From NCBI GenBank assembly GCA_020847045.1, contig JADLCT010000014.1, positions 124,001 to 188,000 of the forward strand: a stretch of DNA of 64,000 nt, in the 5' to 3' direction. The position numbers were made by a program, and so were the translations under genes. The stretch is from Bryobacterales bacterium (GTDB taxonomy: Bacteria; Acidobacteriota; Terriglobia; Bryobacterales; Bryobacteraceae). The notes under the pieces were generated by a model. The model saw only the letters and a program-made list of their open reading frames with translations. It had not been told where the DNA came from and made no database searches. Below, in pieces: positions 1-64,000 of this stretch. The number at the start of each line of letters is the position of its first letter. Position 1 is the stretch's first letter.

Positions 1-393
1 CCCGCGCCGTCCGCAGGCAAGTGGGACAAAGGTTGGAAGCACTTGGCGAGCGGGACATCGGGCGAGTTCGACCATCAGATGCTGCTCAGGCTCTACGACA
101 AGGAGAACGAAGCAACGGCCGTGGACTGGCGGGCGGGCGAGTATGATTTGCATGAGCAGAAAAAGACCGGGCGCGTGCTGCTGCGCTATGCCTCGTTGTG
201 GGCTGCGCCGGAAGCGGCCCAGCGGTTCTTTGCCTCCTACCGGAAGGTGCTGGAGGGCAAATCGAAGAACTGCGTGTTCACCGAAGCGGCTCCGGAGCGG
301 CTGTCGGGAACGAACGAGGATGGCGGCTTCACTGTCACGCTGCGGGACAACACGGTTTCCAGCGTCGAGGGGTGGCCCGCGCCGGCCCGGTGA
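1..393 (+). CDS. Hypothetical protein, C-terminal part (cut by window edge)
   Basis: The reading frame is open from the first base of the window and stops at 391-393, so the true start lies upstream; an internal TTG at 43 is not a convincing start. The visible 130 residues are a soluble sequence with alternating charged and aromatic residues and no membrane segment. The middle resembles a compact alpha/beta domain (region around RVLLRYASLW and RFFASYRKVLEG). I do not recognise the family. It lies on the same strand as the thioredoxin-like pair that follows, but a 69-bp gap with a possible promoter separates them, so they need not be co-transcribed. Confidence 0.6.
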   Translation, partial: PAPSAGKWDKGWKHLASGTSGEFDHQMLLRLYDKENEATAVDWRAGEYDLHEQKKTGRVLLRYASLWAAPEAAQRFFASYRKVLEGKSKNCVFTEAAPERLSGTNEDGGFTVTLRDNTVSSVEGWPAPAR

Positions 394-449
394 GGCCAGG
401 CGCCCGGCTCAGAAACTGGGCTCCGCCTTGGAAAGCAATTCAGGATTGA

Positions 450-455
450 TACAGT
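450..455 (+). promoter_or_regulatory. -10-like hexamer 7 nt before a start codon
   Basis: TACAGT lies 7 nt before the ATG at 463. A TTGGAA at 428-433 sits 16 nt upstream as a possible -35. Transcription would begin at or next to the start codon. This is one of several such cases in the window. Confidence 0.35.
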
Positions 456-462
456 AATAAAG

Positions 463-1068
463 ATGCCGACCCAAACGATCAGCCGACGCCGCATGATTGC
501 GCTTCCCGTGGCCGCGGGCCTTGCCGCCGGCGCCGCGCGCGCGATGAACACGCCGCAACCCGCGCCCCCGCTGGCCTTCCGTCTGGCCGACGGCAAGACG
601 ATCGACCTGGCCAACTACAAGGGCAAGGTGGTGGCTTTGGAATTTCTCCTCACCACCTGCCCGCACTGCCAGCGCTGCTCGGCGATCATGCAGAAGCTCT
701 ATCAGGAGTTCGGCGACAAGCAGGTGCAGATGCTTGGCGTGGCGGTGAACGACATGGCGCACATGCTCATCGCGGAGTATTCGCAGAAGTTGAACCTCAC
801 CTACCCGGTGGGCTACGGCTCGCGCGAGATGTCGCACAACTTCCTGCAGCATCCCTTCATGAAGACGATGTATATGCCGCAGCTTGTGCTGATCGACCGC
901 AAGGGCGTCATCCGCTTCCACCACCCCGGCGAAGACCAGGCCTTCTACGCGAACGAGGAGGCGAACATGCGCAAGGAGATCACCCAACTGTTGAGCGAGG
1001 GGGCTCCCGCGGCCAAACCGGGCGCGAAGAAGAAGGCCCCGGCGAAGAAGGCCGCCAAGCAGAGCTAG
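463..1068 (+). CDS. Thioredoxin-like (TlpA/AhpC-type) exported protein
   Basis: 201 residues. The N-terminus has a twin-arginine-like segment (SRRRM at 7-11) followed by an Ala/Gly/Leu-rich stretch to about residue 27, so export by Tat is likely. A thioredoxin-fold domain follows, with a CPHC active site at 66-69, an extra Cys at 72, and a YMPQLVLID segment carrying the expected cis-proline. The family reduces or isomerises protein thiols in the periplasm; the substrate is unknown. Residues from about 180 on are a Lys/Ala/Pro-rich basic tail, which is unusual for the family and may bind the envelope or nucleic acid. The next gene is a paralogue, so the pair looks like a tandem duplication. 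Confidence 0.85.
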   Translation: MPTQTISRRRMIALPVAAGLAAGAARAMNTPQPAPPLAFRLADGKTIDLANYKGKVVALEFLLTTCPHCQRCSAIMQKLYQEFGDKQVQMLGVAVNDMAHMLIAEYSQKLNLTYPVGYGSREMSHNFLQHPFMKTMYMPQLVLIDRKGVIRFHHPGEDQAFYANEEANMRKEITQLLSEGAPAAKPGAKKKAPAKKAAKQS

Positions 1069-1099
1069 GCTCGCCGGTAGCGGAAGGAGAATCACGCCG

Positions 1100-1627
1100 A
1101 TGGACTCATTCAGCCGGAGGGTCTTGTTGACGTTGCCTGCCGCGGCGCTGGCGCCGGAGGCTCATGCCGTGCAACTGCCGCGGCCCGCTTCTCCAGTCAA
1201 GTTCAAATGGCCCGACGGCCGCGACGGCGATTTGAAGAAGTACGCGGGCAAGGTGCTCGCCGTCGAGTTTCTGCTCACCTATTGCCAGGCCTGCCAGCAT
1301 TCGGGAAAGCTGCTGGATGGCTACTACCGTGAATTCAAGGCCCAGGGCTTTCAGGCCATCGGCCTGGCCACGAACGACAACGCGGCCAAGGATCTGGGCA
1401 ACTTTCTGAGCGCCTCGGGCGCAACCTTCCCCGTGGGGATCGTATCGCGTGACAAGGCGCAGGAGTTCCTGCAGCATCCCATGGCGTCCATCTTCTATCT
1501 GCCGCAGACGGCCATTGTCGATCGCAAAGGGATGGTGCGCCACCAGCATGGCGGGCAGTTAAAGCCGCCGCCCGGAGGTGACGTCCTCATGCGGAACGAG
1601 ATCATCGCCCTGCTGAAGGCGAAGTAA
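1100..1627 (+). CDS. Thioredoxin-like exported protein, paralogue of the preceding gene
   Basis: 175 residues with a Tat-like start (FSRRVLL, then an Ala-rich stretch ending near AHA at 21-23) and a thioredoxin fold. The redox motif is CQAC at 62-65, different from CPHC in the upstream copy, which usually means a different redox potential. It shares with the neighbour the FLLT-Y/T-C block, the EFLQHP block and the DRKG segment near the end. It lacks the basic C-terminal tail. The 31-bp gap and shared strand suggest co-transcription. It may act on partner proteins, or work with the neighbour as an electron relay; that role is inference. Confidence 0.85.
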   Translation: MDSFSRRVLLTLPAAALAPEAHAVQLPRPASPVKFKWPDGRDGDLKKYAGKVLAVEFLLTYCQACQHSGKLLDGYYREFKAQGFQAIGLATNDNAAKDLGNFLSASGATFPVGIVSRDKAQEFLQHPMASIFYLPQTAIVDRKGMVRHQHGGQLKPPPGGDVLMRNEIIALLKAK

Positions 1628-1642
1628 GCTCGCGCTTCGCCG

Positions 1643-2512
1643 CTACCGCGACAACTCGTCCCACAGTCCTGGGAGGGTGCGGTCCCACATCGCCGTCTTG
1701 CAGCACATCCGGAACTCCCCGGTGTGCACCAGCGCCTTGGCCTGGTCCTTCGGCTTGCCTTCCCGAATCAGCTTGCTGATCTGCGCCTGGGCGTTGGCCA
1801 ACTCGGCGTGGAAGGTGGACAAGTCGGACTTCTGCAAAACCGGGCCGCCGTGGCCGGGAATGACGGTCTCAAAGTCCAGTTCGAGCGCCTTGCCGAGCGT
1901 GCCCAAGAACTCGCGGCCATTGCCGCCGGAGGAATAATCGACGATGGGGCCGCCCACGGCGAACATGTCGCCCGTGTGAATCACCTTATGGCCGGGGAAG
2001 TAGTAAACCACGTCGCCGTTGGTGTGGCTGCGGCCGAAGTAGTAGGCCTCGACCGTCTTGCCGCCGAGGTGAATCGCGGCGCGGCTGGTGAAGGTGATGT
2101 TCTGCAGGCCGGGCATCTTTTTTTCCACCATGACGGCGCGCGCATTGGCGTGGGCGAACAGCACGGCGCCGGTGAGTGCGGCGATCTTGGCGTTGCCGCC
2201 GGTGTGATCGCCGTGCAGGTGCGTGTTCAGCACATAGCGGATGGGTTTGGAGGAGATGGACTTCACCTTTTCGAGAATGCCGTCCACGTTGCGCTCGAAC
2301 TTATCGTCGATGAGGATGACTCCCTCGTCCGTGGTGAGCACGCCGATGTTGCCGCCCGCACCGGCGATGACATGGAGATCATCGGCGATCCGTGTGACCG
2401 TCAGCGGCGGCTCGGCCGGAGGCTGTTGGGTCCAGGCGGTGTACAAACCGGCGGCGGCCAGCAGAGCGGCGGCAGGCCGTGCGAACCAGGCGGGGCGGAA
2501 CCGGCGGGTCAT
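1643..2512 (-). CDS. Metallo-beta-lactamase-fold hydrolase, exported
   Basis: 289 residues from the ATG at 2512; the reading frame stays open far upstream, but that extension overlaps the divergent xdhC gene and looks non-coding. A hydrophobic N-terminal segment (about 11-28) suggests a signal peptide or anchor. The core carries the zinc-binding HLHGDH motif at 98-103, followed by HTNGD, HTGDM and PGHGG blocks typical of the superfamily. Family members hydrolyse lactams, lactones, thioesters or other esters, and the substrate cannot be told from sequence. The C-terminal part contains a CC pair (FRMCCKTAMWD). It is divergent from xdhC with about 66 bp between start codons. Confidence 0.85.
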   Translation of the reverse strand: MTRRFRPAWFARPAAALLAAAGLYTAWTQQPPAEPPLTVTRIADDLHVIAGAGGNIGVLTTDEGVILIDDKFERNVDGILEKVKSISSKPIRYVLNTHLHGDHTGGNAKIAALTGAVLFAHANARAVMVEKKMPGLQNITFTSRAAIHLGGKTVEAYYFGRSHTNGDVVYYFPGHKVIHTGDMFAVGGPIVDYSSGGNGREFLGTLGKALELDFETVIPGHGGPVLQKSDLSTFHAELANAQAQISKLIREGKPKDQAKALVHTGEFRMCCKTAMWDRTLPGLWDELSR

Positions 2513-2521
2513 GGTGGGGAC

Positions 2522-2527
2522 AGTATA
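2522..2527 (-). promoter_or_regulatory. -10-like hexamer 9 nt before the hydrolase start
   Basis: On the minus strand this reads TATACT (5 of 6 matches to TATAAT) and ends 9 nt before the ATG at 2512. No Shine-Dalgarno sequence fits in the gap. It fits a near-leaderless transcript. Confidence 0.4.
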
Positions 2528-2563
2528 GCGTGGCGCGGCGTGAAGCGTACCGGGGCGCCGCGC

Positions 2564-2569
2564 TAAAAT
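2564..2569 (+). promoter_or_regulatory. -10-like hexamer 9 nt before xdhC start
   Basis: TAAAAT ends 9 nt before the ATG at 2579. The intervening bases include AGGGGA, which could also serve as a ribosome-binding site, so the leader would be at most a few nucleotides. It is back to back with the minus-strand element at 2522. Confidence 0.4.
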
Positions 2570-2578
2570 CAGGGGACG

Positions 2579-3445
2579 ATGGACATTTATGGCGAGATCG
2601 TCCGGCTGCGGCGCAGCGGCCAGAAGTGCGCCCTGGCGACGATTGTGCAGGTGAACGGGTCCATCCCCAGCTACGAAAGCGCGAAGATGCTGGTGCGCGC
2701 CGATGGTTCCATCGCCGGCACGGTAGGCGGTGGTTGCGTGGAGGCCGAGGTGTGGACGGCGGCGCGCGAGGCGATGGAGACGGGACAGCCCCGCCACCTG
2801 AAGTTCAACCTGGGCCAGGACGCCGCCTATGACAACGGCCTGATCTGCGGAGGCCAGTTGGACATATTCGTCGAGCCCATTCTGCCGCAGCTTTGCGCCT
2901 ACATTTTCGGCGCCGGCCATGTGTCGAGATGCCTTTCGAAGGTGGCGTCGATGGCCGGTTTCGCGACGGTGGTGGTGGACGACCGTGAAGCCTTCGCCAG
3001 CCGGGAGCGTTTCCCCGAAGCCGATGAGGTGATCGCGGGCGAGTATGAGGAGATTTTCCCGAAGCTCAAGCTGAACACCTCGTCCTATGTGGTGATCGTG
3101 ACGCGCGGCCACCGCGACGACATGCGCGTGCTGCGCTGGGCCATTGAGCAACCCGCCCGCTACATCGCCATGATCGGCAGCCGGCGCAAGGTGCTGGGAG
3201 TGATGAAGGAGATCCGGAAGGAAGGAGTGCCGGAGAGCGCGTTTGAGCGGCTGCATGCTCCCATGGGCCTGGATATTGGTGCGATCTCACCCGAGGAGAT
3301 CGCCGTCAGCGTGGTGGCCGAGATGATCGCCGTGCGCCGCCAGCCGGACGGCGATTGGCGGAACGCGTCGAAGTCGATCTTCGTGAATCCCGGACGGCGG
3401 TTGACGGCCGTGGCGGCCGGTGAGGCGGCCACTCGCTCCCAGTGA
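2579..3445 (+). CDS. XdhC/CoxI-family molybdoenzyme maturation protein
   Basis: 288 residues. The N-terminal XdhC/CoxI domain shows the GSIP, KMLV and GTVGGGCVEAEV blocks (about 28-60). The C-terminal half is the Rossmann-type XdhC domain, with FGAGHV near 110 and MIGSRRK near 200. XdhC proteins bind molybdenum cofactor, promote its sulfuration and insert it into xanthine-dehydrogenase-type enzymes. The next gene overlaps it by 4 bp and encodes a MocA/MobA-like nucleotidyltransferase, which fits MCD/MoCo handling. No molybdohydroxylase structural gene lies in the window, so the client enzyme must be encoded elsewhere. Confidence 0.9.
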   Translation: MDIYGEIVRLRRSGQKCALATIVQVNGSIPSYESAKMLVRADGSIAGTVGGGCVEAEVWTAAREAMETGQPRHLKFNLGQDAAYDNGLICGGQLDIFVEPILPQLCAYIFGAGHVSRCLSKVASMAGFATVVVDDREAFASRERFPEADEVIAGEYEEIFPKLKLNTSSYVVIVTRGHRDDMRVLRWAIEQPARYIAMIGSRRKVLGVMKEIRKEGVPESAFERLHAPMGLDIGAISPEEIAVSVVAEMIAVRRQPDGDWRNASKSIFVNPGRRLTAVAAGEAATRSQ

Positions 3446-4047
3446 ACTCTCTCTTCTCTCTTTCAGCCGTGATCCTGGCGGGCGGGGCGTCGACGCGGAT
3501 GGGCGCGCCGAAGGCGTTGCTGCGCTGGCGTGGCGAGCCTGTGGCGGCGCGGCTGGCGCGGATCTTCGTGGAGGCCTGCGGCGAGGCCTGGATCGTTCTG
3601 GGACACGGCGCGGCTGCGGTTCACGCGGGGCTGCCCGTGGTGCGCGGGGCGCGCGTGGTGGTGAATCCCGATCCCGGGCGGGGCATGCTGAGTTCGCTGC
3701 AATGCGGGTTGCGGGCCGCGCGCGGCGCCGCTGGCGTGTTCTTTCTTCCCGTTGACTATCCCGCTATCTCGGGGCGGACGATTGTGGCCATGTGCGAGGC
3801 GTGGTATGGGGCGTCGTGGACGCCGATCCTGGCGCCGCGCCACGGCGGCCGCAGGGGCCATCCGGTGCTGGTGTCGCGCGCGGTGGCCGGCGAATTGCTG
3901 CGTCTGGACTCCGGACGCCCGGCGCACACGGTGATTCGCGCCTCGGAAGAACGGGTGCGGTATGTGGATGTGGACGACGCGGCGATCCACCGCGATGCCG
4001 ACGATCCCGAGTCGTTCGCGGCCCTCGAACGGGAGTTTGGACGATGA
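3442..4047 (+). CDS. MobA/MocA-like nucleotidyltransferase
   Basis: 201 residues from a GTG start whose first base overlaps the end of xdhC. The N-terminal signature LAGGASTRMG followed by PKALL (about 12-27) is the NTP-binding motif of the MobA/MocA family. These enzymes transfer CMP or GMP to molybdopterin to give the dinucleotide cofactor. Next to XdhC, the CTP-using MocA activity is the likelier assignment, but the NTP cannot be read from sequence. FLPVDYP near 100 corresponds to the metal-binding D-x-P block. The stop overlaps the start of the following AsmA-like gene, so the three genes are probably one transcript. Confidence 0.85.
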   Translation: MNSLFSLSAVILAGGASTRMGAPKALLRWRGEPVAARLARIFVEACGEAWIVLGHGAAAVHAGLPVVRGARVVVNPDPGRGMLSSLQCGLRAARGAAGVFFLPVDYPAISGRTIVAMCEAWYGASWTPILAPRHGGRRGHPVLVSRAVAGELLRLDSGRPAHTVIRASEERVRYVDVDDAAIHRDADDPESFAALEREFGR

Positions 4048-6377
4048 ACCGGAAGCGTGTGGCCGCCGGTGTGCTGGGCGCCGTGGCGTTGGCCGCGATG
4101 GGCGCGCCCTTTCTGAAGGCGGACCGCTTCGCGGGCGCGATTCGCGCGTCGCTCGAACAGGGCCTGGGACGCACGGTGGAGATCAATGGACCGATCCGGT
4201 TCAGTTTGGTGGGCCGCGGCTTTTCCATCGATCAGGTGGTGATTCACGAGGATCCGAAACTTGGCGCCGAACCGTTCGCCTATGTCGAAACTCTGGAGGC
4301 ATCCCTGCGGCTGGCGCCCCTGCTGCGGGGACGGTTTGAGTTTGAACGGCTGCAACTGGTGGCCCCCAGCGTGAATCTGGCCAAGGCGCGTTCGGGCGGC
4401 TGGAACGCGCAGCCGCTGTTGGAGCAGGTGCTGAAAAGCGCGGGGGGCGGCACATTCCCGGAGATCGGTTTGCGTGGCGCCCGTCTCAATTTCCGCATTG
4501 GCGAATGGAAGTCTCCCTACTATCTGGGCGATGCGGAATTGCGCGTGGAGGCGGCCAGTGAACAGGAGCTGTCGCTTTATGTCGAGGGGGAGCCGGCGCG
4601 CACGGATCGTGGTTTGCGCGGCTTCGGGCGGTTCAGCGGGCGGGGCCGTGTGCGGGTCGCCAGCGGGCGGGAATCGGAACTGGACCTGAACCTGAACCTG
4701 ACGCGCAGCCCGATCGCCGAGTTGATGATGCTCTCCATGGGCCAGGGGTCGAACCTAGCCGGCTTCTTCAGCGGGCGGGCGGCATTGAAAGGCCCGCTGA
4801 GCCGGATCAGCCTGCGCGGACGGGTGCAGTTGGAAGAACTCGAACGCTTCGACTGGCTACTGGGCAGCGCTGGCGGACCGGGCTTGAACATCGAAGGCGC
4901 GCTCAACCTGCCCGGGCAGACGGTGGACCTGCGCACCAGCGGCGCGCGTGACCAGACGCCGTTCGCGGCGCGGCTGCGCGGCGCGGATCTGATGGGCCGT
5001 CCGCGTTGGGCCATGCTGGCCACGGTGACCAACGCGCCCGCCGCGTCGGTGCAACCGCTGGTGGCCGAGTTGGGGTTCGCCGTGCCGGGACGCTTCCAGT
5101 GGAAGGGCGTCGTCAGCGGCGCCATCGGCTATGACGAGAGACACCTGTGGCAGGGAGTGTTCCGGCTGAGCGACGGTGCGGTGTCGGTGCAGGGTGGCGA
5201 GGTGGCTTCGTTTACCGAGGCGCAGGTGAAGATCGAAGGCGAGCGTCTGTTGTTGACGCCCGCGCTTTTCCATCTCCCCAACCAGGAAGCCGTGCGCCTG
5301 GAGGGCGAATACCATCCGTCGGGTTATACGCTGAGGATGCAGTCGGCGGGCGTATCGCTGCAGCATCTGAAATCGTTGCTGCCGCTGGTTGCCGAACCGG
5401 GCGGCTTGCCGCTGTTGCACCGCGGAGGCGCGGGACGCTGGCGCGGAAGCCTGTTGCTGACGGCTGGCTCCGGCATGCCGCCGGCCTGGCAGGCCGACGG
5501 TGAGGTGTCGGGCATGAAACTGGCCGTGCCCGGCCTGGCGGCCGAACTGGAGTTGGCGCGCGCGCAGTTGCGCTGGAAGCCGCAGGAGCTGACGGTGAGT
5601 GCTTTTAACGGCCGCATCGGAGCCATGGAGTTGCGCGGGAGCCTGCAGGAGCAGGAGGTCGCGAGAAGGCGTCAGGATCTGACGCTGCTCATCGAAAAAG
5701 CGCAGGCTGGCGAGTTGGAGCGTCTGCTGCTGCCGGCGCTTCGCCGCCGCAGCGGGTTTCTCGTGCGCGCGCTCGGCATGGGCGCCAACGATCTGCCGGA
5801 GTGGATGTCCGGGCGGCGGCTGCAAGGCGGCGTGCGCATCGGCCAACTGGAAGCCGACGGGCGTGTGATTGAGCAGGTGGCCTTCCGTTTTCAGTGGCAG
5901 GGGCCGTCGGTGGCGGTCACGGAGTTCACGGCGATGGCCGGTGGCGGCATGCTGAGCGGTGCGGCGAAGGCGTCGTTGGAAGGCGCGGAGCCCGCCTATG
6001 AAGGGACGTTCGCGTTGCACGGGTTCCCGTGGCGGCAGGGCGTGGTGGACGGCGAGGCTGGTTTCGAAGCATCCGGAACGGGGCAGGATCTGTTGCGTGC
6101 GCTGCGCATCCATGGCAACCTGCGCGGCAGGAACCTGGCGCTGGCCGGTGAGCCGCGCTGGACGCTGCACGATGCGGCGTTCACGCTGGTGCGGGATCGT
6201 GGTGTGTGGCGCTGGCAATTTCCCCGTCTGCAGATGGAGAATGGAGATGAGCCGGCGCAAGGAACAGGCGCCACGGCGCCGGATGGAAGAATTGTGCTGG
6301 ATCTTGTCACGCCCGCCGGACGGAGCCGGCGCATGTCCGGGCGTTTGGCCGAGCCGGTATGGGAGTTCGTAAGGTAG
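4044..6377 (+). CDS. AsmA-like envelope protein
   Basis: 777 residues from ATG 4044, overlapping the previous stop. There is one N-terminal membrane segment (about 6-25), then an AsmA-type start region (GRTVEINGPIRFSL at about 39-52). The rest is a very long beta-rich, repetitive periplasmic region. AsmA-like proteins span the periplasm as lipid-transfer bridges or influence outer-membrane biogenesis. The C-terminal third contains the repeated hydrophobic beta-strand pattern typical of the family. Nothing here shows a specific ligand. A functional link to the molybdenum-cofactor genes upstream is not obvious; the overlap may only reflect compact gene packing. Confidence 0.8.
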   Translation: MNRKRVAAGVLGAVALAAMGAPFLKADRFAGAIRASLEQGLGRTVEINGPIRFSLVGRGFSIDQVVIHEDPKLGAEPFAYVETLEASLRLAPLLRGRFEFERLQLVAPSVNLAKARSGGWNAQPLLEQVLKSAGGGTFPEIGLRGARLNFRIGEWKSPYYLGDAELRVEAASEQELSLYVEGEPARTDRGLRGFGRFSGRGRVRVASGRESELDLNLNLTRSPIAELMMLSMGQGSNLAGFFSGRAALKGPLSRISLRGRVQLEELERFDWLLGSAGGPGLNIEGALNLPGQTVDLRTSGARDQTPFAARLRGADLMGRPRWAMLATVTNAPAASVQPLVAELGFAVPGRFQWKGVVSGAIGYDERHLWQGVFRLSDGAVSVQGGEVASFTEAQVKIEGERLLLTPALFHLPNQEAVRLEGEYHPSGYTLRMQSAGVSLQHLKSLLPLVAEPGGLPLLHRGGAGRWRGSLLLTAGSGMPPAWQADGEVSGMKLAVPGLAAELELARAQLRWKPQELTVSAFNGRIGAMELRGSLQEQEVARRRQDLTLLIEKAQAGELERLLLPALRRRSGFLVRALGMGANDLPEWMSGRRLQGGVRIGQLEADGRVIEQVAFRFQWQGPSVAVTEFTAMAGGGMLSGAAKASLEGAEPAYEGTFALHGFPWRQGVVDGEAGFEASGTGQDLLRALRIHGNLRGRNLALAGEPRWTLHDAAFTLVRDRGVWRWQFPRLQMENGDEPAQGTGATAPDGRIVLDLVTPAGRSRRMSGRLAEPVWEFVR

Positions 6378-6379
6378 CT

Positions 6380-7525
6380 ATGGCGACGGAACCGCAACCA
6401 TTCGAAACAACGGAGGCGGCTGCCGCCCGGCAGGATGGCGGCGAGCGTGTGGAAGCGGCGCGGCTGGCGCTGCGGGAGCAACTGGAAGCCGCGTGGTCGA
6501 TGCGCGTGGCGCAGGCCGAGGAGATGTTGCGCGAGGGAGCCCGCATCGAGGTGGAGTCGATTCTCGACGCCACACTGCCGGCGCTGGCCGAGCAACTGGC
6601 GGCGGAGCGTTCCCGTTGGGAGAGGGAGCACAAGGAGAGCCTGAACGCGGCGGTGTCGCTGGCGGCGGCACGCTCGGCGCGCACGGTGACTGTGAGGTTG
6701 AACGAGTGCGCGCGGCGTGTCAGGAGCGCGGCGGACGAGGAGGAGTGGGCGCGTGCGTTGTACGATGCCGCCGCCCTGTTTGCTCCTCGCGTGGCCGTGT
6801 TCCGCGTGCGGGAAGGCATGTTGAGCGTGGCGCACGCTGCCGTTGCCGCATCCATGAGTGACGTGCCTTTGCGGGACGCGCCGGCCTTTCACGATGCGTG
6901 CGAAGGCGGTGAACCGGTTGTGGCATTGTACGCCGCCGCGGAGTTGTCGGCGCAACTCGTGGCGGCTTTCGGGCAGCCCGCCGGTGCGCGGGCGCACCTG
7001 TTTCCCGTGCTGGCCGGCGGCGAGGCGGCGACCGTACTCTATGCCGAAGGCGGGCAGGGCGAGTGTGATGGAGACGCCCTGGAACTGCTGGCGACGCTGG
7101 CGGCCGCTGTTTGGGACGCGCGGCACGGACGGACGAAAGCGGCTTCGCCGGGCCCGCAACTCGTGACACTGCAGGTGGCGCCGCCCGCTCCCAGTGCGCC
7201 CGGGCCGGTTCGTGCTTCTCTGCCGGCATGGGCGGACGTGCCGGCCGTGGACCGGGATCATCACCTGCGCGCGCAGCGCTTCGCCCGCGTGCGTGTGGCC
7301 GAGATGAGGCTGTACAAATCGGCCCTGGTGCTGGAAGGGCGGCGCACATCGGCTCTGTACGCTCTGCTACGGGAGGATATCGGCCAGGCGCGCACGGAGT
7401 TCAGTGAACAGTTTCTCGGCGCCTGCGGCTCCATGACGGACTATCTGCACGCGGAACTGGTGCGGACGCTGGCCAATGACGACGCGCGGCTGTTGGGCGA
7501 TGATTACCCGGGGCCGCTGACGTGA
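6380..7525 (+). CDS. Conserved unknown protein with N-terminal coiled coil and possible GAF-like middle domain
   Basis: 381 residues from ATG 6380; an ATG at 6359 would overlap the previous gene by 19 bp and is less likely. Residues about 20-110 are rich in Ala, Glu, Arg and Leu with a heptad-like pattern, consistent with a coiled coil. The middle (about 115-240) has the alternating hydrophobic pattern of a GAF-type sensor fold, but no family motif is decisive. The last 90 residues (from HHLRAQRFARVRVAEM to the YPGPL end) look like a separate conserved module. No signal peptide. The stop overlaps the start of the lytic transglycosylase gene by 4 bp, suggesting translational coupling. Confidence 0.6.
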   Translation: MATEPQPFETTEAAAARQDGGERVEAARLALREQLEAAWSMRVAQAEEMLREGARIEVESILDATLPALAEQLAAERSRWEREHKESLNAAVSLAAARSARTVTVRLNECARRVRSAADEEEWARALYDAAALFAPRVAVFRVREGMLSVAHAAVAASMSDVPLRDAPAFHDACEGGEPVVALYAAAELSAQLVAAFGQPAGARAHLFPVLAGGEAATVLYAEGGQGECDGDALELLATLAAAVWDARHGRTKAASPGPQLVTLQVAPPAPSAPGPVRASLPAWADVPAVDRDHHLRAQRFARVRVAEMRLYKSALVLEGRRTSALYALLREDIGQARTEFSEQFLGACGSMTDYLHAELVRTLANDDARLLGDDYPGPLT

Positions 7526-9801
7526 AACGCACGCGCCGCGCCGGATTCCTGTTGCTGCTCCTCTCCGGCGTGTGCGCGGGGCAGTCGTTGCGCGCGCTTT
7601 CGGAGGCATATCAGGCCAAGCCCTCGGCCGCATCGCGCGCCGCGCTGGCCCGTTTCGCCGCGGCGCAGGCGGGCAATCAACAGGGCGCGCTGGCGCAACT
7701 GGCGCTGGCCTATGCCGACCTCGAAGCGAACCGCCCGGAGAGCGCGGCTGCGGCCGCCGCGAAAGCACGGCAGACGTTGCCCCAGTTGGCCGACTACGCT
7801 TTGTTGCTGGAAGCACAGGCGCTGCGCAAGCTGTCGCCGGCAACGGCCGCCGAGCGAGCCTTGCAGGCAGTGGCCCGGCCAGGCTTGTCGCCCGTGGATG
7901 GGCAGGCGCTGCAAACGGCGGCGTGGGCGTTGCTGGAATCCGGCGATGCCGAATCCGCCGTGCGCGCGCTGCAGCCGAACCTGGCTTTACTCTCCCCGCC
8001 CTCGGGGCCGGCGTTATTGGCGCGGTCGCTTCATGCGGCGAATCAACTGGGCGCGGCGGCGCTGCAATACCAGCGTGTCTACTTCGACTACCCGCTTTCG
8101 GCCGAGGCGGCCGATGCCGCCGTGGCGCTGGCCCGGTTGCGGGAGCAGTTGGGCGGAGGCTATCCTCCGGCTCTGGCGCAGGACATACTGGCTCGCGCGC
8201 GCAAGCTGATCAGCGGCGGCGCGGGGACGCGCGCCATCGCCGAACTGGCGCAGGCGGCGGGCGAGCTGGGTGGTCCAGAATCCGATGCCGCGCGCGTGCT
8301 CATTGGGGTTGCCCGCTACTTCCTAAATCAGAACCAGGCGGCGGTGGATTACCTGCGGGGTTTGCGCGTAGCCACGGGGGAAGCCGACGCCGAGCGGCTC
8401 TACTACCTGGCTCAGGGGCTGCGGCGGCTGGAGAGGTTTGACGGCGGACTGGCCATTGTCGAGCAGTTGCGCTCGCAATACCCGCGGTCGGAGTACACGC
8501 TGCGCGCCCTGGTCTCCCTGGCCGACGCGCATCTGGTGCGCAATGAGCCCGAGCGCTACGTTCCGCTGTATGCATCCTGCGCCGGCATGTTCCCGAAAGA
8601 AGTACGCGGCGGTTACTGCCATTGGAAGCTGGCTTGGAACGAATACCTGACGCAGCGCGGCAGCGCGGCCGCACGGTTGGAAGAGCACATCGAGAAGTTT
8701 CCCCGGTCGAGTAAGGTTCCGGCGGCGCTCTACTTCCTGGGCCGCCTGCGCGAGAAGCGAGGCGATGCGGCCGTGGCGCGCGCTTATTACGAAGCGATCG
8801 CCGCGCGGTTCCCGGGCTCTTATTACAATGTCCAGGCGCAGCGGCGTCTCACTGCGGCTCCCGTGAAGCAGGTTCGCCCCGCGCCGGCCACCGTGCAGTA
8901 TCTCCGGCTCCTGGCAAACGATGTTCCAAAGCCCGACTTCGCTCCGGACGCGGCCACCAGGGCGCGGATGGGGCGGGCGGGGCTGTTGGCGCGCGCGGGG
9001 TTGTCCGCGTGGGCTGATGGGGAGTTGCGGTTCGGCGCCAAGACCGATGCCAAGGGCGCGGCGCTCGCGCAGGCGCTGGCCGAAATGGCGTCACAACGAG
9101 GCGACCATGCCGTGGCCGTGCGCGGCATCAAGGCGCTTGCGCCCGAGTATCTGAGCTGGGACCTCAAGGAAGCGCCGGCGGGCTTCTGGAAGCTCGCGTT
9201 TCCCATGCCTTACCGGGCCACGCTAGAAAAGCACGGCGCGGAACGGTCGATTGATCCGAACCTGCTGGCGGCGCTGATCCGGCAGGAGTCCGAGTTCGAT
9301 CCGAGGGCCGTGTCTCGCGCCAAGGCCGTCGGACTCACACAGATACTTCCAGGTACGGGACGCGAGTTGAGCCGGAAGCTGAAACTGGGGCCTTACCGCT
9401 CCTCGATGCTCACCACGCCGGACACAAACGTGCGGATGGGCGCCTACTATCTGAGCTGGCTGCTGAGCTCTTTGGACGGCCGCTATGATGCCGCGCTGGC
9501 CGCCTACAATGCCGGCAAGACGCGCGCCGTCCGCTGGCTGGACTGGTTCGGCCACGGTCTGGAGCAGGCCGAGTTCATCGAGTGCATCCCCTTTACCGAA
9601 ACGCGCGACTACATTCAAATCGTGCTCCGCAACGCCGATATCTACCGGCGGCTGTATGGAGGCGAGCCCGTTGCTGCGTCGGCGGGCGCCGGATCGCGCA
9701 TGCTAGATTCAAGCAGTGGAGCACACACTACCGGCGGAAACGCCGCGGCGAACCGCCATGCGGGCGGACGCCAGGCCGCAGGCGCGGTCCCGTTTCCGTA
9801 G
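7522..9801 (+). CDS. Soluble lytic murein transglycosylase with TPR-rich N-terminus
   Basis: 759 residues. An N-terminal signal peptide (about 1-22, ending near CAGQ) is followed by roughly 500 residues of Ala-rich helical TPR-like repeats. The SLT catalytic domain lies at about 570-695. Its ALIRQESEFD block carries the expected catalytic Glu near 589, followed by GLTQILPGTG and AAYNAGKTRAVRW. These enzymes cleave peptidoglycan glycan strands to 1,6-anhydro products in the periplasm, and the layout resembles Slt70. The last 40 residues are low-complexity and overlap the next gene's start by 44 bp. Confidence 0.9.
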   Translation: MKRTRRAGFLLLLLSGVCAGQSLRALSEAYQAKPSAASRAALARFAAAQAGNQQGALAQLALAYADLEANRPESAAAAAAKARQTLPQLADYALLLEAQALRKLSPATAAERALQAVARPGLSPVDGQALQTAAWALLESGDAESAVRALQPNLALLSPPSGPALLARSLHAANQLGAAALQYQRVYFDYPLSAEAADAAVALARLREQLGGGYPPALAQDILARARKLISGGAGTRAIAELAQAAGELGGPESDAARVLIGVARYFLNQNQAAVDYLRGLRVATGEADAERLYYLAQGLRRLERFDGGLAIVEQLRSQYPRSEYTLRALVSLADAHLVRNEPERYVPLYASCAGMFPKEVRGGYCHWKLAWNEYLTQRGSAAARLEEHIEKFPRSSKVPAALYFLGRLREKRGDAAVARAYYEAIAARFPGSYYNVQAQRRLTAAPVKQVRPAPATVQYLRLLANDVPKPDFAPDAATRARMGRAGLLARAGLSAWADGELRFGAKTDAKGAALAQALAEMASQRGDHAVAVRGIKALAPEYLSWDLKEAPAGFWKLAFPMPYRATLEKHGAERSIDPNLLAALIRQESEFDPRAVSRAKAVGLTQILPGTGRELSRKLKLGPYRSSMLTTPDTNVRMGAYYLSWLLSSLDGRYDAALAAYNAGKTRAVRWLDWFGHGLEQAEFIECIPFTETRDYIQIVLRNADIYRRLYGGEPVAASAGAGSRMLDSSSGAHTTGGNAAANRHAGGRQAAGAVPFP

Positions 9802-10942
9802 CGAGCGCACCCGGCAGTTCACCGAAAGCGTGATCCGCGAGATGACACGTCTGGCGCTGCGCTACGGCGCCGTCAACCTGGCGCAAGGCTTTCCCGACTT
9901 CCCCGCGCCGGACGTGATCAAGGAGGCCGCGCGGGCGGCCATCGCCGATGACCACAATCAATATACGGTCACATGGGGCACGCCGCGGTTGCGCCGGGCC
10001 ATCGCGGCGAAGTATGAACGCGAGCATGGCCTGAGGCTCGATCCGGACAGCGAGATTACGGTGTGCTGCGGCGCCACCGAGGGCATGATCGCGTCCCTGC
10101 TCGCGACGGCGAACCCGGACGACGAGGTGGTGATCTTCGAGCCGTTTTATGAGAACTACGGTCCGGACACATGGCTGTGCGGCGCGCGGCGGCGCCTGGT
10201 GAAATTGCGGCCTCCGGACTGGTCCTTTGACCCGGCCGAATTGCGGGCGGCCTTTAATGGCCGCACCAAGGCGATTATCCTGACCTCGCCGCACAACCCC
10301 ACCGGAAAGGTGTTCCGCCGCGAGGAGTTGGAGCAGATCGCCGCGCTATGCCGCGAGTTCGACACGCTGGCCATCACCGACGAGATCTACGAGCACATCC
10401 TGTATGAGGACGCCGTGCACGTTCCGTTGATCACTCTGCCAGGCATGCGCGAGCGCACGATCCTTGTGGATAGCATGAGCAAGACCTTCTCCGTTACGGG
10501 GTGGCGCGTCGGCTGGGTGGTGGCCGCGCCGGATCTTTCGGACTCCATCCGCAAGGTGCACGACTTTCTGACGGTAAACGCGCCCGCTCCGATGCAGCAG
10601 GCCTGCGCACTGGCGCTTGAATTGGACCGTGAGTTCTACCGCGACCTGTCGGGCCACTATCTGGGCCGCCGCGATCTGCTGTACGGCGCGCTGGAAGCGG
10701 CGGGGTTCCATCCCCACCGGCCCTCCGGCGCTTATTACATCATGGCGGGCATTGATGGTTTCGGCTTCGGCAACGACCGGCAGTTCGCTCTTCACATGTT
10801 GGAGAAGGCGGGCGTGGCGTGCGTGCCGGGATCGAGTTTCTTTGAAAATCCGGACGATGGCGCGCAGTTAGTCCGGTTCTGTTTTTGTAAGAAGTATGAG
10901 ACGCTGGAAGAGGCTCGCGAACGGCTGATGCGATTGCAGTAA
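9758..10942 (+). CDS. Class I/II pyridoxal-phosphate aminotransferase
   Basis: 394 residues from ATG 9758; an earlier ATG at 9716 would add 14 residues and lie deeper inside the preceding gene. The fold-type I pattern is complete: NLAQGFPDFP near the start, NPTGKV, TDEIYEH, and SMSKTFSVTGWRVGW with the PLP-binding Lys near 242. The sequence is closest in style to the aspartate/methionine/kynurenine aminotransferase group. The amino donor cannot be assigned from sequence. The start lies 44 bp inside the lytic transglycosylase frame, so the two genes overlap out of frame. Confidence 0.88.
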   Translation: MRADARPQARSRFRSERTRQFTESVIREMTRLALRYGAVNLAQGFPDFPAPDVIKEAARAAIADDHNQYTVTWGTPRLRRAIAAKYEREHGLRLDPDSEITVCCGATEGMIASLLATANPDDEVVIFEPFYENYGPDTWLCGARRRLVKLRPPDWSFDPAELRAAFNGRTKAIILTSPHNPTGKVFRREELEQIAALCREFDTLAITDEIYEHILYEDAVHVPLITLPGMRERTILVDSMSKTFSVTGWRVGWVVAAPDLSDSIRKVHDFLTVNAPAPMQQACALALELDREFYRDLSGHYLGRRDLLYGALEAAGFHPHRPSGAYYIMAGIDGFGFGNDRQFALHMLEKAGVACVPGSSFFENPDDGAQLVRFCFCKKYETLEEARERLMRLQ

Positions 10943-10983
10943 CCGCCGCGCGGGCCGGGACGTCAAATCAGCGGGACACAATC

Positions 10984-11370
10984 ATGTTTCCTACGTTTCT
11001 GATTGAAGATGGCTTGCGGCAGTCCGATGGCGCCTCGGCCGCCCTGGACGTATCGGGAGCTTCCGGCAGGCAGTTGTTACTGACGCTGGGCATCACCAGG
11101 ATCATCGAGCAAGAGAGTCTGGACCTTGGCATCTGGGGCTCGGCGGACGGCGATAAGTGGATGGAACAACCGCTTCTGTCGTTTCCGCAGAAGTTCTACT
11201 GCGGCACATACGCGATTGTGCTGGACCTGACGGCGCACGAGGATGTGAGGTTCATTCAGGCGCGGTGGAAGATGAACCGTTGGGGACGCGGCGTTCCGGC
11301 GCCCCTGTTCGGATTCTATCTGGTGGCTGCCTTGGCGAAGGTGCGGCCGCTGGCCGCCGCGGGCGCCTGA
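10984..11370 (+). CDS. Hypothetical protein, beta-rich
   Basis: 128 residues, ATG start 41 bp after the aminotransferase stop. The sequence alternates hydrophobic and polar residues (LLLTLGITRII, LDLGIWGSADG, YAIVLDLTAHEDVRFIQARWKM), as in a beta-sandwich. It ends in a short hydrophobic stretch. No signal peptide and no catalytic motif are seen. I do not recognise the family; it could be a small ligand-binding or accessory protein. It is followed by a convergent gene and an inverted repeat that may end transcription. Confidence 0.55.
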   Translation: MFPTFLIEDGLRQSDGASAALDVSGASGRQLLLTLGITRIIEQESLDLGIWGSADGDKWMEQPLLSFPQKFYCGTYAIVLDLTAHEDVRFIQARWKMNRWGRGVPAPLFGFYLVAALAKVRPLAAAGA

Positions 11371-11392
11371 AGAGGATTTCCCGCTGCCGTTT

Positions 11393-11460
11393 TCCTGTGA
11401 AGGCCATGACCGCGGGGTGATGGATAGCCGGCGCGGCCATGGCCCTCCAGACTCACAGGA
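11393..11460. repeat. Nested inverted repeats between convergent genes (possible bidirectional terminator)
   Basis: Two perfect nested pairs: TCCTGTGA (11393-11400) with TCACAGGA (11453-11460), and GGCCATG (11402-11408) with CATGGCC (11438-11444). Together they can form a 15-bp interrupted stem around a GC-rich loop. The outer arm includes the DUF1501 stop codon. There is no clear U-tract on either side. Confidence 0.5.
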
Positions 11461-12784
11461 ACCCTAAAGTAGGCGTGGCGAAGTTGGGCAGGTTGGGGAA
11501 GACCACGGGCAGATCGACGGGTTGCACACCGAACCACTGGGCCAGCGTCGCCGCGTATTGATCCAGCGCGGTGGAAGGAATCCAGAGTCCGCGCGAGCCG
11601 GCGTCGTCGGGTCCTTCCATCTCCAGCACGGGCAGCTTGCCGTACGCATCGCCGCCTTTTACTGCTCCGCCGACCACCATCATCTGGCTGCCCCAGGCAT
11701 GGTCAGAGCCGTTACCCGTGTTTACGTTGAAGGTGCGTCCGAATTCGCTTTCGGTGAAGGTGGTCACCTGGTCGGCGATGCCCAACTCGACGGTGGCGTT
11801 GTAGAACGCCGCGACCGCGGGTCCCAGCGCGCCGTACAGGCCCTGTTGCGACGAGATCAGATCGTTGTGATTGTCGAATCCGCCCATCCCGGCGAAAAAG
11901 ATCTGGCGGTTCATGCCGAGGCTGCCCCTGGCGGCCATGATCTGGGCCACCTGAGCCAGTTGCTGCCCGAGGCCGGATTGCGGAAACACGGTGGTCAGCG
12001 GCGGAGCGCTGTTCAACGCCGCGTTCACCTCGGCGGCCGCGCGCAGCGCCGTGGTCATGACGCCGCTCGCGGTGGAGATCATGGTGACGCCCGAATCAAA
12101 GGTGAGGATCTGCGCCATGGCGGCCTGCCGCGCCTGCGTGCCCTCCTCGCTGCCAAAGCTGTCCACGCCGAGACGCGAGCCTGGGCTCACGTTCAGACCC
12201 GCCGTCTGCGCGCCCGACAACAAAAGGCTGTTGCCGTTCACCGAGATGCCGGGCGGCAGAATGCCGGTGTTGTAGCTCTGGATGAGATCGGCGCTGCGTC
12301 CGCCCCATCCGGTGCGGCCACCGCGCGGATTGGAGGTTTGCCACTGCTGGGTCTGGTCGGAGTGCGAATACAGATTGTCCGGCACGGGCGCGCCGTTCCG
12401 GATATCGGCCTTCGTTACCGGACGCACGAGCGTGCCCACGTTCAACACCATGGCCATGCGCTTTTGCAGATAGAGCTGGCGCAGTGGTTCCAGTTGGGGG
12501 TGAATGCCGTAGGACTCCGCGCCCGCCTTGGCGGTGACCGCGCCGAGTTGCGTGGAGGGCAGCGCCAAGCCGCCGCGCCCGCGCTGATATTGCGTGTAGC
12601 GCGCAGTGTCTAAGGGCACCACCATGTTGCCGCCATCGTTGCCGCCGAACAGAAACACGCATACCAGCGCCCTGTAGCCGCCCATGGTTTGCGCGTTCGC
12701 GCTGATGCTTCCCAGCCGCGTGAAGCCGGCTCCGGCCGCGCCCAGCGCCGAGATCTTGCGAAGAAATTCCCGTCTGCTTCTCAT
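11453..12784 (-). CDS. DUF1501-family Tat-exported protein
   Basis: 443 residues. The N-terminus RSRREFLRKI followed by an Ala/Gly-rich stretch is a twin-arginine signal. The body has the pattern of the DUF1501 family, which has an alkaline-phosphatase/sulfatase-like fold: FGGNDGGNMVVPLD near the start, a SDQTQQWQ block, and GNGSDHAWGSQMMVVGG near the C-terminus. DUF1501 genes are almost always paired with DUF1800 genes, as here, where the partner lies 29 bp upstream on the same strand. The biochemical role is unknown. A good Shine-Dalgarno stretch (GAGAGGAAAGGAA) precedes the ATG. Confidence 0.9.
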   Translation of the reverse strand: MRSRREFLRKISALGAAGAGFTRLGSISANAQTMGGYRALVCVFLFGGNDGGNMVVPLDTARYTQYQRGRGGLALPSTQLGAVTAKAGAESYGIHPQLEPLRQLYLQKRMAMVLNVGTLVRPVTKADIRNGAPVPDNLYSHSDQTQQWQTSNPRGGRTGWGGRSADLIQSYNTGILPPGISVNGNSLLLSGAQTAGLNVSPGSRLGVDSFGSEEGTQARQAAMAQILTFDSGVTMISTASGVMTTALRAAAEVNAALNSAPPLTTVFPQSGLGQQLAQVAQIMAARGSLGMNRQIFFAGMGGFDNHNDLISSQQGLYGALGPAVAAFYNATVELGIADQVTTFTESEFGRTFNVNTGNGSDHAWGSQMMVVGGAVKGGDAYGKLPVLEMEGPDDAGSRGLWIPSTALDQYAATLAQWFGVQPVDLPVVFPNLPNFATPTLGFL

Positions 12785-12813
12785 GTCGATTTCCTTTCCT
12801 CTCTCGTTGCGGA

Positions 12814-15483
12814 CTAGCGCTCCACCTGGAACTGCGGCGAGGCGATGGTAAGGTACAGCGCGGTCTGGGCCTTCTCCTTGTCTCCAGAGGAGGCCAGCAC
12901 GGCCTGAAGAATGGCCGTCCGCATTTCGGGGCTCATGCGCGAGCCGAGGAAAACCTCGTTCACGTAATCCATCAGCATGTCCGGATCCCGCGCCAGCGCC
13001 GTGAGGTTGGACCAGGGCACCTTGACGTTGCCGCCGAACTCGCCGCTCAAGAGCTGCGCGGCGAAATTGACGCGAGCCGTGGAGGTGACCGAGGTGTAGA
13101 TCTGGAATTCCGGCGCCACCTGCGCGCCGCCGGCGATGCGGAAGCTGGGAGAGTAGTAGCTGAACACGCTTGGCGGATAGAACATGCGCTGGCCCATGTC
13201 GGAAGTGAAGTCGGCCAGGAAGGGCGTGTCCGTAACGGGAGCCTTCAGCGCCCGCACGATGTTGGTGACATACAACGCGGGTTCCATGAGCTTGCCGTCG
13301 TTGGGCCCGGCGAGGCTGGCCTCGGGATCGAGCAGAATGGCGCGAACCACGGCCTTCAAGTCCCCCCGCACACCCTGGCCGTTGTTGTCGAACACGGCCG
13401 AGATGCGCCGGACGTAGGCTTCGCTCGGATTGCTGGTCACCAGTTGCTGGATGAGCTGCTTGCCGACGAAGGGTCCCAGGTTGGGGTGCTCGAAAATGTT
13501 GCGCAACGCGGCATCCAGGTCCACCTCGGCCGGTTGATTGGGCGGGAGAATCGCGCCGTTGAACAGACGCTTCTCGCCCACGTCGTGGTACCTCTGCACG
13601 GGCTCCATGGGGCCGCCCTTGTCGTAATATTGCAACTGCGTGGGAGCGCCCGCCTTGCCATCGCTGTAGGTCCAGCCTGTGAAAACGCGGGCGAACTCGA
13701 TGATGTCCTCCTGCGTGTAGGTGAGCAGAGGATTCCCTTGTGTGTCGGTTTGCACGGCGCCTTCGGGAGTCAGGCGGTAGAGGCCCAGCGTGAAGAGCTG
13801 ATTGATCTCGCGCGCATAGTTCTCGTTCGGCATCGCGCCCGCCTCGCCCTTCTTGTTGTTCAGCATGTCGAGGTATTCGCCCATTCCTGAGTTGAGCGTG
13901 ACGTCCTTCATCAGGTCGAAGTAGTTCCCGAAGGCCCGGTTTAGCAGGATGCGCAAGTAGGGGACGTACTGCCGTGCTTCGACATCAAAGCCGGAGATCA
14001 CCCAGATCTTATGCAGCGTCCAGGCCACGCGCAGGCGAAGCTGGTCGTTGTTCTCCAGCGCCAGCTTCAGGTAGTGCTCCTGCGTGTATTCGAGGGATTT
14101 CGAAAGTAACTCTTCCGGAATTGTGGAAGACGGCAGCGCGAACTGTTCGTTCAGCCAGGCCGTCTTGCCCACGCGCATGAGATGGTCGAGGTCCTGCGGA
14201 CGCGGGCCCCAAGTGGCTTGCCGCAGAAACCGGTGCGCCTCGGTATTGGTCATCACGGGCGCGCCACCTGAGCGGACGCGGAGGTAGGCATAGGCGCTGG
14301 AGGAATTCGGCGAGGGGTTGGAGATCTTGAAGGCCAGAATGCTGCCCAGCTCCGCCGTGGTGGCGGCGCCGGGAATCCGGATCTCCGAATCGGAGATGTA
14401 CTGCGGCGTGACCGCGACCCCGTCCCGTGTGGCCGTGGTCGTGGAGCGGAATCCAGCGCCCCTGAGCACCAGAGTGTAGGCGCCGGGCGCGACCGTGCCC
14501 GGTGACGCCGACGTGATGCTCAGGTGCGCATACTTGATCGCGACCGTCGTGGTGTCGCTATCAAGCACCGTGTTGACCGTGCCGGGCGGGAGGACTTCCA
14601 CCTTCACCACGGGCGAGTTGGAGGGAATGCTGGTGGGAGCGGTGTAGAGCCCGGCCGTGGTGATGACGCCCACGCTGGCGTTGCCGCCCACAACATTGCT
14701 GACCGACCAGCGCAGACGGTATCCGGTGGGGGCGCCCGTGACTTTAGCCGTGAACTGTTGCTTTCCGCCAGGGGCGAGAGTGAGGTTGCCGGGCTCCAGG
14801 ACGAGACTGGCCATGTTCTTCAACTGAATCGTCGAGGTGTCCGTCGAGAGGACGCGCGCAGCCAGAGCGCCCGTGCCGGAGCCACTTGATGAGGGGGCCA
14901 ACAGGTCCGCTCGCAAGGTAACCTTCATGTTGGATGGCGGCGACATCGGCGCCTTATACACGCCCGCGTTCGTGATTGTGCCCACAGCGGCGTTGCCGTT
15001 GGGCAGGTTGTTCACATACCAACGGACGAATAACGACGGCGGCGCGCCGGTGATCTCTTTTTCGAAGGTGAAACTCGCGCCCAATCCCACATCCTTATAC
15101 GAAGGCGTGATGCTCAGCTTCGCCGTATTGCGGATCGTCACCAGGGTCGCATCGGACGCCAGCTTTTTCGCTCCATTGCCCGTGGACCAAAGCTCGGCGC
15201 TCACCGTGACCTTACCCTCGGCCGTGGGCTGCACGGAGGGAGCGTCGTACAATCCGGCGGGCGTGATGGTTCCATATGTGTTGTTGCCGCCACGGACCGA
15301 GTTCACGAAGTACCGCACCTCTTTTGCCGTGGGAGCGTTGGAGAGCGCCACCGTGAACTGGAGTGTTTTGTCGGGATCCAGTGTGGCCGAACCGGGTTTT
15401 AGCTCGATGCCGGGGGCCGTCGTAACCGCGAAAGCGGCGTGAGCAGCCGCAAGGAGAGTAAGTGCCCAAGTCAAATGTCTCAT
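12814..15483 (-). CDS. DUF1800-family secreted protein with Ig-like repeats and an IPT/TIG domain
   Basis: 889 residues. Signal peptide about 1-19. Residues about 25-325 hold three repeats of roughly 100 residues, each with a blend of (L/I)xPG, (L/V)xF(T/E) and GxxTxAGxYxAP motifs, reading as bacterial Ig-like domains. A TIG/IPT-like segment follows at about 325-405. The DUF1800 domain runs from about 410 (AHRFLRQATWGP) to the end. These large exported proteins occur in many Acidobacteria and Planctomycetes beside DUF1501; the function is unknown, and the Ig repeats suggest surface attachment. It is transcribed ahead of DUF1501. A TACAAT at 15543-15538 on the minus strand may be its -10 box. 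Confidence 0.9.
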   Translation of the reverse strand: MRHLTWALTLLAAAHAAFAVTTAPGIELKPGSATLDPDKTLQFTVALSNAPTAKEVRYFVNSVRGGNNTYGTITPAGLYDAPSVQPTAEGKVTVSAELWSTGNGAKKLASDATLVTIRNTAKLSITPSYKDVGLGASFTFEKEITGAPPSLFVRWYVNNLPNGNAAVGTITNAGVYKAPMSPPSNMKVTLRADLLAPSSSGSGTGALAARVLSTDTSTIQLKNMASLVLEPGNLTLAPGGKQQFTAKVTGAPTGYRLRWSVSNVVGGNASVGVITTAGLYTAPTSIPSNSPVVKVEVLPPGTVNTVLDSDTTTVAIKYAHLSITSASPGTVAPGAYTLVLRGAGFRSTTTATRDGVAVTPQYISDSEIRIPGAATTAELGSILAFKISNPSPNSSSAYAYLRVRSGGAPVMTNTEAHRFLRQATWGPRPQDLDHLMRVGKTAWLNEQFALPSSTIPEELLSKSLEYTQEHYLKLALENNDQLRLRVAWTLHKIWVISGFDVEARQYVPYLRILLNRAFGNYFDLMKDVTLNSGMGEYLDMLNNKKGEAGAMPNENYAREINQLFTLGLYRLTPEGAVQTDTQGNPLLTYTQEDIIEFARVFTGWTYSDGKAGAPTQLQYYDKGGPMEPVQRYHDVGEKRLFNGAILPPNQPAEVDLDAALRNIFEHPNLGPFVGKQLIQQLVTSNPSEAYVRRISAVFDNNGQGVRGDLKAVVRAILLDPEASLAGPNDGKLMEPALYVTNIVRALKAPVTDTPFLADFTSDMGQRMFYPPSVFSYYSPSFRIAGGAQVAPEFQIYTSVTSTARVNFAAQLLSGEFGGNVKVPWSNLTALARDPDMLMDYVNEVFLGSRMSPEMRTAILQAVLASSGDKEKAQTALYLTIASPQFQVER

Positions 15484-15696
15484 TGATCGTGTCTCCGAAA
15501 GGTCCTGATACGGAGCAATTCCGGCTCCAATGTTGCGATTGTAAGATCGCGCGGAATCCGCAATAAATGAGGGAAATCGGAATTAGTTCCGGCGGCACAA
15601 CCTTACCAGTACTCAGGTAATCGTCCGTTGCGGTAAAAAGTACTTGTAAGAAGTACACGAGCCAGGTGTTTCCTGGAGCGGTGAGGTACGCAGTTC

Positions 15697-15718
15697 GCCC
15701 GGGAGAGGGCGCCCGGGC
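15697..15718 (-). terminator. GC-rich hairpin just after larB
   Basis: A 7-bp perfect stem (GCCCGGG with CCCGGGC, 8-nt loop) starts 4 nt past the larB stop. No T-run follows, so it is at best a weak or factor-assisted terminator. The rest of 15484-15722 is relatively AT-rich and holds no gene. Confidence 0.35.
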
Positions 15719-15722
15719 GTAG

Positions 15723-16472
15723 TTAGTCGAGGCGGTTGATGAGGCTGGCGACGTAGCCCGCGCCGAAACCGTTGTCGATGTTCACGACGGTGACATTGCT
15801 GGCGCAGGAATTCAACATGCCGAGAAGCGCGGCCAGTCCGTTGAAGCTGGCGCCGTAGCCGACGCTGGTGGGCACCGCGATTACGGGACATGAGACGAGT
15901 CCGCCGACCACGCTGGGCAACGCGCCTTCCATGCCCGCGCACACTACACAGACGCGCGCCTGGGTCAGACGTTCGCGGTTGGACATGAGACGGTGGATGC
16001 CCGCCACGCCGATGTCGGCGATCATTTCCACCGGATTGCCCATCACTTCGGCTGTGAGCACGGCTTCCTCGGCGACGGGAATATCGGAGGTGCCGGCGCA
16101 GGCCACCACGATGGCGCCCTTACCGTGCACGGTCTTGTCGCGCCACACGCGGAGCACGCCGCTCAGAGGATGGTATTCGGCCTCTGGGAAACGTTCGCGC
16201 ACCAGCGCCGCCGTGCCCGGTTCCAGCCGCGTGGCCAGCACGTTGGGCGAGCGCTCCAGCAGGTGTGTGGCGATGTGGAGCACATGTTCCGGCGCCTTGC
16301 CTTTGCCGAAGATCACCTCGGGCATGCCCGCGCGGATGGCGCGGTGATGATCCACTTTGGCGAAACCGAGGTCTTCAAAAGGCATGTGCTTTAGGCGTCC
16401 GAGAGCGTCGTCGATGTTGACGGCGCCGTCGCGCACCTGTTCGAGGAGGTCCTTGAGCTGGGTACGGTCCAT
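15723..16472 (-). CDS. larB: LarB, pyridinium-3,5-biscarboxylate mononucleotide synthase
   Basis: 249 residues from ATG 16472. The reading frame extends 46 residues further, but that part overlaps the divergent UbiA promoter region and reads as non-coding. The C-terminal half is PurE-like: [29 protein letters not shown] and VPTSVGYG. LarB carboxylates and hydrolyses nicotinic acid adenine dinucleotide in the first step of making the nickel-pincer cofactor of lactate racemase and related enzymes. LarC and LarE are not in the window, so the rest of the pathway must lie elsewhere. It is divergent from the UbiA gene. Confidence 0.9.
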
Positions 16473-16557
16473 GGGGTTTCCGGTTGGGAAGATCGCGAAG
16501 TTCCATGATAACGGTGGCGGAGAGGCCGCGTGGTCCGGAAGCGGATTTGGCCTGCCG

Positions 16558-16563
16558 TACAAT
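16558..16563 (+). promoter_or_regulatory. -10-like hexamer 6 nt before the UbiA TTG start
   Basis: TACAAT ends 6 nt before TTG 16570. No good -35 is visible 17 nt upstream. If used, transcription would start at the TTG itself. Confidence 0.3.
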
Positions 16564-16569
16564 AGAGAT

Positions 16570-17448
16570 TTGGGCCTGGGCACACTCCGTTTCACGCTCG
16601 ACATGATCAAGTTCGAGCACTCGATCTTCGCGCTTCCCTTTGCCTTGACCGGCGCTTTGCTGGCGGTTCACGAAGCTCCGCCGGCCGGCGGCGTGTGGGG
16701 CAAACTGGCGCTGATTGTGCTCGCCATGGTGGGCGCGCGCTCGGCCGGGATGACGTTCAACCGCATCATCGACGCGGGCATTGACGGGCGTAATCCGCGT
16801 ACACGCACACGGCACATTCCCGCGGGAGTGCTGTCGAAGCGGTTCGCCTGGGTGTTCCTGGTGGCCAGCGCGGCAGTGTTCTTTCTCGCCTCGTGGCTGC
16901 TGAACCCGCTCTGTCTAATGCTGTCGCCGCTGGCGCTGGCCATTGTCCTCGGCTATTCGGTGACCAAGCGGTTCACCTCGTTCTCCCACCTCGTGCTGGG
17001 TTTCGCGCTGGGCATCGCGCCAGCCGCGGCCTGGATCGCCATACGCGGCTCGTTGGATCCGCGCATCCTGTGGTTGACCGCCGCGGTGACCTTCTGGACG
17101 GCGGGTTTCGACATCATCTATTCCTGCCAGGACGTGGAGTTCGACCGTTCGGAAAAGCTGTTCAGCATGCCGAAACTTTTGGGCGTGACCGGCGCGCTGT
17201 GGTTCTCCCGGTTGCTGCACGCGGCCATGGTGGCATGCCTGATCCTGTTGTGGCGCGAGTTCGCCCTGGGCTGGCTCGGCTCGGCCGGAATCGTGTCCAT
17301 CGCCGGGCTGCTGCTGTATGAGCACTCGCTGGTCAAGCCGGATGATTTGTCGCGCGTGAACGCCGCCTTCTTCACCGTGAACGGCTATGTGAGCGTGTTA
17401 TTCTTCGTATTTTGGGCCGCCGATGTTGTGTTGCGGCGGCAGGGGTAA
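16570..17448 (+). CDS. UbiA-family prenyltransferase, probably menaquinone (MqnP-like)
   Basis: 292 residues from TTG 16570; the alternative ATG at 16603 removes eleven residues that match the usual N-terminus of the family. It is an integral membrane protein with about eight or nine hydrophobic segments. The two Asp-rich motifs are present: [18 protein letters not shown] (about 50-70) and [12 protein letters not shown] (about 180-190). The family attaches a polyprenyl chain to an aromatic ring. Because the next gene is mqnE, it most likely prenylates the naphthoate intermediate of the futalosine pathway; this assignment is by context. There is an 11-bp gap to mqnE. Confidence 0.85.
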
Positions 17449-17459
17449 GGGGTAATCGC

Positions 17460-18587
17460 ATGTTTTCCGGCGAACCGATCTTCGATGATGCGCGGCTGCG
17501 GCCCATTGCGGACAAAGTTCGCGCGGGCGAGCGGCTGAGTCATGAAGACGGCCTGGCGCTCTACCGCACATCCGACCTTCTGGCCGTGGGCTGGATGGCC
17601 AACCTCGTGCGCGAGCGTTTGCACGGAGACCGCACCTACTTCAACGTGAACCGGCATATCAACCCCACCGATGTCTGCGTGGCCAGTTGCAAGCTGTGCG
17701 CCTTCGGCAAGCATAAGAAGGATCCGACGGCCTACACATGGTCGCTCGACGAGGTGTGGCACCGCGCGGGCATTGGCTGGACGGAGTCGATCACGGAGTT
17801 TCATATCGTGGGCGGGCTCCATCCGGAGTTGACTCTCGACTGGTACTGCGAGATGCTGCGCGGACTGAAGGAGCGGTTCCCGCAGGTGCATCTGAAGGCC
17901 TTCACCATGGTGGAGATCGCCTACCTGGCCCGGCGTGACAAGCGGAGCATCGCGGATACTCTGGTGAAGTTGCGCGACGCGGGCATGGATTCGATGCCCG
18001 GCGGCGGCGCGGAAATTTTCTCCGAGCGCGTACGGCGTATTATCTGCGATCACAAGATCGACGGCGGCGAATGGATCGACGTGGCGCGGCAGGCGCATCA
18101 GTTGGGCATCAAGTCGAACTGCACCATGTTGTATGGCCATGTGGAAACCGAAGAGGACCGCGTGGACCATCTGCTGCGTCTGCGTACGCTGCAGGAAGAG
18201 ACGGGCGGCTTCCAAACCTACATTCCCCTGGCATTCCATCCGGACAACACGGCGCTGAGCCACATCGACCGCACGACGGGCTTCAGCGATCTGAAGAACA
18301 TCGCGGTGGCGCGCCTGCTGCTGGACAACATCGAGCACATCAAAGCCTACTGGGTGATGATGACGCCGCGCATCGCCCAGATTGCGCTGCGATTCGGCGC
18401 CGACGATATCGACGGCACCGTGGTGGAGGAGAAGATCTACCACGACGCCGGCGCTACGACGAGCCAGTCCTTGCGGCGCGGCGAACTGCTTCGGCTGATC
18501 ACCGAAGCGGGACGGCAGCCGTTTGAACGCGATACGTTGTACCGTCCGGTGGAGCGCAACGAATCCACATTTACCATCCTGGTGTAA
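17460..18587 (+). CDS. mqnE: Aminofutalosine synthase (radical SAM)
   Basis: 375 residues, the usual length. The radical-SAM cluster motif CVASCKLC lies near 72-79. The blocks FHIVGGLHPEL and SMPGGGAEIF are characteristic of the MqnE/MqnC group, and MLYGHVET is also present. MqnE joins 3-enolpyruvyl-benzoate (from chorismate) to the ribose of SAM to give aminofutalosine, committing carbon to menaquinone by the futalosine route. MqnA, B, C and D are not in the window. It is immediately downstream of the UbiA-type prenyltransferase, probably in one transcript. Confidence 0.92.
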   Translation: MFSGEPIFDDARLRPIADKVRAGERLSHEDGLALYRTSDLLAVGWMANLVRERLHGDRTYFNVNRHINPTDVCVASCKLCAFGKHKKDPTAYTWSLDEVWHRAGIGWTESITEFHIVGGLHPELTLDWYCEMLRGLKERFPQVHLKAFTMVEIAYLARRDKRSIADTLVKLRDAGMDSMPGGGAEIFSERVRRIICDHKIDGGEWIDVARQAHQLGIKSNCTMLYGHVETEEDRVDHLLRLRTLQEETGGFQTYIPLAFHPDNTALSHIDRTTGFSDLKNIAVARLLLDNIEHIKAYWVMMTPRIAQIALRFGADDIDGTVVEEKIYHDAGATTSQSLRRGELLRLITEAGRQPFERDTLYRPVERNESTFTILV

Positions 18588-18610
18588 CCCCCTATCCGTG
18601 AGGTTCCTGT

Positions 18611-19471
18611 ATGAAATCGACCCTGCTGTGGCTGCTGGCGGCCGCGCTTCCCCTGTGCGCGCAAACATCGGCGCCAACGCCCAAGACCACGGCGCCGAAA
18701 GCGCCGGTGACGAAGCCATCCACCGTAAAGCCGTCCACCCCTAAGCCGGTGGCGCCCAAACCGGCCGCGCCGAAGTCCGCGGCGCCCAAGGCGGCCGCTC
18801 CTAAGCCCGCCGTTCCTCCGCGTCCTCCCGGGCTCTATGCCACCATCGCCGTCACGCAGGGAGGCGTGCCCATGGGCCGCATCGTGTTCAAGCTCTACGA
18901 AAAGGAGTCGCCGGTTACCGTAAAGAATTTCGTGGATCTGGTGACCGGGCAGAAGGAATGGGTGCATCCGGAGACGGGCGAGCGGTCGAAGAAGCCCTTC
19001 TATGACGGGCTGACGTTTCACCGCGTCATTCCGGGGTTCATGATTCAGGGCGGTGATCCGACGGGAACCGGCATGGGACGCACCGAGCCGATCCCCGACG
19101 AGTTCGCGCCAGAATTGCAGTTCGACATCCCTGGGCGCGTGGCGATGGCCAACGCGGGGCCCAACACCGGTTCGTGCCAGTTCTTCATTACCGAGGCGCC
19201 CACGCCGCACCTGACCGGGCGGCACACCATCTTCGGCCAGGTGGTGGAGGGGCAGTCGCTTGTGGAAAAGATCGCGCGCGTGCCGCGTGGTCCAAACGAC
19301 CGTCCGGATACGCCGGTGATTCTGAGCCATGTGACCATCACGCGCACGGGCGCGGGCGCGCCAGTAAAGCCCGTGGCGAAGAAGAGCACCACGGCCACCA
19401 GGAAGACGGCGCGTCCGCCGGGCGCGGCGAAGAAAGCTGCACCAGCCACGAAATCCGCCGCGAAACCCTAG
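18611..19471 (+). CDS. Secreted cyclophilin-type peptidyl-prolyl isomerase with Ala/Pro/Lys-rich flanks
   Basis: 286 residues. Signal peptide about 1-17 (LLWLLAAALPLCAQ). Residues about 20-75 are a low-complexity stretch built from APK, KPS and PKPA units. The cyclophilin domain covers about 78-245, with TFHRVIPGFMIQGGDPTGTG and NTGSCQFFIT, both active-site blocks. The final 40 residues are again Lys/Ala/Thr-rich and basic. The family catalyses cis-trans isomerisation of Xaa-Pro bonds, here in the periplasm. The long basic flanks are unusual and may bind the envelope. It lies 23 bp after mqnE. Confidence 0.88.
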   Translation: MKSTLLWLLAAALPLCAQTSAPTPKTTAPKAPVTKPSTVKPSTPKPVAPKPAAPKSAAPKAAAPKPAVPPRPPGLYATIAVTQGGVPMGRIVFKLYEKESPVTVKNFVDLVTGQKEWVHPETGERSKKPFYDGLTFHRVIPGFMIQGGDPTGTGMGRTEPIPDEFAPELQFDIPGRVAMANAGPNTGSCQFFITEAPTPHLTGRHTIFGQVVEGQSLVEKIARVPRGPNDRPDTPVILSHVTITRTGAGAPVKPVAKKSTTATRKTARPPGAAKKAAPATKSAAKP

Positions 19472-19480
19472 CGTGTGGCG

Positions 19481-20074
19481 TCAGTGCGCCGGCAGTGGGA
19501 CTTCGAAGTAGAAAAGCTCTTCGCCGCTGGCGGCATCCTGCAATCCGGTGATGTAGAGCGTGGCGCCTCCGCGGTGGCCTGTTTGGAAGTAGACAAAACC
19601 GTGGGCGCTTTCGCCGGGCGGCAGCATTTTGGCGGCCAGCGACCGGCCCTCGATCTCAAACGCCTCCAAGGGGTTCTTCGGCCGGCCGCGTGGAATGGGC
19701 AGAGGGCTGGGCGTCATCTTGGGGCGCGTGGGCGAGTTGGCGTACTTCACTTCGGCCGCCGGCGTGGCTTCGATTTTCTGGCGGTTCAGGTCGATGTATT
19801 GGAACAGGGCGCGGTCAAGCCGCACGGCCTTCTTCGAGCCATTCCGGATGGACACCCAGACGGGCAGCACGCCGTAACGGTTCGGATTCACCTTCCCGAA
19901 CGGCGGCTTGCACAGCGCCTCGGTATCGAACGCCTTGGCGGCAATGGTGACATCAGAAATGGTTTGTTTGTCCAACTGATCGGGGTTTGGCGGGGTAAAC
20001 TGATCTTTCTCGCCGATTCCCCATAGCAGGGCGGCGGAGAGTAACAGGCACGCGGCGTTGCGACGGATTCTCAT
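19481..20074 (-). CDS. Small exported protein of unknown function
   Basis: 197 residues from the second of two adjacent ATGs (20074); the first ATG, at 20077, overlaps the start of the divergent kdtA-lpxK gene. A signal peptide at about 1-20 (NAACLLLSAALLWG) is followed by a soluble domain with VLPVWVSIRNGS, a pattern typical of small periplasmic beta-sandwich proteins that describe interactions between attributes. The region ESAHGFVYFQT near the end also looks like a beta-strand. I do not recognise the family. It converges with the cyclophilin gene, with a 9-bp gap. Confidence 0.6.
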   Translation of the reverse strand: MRIRRNAACLLLSAALLWGIGEKDQFTPPNPDQLDKQTISDVTIAAKAFDTEALCKPPFGKVNPNRYGVLPVWVSIRNGSKKAVRLDRALFQYIDLNRQKIEATPAAEVKYANSPTRPKMTPSPLPIPRGRPKNPLEAFEIEGRSLAAKMLPPGESAHGFVYFQTGHRGGATLYITGLQDAASGEELFYFEVPLPAH

Positions 20075-20075
20075 C

Positions 20076-22454
20076 ATGGCACTGTACCGGGCGCTGCTGG
20101 CCGCCGCGTTCCCGGCCCTTCTACTGTATCTTGGGTGGCGTAGTGCGCGTGAGGTTCGCTACTGGCGAAGTCTGGGCGAACGGTTCGGCTACCTGCCGGC
20201 CACTGTGCAACAGACGAGCGATGGGTGTGTCTGGTTGCACGCCGTCTCGGTGGGTGAGGTGCTGACCAGCGTGCGCCTGCTGGAGGCCTTGCGCACGGCG
20301 CTTCCGGGCGTCCGGATGTATGTGTCGGTGTCGACTCTGGCCGGGCGCGCCGTGGCGGATGAAAAACTCTCCGGGCTGGCCGACAAGGTCTTCTTTGCTC
20401 CCTTCGATTTCGTCTTCTCCGTGCGGCGTGTGCTGCGGCGTATGCGGCCGCGCGTCCTGATTGTGCAGGAAACCGAGATCTGGCCCAACCTGTGGAACGA
20501 GGCCAAGCGGGCGGGCGCGGGCCTGGTTGTGGTGAACGGCCGAATCTCGGACAAAGCGTTCCCCAAGTACCGCGCCTTCCGCTGGTTTTTCGGGCCGGTG
20601 TTGCACCTTCCGGACCGGATTCTCGCGCAAGGCCGCATCTCCATGGAACGCTTCGTCTCGCTGGGCGCACCGCCGGACGCCGTGGCCGAGGGGGGAAATC
20701 TGAAGTTCGACTTCCAGCCGTCGAGCGCCGCTGCGCCATCCGCCGTGACGGCGGTGGTGGAGCGCACCCGTCCACGCCATGTATGGGTGGCGGCCAGCAC
20801 CATGCCGCCTGCCGCTGCCGGCGATCCGGACGAAGGTGAAGCCGTGGTGGACGCGTTCCTGAGGCTGGCGGCCACGCATCCTCGACTGCTGCTGATTTGG
20901 GCTCCGCGCAAGCCCGAATTGTTTGACGAGGCCGCCGGGCGGCTGGCCCGTTCCGGTGTGCCATTCCTGCGCCGTTCGCAACTACAAGGGACGGAGGCCG
21001 TGGCTCTGCCTGGCGTGCTCCTGCTGGATTCGATCGGAGAATTGAGCAGCCTCTTTCCGCTGGCCGGAGCCGTCTTCATGGGGGGGACGCTGGCGTCACG
21101 AGGCGGCCACAACATTCTGGAGCCCGCGTTTTCAGGCAAGCCGGTGATCGTCGGGCCGCATATGGAAAATTTCGCCGAGATTGCCGCCGATTTTCGAGCG
21201 GGCGGCGCGGTCATCTCCATTGCGGACGTCGAGGAGCTTGCCCCGGCCGTGACGAAGGCGCTGGGCGAGGGTGACTATGCCAGGACCGTGGGCGAGCGGG
21301 GGCGGGCGTTGGCCGAATCTCGCCGGGGGGCTACGGCGTTGGCGGCCGCTCTCTGCGTGGAACGGTTTGACCAGTCCGTACCGCGACCCGTGAAGCATCT
21401 GGCATCTCGGATGATTCTGGGGCCACTGGCGAGTCTCTGGGCGGCCGGTGTGCGATTGCGCCGCGCCCGGCAGATGGCAAACGCACAGGCATTGCCCAGG
21501 CCGGTTGTGTCCATCGGCGGTCTGGGAATGGGCGGATCGGGGAAGACGCCGATGGCGATTTGGACCGCGGAAGCCCTTCGCGTGACAGGGAGTGAGCCGG
21601 CGTTTCTTACGCGCGGCTACAAACGGCACTCGCTCGACCGGGTACTCGTTCTGGCTCCCGGAGATCAGGCGCCGCCGCGCACCACGGGCGACGAGGCACA
21701 GCTTTTGTTGCAGTCCAGACTGGGCGCCGTGGGAATTTCCGGAGACCGGAGCGAGGCGGGCCGGGCGGTGCTGGACCTGTTCGATCCGGGTGTGTTCATT
21801 CTGGACGATGGGTTTCAGCACTGGCGGCTGCGCCGCGACTGTGACGTGGTGATGATCGATGCGCTGGATCCGTTGAGCGGCGGAGCAGCATTTCCGCTGG
21901 GCCGTCAGCGGGAATCGTTGGAGGCGCTGGAGCGCGCCCATGCCGTGGTGGTGTCCCGGAGCATCCGGCCTTGGCCGGGGCTGGAGCGGCTGCTGCGGCG
22001 CTACACGCGCGCGCCCATGTTCTACAGCCGGTTTGTGCCACGCCGATGGCGGCGGTGGACCGTGCAGGGCGCCGAGGCCGAAACCATTCCGGCATGCGAC
22101 TTTCAGCCAGGCAAGGTGGCGGCGTTTTGTGGGTTGGGTAATCCCGTCTCGTTCTGGAGCACACTGGCCGGCGCGGGAATCCGTCCTGCGCGCCGCTGGA
22201 GTTTTGGCGACCACCACCTGTACCGTCCGGCCGAGATTCGCCGCATGGTGACCTTGGCCCAGACTATGGGAGCAGGGGCCTTGCTGACCACGGCGAAGGA
22301 TGTCCAGAATCTTCCTCCGGAGACTCAGTCGCTCACGCACGCGGCCCCTGTCTGGTGGCTCGAAATCGAGATCGAGGTCGATCGTCCGGACGAGCTGGCT
22401 GGCCTCATCCGGGAGCGCATGGCGGCCGGCTTTCGCAGCCGCACCGGCGCATAA
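20076..22454 (+). CDS. Fused Kdo transferase (KdtA/WaaA) and lipid A 4'-kinase (LpxK)
   Basis: 792 residues. The N-terminal part (about 1-425) is a GT30 Kdo transferase: a membrane anchor near 5-20, ETEIWPNLWNEA, and the acceptor/donor block SRGGHNILEPAFSGKPVIVG near 345-365. The C-terminal part (about 440-792) is LpxK: a P-loop GGLGMGGSGKTP near 480, then FILDDGFQHWRLRRD. The first activity adds Kdo to the lipid IVA precursor, and the second phosphorylates the 4' position of the disaccharide. Both act on the inner face of the inner membrane in lipid A-Kdo synthesis, so fusion puts neighbouring steps in one chain. Start ATG 20076 overlaps the first ATG of the divergent gene. Confidence 0.92.
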   Translation: MALYRALLAAAFPALLLYLGWRSAREVRYWRSLGERFGYLPATVQQTSDGCVWLHAVSVGEVLTSVRLLEALRTALPGVRMYVSVSTLAGRAVADEKLSGLADKVFFAPFDFVFSVRRVLRRMRPRVLIVQETEIWPNLWNEAKRAGAGLVVVNGRISDKAFPKYRAFRWFFGPVLHLPDRILAQGRISMERFVSLGAPPDAVAEGGNLKFDFQPSSAAAPSAVTAVVERTRPRHVWVAASTMPPAAAGDPDEGEAVVDAFLRLAATHPRLLLIWAPRKPELFDEAAGRLARSGVPFLRRSQLQGTEAVALPGVLLLDSIGELSSLFPLAGAVFMGGTLASRGGHNILEPAFSGKPVIVGPHMENFAEIAADFRAGGAVISIADVEELAPAVTKALGEGDYARTVGERGRALAESRRGATALAAALCVERFDQSVPRPVKHLASRMILGPLASLWAAGVRLRRARQMANAQALPRPVVSIGGLGMGGSGKTPMAIWTAEALRVTGSEPAFLTRGYKRHSLDRVLVLAPGDQAPPRTTGDEAQLLLQSRLGAVGISGDRSEAGRAVLDLFDPGVFILDDGFQHWRLRRDCDVVMIDALDPLSGGAAFPLGRQRESLEALERAHAVVVSRSIRPWPGLERLLRRYTRAPMFYSRFVPRRWRRWTVQGAEAETIPACDFQPGKVAAFCGLGNPVSFWSTLAGAGIRPARRWSFGDHHLYRPAEIRRMVTLAQTMGAGALLTTAKDVQNLPPETQSLTHAAPVWWLEIEIEVDRPDELAGLIRERMAAGFRSRTGA
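20081..20086 (-). promoter_or_regulatory. -10-like hexamer 6 nt before ATG 20074
   Basis: Minus-strand TACAGT ends 6 nt before ATG 20074. It lies inside the first codons of kdtA-lpxK. Confidence 0.3.
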
Positions 22455-22469
22455 CGGCTCGTCAGCCGC

Positions 22470-22613
22470 TCAGTTGTGGTGGATGGTGCTCGCCAGGTGT
22501 TGGAGGCGCTCCATCTGTTCCTCTTCCTTCACTGCGCCGGAAGGCGCGGCCTGGCCCTGGTGCGGCACCGTCACCAGACGGAGCAGGCTGAGTTGAAACG
22601 TCATATCGTCCAT
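22470..22613 (-). CDS. Possible small protein (47 residues)
   Basis: From ATG 22613 the frame reads MDDMTFQLSLLRLVTV and ends in STIHHN. Third codon positions are mostly G or C, as in the real genes here, which is the main reason to call it. Upstream in-frame starts at 22637 (ATG ATG) and 22673 (GTG) would lengthen it, but codon use there is not gene-like. It contains a polar Glu-rich stretch (VKEEEQMERL) that could form a helix. It converges with kdtA-lpxK. It would be the first plausible reading frame downstream of the sigma-54-type promoter at 23014-22997. No family recognised. Confidence 0.4.
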   Translation of the reverse strand: MDDMTFQLSLLRLVTVPHQGQAAPSGAVKEEEQMERLQHLASTIHHN

Positions 22614-22854
22614 AAGATTTTCCGGTTCCCTCATCATTGGTTCCCTCACTGGTTCAAGTTTCGAACGGGGCACTCCACGATGCGCAGTCTCCTCAACGCA
22701 CAGTCAAGTAGTCCATTCCGCTCTTCGGTTGTTTCATGCAATTTCTTTAGCGAGAACTTACGCCCCATGCGCTTTCTTACAAGGTGGTCCGTTCCACGCC
22801 GGTTCATCCGGGGTTCCCTGAAAACTTGCCTGATCACTCCCCCTGAGGAATAAG

Positions 22855-22970
22855 GGGCTCAAAGGAGAACGGTTGGGTGGGCCGTCTGGGGTGTGTGATT
22901 GGAGGAAACTTTTCGGTGGGACTTCAACTTCGTAGCGTTCGAGGAGGAGCAACCTTGTTCCTTTGAGCCC
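22855..22970 (-). ncRNA. Candidate structured RNA closed by a 12-bp stem
   Basis: Arms GGGCTCAAAGGA (22855-22866) and TCCTTTGAGCCC (22959-22970) are perfectly complementary. A second helix, GGTTG (22871-22875) with CAACC (22950-22954), follows after a symmetric 4-nt internal loop, so about 17 base pairs close a 116-nt element. The strand is chosen because a strong sigma-54 promoter points into it, with predicted transcription start near 22988, about 18 nt before the stem. A shorter hairpin at 22839-22857 shares bases with the lower arm and would compete with it. It does not resemble SRP RNA, tmRNA or 6S RNA in any motif I can check by eye. It could be a leader rather than a free RNA. Confidence 0.45.
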
Positions 22971-22996
22971 TTCTTTCCTTCATCGCACTCTTGCTA

Positions 22997-23014
22997 ATGC
23001 AAGCCGTGTGCCAA
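22997..23014 (-). promoter_or_regulatory. Sigma-54 (-24/-12) promoter
   Basis: Minus-strand sequence TTGGCACACGGCTTGCAT matches the consensus TTGGCAC-N5-TTGCW in every core position: GG at -24 and GC at -12 with exactly 10 nt between them. The predicted start is near 22988, reading away from the esterase gene into the structured region. An activator site is expected about 100 bp upstream (inside the esterase gene) but cannot be identified by eye. Confidence 0.7.
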
Positions 23015-23106
23015 ACTCAAACTCCTTGATTTTCAGCTCTTGCGTCCATCGCCCGCACTCGCGTATCAGAATGGGACCCGGCCCGGAAGGCGCTGTTTCT
23101 CCTTGA

Positions 23107-23112
23107 TACAAT
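23107..23112 (+). promoter_or_regulatory. -10-like hexamer 8 nt before the esterase start
   Basis: TACAAT ends 8 nt before ATG 23121. No -35 match at the usual distance and no Shine-Dalgarno in the gap. Confidence 0.4.
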
Positions 23113-23120
23113 GTGCCCCG

Positions 23121-24368
23121 ATGCTCCGTTCTCATGTATTTGCCGCTCTGCTCTGCCCGGTCCTGCTGGCGGCCGCCACGGATGACGAAACTGTCAGGCT
23201 CCTGGCGCTCGCCAAAAAATCGGCCTCCGGCGCTGAATTCCGCAAGGCGCTCCAGGACGCCGTACCGGAGAAACAGCGGAAGGAAGGCACCGCCTTGTAT
23301 TACGGGGGCGACTTTCTTTACCTGATTGAGGGGGCCCCAGCGGCCAAGCTCCTGGTGGACGGCCGCCCGGTTCGTCTCACACGCGGCGGAAACCTGCTCC
23401 TCTACAGAACGGCGCACGCTACCGGCCGCTCCCATTCCATGCAGTGGTTTGCCGATGGCGCTACCGCCGGTCCACGCGTGGACCATCCGGCGTATTTGAG
23501 CGAAAACTATCCGCAGCCGGGCGTGCCACAGGGGACCCTCTCTCCGAAGATGTCCGGGGAGAGCAAGATTTATCCGGGGATGAAGTACGACTGGTGGACC
23601 TATGTGCCTGCCCAATACGATGGCTCGACTCCGATGGCGGTGATGATCTGGCAGGACGGAGGCGGTCATACCAACCGGACCGGAGCCTCACGCACTTTGA
23701 ACGTGATCGACAACCTGACCCACGCCAAACGGATTCCGGTGATGATCTCGATCTTCATCAATCCTGGCGCGGTAGGCGGCGAGCGGTTGCGGAGCGTTCA
23801 ATACGACTCGGTGAATGACACCTACGCGCGGTATCTACGCGATGAGATTCTGCCGGAGGTGGCGGGGAAGTACAAGATCCGGGGCGACAGCTACAGCCGG
23901 GCCATTGCCGGGAATTCGTCGGGGGGCATCTGCGCATTCAACGCAGCCTGGTTCATGCCGGACGAGTTCAGCCGCGTGTTGAGCCGGGTAGGCAGTTTCA
24001 CGTCCATTCAATGGCGGCCCGGCGTGCTGGATGGTGGGAACGTCTATCCGAACATGGTGCGCAAGCAGGCCAAGCGCAACATTCGGGTCTACATGACCGA
24101 TGGCAGCGAGGACCTGGAGAACAGCCACGGCTCCTGGCCGCTCCAGAACATCCAACTGGCCAACTCACTCAAAATGAGGGAGTACGATTTCCACTTCGTC
24201 TTTGGGAATGCCCAGCACAATGCCGCGCAAGGCAACGCTGACCTGCCGGCTTCGCTTGTTTGGCTCTGGAGGGACTACGATCCCTCGAAAACGAGCCAGG
24301 TATACACCATGGACCCCGCGGAACAGTCAAAACCGTACTTCCGCGTGGCGTCGCTGAACCGGGAGTAG
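23121..24368 (+). CDS. Secreted esterase of the enterochelin-esterase-like type
   Basis: 415 residues from ATG 23121; an upstream in-frame start at 23040 would add 27 residues with no signal-peptide character, whereas from 23121 a clean signal peptide appears (about 1-18, VFAALLCPVLLAAA). An N-terminal beta-sandwich-like part (about 60-150) precedes an alpha/beta-hydrolase part. The latter has WWTYVPAQYDG, MIWQDGGG and the nucleophile elbow GNSSGG near 258-263. The C-terminal His is probably in NAQHNAA. This layout is that of esterase-D/Fes-like enzymes that cleave esters of small molecules or polysaccharide side chains. The substrate is unknown. Confidence 0.8.
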   Translation: MLRSHVFAALLCPVLLAAATDDETVRLLALAKKSASGAEFRKALQDAVPEKQRKEGTALYYGGDFLYLIEGAPAAKLLVDGRPVRLTRGGNLLLYRTAHATGRSHSMQWFADGATAGPRVDHPAYLSENYPQPGVPQGTLSPKMSGESKIYPGMKYDWWTYVPAQYDGSTPMAVMIWQDGGGHTNRTGASRTLNVIDNLTHAKRIPVMISIFINPGAVGGERLRSVQYDSVNDTYARYLRDEILPEVAGKYKIRGDSYSRAIAGNSSGGICAFNAAWFMPDEFSRVLSRVGSFTSIQWRPGVLDGGNVYPNMVRKQAKRNIRVYMTDGSEDLENSHGSWPLQNIQLANSLKMREYDFHFVFGNAQHNAAQGNADLPASLVWLWRDYDPSKTSQVYTMDPAEQSKPYFRVASLNRE

Positions 24369-24384
24369 CGAAGGCGCCGGCCGC

Positions 24385-24903
24385 TTATTCGTCAAGCTCG
24401 TAGTCGCCCGGCTCCAGTTCCACTTCCATATTGCCGTAGGTCTCCAAGGCGTAAATGACGGGCGAAACCATTTTGCGGGCCAGCAGAAGCACCACCTTCT
24501 GCTCGCCTCCCTGTTTGTCCGCGTAGACCAGGGTAAGCACACGCTGCTTGTCCTCGCCAAAGGGATTCATCCCTGGCAGCCCCGGTAGAGCGGGCAGGAG
24601 CGGCAGTTTCACCTTCTTCTTCGGCGCATTGGCCTTGGCGGCGGCAGCCTCGTCCACGAACGACTCGCGGTATTTGGCCGAGCGGACCCTGTGCAGAGGG
24701 ATCAGAATCTCGCCATCCTTGGAGCGGAACTGCAATTCGTTGTTCTTCGGTTGGAAGAGGTGGCCTTCCGTCTTTTCGGGCACATCGCGCACTGTGCCGC
24801 CCAGGTACATCACCTCGGAGCCGCGCACCTTCGCCGCCACCGGTTGTGGCGCCGCAAGGGCCCAAACAAGCAAACCAGCCATCCCCAGCACAGTCCGACG
24901 CAT
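24385..24903 (-). CDS. Small exported protein of unknown function
   Basis: 172 residues. Signal peptide about 1-24 (LLVWALAAPQPVAAK). The mature part begins with VMYLGGTV and an IPLHRVRSAKY segment, then a Lys/Pro-rich linker (KKKVKLPLLPALPGLPG) and a C-terminal beta-rich piece with many Val and Leu. It ends in an acidic tail (EPGDYELDE). A Shine-Dalgarno-like GGAGG precedes the ATG. I do not recognise the family. It lies 78 bp downstream of the lipase-like gene on the same strand and may be co-transcribed with it. Confidence 0.6.
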   Translation of the reverse strand: MRRTVLGMAGLLVWALAAPQPVAAKVRGSEVMYLGGTVRDVPEKTEGHLFQPKNNELQFRSKDGEILIPLHRVRSAKYRESFVDEAAAAKANAPKKKVKLPLLPALPGLPGMNPFGEDKQRVLTLVYADKQGGEQKVVLLLARKMVSPVIYALETYGNMEVELEPGDYELDE

Positions 24904-24980
24904 ATTCTGCCTCCGTCTGAACCATCGGCCGGGAGCGGGAAGAACTTTACGCGCTCACCCGTCCGCGGACGCCGCCGCGT

Positions 24981-27056
24981 TCAGGGCCGGTAGCCCAAAT
25001 CTTCGTAATACGCAGTGGGAACCTCGAAAACCGGACTGGGGAAGTAGCGGGCCAGCGAACCGTTGACGTTGGGAATCACCGGATCCGCACTCTCCATATA
25101 AATAATGGCCTGCTGCTGTGCGGCAAAACCGGCGGCGCTGAAGGCGGAAGGCTCGATGGCTGCCAAAAAAGTGTGCGGGTTGGCAGGCAGGCCGCGCACC
25201 TGCGCTACGGCCAGGTCGTGGCGGTACACCGACGTGGATTCGAGCATATTGGCCGAGCGGACCAGCAGGGAATTCGATGGGTTGGGCACGGTGCGGTCTC
25301 CCCGGGCGATTTGAAAGAGAGTCCGTTTGATGGGGACACCCGGCAAAGTGGCTGATTTCAGATGGGGCGCGTAGCTGGCCGGGGCGCCGGGCGCCTCCGC
25401 CCATTCCAGAGCGGCCAGAAAATCCTGCCAGGCGGCCAGCAGAGGATTGCCGAGCACCCGCACGGGTTCATACCGGAAGGGAAGCCCGGGCCCGGCCTCC
25501 AAACCGGTGAAGCCAAACCGGTCCATCCACGCGCGCAGTTCGCCGCCGCGGCCCGAACCATAGAGCAGCGTGGGCAGGGCCGAGCCGCCTCCCACGTTCA
25601 ACGTGGCCGCGCGAAGATCGGGCTCCACGGCATGCAGCAGAGTCCCATAGAAGGCGCCAAGCGACTGGCCAATATAAGATGTTCGCGCGCCGTTCAATTC
25701 CGGCCTGCCGTCGCCATCCAGATCCACTCCTTCGCGCAGCACGCGCAGCAGTTGCATCAGGTCGGCGGCGGTTTGCCGCACGCAATCGCGGGTGAGGACG
25801 GGCGCCTCGGCGCCGGTTTGTACGCAGCCCTCTCCGGGTGTGATGCGGCCGTCGCCCGAGCGATCAATGCCGCGGCCGCGCGCAGGCAGAACCAGTTCCT
25901 GCCCGCCCGCCATGGTGAGCACGAGTGTGGTGCCTGCGCCGTAGCCGTGTCCGAAGGCATTGATGGAAACCACGGCGTAGCCCGAGCTGAGTTGGCCCAC
26001 GGCGAGCACGGTGGGAAAGCCGAAGCGGTTGTCGCCGAAGCCGTGACCGGCCACCAGTACGGGATACCCGCCCGGCGGCATCGGCGACGAAGGCAAGTAG
26101 ACGGTCATCTCGATTTCGTCCTCACCGAGGGGGACTGGTTCGGTGGCGGTGGGAGTTTCGGGCAGAAGTCCACGCTCGTCGAGAAATCGCGGGGCACGAA
26201 AACTGGCGATGGCCATTCTGCGCACACCCGTGGCGGGCAGAAGCGAGAGTGAGGCGGGGAAAGGAACATCCTCGGTTTCGCCGGAAGCGCCCACTTCGGC
26301 GCGGAGCAGACCGCCGCTCAGGGTTGAGAGATTCACAATCCCCTGGACGCCGCGCAGGAAGCGGGGCGGCGTTCGCATCACCACGTCGCGGGCGCGTTCG
26401 AGAAAGGCTGTTGCGCTCAGTGTCGTGTACAGGCTCGCTCCCACGATGCGGCGGTTGGGAGGGAGCACGCCGGCGTACCGGGCCACGGCGTCGCTGAGTT
26501 GCACGCAGTAGCTGCCGCCGATGGTCTTTTCCAGACAGGCGCGAAAACCGGCGTCTTCGGTTACGGGCTCGCCCGCCCGGTCCAGCACGGCGTCGGTGAT
26601 GAGGACTGCGTAGCGCCGCGCGCCTTCGAATGCCTCGTCGGGTTTGGCGAAGGCCCGGTTCGTGAAGGGGTCGTATACCACCTCATTGATGGGCGTAAGA
26701 TGACCCGCCGGTTGCAGGTGGTAGCGCTCCGGCTGCACCGGATCGAGCCAGAGAAAATGGATGCCCGCGCGCAGTGTTTCCGGCTGTACGGCGCCGCTGA
26801 ACTTGACGGTGATCCGCGTGTTCAGGGCAAAACCATCAAGCTGGTTCAGCGTCCGGTCGAGCGCGAAATCGAAGAAGGGGCTGGCGGGGCGTTGGATGCG
26901 CAATCCGGTCACCTGGCGCGTGTCGGGTATGGTTTGAAAATCAGTGGGGTAGGGGCCGATGTCGGCGCGCCGGGGATCGAATTCGACACGGACACCGGCA
27001 GCATGCGCGCAGGAAAGCAGGAGCGTTGCAATCAGGAAGCTGAGTATCCGGTTCAC
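24981..27056 (-). CDS. Secreted lipase-like alpha/beta hydrolase
   Basis: 691 residues from GTG 27056; from this codon a signal peptide is evident (about 1-19, RILSFLIATLLLSCAHA). The N-terminal half is a large Ig-like/lipase-N-terminal-type region with long hydrophobic strands. The hydrolase part has VAGHGFGDNRFGFP, YAVVSINAFGHGYG and the nucleophile elbow YIGQSLGAF near 490. GDGRITPGEGC and DLDGDGRPE are short Asp-rich loops that look like calcium-binding sites. The overall layout resembles the bacterial virulence-factor-lipase type, but the substrate is not known. A TACCCT hexamer lies 6 nt upstream of the GTG. Confidence 0.75.
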   Translation of the reverse strand: MNRILSFLIATLLLSCAHAAGVRVEFDPRRADIGPYPTDFQTIPDTRQVTGLRIQRPASPFFDFALDRTLNQLDGFALNTRITVKFSGAVQPETLRAGIHFLWLDPVQPERYHLQPAGHLTPINEVVYDPFTNRAFAKPDEAFEGARRYAVLITDAVLDRAGEPVTEDAGFRACLEKTIGGSYCVQLSDAVARYAGVLPPNRRIVGASLYTTLSATAFLERARDVVMRTPPRFLRGVQGIVNLSTLSGGLLRAEVGASGETEDVPFPASLSLLPATGVRRMAIASFRAPRFLDERGLLPETPTATEPVPLGEDEIEMTVYLPSSPMPPGGYPVLVAGHGFGDNRFGFPTVLAVGQLSSGYAVVSINAFGHGYGAGTTLVLTMAGGQELVLPARGRGIDRSGDGRITPGEGCVQTGAEAPVLTRDCVRQTAADLMQLLRVLREGVDLDGDGRPELNGARTSYIGQSLGAFYGTLLHAVEPDLRAATLNVGGGSALPTLLYGSGRGGELRAWMDRFGFTGLEAGPGLPFRYEPVRVLGNPLLAAWQDFLAALEWAEAPGAPASYAPHLKSATLPGVPIKRTLFQIARGDRTVPNPSNSLLVRSANMLESTSVYRHDLAVAQVRGLPANPHTFLAAIEPSAFSAAGFAAQQQAIIYMESADPVIPNVNGSLARYFPSPVFEVPTAYYEDLGYRP

Positions 27057-27217
27057 ACGACCAGGGTACGACGGGCGGTCCGCCGGGTGGTATCCCCCGT
27101 GTAGGGGCGCGCTGCCGTCAGGTGCTTGTTGCACAACGGTTTGCTGGGAATGTTCTGATTCGTTTTAGGCGAGAGATCGCCTTCGCTTCGCCCACTTCCC
27201 CAGCAGGTGAACATGAC

Positions 27218-27568
27218 ATGCCAACTTCAGCAGCGGCGCCGGCAAGGGCGCACACAAACCCGCTTGTTTCTGCGCAGCCACCGGTTCAAGCTCTGGCGGA
27301 ATTGGGTGCGGCTATGCGGATGGCCGAGACGGCGGATCACACAAGTGCTGGCGCGTGTGCGGTCGCTGCGGCACAGCAGGTTGCGGCGAGCCACACCGGG
27401 GGGAAGGGGATACGGAGTACCGCACGAGCCACCTGTGTCTGCCCTCGCTGCTACTCGCCCGACGTGGTGCCCTCGCGGAGGCAGACGCTCACGATCCGGC
27501 TGTTGAGAGCGGCTGGCGTTGTCCGGCTACGATGCCAGTGTTGCGGACGGCGCAGTTGGTGGTTTTGA
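27218..27568 (+). CDS. Small zinc-ribbon protein
   Basis: 116 residues from ATG 27218; the longer in-frame start at 27122 has no supporting signal. The first 70 residues are Ala/Gln-rich and low in pattern. The last 45 carry two CxxC knuckles, CPRC and CQCC, spaced as in a rubredoxin-like zinc ribbon, separated by a basic stretch (PSRRQTLTIRLLRA), and end in SWWF. Small ribbons of this kind bind nucleic acid or protein. Its small size, and an overlapping frame that is also open here, make the call uncertain. It lies 47 bp before the epimerase gene. Confidence 0.5.
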   Translation: MPTSAAAPARAHTNPLVSAQPPVQALAELGAAMRMAETADHTSAGACAVAAAQQVAASHTGGKGIRSTARATCVCPRCYSPDVVPSRRQTLTIRLLRAAGVVRLRCQCCGRRSWWF

Positions 27569-27615
27569 TCCACGCATTCGGGGGTGGCCGAGGCCGGCTA
27601 TGTTAATTTAGGCGG

Positions 27616-28584
27616 ATGCGATTCCTTGTTACGGGTGCGCAGGGCTGTATCGGCGCGTGGGTGGTTAAGCAACTGCTCGATCAGAATATCCCGGTTGTTT
27701 CTCTCGATTTAGGCACGGAGTTGGAACGCCTGGAGCTGATTTCTGAGTTGGCCGCCAGCCCGCTGCTGGAGCGCGTGGCCGGGCGGATCGAAGACACCGA
27801 TCTGCTTACCCACCTGGTGCGCGATCAGGAAATTACGCATATCATCCACCTGGCCGCCGTGCTGATGCCGTTTTGTCAGACGCAGCCCGTCTCCGGCGGC
27901 ATGATCAACGTGATTGGCACCTTGAATGTATTTCAGGCGGCGCGGGACGCCGGACGTCCTGTGCGCGTGGTCTATGCCTCATCGTCAGCCGTGTGGGGGC
28001 CCGAGGATGCGTATGGCGCGCGGCCGCTTTCCGAAGAAGACCCGCTCAAGCCCGGCACTCACTACGGGGTCTTCAAGATGGCCAACGAAGGGAGCGCCCG
28101 CATCTTTTATCAAGCCAGCGGGATTAGCTCCATCGGTCTGCGGCCCTGGACGGTGTATGGCGTGGGACGCGACCGCGGCTTGACGGCCGATCCGTCGCTG
28201 GCTATGAAAGCCGCCGTGCTGGGCAAGCCCTTCCAGATTCGCGTCTCGGGTTTCATGGACATGCAGTATGTTGAGGATGTGGCCGAGACGTTCGTGAAGT
28301 GCGCGCAGTCGGCGTTGGAAGGCGCGCATGTGTTCAATATGGCGGGCGATATCGTGCAGATGAGTGACCTGGTGGCGATGATCGAGCGCCTGGCGCCGGA
28401 GTCGCGCGGACTGCTGAGCGTCAGCGGGCCGCAAGTGCCGGTGAGCTTTCATATGGATGCGACGGCGCTGCACACGGCCGTGCCGGGCATCGCGCACACC
28501 TCGCTGGAGGCCGGCGTCGAGCAGACTCTGAACCGGTTTGAAGCGTTGAAGCTCACCGGACGTCTGACGCCGGAGATCGGGTAA
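27616..28584 (+). CDS. NAD-dependent epimerase/dehydratase (extended SDR)
   Basis: 322 residues. The N-terminal cofactor motif VTGAQGCIGAWV (about 5-16) is of the TGxxGxxG type. The catalytic YGVFK motif (Tyr and Lys four apart) lies near 152-156, after the SSSAVWG block carrying the Ser. Members act on nucleotide-sugars or related NAD-linked substrates in the cytoplasm. The last 80 residues are the substrate-binding part, and there is no other sugar gene nearby to suggest which sugar. It stands alone between a small zinc-ribbon gene and a convergent TPR gene. Confidence 0.85.
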   Translation: MRFLVTGAQGCIGAWVVKQLLDQNIPVVSLDLGTELERLELISELAASPLLERVAGRIEDTDLLTHLVRDQEITHIIHLAAVLMPFCQTQPVSGGMINVIGTLNVFQAARDAGRPVRVVYASSSAVWGPEDAYGARPLSEEDPLKPGTHYGVFKMANEGSARIFYQASGISSIGLRPWTVYGVGRDRGLTADPSLAMKAAVLGKPFQIRVSGFMDMQYVEDVAETFVKCAQSALEGAHVFNMAGDIVQMSDLVAMIERLAPESRGLLSVSGPQVPVSFHMDATALHTAVPGIAHTSLEAGVEQTLNRFEALKLTGRLTPEIG

Positions 28585-28650
28585 GGCGCGGCAGTTTGCT
28601 GCGGGCCGTAACCGCCGGCCATGCAGCGCGGTGAATCCTCTGGCTCCGGC

Positions 28651-30303
28651 TCAGCGGAAGTCGACCGAGACGGCGCGCCGTGTGGCGGGATCGTAGCTCA
28701 CTTCGACGGGCACGGGCGGCGTTTGCGCGCCACAGCGTAACTCCACCTCTTTGCCGGTGGCTCGCGTGCCGCGCTCCAGCACCAGTTCTTTCAGCGCGCT
28801 GCCATTCCAGATGCGCAGCAGCGGCTCCGCTCCACGGCCGCATACCAGTTCGCGCAACTCGCCTTCGACGGCCTCCTTGCCGCGAAGCTGATTCCAGGCC
28901 TCGGGCGCCGCAGCCGCCGGGCGGCGTGGCGTAGCCGTGGGCGGAACGGCCGATTGCGAACCGCGCAGCTCTTCCACAAGCGCTTCGGCGCGCTCGCGGT
29001 CAAGACGGTTTCCGGCCGTGGCCACCGCTGTTGCGGCCGCCTTTTGTCCCGCCACAACCAACCCCTCCTGGTGGCGCGCCAGAGCCAGGGCGTACCACAT
29101 GCGTGATTGCCTCGGCAGCACGGAGACGGCCTTCTCCAACCACTCGATGGCGCGCGCCGGGCGGCCCTGCGACTCCTCCATCTGCCCCAGCAGGAAGTAG
29201 GCCTCGGCGTGGTTGGGCGTGCGGCGCACGGCCTCTTCCAGCAACTCGCGCACACGCGGAGCGTTCACCCCCAGCCGTTCCCGCTCCAGCAGCGCCAGCT
29301 CGAAGAAGGTTTGTCCGCGCGCCAAGGGGCTTTGCGCGGCCTTTTCAAAACGGACACGCGCGCCCGCCTCATCGCCACCGGCCAGGGCGAGCAATCCCGT
29401 TTCGTGCAGGACGCCGGGATCGTCCGGGCGCGCCGCCTCGGCGCCGGTGAGCAGCGCCCGCGCATATTTCACGCTGCCTACACGCAGAGCCAGGTCAGCC
29501 AGCACGAGCAGGGCCCGCGCCTCGGGAATGGTCTCTTCCTCCACGGCCGCGGGCGGGTCCGGTTTGCGTCCTGTCTTCCAGCCCGGCGCCGGCCGCCGCA
29601 CATACTGAGGCAGTTCCGCGATGAGCGGCCCCAGTTCGGCCTCCTCGATGGGGTCGAACGGCGGCATCACATGCCGCGTGTCCCCTCCCCCCCGAGCCTG
29701 AATGAGGTGGATCAGCGCCCAGGACTGCGCATAAAACAGAGGCACGGCGCGGCCGGGCAGCGCGGAGATGTCGCCACGCGCGGCGGCGGCCATGCGCGCG
29801 GCATCCAAGACGCCTTCGGCGCGCAGCATGGCCACATGCCCGGCCACCGGTTCGCCCGTCACGATCTCACCATCGGCGCGGAGCGTCGAGTGAAACTCGG
29901 CGATGCCCTCCTCCTGCCAGCGCGGCAGAGGCCCGGCGGAATGGTGCAGCACCAGGTGGGCATATTCGTGCACCGCGCCGCGCAGCGTGCCGTCGCCCGC
30001 ATCCAGAAGCACAATATAGTCGCGGTCGGCGCCCGCCTGAAAAAAACCCTTCGTGGAGGCTGCCGTGCGCAGGGGCGCGAACTGGCGCTCATCGCTGAAT
30101 AGCACCACGCGCACAGGCAGCGGCGGCGTGCCCCAGGATTGAAAATGCTGCCGCGCCAGTTCCATGCGGCGCAACAGTTGCGTGGCGCGCGCCTTGCTGG
30201 AGTCGGTGTAGATCTCGAAATGCGCCGAATGCGCATGCCGCCACTCGGCGCCCCACGCCGCCTGCGCGCACAACATGGCCGCCCAGAACCATCGCCGTCT
30301 CAT
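28651..30303 (-). CDS. Secreted gluzincin-like protein with TPR repeats (DUF1570-like)
   Basis: 550 residues. Signal peptide about 1-18 (FWAAMLCAQAAWGAEW). A peptidase-MA-like domain follows, with VHEYAHLVLHH near 108-118: an HExxH zinc motif whose third ligand, Glu, is expected in the WQEEGIAEFH block about 20 residues on. From about 270 to 440 there are four or five TPR-like repeats (e.g. EAYFLLGQMEESQGRPARAIEWLEKA region). The C-terminal 100 residues form a small beta-rich domain. It is likely a periplasmic metallopeptidase or a scaffold. It is divergent from the GAF-ANTAR gene. Confidence 0.7.
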   Translation of the reverse strand: MRRRWFWAAMLCAQAAWGAEWRHAHSAHFEIYTDSSKARATQLLRRMELARQHFQSWGTPPLPVRVVLFSDERQFAPLRTAASTKGFFQAGADRDYIVLLDAGDGTLRGAVHEYAHLVLHHSAGPLPRWQEEGIAEFHSTLRADGEIVTGEPVAGHVAMLRAEGVLDAARMAAAARGDISALPGRAVPLFYAQSWALIHLIQARGGGDTRHVMPPFDPIEEAELGPLIAELPQYVRRPAPGWKTGRKPDPPAAVEEETIPEARALLVLADLALRVGSVKYARALLTGAEAARPDDPGVLHETGLLALAGGDEAGARVRFEKAAQSPLARGQTFFELALLERERLGVNAPRVRELLEEAVRRTPNHAEAYFLLGQMEESQGRPARAIEWLEKAVSVLPRQSRMWYALALARHQEGLVVAGQKAAATAVATAGNRLDRERAEALVEELRGSQSAVPPTATPRRPAAAAPEAWNQLRGKEAVEGELRELVCGRGAEPLLRIWNGSALKELVLERGTRATGKEVELRCGAQTPPVPVEVSYDPATRRAVSVDFR

Positions 30304-30330
30304 GCCGGCTCCCCAGCGAATGCACTGAAA

Positions 30331-30369
30331 TGTGACCCTGTGGGGTCCGCGTGGCAGGGTGGTGTCACA
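30331..30369. repeat. Imperfect inverted repeat in the divergent intergenic region
   Basis: TGTGACCCTG (30331-30340) can pair with CAGGG (30355-30359) and TCACA (30365-30369), interrupted by a bulge. It lies 28 bp upstream of the minus-strand gene start. It may be an operator or an mRNA hairpin. The rest of 30304-30584 shows no gene. Confidence 0.3.
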
Positions 30370-30584
30370 GTCATCCCTTTTATCGGATGAAGGGGGCGAG
30401 GAGCAATAGTGCGCACTGCACGGCTCACGCTGACATGGTACTTGTTTGACGTGGTCTTCACGTTCCCCATTTGTTCGCTTTTGGGCCCGATTTCCTCCTG
30501 CGAGTGGGAGTGGAAAAGTTTCCGATCAACGGTATAAGAAATTTCGATTGGACCGCCGCTTACCCGCCCACCTACGCTGGATCC

Positions 30585-31331
30585 ATGCTGGCCGAACTGG
30601 GACCTGCCATGGTCGAACTGTTGCACCGCATGAGCAGGATCGTTAGCTCGGGCGCTCCGTTGGACGAGATTCTGGGCGAGGTGGCCAGCCTCACCGCGCA
30701 GGCCACGGGAGGCGATGCCTGCCTGGTGTACCAGTCGGATCTGCCGAATGGAGAGCTTCTGCTAAGGGCATCTTTTGGACGCGCCGCCGGGGAGACGGCA
30801 GCCCCCCGCATCAAGCTGGCCCAAGGAGAGGATGCGGGCGCGGCCGGGCCGTGGAGCGTGACCGCCATCGCGCGGAACGCCGCCGCCGATCCGCGATACG
30901 CAATTTTTCCCGCTATGGCCGGGGGCGGCTATCAAGCTCTGCTTTCCGCGCCGCTGGTGAGTGGCGGGCAGGCGGTTGGCGTCCTCTGCGTCCACTACAG
31001 CGCCGAACGCCATCACACGGCTGGCGAGATCGCGTTGGTGACCTTTGTGGGCGAGCAACTGGGCTGCGCCCTGACGCGCGGCCGCCTGGAGGAGGAGGTC
31101 GCGCGCCTGGCCGCCGAAAAGCAGGAGATTGAGAACGAATTGATCACCCGCAAGCTGGTGGAGCGCGCCAAGGGAATTCTGCAGCACAGCGAAGGACTCA
31201 CCGAGGAAGAGGCCTATCTGAGATTGCGCAATGAGAGCCGCCGCATGCGGCGTCCAATGAAGGAACTGGCCGAGGCGATCATTCTGGGCGAGGAGACGCG
31301 GCGGCGGGCCGCGGGCGCGCGCGCCGATTAA
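30585..31331 (+). CDS. GAF-ANTAR regulator (RNA-binding antiterminator type)
   Basis: 248 residues from ATG 30585; the reading frame is open 38 residues further upstream but that stretch is not domain-like. A GAF sensor domain spans about 15-165 (LLSAPLVSGGQAVGVLCVHY near its end). A short coiled linker (LEEEVARLAAEKQEIENELI) leads to an ANTAR domain at about 190-240, with ITRKLVERAKGIL and TEEEAYLRLR. ANTAR proteins bind paired stem-loops in mRNA leaders to prevent termination, in response to a signal sensed here by the GAF domain. No paired hexaloop target was spotted near it. The signal and targets are unknown. Confidence 0.85.
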   Translation: MLAELGPAMVELLHRMSRIVSSGAPLDEILGEVASLTAQATGGDACLVYQSDLPNGELLLRASFGRAAGETAAPRIKLAQGEDAGAAGPWSVTAIARNAAADPRYAIFPAMAGGGYQALLSAPLVSGGQAVGVLCVHYSAERHHTAGEIALVTFVGEQLGCALTRGRLEEEVARLAAEKQEIENELITRKLVERAKGILQHSEGLTEEEAYLRLRNESRRMRRPMKELAEAIILGEETRRRAAGARAD

Positions 31332-31363
31332 GCGGCGTCCGGGCGGAGCTGGTGGCGGCGCGG

Positions 31364-31369
31364 TATAGT
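31364..31369 (+). promoter_or_regulatory. -10-like hexamer 7 nt before the LamG-like gene
   Basis: TATAGT (5 of 6 matches) ends 7 nt before ATG 31377. No ribosome-binding site in the gap. Confidence 0.4.
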
Positions 31370-31376
31370 ATGCCGC

Positions 31377-32186
31377 ATGAGGACGCTTCTTCCGTTCGCG
31401 CTGCTGCTGGCCGCGCCCCTGATCGCCCAGAAGCCCCAAGGGCTGCTGTTTCACGCCTCGTTCGAAACCAGTACGGCGAAGGTGGCGCGCGGCGACGGGC
31501 GCATCTACTCGGCGCCCAGCTATAAACAACAGGGCGAGGCCAAGCCGGGACTGGCCGCCGCCGCCAACGTGGCGCTGGCTCCCGGCCAAGGGCGCAACGG
31601 CTCGGGCGCGCTGCTGTTCAAAGCCAAGAATGAGAATGCCGTTTTTTACAAAGCCACCGGTAACATGGCCTTCCGGCCCAAGGATTGGACCGGGACGATC
31701 TCCTTCTTTCTGAAACTCGACCCGGATGCGGACCTGGCGCCGGGTTTTTGCGATCCCGTGCAGGTGACCGACAAAGCCTACAACGATTCGGCCATCTGGG
31801 TGGATTTCACCAAGGACGACCGGCCGCGGCATTTCCGGCTTGGCGTCTTTGGCGAATTGAAGGCCTGGAACACGTCCGGGCAGACCACCGGCGTGAATCC
31901 GCTGTTTGAGCAGCGGCTGGTGGTGGTGAAGAAGCCACCGTTCACGCGCGATGCCTGGACGCACGTAGCCATTACGCATACGGCGCTGGGAAGCGGCAAG
32001 GGCGCGGCTACGCTCTATGTGAACGGCGAGGCCGTGGGCGCGGCGCCCGGCATCGCCGAGAGCTTCGCCTGGGATCCGGCAATGGCGGCCATCCGTCTGG
32101 GAGTGAACTATACGGGACTGATGGACGACGTGATGGTGTTCAGCCGGGCTTTGACGGCGGCCGAGGTGAAGTCGCTGGGGCGTTGA
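31377..32186 (+). CDS. Secreted LamG/concanavalin-like protein
   Basis: 269 residues. Signal peptide about 1-17 (TLLPFALLLAAPLIAQ). The mature part has the pattern of a LamG/jelly-roll domain: GLLFHASFETS near the start, WTGTISFFLKLDPDA in the middle, AWTHVAITHTALGSGKGAATLYVNGEAVG near 195-225, and GLMDDVMVFSRALTAAEV at the C-terminus. Such domains bind carbohydrate or protein ligands at the cell surface or in the periplasm; the ligand is unknown. Its short spacing (46 bp) after the GAF-ANTAR gene is filled by its own promoter-like element. Confidence 0.75.
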   Translation: MRTLLPFALLLAAPLIAQKPQGLLFHASFETSTAKVARGDGRIYSAPSYKQQGEAKPGLAAAANVALAPGQGRNGSGALLFKAKNENAVFYKATGNMAFRPKDWTGTISFFLKLDPDADLAPGFCDPVQVTDKAYNDSAIWVDFTKDDRPRHFRLGVFGELKAWNTSGQTTGVNPLFEQRLVVVKKPPFTRDAWTHVAITHTALGSGKGAATLYVNGEAVGAAPGIAESFAWDPAMAAIRLGVNYTGLMDDVMVFSRALTAAEVKSLGR

Positions 32187-32222
32187 GCGCGGCCACGGGC
32201 GCATGGGATAATCGAAGGACAC

Positions 32223-32777
32223 ATGGAACTGCGCGAATACCGGCCGCAACTGGGTCCCGATGAAGGGATTTTCGACCGCACCGACTTGCCGGGCGGGACG
32301 GGCTTTGAAGAAAGCATCCTGACCACGACGGTGGATGCGGCCATCAACTGGGCGCGCAAGAACTCCATCTGGCCGATGGCGTTCGGTCTGGCCTGCTGCG
32401 CCATCGAGATGATGGCGATGACCGCGTCGCGGTTCGACATTTCGCGCTTCGGCGCCGAGGTGTTCCGCGGGTCGCCACGGCAGTCCGATCTGATGATCAT
32501 CGCCGGACGCGTGTCGAACAAGATGGCGCCGGTGGTGCGGCATCTCTATCAACAGATGCCGGAGCCGCGCTGGGTGATCTCGATGGGCGCGTGCGCGACC
32601 TCGACCGGCGTGTTCAGCAACTATGCCCTGATTCCGGTGAACCAGGTGATTCCAGTGGATGTGTATGTGCCGGGATGCCCGCCGCGTCCGGAGCAGTTGA
32701 TTTACGCCATCATGCTTCTCCAGAAGAAGATTGAGAAGGAGAAGGGCGTGGCGATGAAGGTATTGAACCTGGACTAG
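32223..32777 (+). CDS. nuoB: NADH-quinone oxidoreductase subunit B, solitary
   Basis: 184 residues. The cluster-N2 cysteines are in place: the paired Cys of GLACCAIEM near 59-60, then the Cys of SMGACA near 124 and CPPRPE near 154. NuoB binds the [4Fe-4S] cluster N2 that passes electrons to quinone in complex I. GATAAT and GAAGGA upstream provide a promoter-like hexamer and a ribosome-binding site. No other nuo gene is nearby; in most genomes nuoB sits inside a nuoA-N operon, so this may be a second, dispersed copy or the complex I operon may be split here. Confidence 0.93.
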
Positions 32778-32805
32778 GGGCTCGCGGCCTCTTTCTTCCC
32801 CTTTT
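32777..32805 (+). terminator. Probable intrinsic terminator after nuoB
   Basis: GGGGC (32777-32781) pairs with GCCTC (32787-32791) around a 5-nt loop (one G-U pair), followed by a pyrimidine run TTTCTTCCCCTTTTT. The stem begins at the stop codon. Confidence 0.4.
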
Positions 32806-32877
32806 TCCTCACTCTCCTCCGCCTGGAACCGATAAGCAGTTCTAGGAGCGAGGGCGTTCGCCTCCGGGAGGTTAGAG

Positions 32878-33150
32878 ATGGAATTCTCAGCTTCACGCAT
32901 ACAGCTTGCCGCGCCGGCCGGAACGCCGGTGCAGGAGCGGCGTTTAGAACTGCGGCAACAGCAACAACTGATTCAGGCTGTAAAGAAGATCAACGAGACA
33001 GAGTTACGCGGCTCGAATCAGGAACTGCGGATCGTGGTGGACGAGGACAGCCGGAAGCCGGCTGTGCGGCTGGTCGACCGGGAGACGCAGGAGGTGCTGC
33101 AGCAATATCCGCCGAAGAGCATCCTCCATCGCGTGCGAAAGATGGCCTGA
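32878..33150 (+). CDS. flaG: FlaG-family flagellar protein
   Basis: 90 residues. The end of the protein (DEDSRKPAVRLVDRETQEVL, then QQYPPKSIL) matches the FlaG core, in which VRLVDRET and the QxPP block are diagnostic. FlaG is linked to filament length or filament-cap assembly. It is followed at 80 bp by fliS, and the pair usually flanks fliC or fliD, neither of which is here. GGGAGG precedes the ATG. A CCGATAA at 32829-32835 is half of a sigma-28 (FliA) promoter, but the expected TAAA half is missing. Confidence 0.8.
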   Translation: MEFSASRIQLAAPAGTPVQERRLELRQQQQLIQAVKKINETELRGSNQELRIVVDEDSRKPAVRLVDRETQEVLQQYPPKSILHRVRKMA

Positions 33151-33230
33151 GCGCGCACCGTGCGAATGGTGTTCACGGGTGCGGCATATAGAAGCGGTGC
33201 GATGGGTTCGCAACAGGGGAGAGAGACGGA

Positions 33231-33659
33231 ATGAATCCGTATGCAAGTCAGGCGTCGTTGGAGTGTGAGGTTCTACAGGCCGATCCTGTAGGATTGGTGC
33301 AACTGCTTTACCGTGGCGCGTTGGAGTCGATCCGTGGCGCGCGGGAGGGTCTGGCCAGGCAGGACCACGCGGAGCGTTCGCGGCACATCAGCCGGGCTGG
33401 CGCGATTCTGGGCGAGTTGATGTTGAGCGTCAACCGGGAGCAGGGTGGCGAGTTGGCGGCGAACCTGATCGAACTCTACGACTACACGCTTCACCTTGTG
33501 ACGCAGGCGCATGTCGAGCAGCGCGACGAACCGCTGGCCGAAGCGGCCAGACTGCTGCAAACGCTGTTGGAGGGGTGGAACGCGATTGCGGCGGAGCAGA
33601 CACAGCTCAGCGCCGCCGCGCCGGCCGAACCTTCGCTTGCCACCGCCGGATACTACTGA
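33231..33659 (+). CDS. fliS: Flagellar export chaperone FliS
   Basis: 142 residues. The pattern NPYASQASLECEVLQADP, then LVQLLYRGALESI and ISRAGAILGELMLSVN, is the FliS signature of a four-helix chaperone that caps the C-terminus of flagellin in the cytoplasm and prevents early polymerisation. LIELYDYTLHLVTQAH follows. The Ala/Pro-rich tail from about 122 is variable. GGGGAGAGAGA upstream gives a ribosome-binding site. The stop overlaps the convergent glycosidase-like gene by 7 bp. Flagellin is not in the window. Confidence 0.88.
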   Translation: MNPYASQASLECEVLQADPVGLVQLLYRGALESIRGAREGLARQDHAERSRHISRAGAILGELMLSVNREQGGELAANLIELYDYTLHLVTQAHVEQRDEPLAEAARLLQTLLEGWNAIAAEQTQLSAAAPAEPSLATAGYY

Positions 33660-35992
33660 GCCGCCGCTGGAACGGGCGCGGCATCGCGCACCAGCCACAC
33701 CTCGGCCACCTGGATGCCGCGGCCATTGCCGCCGCCGCCCGGTGGCCGTGACCACTTCAATTCCAGCGTTCCGTTTCCGGTCACTGCACGCGGCAGCGTG
33801 AACGCAAGCCGCTCCGGTGGCAGCGGTTTCGCGCGCGCCTCATGCACAACATGCGCGCCGTTGGCCGTCAGCTTGATGAGAGCCGCCGTGCGTTCGCCGC
33901 CATAGACGATGCGCAGACGGTAGGTGGCCGATGGATCGAGCCCGGTGTAGCGCATGGCCATGCTTTCGTCCCACAGCACTTCAGCGTGATTCATCCATGA
34001 GTAACGCCACGTTTTGGTGAACGGCGCAGTGGGGTCCCCGAAGCCTGTAAACGGGGAGGTGCGGGATTCGGGACCAGGATGCCCGGTACGCACCAGATGG
34101 GGCGAGTTGGACGGGTCGCCAAGATCGTCGTAGAAGCCGCCTGGGCCGGGGTTGGTCCAGTCGAGGATCGCGCCGATGGCCGCGAGCCGCCCGGGTTCGT
34201 CCGGAAGTTGTCGAATTCTGTCGAACTCCTCCATGAGCCAGGCGCGGTTGTTCAGTGGTGTGTCGATCAGATCGAGATTGGCGCCGCGGCCGGTGGCGAT
34301 GGCGCCGTAATAGGGCACGCTGAGCTGCATGTGGATGGACTGGAACAGCGCCTCGGCCAGTTCGAAGGTGCGGGCCCGCCAGGCGGGAGCGGGGCGCTGC
34401 GTGATGGCGCGCCGCAGAATGGCCGCGGCCTGATCCATGGCGGGCAAAGAGCCAAGCTCGGAGGCGGCGCGCAGGCGGTCCATGGCCTGCTGTTCGAGCC
34501 CGGTTTCGTGCAACAGGCGGGCCCGGACGTAGGCGTCGTAGTGGGCGCGGTATTGCGCCTGCTGGAACCGCCAGTTGCGCTGCACGGCGGGCGTGGCCTG
34601 CGAGTCCATGGCTTCGAACTGCTGGAGCGCCGTGGTGACTCCGGAGTTGGTGGCCAGTGGCCCCACCCAGTTGCGTTCGAGCGAGAAGAGCCCTTCGGCG
34701 AACGGCCCGGCCAGCCGGGGGTGGATGAACAGGCGCGCATAGTCGCGCAGTGCCTCGTGCGGATCGGTGCCGGGGTCCCAGCCGTACATGCTCCACAGGA
34801 ATTTGTTCACGTCGTCGTTACAGCCTTCCGAGTAGGTGATGAAGCCGATGGTGTGCGGCGCGGCCTCGTCGAACATGCGCTTCATGAACAGCGGGCGAGG
34901 ATTGATGGGCTCGCGGTTCAGTGTGAGCGGAAAGGCCGTGTCCCAATCAGGGACGGGAAACTGGCAGCGTATGGTGTGCGTGATGTCGGGGTAGTTCCGG
35001 ATGGGGTAGCGCGAGGGGATCTGTTTGCGGAGCTCGCCTACGGGGATGCGAATCTGGGGACCATGCACGATGCCATGCAGCCAGGCGGGGTTGGCGCGCA
35101 CCAGCGCGTAGAACTCATCCATCCATTCCGTGGTGAAGCCCTGCGGCGCGATCCACCAGGTGGCCTTGGGATGCGTGCGGCGCAGCAGCTCAGCCTGTTT
35201 GGCGAGCATGGGGAAGAGGTGACGGGGGTGAGTGTGGCCGGGGTCGCCGCCGGGCACCAGGATGGCGTCGATGCGGGGTAGTTTGCCGAGCACCTCGGGC
35301 CATTCCTTCAGGGCGGCCTCGACCCACTTGGGGTCGGCGTAGTCGGGGTCGAGCGCGGGGTACCAGATCCACACGTCGAGCCCGTAACGGTCCGCGATGC
35401 GCGACATGGCGGTCATCATGCGCATGGGCGGGGCGGGGAAGTGGGGCGAATCGGCGGCGTCGTCGGACCGCGGCGGGATCAGTTCGATGGCGTTTGCGCC
35501 AAACAGGGCAAGCTCGCGGATGTACTGCTCCCATTGCGCCTCATCCCAGCCGTCGTAGGAGTTGGTCTTGGGGCGGTAGCCAAGCTGGTGGCCGCGCAGG
35601 GGCGTTCGCGGCGCGGTTTCCAACTGCAGCGGTAGAGGCAACTCGATGCGGCCGCGTTCCAACTCCAGCTTACGCAGCAGAAATCCCGCGCCATAGAGCA
35701 ATCCGCGCTCATCGTTGCCGGTGATGGTGACGCCGCCCTCCGCGGTGGCGATGCGAAAGCCCTCTGGCGCGCCGGAGCTGGCGTTGACAAGGCGAATGGC
35801 GGCTCCGGTGGCGGTGGCTGCGGCGGGAAGTTCGATTTGCGTTCGTTTGGCAATCTCCTCGCGCAGCACGCGGCCGGCGAGTTGTTCGCGCGCCGTGGCG
35901 TTGGAGCCGGTGACGATGGTGGCCCGGGAAAGATCGAGCGCCGGCAGAGTGGCCGCGAGGAAGAGGGCGGGCGCGAGGCCGCGAATGAGCAT
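33653..35992 (-). CDS. Secreted glycosidase-like protein (GH20/GH67-style N-terminus)
   Basis: 779 residues from ATG 35992; the frame extends upstream into the regulator gene but without a signal peptide. From this ATG a signal peptide is clear (about 1-19, ALFLAATLPALDL). An N-terminal domain with AAIRLVNASSGAPEGFRI and GLLYGAGFLLRKLEL is the non-catalytic alpha/beta fold that precedes many GH20 and GH67 enzymes. A TIM-barrel-like part follows (NAIELIPPRSDDAADSP, DVWIWYPALDPDY, DAILVPGGDPGHTHP). The C-terminus is a beta-rich domain. I cannot name the family or the catalytic residues. It follows the two-component genes on the same strand. Confidence 0.7.
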   Translation of the reverse strand: MLIRGLAPALFLAATLPALDLSRATIVTGSNATAREQLAGRVLREEIAKRTQIELPAAATATGAAIRLVNASSGAPEGFRIATAEGGVTITGNDERGLLYGAGFLLRKLELERGRIELPLPLQLETAPRTPLRGHQLGYRPKTNSYDGWDEAQWEQYIRELALFGANAIELIPPRSDDAADSPHFPAPPMRMMTAMSRIADRYGLDVWIWYPALDPDYADPKWVEAALKEWPEVLGKLPRIDAILVPGGDPGHTHPRHLFPMLAKQAELLRRTHPKATWWIAPQGFTTEWMDEFYALVRANPAWLHGIVHGPQIRIPVGELRKQIPSRYPIRNYPDITHTIRCQFPVPDWDTAFPLTLNREPINPRPLFMKRMFDEAAPHTIGFITYSEGCNDDVNKFLWSMYGWDPGTDPHEALRDYARLFIHPRLAGPFAEGLFSLERNWVGPLATNSGVTTALQQFEAMDSQATPAVQRNWRFQQAQYRAHYDAYVRARLLHETGLEQQAMDRLRAASELGSLPAMDQAAAILRRAITQRPAPAWRARTFELAEALFQSIHMQLSVPYYGAIATGRGANLDLIDTPLNNRAWLMEEFDRIRQLPDEPGRLAAIGAILDWTNPGPGGFYDDLGDPSNSPHLVRTGHPGPESRTSPFTGFGDPTAPFTKTWRYSWMNHAEVLWDESMAMRYTGLDPSATYRLRIVYGGERTAALIKLTANGAHVVHEARAKPLPPERLAFTLPRAVTGNGTLELKWSRPPGGGGNGRGIQVAEVWLVRDAAPVPAAAQ

Positions 35993-35998
35993 CTGCCG

Positions 35999-36004
35999 AT
36001 TGTA
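35999..36004 (-). promoter_or_regulatory. -10-like hexamer 6 nt before the glycosidase-like gene
   Basis: Minus-strand TACAAT ends 6 nt before ATG 35992, in the 40-bp gap after the regulator gene. Confidence 0.4.
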
Positions 36005-36032
36005 CAAGGGCCGTTGGGAGAGGCGGCGCGGC

Positions 36033-37381
<1,349 letters not shown>

Positions 37382-37385
<4 letters not shown>

Positions 37386-38836
37386 GCGGGTTGCTCCGCC
37401 GGCAGCGTCACGCGAAACCGCGCGCCCGAGGCGCCGCGCACCGCTTCGACCCGCGCTCCCATCTTTTCGAGCAGCGTGCGCGTCACCGCCAGCCCCAGCC
37501 CCGTGCCGCCCGGCTTGGTTGTATAAAAGGCTTCAAACAGACGCTCCTCCTGCTCGGGCGTAAGTCCCGGCCCGCTGTCTTCGATTTCAAGTTGCACATG
37601 GCCGGGCTCGCTGCGGACGGACACAACCACCACGCCTTCGCGCGACGAGGCGTCGATGGCGTTCAACATCAGGTTCATCAGCGCCTGCTGGAGATAATCA
37701 CCATCCACGAAGGCCAAAGCCTCCTCGCAGCGTCCTGCGTCGAGACGCACGCCATGCTCTTCGGCATGCGGCTTCACCAGGGCGACGGTACGGTCCAGGA
37801 TTGGCTGCACCGGCTGCTGGCGGATCTTTTCGGCGGCATCGGTGCGAAACACCAGGAGGCTCTTGAGCAGGGCGTCCAGGCGGTCCACCTCGCCGGTCAC
37901 CAGGGCGATCGGTTCACGGCTCGCGGGCTCTCCCTCCAGCCTCCGGGCCAGCATGCGAATGGTCAGACGGATGCTGTTCAGGGGGTTCCGGATCTCGTGC
38001 GCAATGCCAGCGACGACGCGGCCCATGACACGAAGACGGTCTTCGCGCCGCAAATCGGCTTCCAGCTCCTGCCGGCCCTCCGCCATCGAATTGATCGCGC
38101 GGACAATCGAATTCAACTCGTGGTCCTGCTCCGGAAGCCGGTAGCCGGCGTCGGTGCGCAGCCGCTCCAGCCCGGCTTGAATGGAAGCGAAGCCGCGCTG
38201 CATGTCGAAGCTCAGCTTCAGCACGAAGCCAATTGAGATGAGTGCGATCAGCATCACGCCCACCAGAATGAGCCTCTTGTTGAGCTCGTTGGAGTCGCTG
38301 AAGTTGATCAGGCGGCGCAGACACCAGGCCGAGAGTTTCCCGTCGGCGCGGCTCATCACGGAGACAATCACCAGGTCCTCGCCGTCCTGCAAGATCCGGT
38401 GCGCGGCGCGGCCGGAGGCGCGGCTCTCGTCCATGGCGGCCGTCACGGCGTCCCGTTCGTTGGCCGGCTGCCGCAGGTTGCTTCCGGGTTCGGTGTAGGT
38501 GGGAAAGCTGTGGCCCACGACGGCATGACGGAACACGAAGCCGCCCTCCACGTCGGGATAGGAGCTGAGAATCTCGTAGGAGATGCGCTTCAGGTCGAGG
38601 TCCGCGTGCGAGTCCTGCGGGTTCGTGCCGCGGTGCCCGGCCAGCCAGGCTTCGCCCGCCTGGGTCAGTTCCTTGGAGGCGTTCAGCAGGCTCCTGTTGG
38701 TCTCGCTGATCATGACTGTCCGCAAGTTTCTCGTCAGGTCGACCACCAGCAATCCAATCAGGACGATCGAAACGAGTGCCGTGATCAGCAGCCAGGATTG
38801 CAGGCGTTGTGCGGCAACGATCTTCGGAAATCGCAT
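37382..38836 (-). CDS. Membrane sensor histidine kinase
   Basis: 484 residues from ATG 38836, chosen over the longer frame because GAGGAAG precedes it. Two membrane segments (about 14-34 and 190-209) enclose a periplasmic sensor part of about 150 residues with His at 69, 76 and 104. A HAMP-like linker follows, then HisKA with the phospho-accepting His at 280 (VAGIAHEIRNPLNS). The ATP-binding domain has NLMLNAID (N box), EDSGPGL (G1) and GGTGLGLA (G2). It is the partner of the overlapping NtrC-type regulator. Its location next to an RND metal pump suggests metal sensing, as in ZraS-type kinases; this is inference. Confidence 0.92.
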
Positions 38837-38954
38837 GGGCGGACTTCCTCTCTTCGGCGTCTTCCACGCATTCCGCACGCCACTGAGAAGCGATGCCGGT
38901 TCAACTGGAAGGGGCCGGCATCAGGCTTTCGCCTGTACGGATAACGCACACTCA

Positions 38955-38970
38955 GTGTACGATTTTTGCT
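38955..38970 (+). promoter_or_regulatory. Possible sigma-54 promoter of the efflux operon, with palindrome
   Basis: GTGTACGATTTTTGCT fits TGGCACG-N4-TTGCW except at three -24 positions, including the first G of GG. A perfect 5-bp inverted repeat (ACACT-C-AGTGT, 38948-38958) overlaps its left part. It lies 83 bp before the tolC-like start and divergent from the sigma-54 regulator pair. Confidence 0.35.
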
Positions 38971-39052
38971 CAACGTGAACGGTTTCTGCGCACCGGGCGC
39001 TAGAAATACCGGGCGCTCGGTTCGGCCCGGAGCATGCTCCCGCTGACTCTCA

Positions 39053-40339
39053 GTGCGCATCGTGTCGAAATTTTCCGGACTGCTTGTGATGGCACTGTGC
39101 CTGCAGGGCCAGACGGCCGGTCCGCGATTGACACTGGAGCAGGTTCTGAACGAGGCGCTCAGCCGCAACCTGAAGCTGATCGCCGAGCGGTTTAACATCA
39201 CCATCGGCGAGGCACGCATTCTTCAAGCGGGTTTGAAGCCCAATCCTGTATTGAGCGTGGGCGGGAATTACCTGGATGTTCTGGGCTCCGGGTTCGATCC
39301 CGGCAAGAGCGCGGCCGGACCCACCGAGGTGAATGCCCGCGTCGATTATCTGCTCGAGCGGGGACGGAAGCGCCAGGAACGAATCGCCGTGGCCGAGGCG
39401 GCCAAGGCCGTATCGCAGTTGGAACTGTTGGACAGCACGCGAACGCTGATCCTGGACGTCCAGAACGGATTCACGGAGGTTCTGCTTGCCAAGGAGAACC
39501 TGAATCTGGCGCGCGCCAGCCTGGAGGGCTTCAACCGCATTGTGGCCGTCAACCGCACGCGCGTCGAATCGGGGGATCTGGCCAGGGTGGAACTGGTCCG
39601 CTCCGAGGTGGCGGCGTTGCAGTTCCGGAACCAGGTGCGGCAGTCGGAGCTTCGGCTGCGTCTGGCCAAGAACCGGCTGCAAACGCTTATGGGACGCACG
39701 GCGTTTGCCGCGGATTTCGATGTCGAAGGCGCGCTGCGCCGCGATCCGCTGCTGCTGACACAGCCGGAGATTCTGCGGGCGGCGCTGGCCGCGCGGCCGG
39801 ATCTGGATGCGCTCCGGCGCGACCAGGCGCGATCCCAGGCCGATGTCAGGTTGCAAATCGCTCAGGGCAAGGTGGACTACTCCATCGGCGTGGGCTACAA
39901 CAGGCAGTTACGCGTGGGCTCCGGGCATCGCGGCGATTCGCTCGGCGTCTTTTTCTCGCTGCCGCTGCCCATGTACAACCGGAACCAGGGTGAAATTGAA
40001 CGCGCCCGGCAGGAGTTGGAGCAGATTCAGGCCCGCATTCACGGTCTTGAACAGGAGATCGCCGCCGAGGCCGCCAACGCGTTTGAACAATACTCGACGG
40101 CGAAGACCCTGCTGGAGTCGATCGAGGCCGACATGCTGGAACAGGCCCGGCGGGTGCTGGACGTGATTGGATTCTCCTACCGCCGGGGCGAGGCGGCGTT
40201 TGTCGAACTGCTCGATGCGCAGCGGACCTTTAACGATACGATGCAGGGGCTGAACGAAGCGCGCGCGGAGTATGCCAAGAGCCTCTTCCTGATCGACTCG
40301 ATCTCCGGAACAGGCGCCGGGAAAGGAAGCACGAAATGA
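39053..40339 (+). CDS. TolC/CzcC-like outer-membrane efflux protein
   Basis: 428 residues from GTG 39053 (a second GTG at 39062 is possible). Signal peptide about 1-22 (SGLLVMALCLQGQT). Two outer-membrane-efflux repeats: LTLEQVLNEALSRNLKLIAE starts the first, and PEILRAALAARPDLDALRRD starts the second near 240. Long amphipathic helices build the periplasmic tunnel. It is the outer-membrane exit of a tripartite RND pump. The next gene overlaps by 4 bp and encodes the periplasmic adaptor; the operon continues to the pump. Confidence 0.9.
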   Translation: MRIVSKFSGLLVMALCLQGQTAGPRLTLEQVLNEALSRNLKLIAERFNITIGEARILQAGLKPNPVLSVGGNYLDVLGSGFDPGKSAAGPTEVNARVDYLLERGRKRQERIAVAEAAKAVSQLELLDSTRTLILDVQNGFTEVLLAKENLNLARASLEGFNRIVAVNRTRVESGDLARVELVRSEVAALQFRNQVRQSELRLRLAKNRLQTLMGRTAFAADFDVEGALRRDPLLLTQPEILRAALAARPDLDALRRDQARSQADVRLQIAQGKVDYSIGVGYNRQLRVGSGHRGDSLGVFFSLPLPMYNRNQGEIERARQELEQIQARIHGLEQEIAAEAANAFEQYSTAKTLLESIEADMLEQARRVLDVIGFSYRRGEAAFVELLDAQRTFNDTMQGLNEARAEYAKSLFLIDSISGTGAGKGSTK

Positions 40340-41487
40340 GATCGTGGCAATGGCTCCTGATGCTCGCGCTGGGGCTGGCTGGATGCAGCCGGGAGACGCC
40401 CGCGCCCGCGGCGCAGCCGCAACAGACGCCGCCCGCCGGCCGGACGGTGATCGAAATCCCCGCCCATTCGCCGAAGCTGGCGCAGATTCAGGTGGCCCCG
40501 GTGCAACTGGCCGAGATGCCCACGGATGAGTTCACGGCGCCGGGGAGTATCGAGGTCAACCCGAACCGGGTGTCGAAAGTTCTGCTGCCCGTCGCGGGCC
40601 GCGTGACCGAAGTGCTGGTGCGGTTCGGCGACGCCGTGCAGAAGGATCAAATACTGTTGCGGGTGGAAAGCCCGGAAGCCGATGAGGCCGCATCGGCATA
40701 CTTGCAGGCCGAGGGCGGACTGGCCCAGACGAACTCCGCTCTCCACAAAGCGCAAACCGATCTCGACCGCGTACAGGATCTGTTCAAGGGCGACGCGATC
40801 GCGAAGAAGGATGTCATCGCCGCCGAGACGGCGGTGACTCAGGCGAAGGCGGTGCGGCAGCAGGCCGAAGCGGCGCTGCAACAGGCCAAGGCGCGGCTGG
40901 AGTTGCTTGGACTGGCGCCTGGCGGCTTCCGCCAGAAGATCGCCGTGCGCTCTCCGCTGTCGGGCAAGATCACCGAAATGACGGTGGTGGCCGGTGAGTA
41001 CCGCAACGATTTGAGCGCGCCGCTGATGACTGTCGCCGATCTCAGCACGGTGTGGGTTTCGGCCGACGTGCCAGAGTCCTCGATCCGCTTGGTGAAGGTG
41101 GGCGAACGGTTCGACGTCACGCTTTCGGCGTTTCCGGGCGAGACCTTTCAAAGCCGCGTGGCGCGCATCGCTGACAGCGTCGATCCGGAGACGCGCACGA
41201 TCGAGGTGTGGGCCGAACTGGCCAATCCGCAGGGGCGGTTCCGGCCCGACATGTTTGGCGAGGTGCGCCACATCGAGTCGTTCCACCGCGTGCCGGTGGT
41301 TCCGGTTTCCGCCGTCATTCAGGCGCAGAAGCGCACCATCGTCTACCGCGAATTGTCCAAAGGCAGATTCGCGCAGACCGACGTTCAGGTGGGCAACCGC
41401 TCCGGGGACCGCATACCGGTTCTCAGCGGGATGCAGGCAGGGGACCGCGTCGTGGTGGATGGGGCCATGCTGTTGAGGGGGTACTAG
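40336..41487 (+). CDS. RND efflux periplasmic adaptor (HlyD/CzcB-like lipoprotein)
   Basis: 383 residues. A lipoprotein signal (LMLALGLAGCSRE, lipidated Cys near 16) anchors it. The body shows the membrane-fusion-protein layout: a lipoyl-like half motif GRVTEVLVRFGDAVQKDQIL near 90, a helical hairpin (about 115-190), and the second half motif AVRSPLSGKITEM near 200. A beta-barrel and membrane-proximal part end the protein. It links the inner-membrane pump to the outer-membrane channel. There is no extra metal-binding His-rich N-terminus, which would be a CzcB hallmark, so the metal is unknown. Confidence 0.9.
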   Translation: MRSWQWLLMLALGLAGCSRETPAPAAQPQQTPPAGRTVIEIPAHSPKLAQIQVAPVQLAEMPTDEFTAPGSIEVNPNRVSKVLLPVAGRVTEVLVRFGDAVQKDQILLRVESPEADEAASAYLQAEGGLAQTNSALHKAQTDLDRVQDLFKGDAIAKKDVIAAETAVTQAKAVRQQAEAALQQAKARLELLGLAPGGFRQKIAVRSPLSGKITEMTVVAGEYRNDLSAPLMTVADLSTVWVSADVPESSIRLVKVGERFDVTLSAFPGETFQSRVARIADSVDPETRTIEVWAELANPQGRFRPDMFGEVRHIESFHRVPVVPVSAVIQAQKRTIVYRELSKGRFAQTDVQVGNRSGDRIPVLSGMQAGDRVVVDGAMLLRGY

Positions 41488-41489
41488 CC

Positions 41490-41816
41490 ATGGGCGACGA
41501 AGCGCAGGCGGCACTGCTGTTGATCTACATCGACGAAACCGATACCTGGGGACACGCACGAGTGCCGCTCTACGAAGCCATCGTCGAAAAGCTTTTCGGC
41601 CTGGGCGTCGATGGCGCGACGGTGCAAACCGGCATCATGGGGTACGGCGCCAACCGCCGCCTGCACCGCAAACGGCTGTTTGGCGTCACCGATGACCGTC
41701 CGGTCACCATCTCGGTGGTGGACACCGAACAACGGCTGCGTGAGGCCCTGCCCGAGATCAAACCCATGATTCAGGAGGGTCTGGTCTTTCTGGTCCCCGG
41801 TGAGATCGTCCGATGA
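41490..41816 (+). CDS. DUF190 protein (PII-like) inside the efflux operon
   Basis: 108 residues from ATG 41490, two bases after the adaptor stop; its own stop overlaps the pump start by 4 bp. The sequence follows the DUF190 pattern: LLIYIDETDTWGHARVPLYE, AIVEKLFGLGVDGATVQTGI, MGYG. DUF190 proteins adopt the PII/CutA ferredoxin-like fold and form trimers. They occur in metal-efflux and other transporter operons and may bind a nucleotide or metal to tune activity. Its strict coupling to the pump supports a regulatory or metal-sensing partner role. Confidence 0.85.
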   Translation: MGDEAQAALLLIYIDETDTWGHARVPLYEAIVEKLFGLGVDGATVQTGIMGYGANRRLHRKRLFGVTDDRPVTISVVDTEQRLREALPEIKPMIQEGLVFLVPGEIVR

Positions 41817-44800
41817 TTGCCCGCCTGCTGCGCCTGGCGCTGGAACAGAGGTTCGTGGCGGTGGTGGCGGCCGCCGCCCTGGTCGTGTTCGGGGCCTGGT
41901 CGTTCACACAGCTCAAAATCGAGGCGTATCCGGATATTTCGGACACCACCGTCGAGGTCATCACCGTTGTTCCCGGACTGGCCGCCGAGGAGGTGGAGCA
42001 GCAGGTGACCATTCCCATCGAGCGGGCTCTCAACAACGTGCCCAACGTGGTGTCCCGCCGCTCGCGCACCATCTTCGGGCTGTCCACGAACGAACTGACT
42101 TTTCAGTACGGCACCAACGATTACTTCGCGCGCCAGGTGGTGATTGAAAAGTTGCGAGAGGCCGATCTGCCGGATGGCCTGACGCCGACGCTGGCGCCCA
42201 TGGCGACGCCCATCGGAGAGCTCTTCCGCTACAGCCTGGAGGGCGGCGGTCTGGATCCGCAGCAACTGCGCGAGCTTCAGGACTGGGTGGTGTATCCGCG
42301 GCTGCTGCAGGCGCAGGGCGTGGCCGATGTCGTGCCGTTTGGCGGTCTGGTGAAGCAGTACCAGATCGAGATCAACCCGTTCGCGCTCGAGAAGTACAAA
42401 ATCTCTCTGCGAGACCTGGCCCAGGCGGTGGAGGAAAGCAACCAGAACGCCGGCGGCGCGCTACTCGACAACCGCCAGCAGTCGCTGGCCGTGCGGGGCG
42501 TGGGCTTGTTGAAGACGGTGTCCGACATCCAAAACAGCGTTGTCTCGGAGAACCGCGGCGTTCCCGTTTTCGTGCGGGACCTTGGCCGTGTCGGCGTGGG
42601 TGCCGCGCCGCCCACGGGCATCTTCGGGTTGCAGGATCTTACGGGGGGCGTCGAGGGCATTGTCCTCATGCGGCGTAACGAGAATCCCAGCGAGGTGCTG
42701 GACCGCGTGCATGACGCGGTGGAGGAGATCAATACGGCCAAGCTGCCGCCCGGCGTGCGCATGAACGTCATTTATGACCGCACGGACCTGGTGGACAACA
42801 CGCTCCACACGGTGAGCCGGACGCTGCTCGAAGGCCTGGTGATCGTTGTCCTCATTCTGCTGCTGTTTCTGGGCAGCGTGCGGGCGGCGCTTCTCACGGC
42901 CATCACCATACCGCTGGCCCTGCTGTTCGCCTTCGGCTGTATGCACCTGACCGGTATTCCCGCGAATCTTCTCAGCCTGGGCGCGCTCGATTTCGGCATC
43001 ATCGTCGATGGCTCGCTGATCATGGTGGAGCGCATTCTGCATACGCTGCACGAGCGGCGGGCGCATGACTCCGATAGTGTGTTCAAGTCCGTGCGTGACG
43101 CGGCGCTTGACGTCGAGTCTCCCCTGTTTTTTTCGCTGGTAATCATCATTTCGGCCTACCTGCCGCTATTCATGTTGGAGCGCGTGGAACGCCGGTTGTT
43201 TACGCCGATGGCTTTCACCGTATGTTTCGCGCTTCTGGGTGCGATGCTGATTTCGCTCACGCTGGTTCCCGTGCTGGCCACTTTTTTGTTCCGCAAGGGT
43301 GGCCACGCCTGGGAGAATCCGCTGGTGGTCCGGTTGGCCGGCCTGTATGGACGCGTGCTGGAAGTCACGTTGCGCCGCGCGTGGGTGGTGGTCAGCATCG
43401 CCGGCGCCGTCGTGATCGGAGCCTTCCTGCTGGCCCGCGGCTTGGGAACGGAGTTTTTGCCCACGCTCGATGAAGGCACCATCTGGATCCGATCGAACTT
43501 GCCGCCGGGAACCTCGCTCGACAAGAGCGCGCACATTGCCGCGCAGATGCGGCAAACCTTGCGGCGGTTCCCGGAGATTCGCGCCGTCGCCTCGCAGGCG
43601 GGACGCAACGACGCTGGTACGGATCCCTTCGGTCCGAACCGGATCGAACTGCTGGTGACGCTGAATCCGTATGACCAGTGGCCCTACGGCCGGCGGAAGA
43701 CGGATCTGATCAACGATCTCTCCAGGACGCTGCCCGAGGTGATTCCCGGCGCAACGTTCAACATCACGCAGCCGATCATCGACACGGTGACCGAGGTGGT
43801 AACCGGATCCTCGGCGGACCTGGCCGTCATCCTTTCGGGACCCGATCTGTCCGTGCTCCGGCGCTACGCGCAGGAGACGCTGCAGATTGTCCGGGCCATT
43901 CCCGGCGCGGCCGATACGGCCGTCGAGCAGGAGGCCGAGCAGCCGCAGCTCACCATTCAACTCGACCGCGAGAAGATGGCGCGATTCGGCGTGCGCGTGC
44001 GCGACGTGCAGGATCTGATCGAACTGGCGGTGGGCGGCCGCGTGGTGAGCAACCTGTTTGAAGGCGAGCGCCGATTCGACATCTCGGTGCGCTTCGCGCC
44101 GGAGGCTCGCGCCGATGCGAACGCCATCGGAAACATGCTGGTGCCCACGCGTTCCGGCGCGCGCGTGCCGCTGTCGCAAATGGCGAAGCTGGAGGTGGTG
44201 AACGGGCAAAGCATCATCGCCCGGCGTGAGAACCGCCGCCAGATCGCCGTGCGCACGAACATCCGGGGGCGGGATCAGGGAGGCTTCGCCTCCGACCTCC
44301 AACGGGAATGGACGAAGCAGGTGAAGCTGCCGGAAGGCTACCGTGTGGAGTGGGGCGGCCAGTTCGACAATCTGGACCGCGCCCGCAAACGGCTTTCGCT
44401 GGTGCTTCCGTTGACCATCGGGATTATCTTCATCCTTTTGTTTTTCGCCTTCGGATCGACGAAGGATGCCGGACTCGTTCTGCTCAACGTTCCGTTTTCG
44501 CTGGTGGGGGGCATTCTGTTTCTCTGGCTGCGCGGCATCAATCTCAGCGTTTCGGCGGCCGTGGGTTTCGTGAGCCTGTTCGGCGTCGCCGTGATGAGCG
44601 GCGTGCTGGTGGTTTCGGAGATCAACCGGCGGATGCGCTACGATGGCGCGTCCTTCAAAGGGTCTGTGATATCCGGCGCCCTGGCCCAGTTGCGCCCGGT
44701 GCTGATGATGATCGTGGTCGCGATGATCGGCATGGTGCCGGCGGCGCGCGCCACCGGGATCGGATCGGACGTGCAGAGGCCTCTGGCAACGGTCGTGGTC

Positions 44801-44938
44801 GGCGGGTTGGCTTCGACGCTGTTCCTGACCTTCCTGGCGCTGCCCGCGCTCTGCTTCCTGCTGAAGAAGCCCAAGCACGCCCTCGCCATGCCGGGGCAGG
44901 CGGACGGATCGTCTGGATCAGGTCCGGGCGCGGACTAG
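41813..44938 (+). CDS. Heavy-metal RND efflux pump, CzcA type
   Basis: 1041 residues with the RND topology: two halves of six membrane segments and two large periplasmic loops. TM4 carries DFGIIVDGSLIMVE, with Asp393, Asp399 and Glu406 matching the proton-relay residues of CzcA (divalent Co/Zn/Cd/Ni) rather than the monovalent CusA pattern. It exports metal cations from the periplasm or cytoplasm in exchange for protons, with the adaptor and channel encoded upstream. The C-terminal tail (GQADGSSGSGPGAD) is short and free of His. The exact metal cannot be told. It converges with the hemerythrin gene, with a 7-bp gap. Confidence 0.93.
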   Translation: MIARLLRLALEQRFVAVVAAAALVVFGAWSFTQLKIEAYPDISDTTVEVITVVPGLAAEEVEQQVTIPIERALNNVPNVVSRRSRTIFGLSTNELTFQYGTNDYFARQVVIEKLREADLPDGLTPTLAPMATPIGELFRYSLEGGGLDPQQLRELQDWVVYPRLLQAQGVADVVPFGGLVKQYQIEINPFALEKYKISLRDLAQAVEESNQNAGGALLDNRQQSLAVRGVGLLKTVSDIQNSVVSENRGVPVFVRDLGRVGVGAAPPTGIFGLQDLTGGVEGIVLMRRNENPSEVLDRVHDAVEEINTAKLPPGVRMNVIYDRTDLVDNTLHTVSRTLLEGLVIVVLILLLFLGSVRAALLTAITIPLALLFAFGCMHLTGIPANLLSLGALDFGIIVDGSLIMVERILHTLHERRAHDSDSVFKSVRDAALDVESPLFFSLVIIISAYLPLFMLERVERRLFTPMAFTVCFALLGAMLISLTLVPVLATFLFRKGGHAWENPLVVRLAGLYGRVLEVTLRRAWVVVSIAGAVVIGAFLLARGLGTEFLPTLDEGTIWIRSNLPPGTSLDKSAHIAAQMRQTLRRFPEIRAVASQAGRNDAGTDPFGPNRIELLVTLNPYDQWPYGRRKTDLINDLSRTLPEVIPGATFNITQPIIDTVTEVVTGSSADLAVILSGPDLSVLRRYAQETLQIVRAIPGAADTAVEQEAEQPQLTIQLDREKMARFGVRVRDVQDLIELAVGGRVVSNLFEGERRFDISVRFAPEARADANAIGNMLVPTRSGARVPLSQMAKLEVVNGQSIIARRENRRQIAVRTNIRGRDQGGFASDLQREWTKQVKLPEGYRVEWGGQFDNLDRARKRLSLVLPLTIGIIFILLFFAFGSTKDAGLVLLNVPFSLVGGILFLWLRGINLSVSAAVGFVSLFGVAVMSGVLVVSEINRRMRYDGASFKGSVISGALAQLRPVLMMIVVAMIGMVPAARATGIGSDVQRPLATVVVGGLASTLFLTFLALPALCFLLKKPKHALAMPGQADGSSGSGPGAD

Positions 44939-44945
44939 GCGGGGA

Positions 44946-45542
44946 TCAGCGGTTGGCCGCGAAGATCGCGGCGGCCGAATCCGGAGCGGCAGGCCACTGC
45001 TGGCCGCGGCGGGCCGCCATTTCGCCTCCCATGGCGTCGCGCGCCGCCTGGTCGAATTCCGCAGACGCCACCGGGAACACCTCGCGCTCCTCGGCGGCGA
45101 TGTGGCCTTTGTACATCTCACGCAACGCGGCAATCTGTGAGGCCATCCGCCCGGCATCTTCCGGCGTCAGATTGCCCGCGGTAAGCCATGCCATCCCCAG
45201 GCGGTCGATTTCGGCATGGCTCTCGTCGGCCACGCCGTGCTGCGCCTCCAACTCGTCCACTCTCGCCAGAATGGCCTTCGCGGCGGGGCTGTCGAGCGTT
45301 CGCAGCCGGGGGAACAGCGTCTTTTCCTCATCCGCCGTATGCTTCGGCGCGGCTTCACGGAAGTAGCGCAACGCGGTATCCAAGGCGCCCCGCTGCTCGG
45401 TTGTGAGCGGTCCGCCGCCCGCCAGTTCGCACACCCGCCCGAGGACTCCCAGGAACCGCTCGATGCGGCGGTGGCAGTCGGTCAACAGCCCGACGGGATC
45501 TCCAAAGCTGCTCTCCTGCTTGGCTCCGATGACGATCGGCAT
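44946..45542 (-). CDS. Hemerythrin-domain protein
   Basis: 198 residues from ATG 45542, favoured over GTG 45548 because GGGAGGA is 9 nt upstream of it. A four-helix hemerythrin-like domain is recognised by LLTDCHRRIERFLGVL near 20, PKHTADEEKTLFPRL near 72, a further QHGVADESHAEIDRL, and GHIAAEEREVFPVA near 150, giving the His/Glu di-iron ligands. Family members bind O2, NO or store iron. It is the last gene of the nsrR-led cluster, so a role in nitrosative stress or oxygen handling is likely. Confidence 0.88.
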   Translation of the reverse strand: MPIVIGAKQESSFGDPVGLLTDCHRRIERFLGVLGRVCELAGGGPLTTEQRGALDTALRYFREAAPKHTADEEKTLFPRLRTLDSPAAKAILARVDELEAQHGVADESHAEIDRLGMAWLTAGNLTPEDAGRMASQIAALREMYKGHIAAEEREVFPVASAEFDQAARDAMGGEMAARRGQQWPAAPDSAAAIFAANR

Positions 45543-45564
45543 TCTCACTATCCTCCCAATTCCA

Positions 45565-45587
45565 TTGTCCTGAATTTTTGTCCTGAA
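45565..45587. repeat. Direct repeat upstream of the hemerythrin gene
   Basis: TTGTCCTGAA occurs at 45565-45574 and 45578-45587, 13 bp apart. It could be a regulator site for the hemerythrin gene or a short duplication. Confidence 0.3.
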
Positions 45588-45602
45588 GCCTGGCGGCGAG
45601 GC

Positions 45603-46913
45603 TCAACCGGTGGCGGCCGCCACCTGCTCCCGCAGATGCGCGGGTGGCTGCAGGAACGTGAGCCCCAGGTTCACCGCGAAGAATGTGACCGCGGTCATCT
45701 CGATTACCGCGGAAACCGGCAGCAGAGGCCACAGAGAGGGCAGGTATCCCTCGTAAGCTCCAACCTCGGAGACCACGCGCAGAGTGCAGCCAGCGTTCAG
45801 CAGCGCGAGGCTGGCAAACATGAGGCGCGAGTTGAACAGAAGCCGCATTCCACAAAAGGCCGGCAGGATCCGCTGTCCGATGGCGAACACCATCGTGGCG
45901 ATATAGCCCACCGTGAGCGCATGTCTGGAGGCGCCCCACAACCCGCCCGCCTGGTCCCATGCGGCGGCTGCCAGCGTCAGCACGGCCGAGGCGAGAAGCC
46001 ATACATAGGCCACGCGCACGAAGGCCGGAAAGCTGGGATGGACGCCGGTGATCTTCGCCGGGCGCACGCTGCGTTGAAAGACGCGAACCGCACAGGCGGC
46101 CAACGTGGCGCCGGCCAGGAACAGCAGCGATGCCGGAATCCAAACACCCAGCAAGGCTCCCGCCACAGCGGCGGCGTTCACCAGAATCGCGGCCGCCAGC
46201 AGCCCGGAAGCGGGATTGGGAAGTCCCAGGAACACCGGCAGCCAGCGGGCGCTGAACCCCCAAATAGTGACCACCGGAAAGGCCCAGGTGAACAACGCGA
46301 GCAGACGCTGATTGACAACGTGTGGAATGGCCGGACCGCTTCCGTGCTGAGCCGCCTGCACTGTTACGAACAGGTTGGCCGCCAGGCTCAGGAGAAACCC
46401 GAGAGATCCCGCGATGACGGCGCCCATCCAGACGCGCGATTCCAGCGTTCCACTCGCCGGAGCCGTCTTGGGCGCGCGGTGACGGCTGACTGTGAGGAAA
46501 AAGATCAGAAATCCCGCCAGTTCCAACACGGCGGACAGTGGGAGCAGGCTGCGCCATTGCCACTCCCACAAGTTGGTTGCCCATCGAAGCGACACACCGG
46601 CCGTCCACAGCGCCCAGCTCAGCCAGGCGCGGTTCACCGCGAACCGGCCCGCACCTCCCATCTTCGACAGCGAGTAGAACCCGATGCCGAGGATGAAGGT
46701 TCCGATCCAGCCGAAGATCTGCGCGTGTCCATGAGCCTGTAGCCAGGATGGATCGAGACCCGAGGCCGAATGCGCGCCGGAAATCGCGATGAGATTCCAG
46801 GCGCCGAGAAAGGTTCCGGGAAGCAGCATGAACAGCAGTCCGGTGACAATCCACACGGTCACCGCCCGCTGCAGCGCGGCCTCATGCTGCTTGATGGCTT
46901 CGATGTGTTCCAT
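45603..46913 (-). CDS. nnrS: NnrS-family membrane protein
   Basis: 436 residues with about twelve hydrophobic segments. The N-terminal block QAHGHAQIFGWIGTFILGIG is characteristic of NnrS, a heme/copper membrane protein needed for resistance to nitric oxide and nitrosative stress. VVNQRLLALFTWAFPVVTIWGFS and GYIATMVFAIGQRILP carry more conserved positions. In Vibrio, NnrS lowers dinitrosyl-iron formation on iron-starved metabolic proteins. It lies 12 bp after ric/scdA and 60 bp before the hemerythrin gene, all on one strand under NsrR. Confidence 0.88.
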   Translation of the reverse strand: MEHIEAIKQHEAALQRAVTVWIVTGLLFMLLPGTFLGAWNLIAISGAHSASGLDPSWLQAHGHAQIFGWIGTFILGIGFYSLSKMGGAGRFAVNRAWLSWALWTAGVSLRWATNLWEWQWRSLLPLSAVLELAGFLIFFLTVSRHRAPKTAPASGTLESRVWMGAVIAGSLGFLLSLAANLFVTVQAAQHGSGPAIPHVVNQRLLALFTWAFPVVTIWGFSARWLPVFLGLPNPASGLLAAAILVNAAAVAGALLGVWIPASLLFLAGATLAACAVRVFQRSVRPAKITGVHPSFPAFVRVAYVWLLASAVLTLAAAAWDQAGGLWGASRHALTVGYIATMVFAIGQRILPAFCGMRLLFNSRLMFASLALLNAGCTLRVVSEVGAYEGYLPSLWPLLPVSAVIEMTAVTFFAVNLGLTFLQPPAHLREQVAAATG

Positions 46914-46925
46914 GCGCGGCCGGTA

Positions 46926-47651
46926 TCAGCCCTTGGACGCTTCCAGTTGCAGGGCGCGGGGGAACAGGATGTTGTTCTCCAGGTGCACGTGCACATGGAG
47001 ATCGTGCTCGAGGTCCTGAAGGCCCCGCATCAAGGCGCGGTAGGTGACGCAGGCATAGTCGGGCAGGTTGTAGCCGCTGGTGATCTTGCGGATCTGGGCC
47101 AGGGCGCGGCCCGCGTCATCATGCTCGGCTTCCATCGCGTGAATGGGGTTGGCCACCGAGCCGAACGGGGACGGCGGCGGCGCCTGGCCCGCCTTGGCGG
47201 CCGCCTCCGACGCGGCGATGGCGGGAAACAGCATCATCTCTTCTTTCTGCGTATGCGACTCCATCTCCGAGCGCAAGCCGGCGAACGCCTCCGGCAGGCC
47301 CTGCAGAGTTGGACCGTAGCGCTCGTTGTACACGCGGTACACCTTGTCGAGACGCATCTGGATGGCTGGAAACTCCCGCCGCAGATACTCGTGGTGGGTC
47401 GAGACGATGTGGTTGATCAGGCCTTCCAGCGGCGCCGTGTTCCAGTCCACGCCGGACTCCGGCGCCTGCCGCGCGGCCTCCTCCAATTCACGCTCGACGG
47501 CCTGCGCGTCGAGGCCCTTGTCGCGGCAGACGTCGGCCAGGGGCCGTTTTCCACCGCAGCAGTAGTCGATTCCCAACTTTTCAAAGACGCGTACCGCCGC
47601 GATGGAACTCGCGGCAATCTCGGCCACTGTTCTCGTATCTGTTACTGGCAT
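46926..47651 (-). CDS. ric: Iron-sulfur cluster repair di-iron protein (RIC/ScdA/YtfE)
   Basis: 241 residues. N-terminal ScdA domain with GIDYCCGGKRPLADVC near 27-42, then a hemerythrin-like part with STHHEYLRREFP, ESHTQKEEMMLFPAI and EAEHDDAGR, and HVHVHLENNILFP near 225, the di-iron ligands. RIC restores iron-sulfur clusters damaged by nitric oxide or oxidants and may supply iron. A strong ribosome-binding site (AAGGAG) precedes ATG 47651. In E. coli the homologue (ytfE) is the classic NsrR target, as expected for this cluster. Confidence 0.93.
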   Translation of the reverse strand: MPVTDTRTVAEIAASSIAAVRVFEKLGIDYCCGGKRPLADVCRDKGLDAQAVERELEEAARQAPESGVDWNTAPLEGLINHIVSTHHEYLRREFPAIQMRLDKVYRVYNERYGPTLQGLPEAFAGLRSEMESHTQKEEMMLFPAIAASEAAAKAGQAPPPSPFGSVANPIHAMEAEHDDAGRALAQIRKITSGYNLPDYACVTYRALMRGLQDLEHDLHVHVHLENNILFPRALQLEASKG

Positions 47652-47730
47652 AATTGCAATCTCCTTGTTTGAAGTGTGATAACGATAAACTGAAATTTCG
47701 CGCCGTAACCGCCTGGTCCGCCCGGCCGCA

Positions 47731-48234
47731 TCACTGCGTCACGGGCCACTCCGGCGGAAAACATTCGGGGCACTGCTGATCCACGAAGCGAAGCCACTCC
47801 AGAAGCGCGTCCACCGTGGGCGCGCCGTCGCCACGCGAAGCCTTGCTGGTGAACACCACCTCGCCCCACCGGTCGGTCACGAACACGGTGAGGCGCGGCT
47901 CGTTCAAACCGGATGACAACGCCCGGCGCACCGCGCCCGCCGCATCCACAACCACGTCAAAGGGCCAGGCGGCGGCCTCGGGCAGCAGCCGCGGCAGGAC
48001 GGCGATCACGTGGCCCTCGTTGCGGCTGATTTCCTCATTCGCAGCCGCAAGTGAGGCCATCAGGCCCGAGCAATCCTCCCCGGCCAGGATGATCAGCAGG
48101 TTCTTCCGGTCCTTGAAGTCCGACAAGCGCCGCTGCTCGCCCGTGGAGGTCACATACGCCACGTCCGGCAGGCAAAGCCCCGGTTCGAATCCGTACTCCG
48201 GACCGCTTGCCCGGACCGCTCTCACGGTATCCAT
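47731..48234 (-). CDS. Thioredoxin-fold (redoxin-like) protein of the nsrR cluster
   Basis: 167 residues from ATG 48234; the reading frame extends far upstream but overlaps nsrR. A redoxin-like pattern is seen: GFEPGLCLPDVAY near the start, LSDFKDRKNLLIILAG (strand plus helix), a single Cys at 55 (GEDCSGL) in the place of the peroxidatic Cys, and RLTVFVTDRWGEVVFTS. A CPEC pair sits at the C-terminus. It probably acts as a peroxiredoxin-like or thiol protein in NO/redox stress. Substrate unknown. It lies 29 bp after nsrR. Confidence 0.65.
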   Translation of the reverse strand: MDTVRAVRASGPEYGFEPGLCLPDVAYVTSTGEQRRLSDFKDRKNLLIILAGEDCSGLMASLAAANEEISRNEGHVIAVLPRLLPEAAAWPFDVVVDAAGAVRRALSSGLNEPRLTVFVTDRWGEVVFTSKASRGDGAPTVDALLEWLRFVDQQCPECFPPEWPVTQ

Positions 48235-48263
48235 ATGGCCTCTCCCTTCCTTTCCGTTCCTGA

Positions 48264-48722
48264 TCAACTTGGCCTGCTCTCCGCCAGCTCGATGTTCAGC
48301 AGGGACTGCAGCCGCGTCCGGTTCTGGAGCAGGTCGGCCAGCGTGTGATTGTCCAGGACATTCAGAAACGCCGCCACGGCCTTTTCCAGAACCTCCTGAA
48401 GACGGCAGGCCGGAGTGATCACGCAATCGCCGCGACGGTCCGGATCGAAACATTCGGTGATGGCGAAGTCCGGCTCCATCTGCCTGACCACCTGTCCCAG
48501 GTTGATCTGCTCCGGTCCTCCGGCCAGCCTCATCCCGCCGCCGCGTCCGCGCACCGTTTCGATGTAGCCGAGCTTGCCCAGGTTGTGAATGATCTTCATC
48601 AGATGGTTGGCCGACACGCCGTAGGTTTCGGAAAGCTCGCGGATGGTCGCCAACCTCCCGCCGCGAAGGCCGAGGTAGATGAGGACGCGAAGACTGTAAT
48701 CGGTGTAGGCGGTGAGCCGCAA
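48264..48722 (-). CDS. nsrR: Rrf2-family regulator, NsrR (NO-sensing)
   Basis: 152 residues. N-terminal winged helix with TAYTDYSLRVLIYLGLR, SANHLMKIIHNLGKLGYIET and RGRGGGMRL. Cluster ligands Cys91, Cys100 and Cys106 (CFDPDRRGDC then VITPAC). NsrR binds an Fe-S cluster that reacts with NO, relieving repression. A good NsrR site lies at 48746-48768 over its own promoter, so autoregulation is likely. It heads the operon of NO-stress genes. The C-x8-C spacing is somewhat wider than the C-x4/5-C of best-known NsrR proteins. Confidence 0.9.
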   Translation of the reverse strand: MRLTAYTDYSLRVLIYLGLRGGRLATIRELSETYGVSANHLMKIIHNLGKLGYIETVRGRGGGMRLAGGPEQINLGQVVRQMEPDFAITECFDPDRRGDCVITPACRLQEVLEKAVAAFLNVLDNHTLADLLQNRTRLQSLLNIELAESRPS

Positions 48723-48735
48723 CGGGAAACCTTCC

Positions 48736-48764
48736 TTGACATCAAAAGATGTATTTCACATACT
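48736..48764 (+). promoter_or_regulatory. Promoter of the fused E1 gene (-35 and -10)
   Basis: TTGACA (48736-48741, perfect) and CATACT (48759-48764, 4 of 6) are 17 bp apart. The NsrR site begins just after the -35 and covers the -10. Confidence 0.55.
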
Positions 48765-48768
48765 TGTT
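48746..48768. promoter_or_regulatory. Putative NsrR operator
   Basis: A 23-bp imperfect palindrome: the left half AAGATGTATTT fits the NsrR half-site perfectly, a single C is the centre, and the right half ACATACTTGTT matches the inverse in 8 of 11 positions. It overlaps the promoters of both divergent genes. Confidence 0.7.
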
Positions 48769-48794
48769 ATACAAGCTCTGTGCGAACTTTGCAA
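48766..48794 (-). promoter_or_regulatory. nsrR promoter
   Basis: Minus-strand TTGCAA (48794-48789) and TATAAC (48771-48766) with a 17-bp spacer. The -10 overlaps the operator's right arm, consistent with autorepression. Confidence 0.6.
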
Positions 48795-48841
48795 GAGCGA
48801 TTCGCCGGAAACCGCTAAAACCGGCGGACAGGAGGCGGAAA

Positions 48842-50872
48842 ATGGTCACGCCTGCGTTGTCACCGGACCAGGGCGGCACCATCGTGCCGCATGAGCTCAC
48901 GCTGAGTCTCTACCGGAAGATGCTCACCACGTTGTATGTGGATGAGCGGTTGAAGGTCTTCGCCCGTCAGGGGAAATGCACGTTTCATGCCTCGACGCGG
49001 GGTCATGAAAAGATTCAGGCGGCGATGACGCTCCTGCTGCAGCCGCGCCACGACTGGTTCTTCACCTACTACCGGGAGAAGGGAATCGCGCTGGGCCTGG
49101 ACATGCCGCTGCGGGATCTGTTTCTTGCGATGTTGAGCCGCGAGGGCGATCCAGGGTCCAACGCGCGGAACATGCCGGAGCACTTTTCCTCACCCGAGTT
49201 GCATCTGGTTGCCCAAACGGCCTGCACGGGAACGCAGTTCCTTCCCGCCGCCGGCATGGCGAAGGCGCTTCGGAAGGATGGCTCCGATGCCATCGTGTAT
49301 GTCTCTTCGGGCGAGGGCGCCACGAGCGAAGGCGAGTTTTTCGAGGCGTTGAACTGGGCAGCGCGCGACCATTTGCCGGTGCTGTTCGTGATCCAGAACA
49401 ACGGATACGCCATCAGCGTGCCACAATCGAGCCAGACGGTGTCGGAGATTCACCGCATTGCGCGCGGCTTCGGCGTGGCGTCTTACGACCTGGATGGCAC
49501 ATGGTTTGAGCCGATGTACCAGACGCTGCCACCGGTGATCCATCGCATGCGCGAGGGCGGCGGTCCGGCGCTGGTGGAGGCGCGCGTGGTGCGCATGGAC
49601 TCGCACTCTTCGTCGGATGACCAGCGGAAGTACCGCACGGCGGAGGAGCTGGCGGAGCTGGCGCCGCGGGACCCGATCCACCAGACGGAACAGTATCTGC
49701 TTCGTCACCGCGTGCTCAGCGCGGAGGATGTGGCCGGGATCCGGGCCTCGATCCGTGAGCAGGTGGACCGCGCCGCGGCCGAGGCGGATGCCGCGCCCAT
49801 CCCTGAAGAAGCCGGCGTGATGGCACACATTTTCTCCGGCAGCGCGCCGGAGACGGCCAGCCAGCCGGCTCCACGCTACCTCTCCGAGGAACCGGTGACC
49901 ATGATCGACGCGATCAACCATGGGCTTCGCGAAGAGATGGAACGGAATCCCAAGATCGTTATGTGGGGCGAGGATATCGCCGATCCGAAGGGGGGTGTGT
50001 TCGGAGTCACGCGCGGCCTCTCCACGGCCTATCCTGAGCGCGTCCGGAACTCGCCGCTGGCCGAGGCCAGCATTGTGGGCGTGGCGGGCGGCATGGCGAT
50101 GGGCGGTTACAAGCCGGTGGTGGAAATTCAGTTCGCCGACTACCTTTGGCCCGCGTTCATGCAGTTGCGCGACGAAATCGCCACGGTGCGGTGGAGAAGC
50201 CAGGGGCAGTGGAGTTGCCCCGTTGTGGTCCGGATCGCGGTTGGCGGCTACATCAAAGGCGGCCCGTGGCATTCGGCCTGCGTGGAGGCGGCTTTTGCGC
50301 ACATCCCCGGCTGGTATGCCGTGTTTCCGAGTTGCGCCGAAGATGCGAAAGGATTGATGAAGACGGCGGCGCGCTCGGTGGACCCGGTCATCTTTCTGGA
50401 GCACAAGGGGCTCTACCGCCGCGTGCAGGCCAAGACGCCCGAACCGGACGGCGGCTACCTGATTCCATTTGGCCAGGGGCGTGTGCGCCGGGAGGGCGGC
50501 GATGTCACCGTGGTGACCTGGGGCAGTGCTGTCTACCTGGCCCTGGAGGCGGCGCGGCGGGCGGAAAAACGTGGAATCTCGATCGAGGTTGTGGACCTGC
50601 GCTCCATCGTTCCGCTCGATGAAGAGATCATTCTAAACAGCGTCCGCAAGACGAACCGGGTGGTTGTGACGCACGAGGATTCGTTGACGATGGGCTTCGG
50701 CGCGGAGGTGGCGGCCCGCATTGGCGAGAAGTTTTTCGAGCATCTCGACGCGCCAGTGGTGCGGGTTGCCGCGCGGGACTCCTTCGTGCCCTCGGCGGCC
50801 AATCTCGAACTGGCCGTGCTGCCTTCGGTGGAGGATGTGGAGCGGGGGGTGGAGCAGGTTGTCCGCTATTGA
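48842..50872 (+). CDS. Fused 2-oxoacid dehydrogenase E1 (alpha plus beta)
   Basis: 676 residues from ATG 48842, with AGGAGG 6 nt upstream; the longer frame to 48749 would run through the operator and is not a gene. Residues about 1-340 are the E1-alpha part: TPP-binding SSGEGATSEGEFFEAL, ending in the IQNNGYAISVP loop. About 365-676 is E1-beta: WGEDIADPKGGVFGVT, EASIVGVAGGMAMGG and RIAVGGYIKGG. It decarboxylates a 2-oxoacid (branched-chain or related) and transfers the acyl group to lipoyl E2. No E2 or E3 is nearby. Its promoter is overlapped by an NsrR site, so it may be NO-responsive. Confidence 0.9.
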   Translation: MVTPALSPDQGGTIVPHELTLSLYRKMLTTLYVDERLKVFARQGKCTFHASTRGHEKIQAAMTLLLQPRHDWFFTYYREKGIALGLDMPLRDLFLAMLSREGDPGSNARNMPEHFSSPELHLVAQTACTGTQFLPAAGMAKALRKDGSDAIVYVSSGEGATSEGEFFEALNWAARDHLPVLFVIQNNGYAISVPQSSQTVSEIHRIARGFGVASYDLDGTWFEPMYQTLPPVIHRMREGGGPALVEARVVRMDSHSSSDDQRKYRTAEELAELAPRDPIHQTEQYLLRHRVLSAEDVAGIRASIREQVDRAAAEADAAPIPEEAGVMAHIFSGSAPETASQPAPRYLSEEPVTMIDAINHGLREEMERNPKIVMWGEDIADPKGGVFGVTRGLSTAYPERVRNSPLAEASIVGVAGGMAMGGYKPVVEIQFADYLWPAFMQLRDEIATVRWRSQGQWSCPVVVRIAVGGYIKGGPWHSACVEAAFAHIPGWYAVFPSCAEDAKGLMKTAARSVDPVIFLEHKGLYRRVQAKTPEPDGGYLIPFGQGRVRREGGDVTVVTWGSAVYLALEAARRAEKRGISIEVVDLRSIVPLDEEIILNSVRKTNRVVVTHEDSLTMGFGAEVAARIGEKFFEHLDAPVVRVAARDSFVPSAANLELAVLPSVEDVERGVEQVVRY

Positions 50873-50885
50873 GGGACACGGAAGC

Positions 50886-50975
50886 TGGCGGTGAGGGTGG
50901 GATTCGAACCCACGGAACCCGTAAAGGTTCAACGGTTTTCGAGACCGCCCGATTCAACCGCTCTCGCACCTCACC
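50886..50975 (-). tRNA. tRNA-Ser(CGA)
   Basis: A class II tRNA with long variable arm. Acceptor arms GGTGAGG (5', at 50975) and CCTCACC are fully paired, followed by G and an encoded CCA. The anticodon stem GCGGT/ACCGT encloses CTCGAAA, giving anticodon CGA (codon UCG). The T arm is GTGGG with TTCGAAT loop. The gene lies on the opposite strand of its neighbours. Confidence 0.93.
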
Positions 50976-51112
50976 GGGCCTGTGCGCCTGCCGGCCGGTT
51001 GGCCGCGCGCTTCATCCAATATAGCAAGTGCACGTCCCGCATGTCCCATCCACTTTTCCTGTCACGCCGTGCGCGTGGCTGCATCCCGATGGATGGAGGG
51101 CGATCCAGGGCC

Positions 51113-51538
51113 ATGGAAGTTCAAATCCGGCATACCGAAGGCGCCGCGTTTGTTGTCTCGGCGCGCGGCCATGAAATCATGTGCGATCAGCCGAGGGAGA
51201 ACGGCGGCGGCGATGGCGGCCTGACTCCGCCTGAACTGCTGCTGGCCTCGCTGGGGACCTGCGCTGGATATTACGCGCTGCAATATCTGCGCGCGCGCAA
51301 GCTGCCGGAAACCGGCCTCGCCGTGCGCGTAGAGGCCGAAAAAGCCGCCTCGCCGGCGCGCCTGGGCCGGTTTGCCATCCACGTGGACGCGCCGCCTTTG
51401 GAGGCCCGCCATGAGGAAGGACTGCTCCGCGCCGTCCGCGCCTGCCTGATTCACAACACCATGCACGCCAGTCCGGAAATCGCGACCATCATCCACATGC
51501 GTCCGGCGCCCATGCCGGAAGTTACAATGAAGGCGTGA
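51113..51538 (+). CDS. OsmC-family protein
   Basis: 141 residues from ATG 51113; the frame runs upstream through the tRNA, which cannot be coding. Two conserved cysteines are in LLASLGTCAGYYALQYL near 52 and VRACLIHNTMH near 113, matching the OsmC/YhfA layout in which they may reduce peroxides with thiol help. DGGLTPPELLL is the family block before the first Cys. There are no sugars or redox genes nearby. The stop overlaps the ECF sigma start by 4 bp, so the two may be coupled. Confidence 0.85.
   Translation: MEVQIRHTEGAAFVVSARGHEIMCDQPRENGGGDGGLTPPELLLASLGTCAGYYALQYLRARKLPETGLAVRVEAEKAASPARLGRFAIHVDAPPLEARHEEGLLRAVRACLIHNTMHASPEIATIIHMRPAPMPEVTMKA
51523..51528 (+). promoter_or_regulatory. 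-10-like hexamer 6 nt before the ECF sigma start
   Basis: TACAAT inside the OsmC gene ends 6 nt before GTG 51535. If used, the sigma factor would be expressed from a leaderless transcript independent of OsmC. Confidence 0.3.
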
Positions 51539-52203
51539 ACACGGTCGCGCCGGGCCCGCAACGGGCCATCGAAATCGAACTGGCGCGGGATCTTCTGGCG
51601 GGCAAGCCGGAGGCGTTCGACCGTTTTGTCGAGATCTTCCGCTCCAAGCTGTTTCAATACACCTTCCTTGTATGCGGCCAGCGCGAAGACGCCGAGGAGG
51701 TGGCGCAGGAGACGCTGCTGAAGGCCTTTGAACGCTTCCGCCAGTTGCGCGAGCCCGAACATATCCGCTCGTGGATGTTTACGATCGCCCGCAACGAGTG
51801 CATGATGAAGCGCCGCCGGAGCCTGTTCGCGCCCGAACGCGAGTTGTCCCTGGACGATTCCGGACTGGACCATGTGGTGGCCGACAGCGCCAGCCTGCCC
51901 GAAGAGGAACTGCTCAGGGCCGAACTGCGCGAGGCGCTTCATGACGCCGTCTCCTCGCTGCCGGAAAACTACCGCCCGGTGCTGCTGCTGCGTGACGTGG
52001 AGGAGTTGTCCACGGCGGAAACGGCCCAGGTGCTCGATTTGAGCGAGGACGTGATTAAACAGCGGCTGCGCCGCGCTCGTCTGATGCTGCGTGAGCGCAT
52101 GGAAGCCCGCATGTTCCGGCGCGCTCCGCTGGAGGAGGCTCCCGGCGTCACTTCCGAGTCGCGGGAACAGTTGCGCCAGGCCTTTCTCAAAGGCTGCTGC
52201 TAA
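51535..52203 (+). CDS. ECF-type RNA polymerase sigma factor
   Basis: 222 residues. Region 2 has YTFLVCGQREDAEEVAQETL and KAFERFRQLREPEHIRSWMF. Region 4 has LPENYRPVLLLRDVEELSTA and AQVLDLSEDVIKQRLRRAR. There is no N-terminal region 1. It directs polymerase to a small stress or envelope regulon; no anti-sigma gene adjoins it, since the next gene is convergent recN. A C-terminal tail of about 20 residues ends in Cys-Cys (LKGCC), which could hold metal or a redox signal. It overlaps the OsmC stop. Confidence 0.9.
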   Translation: MNTVAPGPQRAIEIELARDLLAGKPEAFDRFVEIFRSKLFQYTFLVCGQREDAEEVAQETLLKAFERFRQLREPEHIRSWMFTIARNECMMKRRRSLFAPERELSLDDSGLDHVVADSASLPEEELLRAELREALHDAVSSLPENYRPVLLLRDVEELSTAETAQVLDLSEDVIKQRLRRARLMLRERMEARMFRRAPLEEAPGVTSESREQLRQAFLKGCC

Positions 52204-53876
52204 TCCGCGGAGAGCTTCACCAGTTGCGCCGCATGCTTCAGAGCCTCCGGCGTCACCTTCTGACCGCTTAACATGCGCGCGATCTCCCGCGTGCGCGCCT
52301 CGCCTGTGATGGTCTCCACTTCGGTCACGGTGCGGCCCTGCGACTCGCGCTTTTCCACGACAAAATGCCGGCCGGCGAAGCTGGCGATCTGGGCCAGATG
52401 CGTAACGCACAGCAACTGGTCGTGAGCGGCCAGGCGTTTCAACCGCCGCCCCACCGCGCCGGCCGCCGCGCCGCCAATGCCCGCATCCACCTCGTCGAAA
52501 ACCAGCGTGCGGGCAACGCCGCCCGCGGCTTGTCCCGCCGCCGCGCAGGTTTTCAGAGCTAGCGCGAGCCGCGACAACTCGCCGCCCGAGGCGATCCGCT
52601 CCAGGGGCTTTGGTTCCTCGCCCGCATTGGGCGCGATCAGGAACTCCATGCGATCCGTGCCCGACTCGCTCCATTCCTGCTCGCTGAAGACGGCCACAAA
52701 CCGTGTGCGCTCCATGGCCAGTTCCGCCAGTTCGCTCTGCACCATGGCTTCGAGACGCTTGGCCGCCGTCCGCCGCGCCTTGGCAAGCTGCGCCGCCGCG
52801 GCCGCGTACTCTCTGCCCAACGCCTCCTGCTTGCGGTGGAGCGCGTCGCGCACTCCGTCGCCGTTCTCCAGGCTGTCCAGCTTGGCGCGCGCATCGGCGC
52901 CAAAGGCCACCACGTGGGCCAGCGTAGGACCGTACTTGCGCCGCAGCCGCTCGAGCGAGGCCAGGCGCGACTCGACCGCGTCCAGGCGGGCGGGGTCGGC
53001 TTCCAGCTTGCCGAGGTAGGCGCGCAGTGTGTGCGCCGCGTCCTCCAAGGCGGCCTCCACAGGCGCCAGCGCTTCAGCCAGAGGCGACAGCGAGGCGTCG
53101 ACGCGGATCAACTCTTCGATGTGCCGCCGCGCTTTCCCAGCCAGTCCGGCCGCCGACACGTCGCCGTCGTAGATCTCCGCGTAGGCCGCCTGCGCGTGCT
53201 CCTGCAGCCGGCTGACGTTCATCAGCACGCGCCGCTCGGACTCCAGCGCGGCATCCTCGCCGTCGCGCGGCGCAACGGATTCGATCTCCTTACTTTGAAA
53301 GCTCCACAGGTCCCTCAGGCGGAGCGCCTCGGCGCTGGAGCGCTCCAGTTCCTCCAACTCGCGCGCGACGCTCTTCCACTGGCCGTAGAGCAGGGCCACC
53401 TTCTCGCGTGTCTCGCGCGCGCCCGCGAACGAGTCCAGCATCTCCAGTTGCGCCGCCGGTTCAAACAATTTCTGCTGATCGTGTTGTCCATGAATGTCGC
53501 CCAGAAACGGCGCCAACTGCCGCAGCACGGCCGCCGTCACGGGCCGTCCCGCCGCGAAGGCGCGCGACTTTCCGTTGGCCAGAATCTCACGCTCCAGGAG
53601 CAGTTCGCCGTCTTCCAGATCGAGGCCACACTCGTCCAGAACGGCCCGGAAGGCCGGCGTAACGTCCATCTCGAAGATGCCCGCCACACGCGCCCGGCTG
53701 GCGCCCGCGCGCACGGCCCCGGCCGAGGCCCGCCCGCCGAACAGAAGTCCGAGCGAGTCCACCACAATCGACTTCCCGCTGCCGGTTTCCCCCGTGAGAA
53801 GATTCAGACCCGCGCCAAAACGCACGCGCACGCGCTCCACGACGGCATAGTTCTCGACGATCAGCTCGGCGAGCAT
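52200..53876 (-). CDS. recN: DNA repair protein RecN
   Basis: 558 residues of the SMC-like kind. Walker A GETGSGKS near 29-36, IHGQHDQQKLFEP near 133, a coiled-coil centre rich in Ala/Glu/Leu (about 170-370), then the signature ASGGELSRLALALK near 440 and LVFDEVDAGIGG (Walker B) near 470. RecN acts early in double-strand-break repair and is commonly SOS-induced. A TATAAT at 53890-53885 on its strand ends 8 nt before the ATG; a palindrome lies upstream at 53919-53934. It overlaps the sigma gene end by 4 bp. Confidence 0.95.
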   Translation of the reverse strand: MLAELIVENYAVVERVRVRFGAGLNLLTGETGSGKSIVVDSLGLLFGGRASAGAVRAGASRARVAGIFEMDVTPAFRAVLDECGLDLEDGELLLEREILANGKSRAFAAGRPVTAAVLRQLAPFLGDIHGQHDQQKLFEPAAQLEMLDSFAGARETREKVALLYGQWKSVARELEELERSSAEALRLRDLWSFQSKEIESVAPRDGEDAALESERRVLMNVSRLQEHAQAAYAEIYDGDVSAAGLAGKARRHIEELIRVDASLSPLAEALAPVEAALEDAAHTLRAYLGKLEADPARLDAVESRLASLERLRRKYGPTLAHVVAFGADARAKLDSLENGDGVRDALHRKQEALGREYAAAAAQLAKARRTAAKRLEAMVQSELAELAMERTRFVAVFSEQEWSESGTDRMEFLIAPNAGEEPKPLERIASGGELSRLALALKTCAAAGQAAGGVARTLVFDEVDAGIGGAAAGAVGRRLKRLAAHDQLLCVTHLAQIASFAGRHFVVEKRESQGRTVTEVETITGEARTREIARMLSGQKVTPEALKHAAQLVKLSAD

Positions 53877-53884
53877 CGCTAGCG

Positions 53885-53890
53885 ATTATA
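53885..53890 (-). promoter_or_regulatory. -10 hexamer 8 nt before the recN start
   Basis: A perfect minus-strand TATAAT ends 8 nt before ATG 53876. No clear -35. Predicted start would give a near-leaderless mRNA. Confidence 0.45.
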
Positions 53891-53918
53891 CGGCGAGCCC
53901 GCCCGGCGGCCGCCCCTT

Positions 53919-53946
53919 TGAAACGGAAGTTTCATAAAATGTTTCA
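53919..53946. promoter_or_regulatory. Palindrome with a third half-site between recN and tolQ
   Basis: TGAAAC-GGAA-GTTTCA (53919-53934) is a perfect inverted repeat; a further GTTTCA follows at 53941-53946, 12 bp from the previous copy. It lies between divergent recN and tolQ, so it could be a regulator site for either. It is reminiscent of GAAC-N4-GTTC LexA boxes but not identical. Confidence 0.4.
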
Positions 53947-54023
53947 ACGGCCTATGGCCTCCACCCGTAAGCGGTGCATAATAAAATTTGGCAGCCTTCC
54001 CAATTTGAAAGGAGTTCGCCCCG

Positions 54024-54704
54024 TTGCCAGCGACCCTGATTCTTCTCGCCCAGGTCAATTCGTGGGATCTCATCAAGGAGGCCAAACCCGTCCCCATGGC
54101 GGTGATGGTGTTCCTCCTGCTGATCTCCATTCTCTCCTGGGGCATCATATTCTCCAAGTTCTCGACCTTCCGCAATGCCCGAGCGGGCAACATCAGCTTC
54201 CTGCGCGCCTTCCGCCGGGCCACCGGAATGGAGGCCGTCGCGCTGGCCGCCGAGCAGTTCAAAACGGCGCCGCTGGTGGCCGTGTTCGACTTTGGCTACG
54301 AAGAGGTGGAGCGCCAGGTGAAGGCGCGCGGCGCACTGCGCAACAAGCTGGCCATTGAGCGCGCCCTGCAGTTGGGGATCAGCGAGGAGCTTGCGCACCT
54401 GGAGCGCAACATGAGCTGGCTGGCCACCACGGCCGCCATCTCGCCCTTCATCGGACTGTTCGGAACGGTGTGGGGCATCATCGACGCTTTCACCGCGCTG
54501 GGGCTGGCCGGATCGGCGAGCCTGCGCGCCGTGGCGCCGGGCATCTCCGAGGCGCTGTTCACCACCGCGCTGGGACTGGCCGCCGCGATTCCCGCCGCCA
54601 TCGCCTACAACTATTACGGCCACCAACTTAAGGAACAGGGCGCGCGCATGGATGACTTCTCGCTCGAGTTTCTGAATCTGGCCGAGCGCCAGTTCGAGGA
54701 TTAG
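54024..54704 (+). CDS. tolQ: TolQ (MotA/TolQ/ExbB proton channel)
   Basis: 226 residues from TTG 54024; AAAGGAG lies about 10 nt upstream and supports this start. Three membrane segments: about 22-42, 132-158 and 172-194. The family block FIGLFGTVWGIIDAFTAL and PGISEALFTTALGLAAAIPA are clear. TolQ with TolR forms a proton-driven motor in the inner membrane that energises TolA and Pal to pull the outer membrane inward at division. It is the first gene of a six-gene operon in the order tolQ-tolR-tolA-tolB-pal-cpoB. Confidence 0.95.
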   Translation: MPATLILLAQVNSWDLIKEAKPVPMAVMVFLLLISILSWGIIFSKFSTFRNARAGNISFLRAFRRATGMEAVALAAEQFKTAPLVAVFDFGYEEVERQVKARGALRNKLAIERALQLGISEELAHLERNMSWLATTAAISPFIGLFGTVWGIIDAFTALGLAGSASLRAVAPGISEALFTTALGLAAAIPAAIAYNYYGHQLKEQGARMDDFSLEFLNLAERQFED

Positions 54705-54707
54705 ACG

Positions 54708-55151
54708 ATGGCCTTCTCGCTTGGCTCCAGCATGGGCAACGGACGGCGCGGCCGGCGCATGGGCGCCCCGGCGCTGGCCGAAATCAACATCATTCCGCTG
54801 GTGGACGTCGTGCTGGTGCTGCTCATCATCTTCATGCTGACGGCGCACGTGATGGAGTTCGGCCTGGAGGTGGATGTGCCGCGCGTGAAGCAGGTGAAGA
54901 ACTCGGCCAAGGAACTGCCCGTGGTTACCATCACCAAGGAAGGCGAGATTCAGCTCAACGAAAAGCCGGTGAACGTGAACGTGCTCGGCGCGGAGATCCG
55001 GCAGCGGTTTCCCGGACAGACCGGCGTCTATGTGCGGGCCGATAAAGCGGTCATCTGGGAGTCGCTCGCCCATGTGGTGAGCGAGTTGGGCGAAAGCAAG
55101 CTGCAGGTCCAGATGGTGACCCAGCCCGTGGACGAGGCGGCGCGCAAATAG
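54708..55151 (+). CDS. tolR: TolR (ExbD family)
   Basis: 147 residues, 3 bp after tolQ. A single membrane segment near 22-46 begins with EINIIPLVDVVLVLLIIF, containing the proton-relay Asp of ExbD/TolR (LVDV). The periplasmic part holds VMEFGLEVDVPRVK and ends in a helix. It couples the proton flow to TolA. The position and length are typical. Confidence 0.93.
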   Translation: MAFSLGSSMGNGRRGRRMGAPALAEINIIPLVDVVLVLLIIFMLTAHVMEFGLEVDVPRVKQVKNSAKELPVVTITKEGEIQLNEKPVNVNVLGAEIRQRFPGQTGVYVRADKAVIWESLAHVVSELGESKLQVQMVTQPVDEAARK

Positions 55152-55166
55152 GAGACCGGCGGAGGC

Positions 55167-55955
55167 ATGACGGCACGGCGCGACATTCTGGACGAACGCG
55201 AGCCCATGAAGCGGTCCTATGCCGGCTCGGTCGTCCTGCATGTGGCTGTTTTTCTGGCGGCGGCCGCCTACAACTGGCTGGAGGGCCGGCCGCGCGACAG
55301 CTTCGGCGACCCGAACGCGCTGGGCGGCATGTCCACGGTGATCACGCCCGTTTCCAAGATTCCGTTGCCGCCGCGGAGCGGCCTGGTGAATCCCGTGGCC
55401 AACGACACCGAGTCGCAGGTGCCTTCGCCGCCGAAACCGGAGAAGAAGACGCAGCAGGAGGAGCGCGAAGCCGTCGAGCTGGCCACCAAGAAGAAGACCG
55501 AGACGGCCAAGAAAAAAACGCAGGCGTCGAAGAACACCTATCAGAATCCGCTGGCCAACCGTCCGAACCAGGTGTACTCCACGCAGGGCCAGGCCGCCGT
55601 TTCGCCGCTTTACGACGTGAACAGCAGTGGCTCCGGCGTGGGCATCGGCCAGGGAAATCCGTTCGGCAACCGCTTCGGCTACTACGCCAACATTATTCGC
55701 GAGCGCGTGGCGCAGTCCTGGAAGCCGAACCAGCAGGACCCGCGGGCGCGCATGGCGCCGCCCGTGATTCTCACCTTCTCCATCTATCGCGACGGGCGCG
55801 CCGGCGATGTCAAGATCCGGCAAAGCTCCGGCAACCCGACGCTCGATTACTCGGCGCAACGCGCCATTCTGGAGGCGAGCCCGTTCCCGCCTCTGCCGCA
55901 AGGCTTCGAGCGCAACTATGCCACTATTGAATTTCAATTCCAACTGAAACGATGA
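55167..55955 (+). CDS. TolA-like energy transducer (TonB C-terminal domain)
   Basis: 262 residues. One membrane anchor near 14-30 (YAGSVVLHVAVFLAAAAYN). A Lys/Glu/Thr-rich stretch follows (EKKTQQEEREAVELATKKK, about 90-115), which forms the periplasmic linker. The C-terminal 100 residues are a TonB/TolA-C-type domain: YANIIRERVAQSWKPN and PPVILTFSIYRDGRAGDVKI. By position between tolR and tolB it fills the TolA role. It is shorter than enteric TolA because the helical stretch is short. The tolB start overlaps its stop. Confidence 0.85.
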   Translation: MTARRDILDEREPMKRSYAGSVVLHVAVFLAAAAYNWLEGRPRDSFGDPNALGGMSTVITPVSKIPLPPRSGLVNPVANDTESQVPSPPKPEKKTQQEEREAVELATKKKTETAKKKTQASKNTYQNPLANRPNQVYSTQGQAAVSPLYDVNSSGSGVGIGQGNPFGNRFGYYANIIRERVAQSWKPNQQDPRARMAPPVILTFSIYRDGRAGDVKIRQSSGNPTLDYSAQRAILEASPFPPLPQGFERNYATIEFQFQLKR

Positions 55956-57310
55956 CCAAGAAATCCCTTTTCGTCTTTCTCGCCGCGCTCGCGCTGGCCG
56001 CTCTCGCCCTGGTGGGCCAAACCGACATGGTGCTGCGCATCATGAAATCCGGCGAACTGGCCGTGATCGCGGTGCCCGACTTCCGGGGCGCGGGCGAGGC
56101 GCAGCAGTACATGAGCATCTTCAACGCGACGCTGTTCCAGGATCTGCAGGATTCCGGCTACTTCCGCATGGCGCCCAAGTCGATGTATCCGTTGCAGGTT
56201 CCACAGCGCGGGCAGGACTGGCGTCCGCCAGCGGGCTCGCCGCCGCGCAGCCAGGGCCCGTGGCTCACCGATTGGAGCAATCCGCCCGTGAACGCCACCT
56301 ACGTTCCCATCGGCTACACTGGCGCGCAGAACGGCCAGATGGTGCTCTACGGCTGGTTCTACAATGTCACGCAGCCCGACCTCACCAACGCGCAGGTGTT
56401 CAACAAAACCTACCTGGCGCCGCTAAACGAGGAGGGCGCGCGCAAGCTGGCGCATGATTACGCGGCCGATATACTCTCGCGTCTCGGCGTCCAGACGCTG
56501 GCCGGATCGAAGATCTACTTCACCTCCACGCGCGGCGGCGGCAAGGAGATCTGGTCCATGGATCACGATGGCGCCAATCAGAAGCAGATCACGCGCCTGG
56601 GCTCGACCACCAGTTTCGCTTCCGTCTCGCCGGACGGCCTGCGGCTGGCCTTCACCACGTTTGCGCGCGGCAATCCTTCGATCATGGTGTATTCGCTGGA
56701 GACCATGCGCCAGTTGCCGTTCTACAATCAACGGGCATCGTTGAACGCCACGCCGTCTTTCACGCCCGATGGCAAGCAGTTGATTTTCTCCTCGACGGCG
56801 GCCGGCGGCGCGGCGCAACTTTACATGTGTAACGTAGATGGCGGCGGTCTTAAGCGTGTAACCTTCTCCAACGCGATCGACATTGAGCCTAAGTTCAACC
56901 CGAAAAATACGCGCGAGATGGTATTCGTCTCAGGCCGGGGCGGTCCGCCGCAGGTCTACAAGATGAATGTGGATGGTACGGACGTCACGCGGCTCACCTC
57001 GGGCGAAGGCGACGCGGTGAACCCCTCGTGGCATCCGGACGGACAGATCGTCGCCTTCAGTTGGACGAGGGGGTTCGCCCCAGGCAATTACAACCTGTTT
57101 ATAATGGACGTGGCCACCAAAGAAATCACGCAGTTGACACACGGCGCGGGGCGGAACGAAAACCCCAGTTGGGCGCCGGACGGACGTCACTTGGTGTTCT
57201 CGTCCAATCGCAGTGGTTCGACACAGATTTGGACGATGCTGGCGAATGGCACGCAAGTGCGCCAGCTCACCACACAGGGCCGGAACGAAAATCCTGTGTG
57301 GAGCAAGTAA
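55952..57310 (+). CDS. tolB: TolB, Tol-Pal periplasmic beta-propeller protein
   Basis: 452 residues. Signal peptide about 1-22. The N-terminal domain (about 30-175) is alpha/beta. From about 190 a six-bladed propeller built from repeats such as DGANQKQITRLGS, SPDGLRLAFT, DGKQLIFSSTAAGG, VDGGGLKRVTFS and DGQIVAFSW follows; each has the (D/G)G-x-x-(I/L)-x-(F/W) strand. TolB binds Pal and passes TolA's force to the outer membrane. About 110 bp of non-coding DNA follows, then pal. Confidence 0.93.
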   Translation: MTKKSLFVFLAALALAALALVGQTDMVLRIMKSGELAVIAVPDFRGAGEAQQYMSIFNATLFQDLQDSGYFRMAPKSMYPLQVPQRGQDWRPPAGSPPRSQGPWLTDWSNPPVNATYVPIGYTGAQNGQMVLYGWFYNVTQPDLTNAQVFNKTYLAPLNEEGARKLAHDYAADILSRLGVQTLAGSKIYFTSTRGGGKEIWSMDHDGANQKQITRLGSTTSFASVSPDGLRLAFTTFARGNPSIMVYSLETMRQLPFYNQRASLNATPSFTPDGKQLIFSSTAAGGAAQLYMCNVDGGGLKRVTFSNAIDIEPKFNPKNTREMVFVSGRGGPPQVYKMNVDGTDVTRLTSGEGDAVNPSWHPDGQIVAFSWTRGFAPGNYNLFIMDVATKEITQLTHGAGRNENPSWAPDGRHLVFSSNRSGSTQIWTMLANGTQVRQLTTQGRNENPVWSK

Positions 57311-57421
57311 GTTTTTTAGAAGTGAGGCGTTCCGCCATGGGGGCACCGTCCCAGGGCGATGTAGCGCTACAGAGTAGAGAGAAGAGAATTCGGAACTGGA
57401 TTCCGGGAGGGATTGCTCATA

Positions 57422-58204
57422 ATGTTACGAACGAAGAAGTTCAATTGGTTGATTCTGGCGTGCGTGCTGTTAGCGTTCGCGGCCGGTTGTAAGAAGAAGG
57501 CGCCACCGCCACCACCGCCGCCACCGCCACCGCCGCCCGTTGTGGAGAAGGCTCCTCCGGCCAAGCCCGTTGTGGGCTCGTTTAGCGCCGAGCCGGGCTC
57601 GATTCAGCGCGGCCAGAGCGCCACGCTCCGGTGGAACGTTTCCGGCGCCGATTCGGTCGCCATCGACAACGGCATCGGCGTGGTATCTGCCAGTGGCACT
57701 CGTTCCGTGTCGCCCTCCAGTTCCACCACCTACACTTTGACGGCGCGCAACGCCGGCGGGTCCATCACGGCGTCGGCCCGTGTGAACGTCAGCGAACCGC
57801 CGCCGCCTCCGCCGCCCCCGGCGCCGGCCCCGAAGGCAACGCTCGACGAACGCCTGCGCAACGAGGTGTCCGACATCTACTTTGACTACGACAAGTACGA
57901 TGTGCGTGAGGATGCCCGTTCCGTGCTCTCCCGCAACTCCGACGCGCTGAAGCGCATTCTGGCCGATTTCCCCGGCGCCAGCATCAGCGTGGAGGGCCAC
58001 TGCGACGAGCGCGGCTCGGCCGAATACAACCTCGGTCTGGGCGACCGCCGCTCGACATCGGCCAAGGAGTTCTTGACGCAGTTGGGCGTCTCCGGCGACC
58101 GCCTGCGCTCCATCAGCTTCGGCAAGGAAAAGCCGCAGTGCACGGAAGCCACCGAGGATTGCTGGCAGAAGAACCGCCGCGTGCACTTCTCCGCGGGGCA
58201 GTAG
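57422..58204 (+). CDS. pal: Peptidoglycan-associated lipoprotein (OmpA type) with Ig-like insert
   Basis: 260 residues from ATG 57422, with GGGAGGG upstream. A lipobox LLAFAAGCKKK gives a lipidated Cys near 23. A run of twelve Pro follows, then an Ig-like or PKD-like domain (about 48-125, FSAEPGSIQRGQSATLRWNV) not found in classic Pal. The C-terminal OmpA domain (about 145-258) has DIYFDYDKYDVRED, SVEGHCDERGSAEYNLGLG and DRRS, the peptidoglycan-binding site. It anchors the outer membrane to the wall. The insert is unusual. Confidence 0.92.
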   Translation: MLRTKKFNWLILACVLLAFAAGCKKKAPPPPPPPPPPPPVVEKAPPAKPVVGSFSAEPGSIQRGQSATLRWNVSGADSVAIDNGIGVVSASGTRSVSPSSSTTYTLTARNAGGSITASARVNVSEPPPPPPPPAPAPKATLDERLRNEVSDIYFDYDKYDVREDARSVLSRNSDALKRILADFPGASISVEGHCDERGSAEYNLGLGDRRSTSAKEFLTQLGVSGDRLRSISFGKEKPQCTEATEDCWQKNRRVHFSAGQ

Positions 58205-58290
58205 CCCATCGCGGGTAAAACCAATGCGGCATGGCGCGCTCTCTGCAAAGCGGGCGCGCTATGCCGTATTTTTGTTTCAGGAGGACCATC

Positions 58291-59187
58291 ATGCGTCTGA
58301 CCCGAATTTTACTTGTGGCCGGACTGGCCCCCTTGCTCGCCTTCGCGCAGAAGAAAGAGGTCCAGGAGATGCAGCGCGACGTGCTGCTGATGCAGGACCA
58401 GATCCGCACGCTCCAACGGACCGTCGATGAAAAGATGGCCGCGCTGACCGTGCTTGTGCAGCAGACTCTGGATTCGGCCAACAAGGCGAATACCGCCGTG
58501 GCGCTGCTCGAACGCCAGGTGGACGAGCGGTTGAAGGGGCAGGAAAAGAGCGTCGCCGCGCCCGTCGCCGGACTCGGGGCGAAGGTGGATTCGCTCTCCG
58601 ACGAGTTCCGCTTCGTTCGCGAAACCATCAACGAGATGAATTCGAAAATCTCGAAGCTCTCCACGCAGATGACCGACGTTTCGCAAACCGTCGCCGCCAT
58701 TCAAGCGCCTGTCGCGCCGCCTCCGGGCGATGCTGCCGCGGGCGGCGCTCCTTCCGCCACGCCTCCTCCCGGTGTCTCAGCCGAGTCCCTGTACCGCGCC
58801 GCGCTGCAGGACAAGTCCAGCGGCAAGTTCGATCTCGCCTTGGCCCAGTTCCAGGATTTCCTCCGCTGGTACGACAACACGGACCTTGCTCCGAACGCGC
58901 AGTTCCACATTGGCGACATCTACTATTCGCAGGGCAACTATGAGAAGGCCATCGAGGCCTTCAACGCGCAACTGGAAAAGTACCCCGAGAGCGCCAACAA
59001 AAGCGCCGACGCCCTGTTCATGAAGGGCCGCGCGCTGATGCAGTTGGGCCGCCGCGGCGACGCCGCCACAGAGTACCGCGCGCTTATCCAGAAGTATCCG
59101 CGCGCGGAGTCCGCCGACAAGGCCCGCGCCGAGTTGAAGAATATGGGTCTCAGCGCCACGACGCCGCCGGCGAGAAAGCGCAGATAG
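58291..59187 (+). CDS. cpoB: CpoB/YbgF-like coordinator protein
   Basis: 298 residues from ATG 58291 with AGGAGG upstream. Signal peptide about 1-19. A coiled-coil part (about 25-140: QRDVLLMQDQIRTLQRTVDE, AALTVLVQQTL) leads to a Pro/Ala linker, then TPR repeats from about 168 on (SLYRAALQDKSSGKFDLALA and YYSQGNYEKAIEAFNAQLEK). CpoB coordinates peptidoglycan synthesis with outer-membrane constriction through TolA. This order (after pal) is the usual one. Confidence 0.9.
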   Translation: MRLTRILLVAGLAPLLAFAQKKEVQEMQRDVLLMQDQIRTLQRTVDEKMAALTVLVQQTLDSANKANTAVALLERQVDERLKGQEKSVAAPVAGLGAKVDSLSDEFRFVRETINEMNSKISKLSTQMTDVSQTVAAIQAPVAPPPGDAAAGGAPSATPPPGVSAESLYRAALQDKSSGKFDLALAQFQDFLRWYDNTDLAPNAQFHIGDIYYSQGNYEKAIEAFNAQLEKYPESANKSADALFMKGRALMQLGRRGDAATEYRALIQKYPRAESADKARAELKNMGLSATTPPARKRR

Positions 59188-59191
59188 CCCG

Positions 59192-60070
59192 ATGAACCGC
59201 CCCGCCGCGTTGCTCGCCCTGCTTACGCTCAGCCTTCTGCGCGCGGGTGAATTTCCCAAGTCGGTGAGTGCGTTCCCCGGCGTCACGCCGAAAATCGACG
59301 GTGTTCTGTCTCCGGGCGAATGGGATGACGCCACCACGTTCACCGGCGTTTCCGAGTGGATTCCCCAGTTCACGCCCACCTATGACGACCGCGACCTGAG
59401 CCTGCGCGGGTGGGTGAAGCACGACGGCCGGCGGCTCTACTTCGCCTTCGAAGTGCGCGACGACGTTCTCTACGGCATCGATACGGAGCGCTGGCTGCCC
59501 GCCGAAAACCCCAAGGCGCACGAGTTGACGCGTGAGGGCTTCCCCTGGTTCGGCGACGAGATGGAACTGCTCATCAACGCCTCGTACAAATGGCGTGGGA
59601 ACGAGAGCGTGGCCGGTGACGGCTCCTCCTGGCAGATGGTGTGCAACCTTACGAAGTCCCGGCTGGGTGGCGTGGGGAAAGGAGGGCTTCTCGAAGGCGA
59701 ACCGAGGCGATCGGAAGCGGCCTGGAACACCTATCAACGGTGGATCGAAACGCGCGCCATGGAAGCCGCGGCGCGGGTGGCCAGCGCCCGCTCCCGTCCG
59801 CGCCGCTATGTCATCGAATGGGCGGTGAATTTCGATCCCTGTCTCGAAGTGGAACCCGGCACGTTTTATTCCCCCGCGCTCGGCGACCGGCCGGTGGGCC
59901 TCAATATCGCCCTCGGAGACCTGGACGAGCAGGAGCGCGGCGAAGGCAACTTCGGCCACTTCCATCACGAGGACTGGTGGGCCGGCGCGAAGAACGTGCG
60001 CACGCAGCTACGGCAATTTGGAACGCTATGGATCAGGACAGGCCCGCGATCGAAACCACCGACGCGCTAG
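59192..60070 (+). CDS. Secreted CBM9-like carbohydrate-binding protein
   Basis: 292 residues. Signal peptide about 1-18. The pattern PKIDGVLSPGEWDDATTF near 33-50 and YFAFEVRDDVLYG near 90 are those of the CBM9/DOMON-like family, here with GDEMELLINASY and a long C-terminal extension (YVIEWAVNFDPCLEVEPG, then GLNIALGDLDEQE). Such proteins bind carbohydrate or heme. The gene starts 4 bp after cpoB. Its last 43 bp overlap the next gene in another frame. Confidence 0.75.
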   Translation: MNRPAALLALLTLSLLRAGEFPKSVSAFPGVTPKIDGVLSPGEWDDATTFTGVSEWIPQFTPTYDDRDLSLRGWVKHDGRRLYFAFEVRDDVLYGIDTERWLPAENPKAHELTREGFPWFGDEMELLINASYKWRGNESVAGDGSSWQMVCNLTKSRLGGVGKGGLLEGEPRRSEAAWNTYQRWIETRAMEAAARVASARSRPRRYVIEWAVNFDPCLEVEPGTFYSPALGDRPVGLNIALGDLDEQERGEGNFGHFHHEDWWAGAKNVRTQLRQFGTLWIRTGPRSKPPTR

Positions 60071-60795
60071 CCGCGTTTGTTGAGCTGCCGCTGCTGGCGC
60101 CCGTGCTCAGCGAGGCGCAGGTGCATGCCGGGCTCACGGTCGCGCGCGAGTTCGCCATCGCGGCCGTCTGCGTCCGTCCCTGTGATGTCGATCTCGCGGT
60201 GCGGGATCTTTCCAATAGCACGGTGCGCGTTGCGGCTGCCGTCAGCTATCCCGATGGCGGCTCCACTGCCGGAGTGAAGCTCTATGAGGCGCGCGACCTG
60301 CTGCGGCGCGGCGCTCGCGAGATCGACGCCGTGGTGAACCTCGGCATGATGTATTCGCGCCAGTTTGTCCGCGTCGAGAGCGAACTGCAACAACTGGCGG
60401 AGCTGTGCCGCCAGCAGCAGGCCGTGCTGAAAGCCGTGTTCGAGTTTCCCGTGATGAACCACGAACTGCGCATCATCGCATGCAAGCTCGCGCGGCGCAC
60501 AGGCTGCCACTTCGTGTGCACCGCGACGGGGCGCGTGCGGCAGGATGATTTCGACGCCGGCGTGGATCTGGCCCTTTCGCGCCGCTACGGCCTGTTCGAA
60601 GTGAAGGCCACCGGCGCCGCCGAGACGCCAGAGGACGCGCTGTCGCTGATCGCCCGCGGCGTGTCGCGCCTGTCCATCCGGAGGCCGGAAGCGTTGCTGA
60701 CCGCCTTTCAACGGCGGCTGGAGGAGTCCGGAGCCTCTCCGGCCGGGAGCGGCGGCACTGTCAGCCAGACCACACCGCCTTCCGTGATATCCTGA
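60028..60795 (+). CDS. DeoC-like aldolase-fold protein lacking the Schiff-base lysine
   Basis: 255 residues from ATG 60028. It aligns by eye with deoxyribose-phosphate aldolase: AAVCVRPCDVDLAV, EIDAVVNLGMM (Asp100, counterpart of E. coli Asp102), KAVFEFPVMNHELRIIACKL and FEVKATGAAETPEDAL with Lys193 (counterpart of Lys201). At the Schiff-base position, where the family reads FVKTSTG, this protein reads FVCTATG, so Cys164 replaces the essential Lys. True DERA activity is therefore unlikely. It overlaps the CBM9-like gene by 43 bp. Another enzyme reaction or a binding role remains open. Confidence 0.75.
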   Translation: MDQDRPAIETTDALAAFVELPLLAPVLSEAQVHAGLTVAREFAIAAVCVRPCDVDLAVRDLSNSTVRVAAAVSYPDGGSTAGVKLYEARDLLRRGAREIDAVVNLGMMYSRQFVRVESELQQLAELCRQQQAVLKAVFEFPVMNHELRIIACKLARRTGCHFVCTATGRVRQDDFDAGVDLALSRRYGLFEVKATGAAETPEDALSLIARGVSRLSIRRPEALLTAFQRRLEESGASPAGSGGTVSQTTPPSVIS

Positions 60796-60812
60796 ACAGC
60801 GATTTTTTCCCC

Positions 60813-62336
60813 ATGCCTACCCGGAGTCAACTGCCCAAAGTCTGCATAGCGCTCGGCTTTGCCGATACGGCGACCCTGTTGCAACACGCGCGCGCCGAGG
60901 TGGACTCCGGGGAAACCTTTCTCGAGTTCCGTCTGGACTATCTCCCCAACCCCATCGATGGTATCGGCGCCATTCGCGGCTTTCTCGCCAGCCACCCCGA
61001 ATGCACTCTTATGGCCACCTGCCGCCGCCATCAGAACCATGGCCGCTTCAACGGCAGTATCGAGGAGCAGATCCGCATTCTGGACGCCGCCATCTCCGCC
61101 GGCGCCAAGGCCATTGACATCGAGATCGAATCGGCGGAGAACGCGGTGGTTCGCGTGGAGCAGCTTCGCAGCCGGGCTCTGGTGGTGGTTTCCTTCCACA
61201 ACTACGGGGGGACGCCCGCCATCGATCCGGTGCTGCGCCGCATGATGAAGGTGCCGGCCGACTGTTTCAAGCTGGTGACCACGGCGCGGAAGCCCTCCGA
61301 CAACTACCGTGTTCTGTCGGTGGCCAAATCCTATCCCAAGGTGCCCACCGTGCTGCTGGCCATGGGCGAGATGGGCCTGCCCACGCGCGTGCTGTCAGCC
61401 GCCATGGGCGGACTGTACACCTACGCGGCGCCGAACGCCGCCGAAGGCACCGCGCCGGGGCAGATCTCGGCCCGCCTGCTGCGCCACATCTACCGCATCG
61501 ACAAGTTTTCCAAGGCGGCCAAGGTCTATGGCGTCGTGGCCGACCCGGTGCGCCATTCCATTTCTCCCGCCGTGCACAATCGCGCGTTTCAAAGCCGCCG
61601 TCTTGACGCCGTCTACCTGCCTTTCCTCGTCCATCCCGCCCAATTGAAGGACTTTTTTACGATGGCCGGGAAGATGCCCCTGCAGGGGTGCAGCGTCACG
61701 ATTCCGCATAAGCAAAAGGTGATGCGCTATCTGGATTGGATCGATCCGCTGGCCCGCCGCATTGGCGCCGTGAACACCATCACGCGCCGGGCGGGCAGGT
61801 GGCGCGGAACCAACACCGACGTGGACGGCGTGCTGGTGCCCCTGAAGAAGAAGATCAACATCCCCAAGAGCTCGATCCTCGTTGTCGGCAATGGAGGAGC
61901 AGCGCGGGGAGCCGCGTTCGCACTGACCGGCGCCGGGGCCAAGGTATCCATCGTGGGACGAAACCCGGACCGTGTCCGCGCCCTGGGCAAGGCCTCCGGG
62001 GCCACTCCGCTTCTGAAGGAACAGCTTGCCGGCCTGCACTTCGACGCCATTCTGCACGCCACGCCGCTGGGCATGTTTCCCCACGCCAACGAGTGCTTCT
62101 TCGAAGACAAGATTCCGGGCGACCTGGTGTTCGACATGGTCTACAATCCGCTGGAGACCCAACTCATCAAGCGCGCGCGCGAGCAGCGCAAGGAGGTGAT
62201 TCCGGGCCTCACCATGTTCCTGGAACAGGCCGCCCATCAGTTTGAAACCTGGACCGGCGAAACGGCGCCCCGCCCGGTGATGGAGAAGGCCGCGCTGGAA
62301 GCGCTCAACGGCAACGGACACCCTGCCGTAAAATGA
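60813..62336 (+). CDS. Fused type I 3-dehydroquinate dehydratase and shikimate dehydrogenase (AroDE)
   Basis: 507 residues. The N-terminal domain (about 8-230) is type I dehydroquinase: FLEFRLDYL, SFHNY (active His near 129) and DCFKLVTTA with the Schiff-base Lys153. The C-terminal domain (about 238-500) is shikimate dehydrogenase: SISPAVHN, CSVTIPHKQ with the substrate Lys, GAVNT, NTDVDG and the NADP-binding GNGGAARGAAF. It carries out steps 3 and 4 of the shikimate pathway, as in plants. The domains are usually separate in bacteria. It starts 17 bp after the DeoC-like gene and may be co-transcribed. Confidence 0.93.
   Translation: MPTRSQLPKVCIALGFADTATLLQHARAEVDSGETFLEFRLDYLPNPIDGIGAIRGFLASHPECTLMATCRRHQNHGRFNGSIEEQIRILDAAISAGAKAIDIEIESAENAVVRVEQLRSRALVVVSFHNYGGTPAIDPVLRRMMKVPADCFKLVTTARKPSDNYRVLSVAKSYPKVPTVLLAMGEMGLPTRVLSAAMGGLYTYAAPNAAEGTAPGQISARLLRHIYRIDKFSKAAKVYGVVADPVRHSISPAVHNRAFQSRRLDAVYLPFLVHPAQLKDFFTMAGKMPLQGCSVTIPHKQKVMRYLDWIDPLARRIGAVNTITRRAGRWRGTNTDVDGVLVPLKKKINIPKSSILVVGNGGAARGAAFALTGAGAKVSIVGRNPDRVRALGKASGATPLLKEQLAGLHFDAILHATPLGMFPHANECFFEDKIPGDLVFDMVYNPLETQLIKRAREQRKEVIPGLTMFLEQAAHQFETWTGETAPRPVMEKAALEALNGNGHPAVK
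62329..62334 (+). promoter_or_regulatory. -10-like hexamer 6 nt before the small Tat protein
   Basis: TAAAAT overlaps the aroDE stop region and ends 6 nt before ATG 62341 (the gap reads GAGGGG, which may also act as a ribosome-binding site). Confidence 0.35.
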
Positions 62337-62340
62337 GGGG

Positions 62341-62556
62341 ATGGTGAGGGTGAACCGCCGCCAACTGACGGGCGCATTGCTGGCCGGCGCCGCGCAACTG
62401 AATGCCCAGACGCCTGCCGCCCAACAGGCCGTTCCGCAAGACGCTGACCAAATGCTGGCCGAGGCGCGGCGACAGGTGGCCGCCAACCGCTCCAGCCTGC
62501 ATCGATTCCCACTGCCCATGTCCACCGAGCCCGCCAGCGCCTTCAAGGCATCCTGA
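62341..62556 (+). CDS. 71-residue protein with Tat-type N-terminus
   Basis: 71 residues. The N-terminus RVNRRQLTGALLAGAAQLNAQ resembles a twin-arginine signal with hydrophobic Ala/Leu-rich core. The mature part is only about 47 residues, Ala/Gln-rich (DADQMLAEARRQVAANRS, about 35-52), and ends without a domain pattern. It lies between aroDE and an amidase, 4 bp after the first and 9 bp before the second. It may be a small accessory of the amidase, or the leftover N-terminus of a once longer exported enzyme. No family recognised. Confidence 0.55.
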   Translation: MVRVNRRQLTGALLAGAAQLNAQTPAAQQAVPQDADQMLAEARRQVAANRSSLHRFPLPMSTEPASAFKAS

Positions 62557-62565
62557 GGACTCCGC

Positions 62566-64000
62566 ATGCCTGTTGCCGACGAATCCGTCTTCTGGTTGAC
62601 CATCGCGGAGTTGAGCGCCAAGCTCCGCGCCAAGGAGTTCTCCTGCGTCGAGTTGACGAGAGCCTTCTGCGACCGCCTGGAGAGGTACGCACCGCGTTAC
62701 AACGCCCTTGCCACGCCGTTGCGCGAGGAGGCCATCCGCAAGGCCAAGGATGTCGACGGCGACCTGAAGCGTGGCCGCCACCGTTCGCCCGTCCACGGCA
62801 TTCCGTATGGCGCCAAGGACCTGCTCGCCTATCCCAACCATCCCACCACGTGGGGCGCCAAGCCTTACGCCGGGCAGGTGTTCGACGCGCCGGCCACCGT
62901 GCTGCGCAAACTCGATAGCGCCGGCGCCGTGCTCACCGGCAAACTGGCCATGGTGGAACTCGCCGGCGGCGGTGGTTATCTCTACCCTTCGGCCTCGCTG
63001 CAAGGACCCGGCCTGAATCCCTGGGACACGTCGAAGTGGAGTGGCGGGTCATCGTCCGGCTCCGGCAGCGCCGTGGCCGCCGGACTCACCACCTTCGCCA
63101 TCGGTTCGGAGACTTCGGGCTCCATTCTCACGCCCGCCGCCTTTTGCGGCCTTACGGCCCTGCGCCCCACCTACGGGCTGGTGAGCCGCGCCGGGGCCAT
63201 GGCGCTTTCCTGGACGCTCGACAAACTTGGACCGATGTGCCGCTCGGTCGAGGATTGCGGTCTGGTGCTGCAGGTGATCTCCGGTAAGGATGGCGACGAC
63301 CCGGGCAGCGCCGGCAAGAGCTACTATTACGCGCCGCAGTTCACCCGGAAGTTTTCCGACCTGCGCGTGGGCTTTGCTCCTTCTGATTGGGACTCCCTGC
63401 CATCGCCCGATGCCCGCACGCCGTTGCAGGCGGCGCTGGACGCGTTCAAAACGATGGGGCTCCAATGGAAAGAGGTGGAGCTGCCCGCCTTCCCGTATGG
63501 CCCCGTTCTCTCAATGGTGCTCGGAGGCGAAGCGGCCAGTGTGTTCGAGGAACTGATCACGTCGGGCAAGGTGGATGAGCTTGCCGACAAGACGCAGATC
63601 GCCGGCCTCAAGTCCTATCTCGACATCTCCGCGCGCGACTATCTGCGGGCCATGCGCGTCCGCACGCTGATTCAGGCGGAGATCCGCAAGATGTTCTACG
63701 ACGTCGATGTGTTGATCACGCCCACGCGCTCCACTGCGGCCTCGGGAGCAAATGAGCCACTCCGCAGCCGCGCGGGCGCCGCGCCTGCTCCAACCGCGCC
63801 GAGCAGCGGCTCTCCGCGCGGGTTGCGGGAGCACGTTCCGGCGATGAACCTGGCCGGCTATCCGGCGCTGACCATGCCGTGCGGATTCGCCGGGGCCCTG
63901 CCGCTGGGCATTACTCTGCTCACCCGGCCGTTCAACGAAAACACGTTGATCGCTCTCGGACTGGCCTATCAGTCGAACACCGATTGGCACAAACGCCATC
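62566..64000 (+). CDS. Amidase-signature enzyme (GatA/amidase type), cut at window end
   Basis: At least 478 residues from ATG 62566, with no stop before the window edge. The Ser-cisSer-Lys triad is in place: Lys84 in PYGAKDLLA, then the Gly/Ser-rich KWSGGSSSGSGSAVAAG near 157-174 and AIGSETSGSIL near 180, where the acylated Ser lies. Amidase-signature enzymes hydrolyse amides; GatA releases ammonia from glutamine for tRNA amidation. No gatB or gatC is near, so a stand-alone amidase is more likely. The frame is absent from neighbours because the stop is beyond the edge. No signal peptide of its own. Confidence 0.88.
   Translation, partial: MPVADESVFWLTIAELSAKLRAKEFSCVELTRAFCDRLERYAPRYNALATPLREEAIRKAKDVDGDLKRGRHRSPVHGIPYGAKDLLAYPNHPTTWGAKPYAGQVFDAPATVLRKLDSAGAVLTGKLAMVELAGGGGYLYPSASLQGPGLNPWDTSKWSGGSSSGSGSAVAAGLTTFAIGSETSGSILTPAAFCGLTALRPTYGLVSRAGAMALSWTLDKLGPMCRSVEDCGLVLQVISGKDGDDPGSAGKSYYYAPQFTRKFSDLRVGFAPSDWDSLPSPDARTPLQAALDAFKTMGLQWKEVELPAFPYGPVLSMVLGGEAASVFEELITSGKVDELADKTQIAGLKSYLDISARDYLRAMRVRTLIQAEIRKMFYDVDVLITPTRSTAASGANEPLRSRAGAAPAPTAPSSGSPRGLREHVPAMNLAGYPALTMPCGFAGALPLGITLLTRPFNENTLIALGLAYQSNTDWHKRH

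Follow-up and report, generated by a model that had tools for sequence, protein, structure and literature searches.

A candidate sigma-54-dependent small RNA gene of the Bryobacteraceae with control sites shared by flagellar genes

The locus and the fold of the RNA

The element lies on the minus strand of a 64-kb stretch of DNA from a member of the Bryobacterales (the window, by which we mean the whole stretch analysed). On the forward strand of the window (20058-22454) is a 798-aa ORF in which a KdtA-type Kdo transferase domain (PF04413) is joined to LpxK (PF02606), apparently a fusion of two enzymes of the lipid A/Kdo pathway. The features of the element, in window coordinates, are the following.

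23062-23078 (-): GGTCCCATTCTGATACG, candidate for the activator site (UAS), with 62 nt between it and the aligned element downstream
22998-23014 (-): sigma-54 -24/-12 promoter, TTGGCACACGGCTTGCA, with a perfect core
22855-22970 (-): stem-closed RNA of 116 nt, from the covariance model and double changes
22959-22970 (-): 5' arm of stem 1, GGGCUCAAAGGA (DNA GGGCTCAAAGGA), pairing with 22855-22866
22855-22866 (-): 3' arm of stem 1, UCCUUUGAGCCC (DNA TCCTTTGAGCCC), pairing with 22959-22970
22950-22954 (-): 5' arm of helix 2, GGUUG (DNA GGTTG), pairing with 22871-22875
22871-22875 (-): 3' arm of helix 2, CAACC, pairing with 22950-22954
22876-22949 (-): open loop, C-rich and G-poor by composition, starting CUCCUC and ending CCCACC
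22839-22857 (-): competing hairpin that draws on the 3' arm of stem 1, seen in the window and in G001, a genome of the same genus
22470-22637 (-): small-protein ORF, 55 aa, MMREPENLMDDMTFQLSLLRLVTVPHQGQAAPSGAVKEEEQMERLQHLASTIHHN, with homologues downstream of the RNA

Comparison of relatives shows that stem 1 and helix 2 form in the predicted transcript. The region has a single reported inverted repeat, and this spans the 12-bp stem closing 116 nt; as the preliminary description had claimed, the stem is exact, and it is conserved in relatives, with the inner 5-bp helix present at GGTTG/CAACC. Across 100 aligned copies of the RNA, 94.7% of cells are paired and compensatory double changes occur at 16 of the 17 base pairs; double-change cells number 223, whereas shuffles give 57 and slid structures no more than 30. 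For helix 2 the paired fraction is 98.6%, with double changes in four of the five pairs. The consensus of stem 1 is near GGCUCAAGGA/UCCUUGAGCC, and in one relative (G002) an A-U pair of this stem has become U-A and another A-U pair G-U, pairing being retained. The folding energy of the window RNA taken singly is no better than that of shuffles (z = +1.19), so the evidence for structure is all comparative.

The hairpin at 22839-22857, which has CCCC in common with the 3' arm of stem 1, was correctly reported as sharing that arm; hairpins of at least 5 bp that do so occur in 36% of relatives versus 14% of shuffled sequences and are not universal, so the attenuator role first proposed for it is tentative. 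A general pseudoknot between leader and loop was rejected, pairing being found in sub-groups only. In sub-families represented by L156, L159, L171 and L174 and by L152, L166, L175 and L181, leader and loop contain complementary segments (ACAGGGC/GCCCUGU or GUGACU/AGUCAC, the leader being 5'), possible pseudoknots confined to these sub-groups.

Promoter, activator site and flagellar genes

The -24/-12 element with a perfect core on the minus strand is present as first described and is kept in relatives; in the window its core is the sole match in 64 kb when up to one mismatch is allowed (0.28 expected). The predicted promoter is presumably active at the element, with a transcript start expected near 22987. 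GG-N10-GC occurs in 100 of 100 aligned copies of the RNA, a result that is partly built in because the covariance search model contains the promoter; strong RNA copies lacking this signature should still have been detected. The distance from the TGC to stem 1 is 27-29 nt in 80 of the 100 copies.

Farther upstream is a palindrome with the core GTTCC-N5-GGAAC (motif form nGTTCCRAWWYGGAACn) that looks like an activator site. The window copy, at 11.8 bits, is a weaker match to the palindrome model than the copy at the same place in G001 (16.3 bits). The palindrome is found upstream of the RNA in 61 of 98 relatives, compared with 1-5 in shuffles scored by the same model; a model retrained on the shuffles finds 12-15. 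Its positions are helically phased at about 10.75 bp (R = 0.57, p < 2e-4; 0.002 on unique positions), which is the expectation for an activator sitting on one face of the DNA. The comparison shows the cis-elements of activation; for the protein itself we infer an NtrC-type enhancer-binding protein that would bind these palindromes, mostly 45-131 nt upstream, and, once bound, would activate sigma-54 RNA polymerase at the -24/-12 site.

A search for the motif together with the promoter led to a gene encoding a sigma factor of the FliA/WhiG family (TIGR02479), present in all 24 genomes examined. The palindrome lies upstream of this gene in 23 of the 24 (random segments, 6.6%), mostly as two or three copies, and is followed 30-300 nt downstream by a sigma-54 site in 19. 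Another match to the motif and promoter precedes flgF-flgG: among 25 upstream regions of flgF, 14 contain the palindrome and 17 a sigma-54 site, and in the window's own genome these stand at -137 and -37, respectively. The occurrence of the palindrome and the sigma-54 site at the RNA, the FliA/WhiG gene and flgF means that the RNA has control sites in common with flagellar genes; the protein that activates the RNA would also switch on the sigma gene of the FliA/WhiG family and, in many genomes, flgF. In the window's genome the palindrome-bearing FliA/WhiG gene and flgF are on different contigs (C54 and C75), so the former may be a paralogue and not the FliA of the flagellar cluster. Nearly all genomes of the family have flagellin, which makes co-occurrence of the RNA and flagellin uninformative within the family.

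At one locus (L204, G028:C3) a divergent sigma-54-activator-like protein (PF00158) is encoded upstream of the FliA/WhiG gene, beside a cluster of activator sites. The GAFTGA loop was not found in this protein, which is a candidate regulator or a degenerate paralogue.

Distribution and the companion small protein

A first covariance model, seeded from three sequences (three genomes), detected the RNA in 56 of 150 genomes of the family at E <= 1. Of 200 genomes of the order, 136 gave a match with a refined model, representing 55 of 75 genera, and all listed matches of this model fall within the window's own family (Bryobacteraceae); both the stem and the promoter are conserved in the relatives searched. 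A covariance search of 297 genomes across the phylum gave no convincing member outside the family, and weak matches elsewhere in the phylum, mostly short and with E values of 0.001-0.01, were taken as chance. Named members among the matches to a combined promoter-plus-RNA pattern belong mainly to Bryobacteraceae/Bryobacterales and other Acidobacteria MAGs; a few matches in unrelated taxa were also attributed to chance. The element is at the same place in two relatives of the window's genus. Between the window and G001 the leader is identical at all ungapped positions, the RNA is 87.5% identical, the small ORF 89.5% and the spacer from RNA to ORF 68%.

The RNA is mostly single-copy per genome. 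Three copies are present in one genome (G030), and in another (L016, G068:C27) tandem copies (2092-2193 and 1759-1918, minus strand) lie upstream of one small ORF. An inverted repeat closing about 116 nt has a superficial likeness to the a1/a2 arms of a retron, which raises the possibility of a mobile or selfish element (a MITE, a retron msr-msd or a phage remnant). Such an origin is highly improbable, given the prevailing single copy, the confinement to one family, the fixed sigma-54 promoter and UAS, and a stem with RNA-type G-U pairs and compensation; inspection of the ORFs for several kb around the window element showed no reverse transcriptase.

No family in Rfam 15 matches the element at the gathering threshold, and no description of a sigma-54 small RNA in Acidobacteriota was found in the literature searched. 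To our knowledge, few regulatory RNAs are known in this phylum, a dominant one in soil. Solibacter usitatus, the source of the Solibacter-1 candidate motif, belongs to the same order as the window's organism. Solibacter-1 was listed as uncertain, from one species only and with no Rfam number (Weinberg 2010, PMC2864571), whereas the present RNA is family-wide and mostly single-copy; the two are set apart by description only. On our best reading, the sigma-54-dependent small RNA of Bryobacteraceae is previously undescribed. We put at roughly 60% the probability that the element is a sigma-54-dependent small RNA gene of the Bryobacteraceae flagellar regulon, usually with one copy per genome; our best reading also gives it, in some genomes, a companion small protein.

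The small ORF reported downstream is real and conserved, although it probably starts not at 22613 (47 codons) but at the ATG at 22637 or 22634, giving 55 or 54 codons. A single-sequence search of relatives found homologues in 12 of 150 family genomes, of which several lie directly after the RNA. An iterated profile detected, in 45 of 100 copies of the RNA, a homologue that follows it on the same strand at a distance of up to a few hundred nt; the reverse strand gave no homologue, and a single match upstream was spurious. The proteins have the common core F-Q-x-[SD]-L-L-[RN]-L, no match in Pfam and none above cut-off in NCBIfam. Another upstream ORF (MNRRGTDHLV..., 53 aa) was set aside; it has no Pfam match, and its spacer is 68% identical to that of G001.

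The gene downstream of the RNA is not constant. In the 55 of 100 copies where the small ORF was not detected, unrelated genes come next, some after intrinsic terminators; terminators scoring at least 25 occur in 15-18% of copies versus 1-2% of shuffled sequences, and in genus g5 strong terminators stand between the RNA and the small ORF. The absence of a detected ORF from these copies, together with the terminators, indicates that the RNA is its own unit and the ORF a frequent companion. The comparison shows that the two are linked in just under half of the copies, where the small protein would probably be made from read-through transcripts. At four loci where the small ORF is missing (L116, L119, L122 and L128) the RNA is followed by ORFs of one kind (MLRIVSLIASATEIV...), which by eye resemble a BtuF-like binding protein.

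The preliminary description had suggested a regulatory RNA or a leader-controlled small protein under an NtrC-type activator, an outline that holds with the amendment that the RNA, about 55% of whose copies have no detected ORF, is a unit in its own right. That the element is mainly a structured 5' leader controlling translation or attenuation of the small protein appears improbable. Such a leader would fit the 45 of 100 copies that have the ORF close by on the same strand, the enrichment of hairpins that use the stem's 3' arm, and the g5 terminators; however, the RNA and its promoter are kept in the roughly half of copies where no small ORF was detected, the conserved loop has no anti-terminator-like partner, and the competing hairpin is found in a minority of copies.

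The open loop and its possible targets

Stem 1 and helix 2 together hold open a C-rich, G-poor loop. Across copies it is 66-83 nt long (median 72), contains 43% C and 10% G, begins near UCCUC, which is enriched, and ends near CCCWCC; no structure beyond that of shuffles was found in it. Its C-rich, UCCUC-bearing composition suggests that it probably base-pairs with the purine-rich translation start regions of target mRNAs, and this pairing would retune translation while flagella are built. In the window's genus (G000, G001 and G002) the loop has an 8-9-nt match to one flagellin leader, a match that is inconsistent among relatives; across genomes, pairing with flagellin leaders varies, and flagellin mRNA is not supported as a universal target.

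In Pseudomonas, CrcZ and CrcY sequester Hfq/Crc through A-rich motifs. The main rival to antisense action has a comparable logic, namely that the C-rich loop acts as a protein decoy (e.g., for Rho or another C-binding RNA-binding protein), and these sigma-54-dependent sponge RNAs (PMC6296734, PMC8871633), together with the unstructured state, constrained length and UCC/CCC blocks of the loop, speak for it. We consider a decoy unlikely, since the most conserved blocks are at fixed ends beside helix 2 and are not evenly repeated, and the loop has no known protein partner. CrcZ/CrcY, which are activated by CbrB (PMC6296734), resemble the present element as small RNA genes under an NtrC-family activator and sigma-54; here, in contrast, the loop is C-rich and the regulon flagellar, differences drawn from descriptions.

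For a small RNA of the flagellar regulon, the closest counterparts are the sigma-28-dependent flagellar small RNAs of E. coli, UhpU, MotR, FliX and FlgO (PMC10578931), which are expressed with that regulon, as the present RNA appears to be. Those RNAs are UTR-derived, whereas the present one would have a separate sigma-54 promoter and activator site, and its two closing helices and large open loop, again judged from descriptions, are unlike them.

The RNA is family-wide, with a clear promoter, an activator site, a probable regulon and an undescribed small-protein family, so that a cultured strain of the Bryobacteraceae would allow a direct test of its role in flagellar control. More tentatively, the locus may be one sigma-54 flagellar unit with a dual output, in which the C-rich RNA, working by antisense pairing, and a small protein matched to it act at the same step of flagellar assembly; if this is true, the unit would represent a regulatory layer not described in Acidobacteriota.
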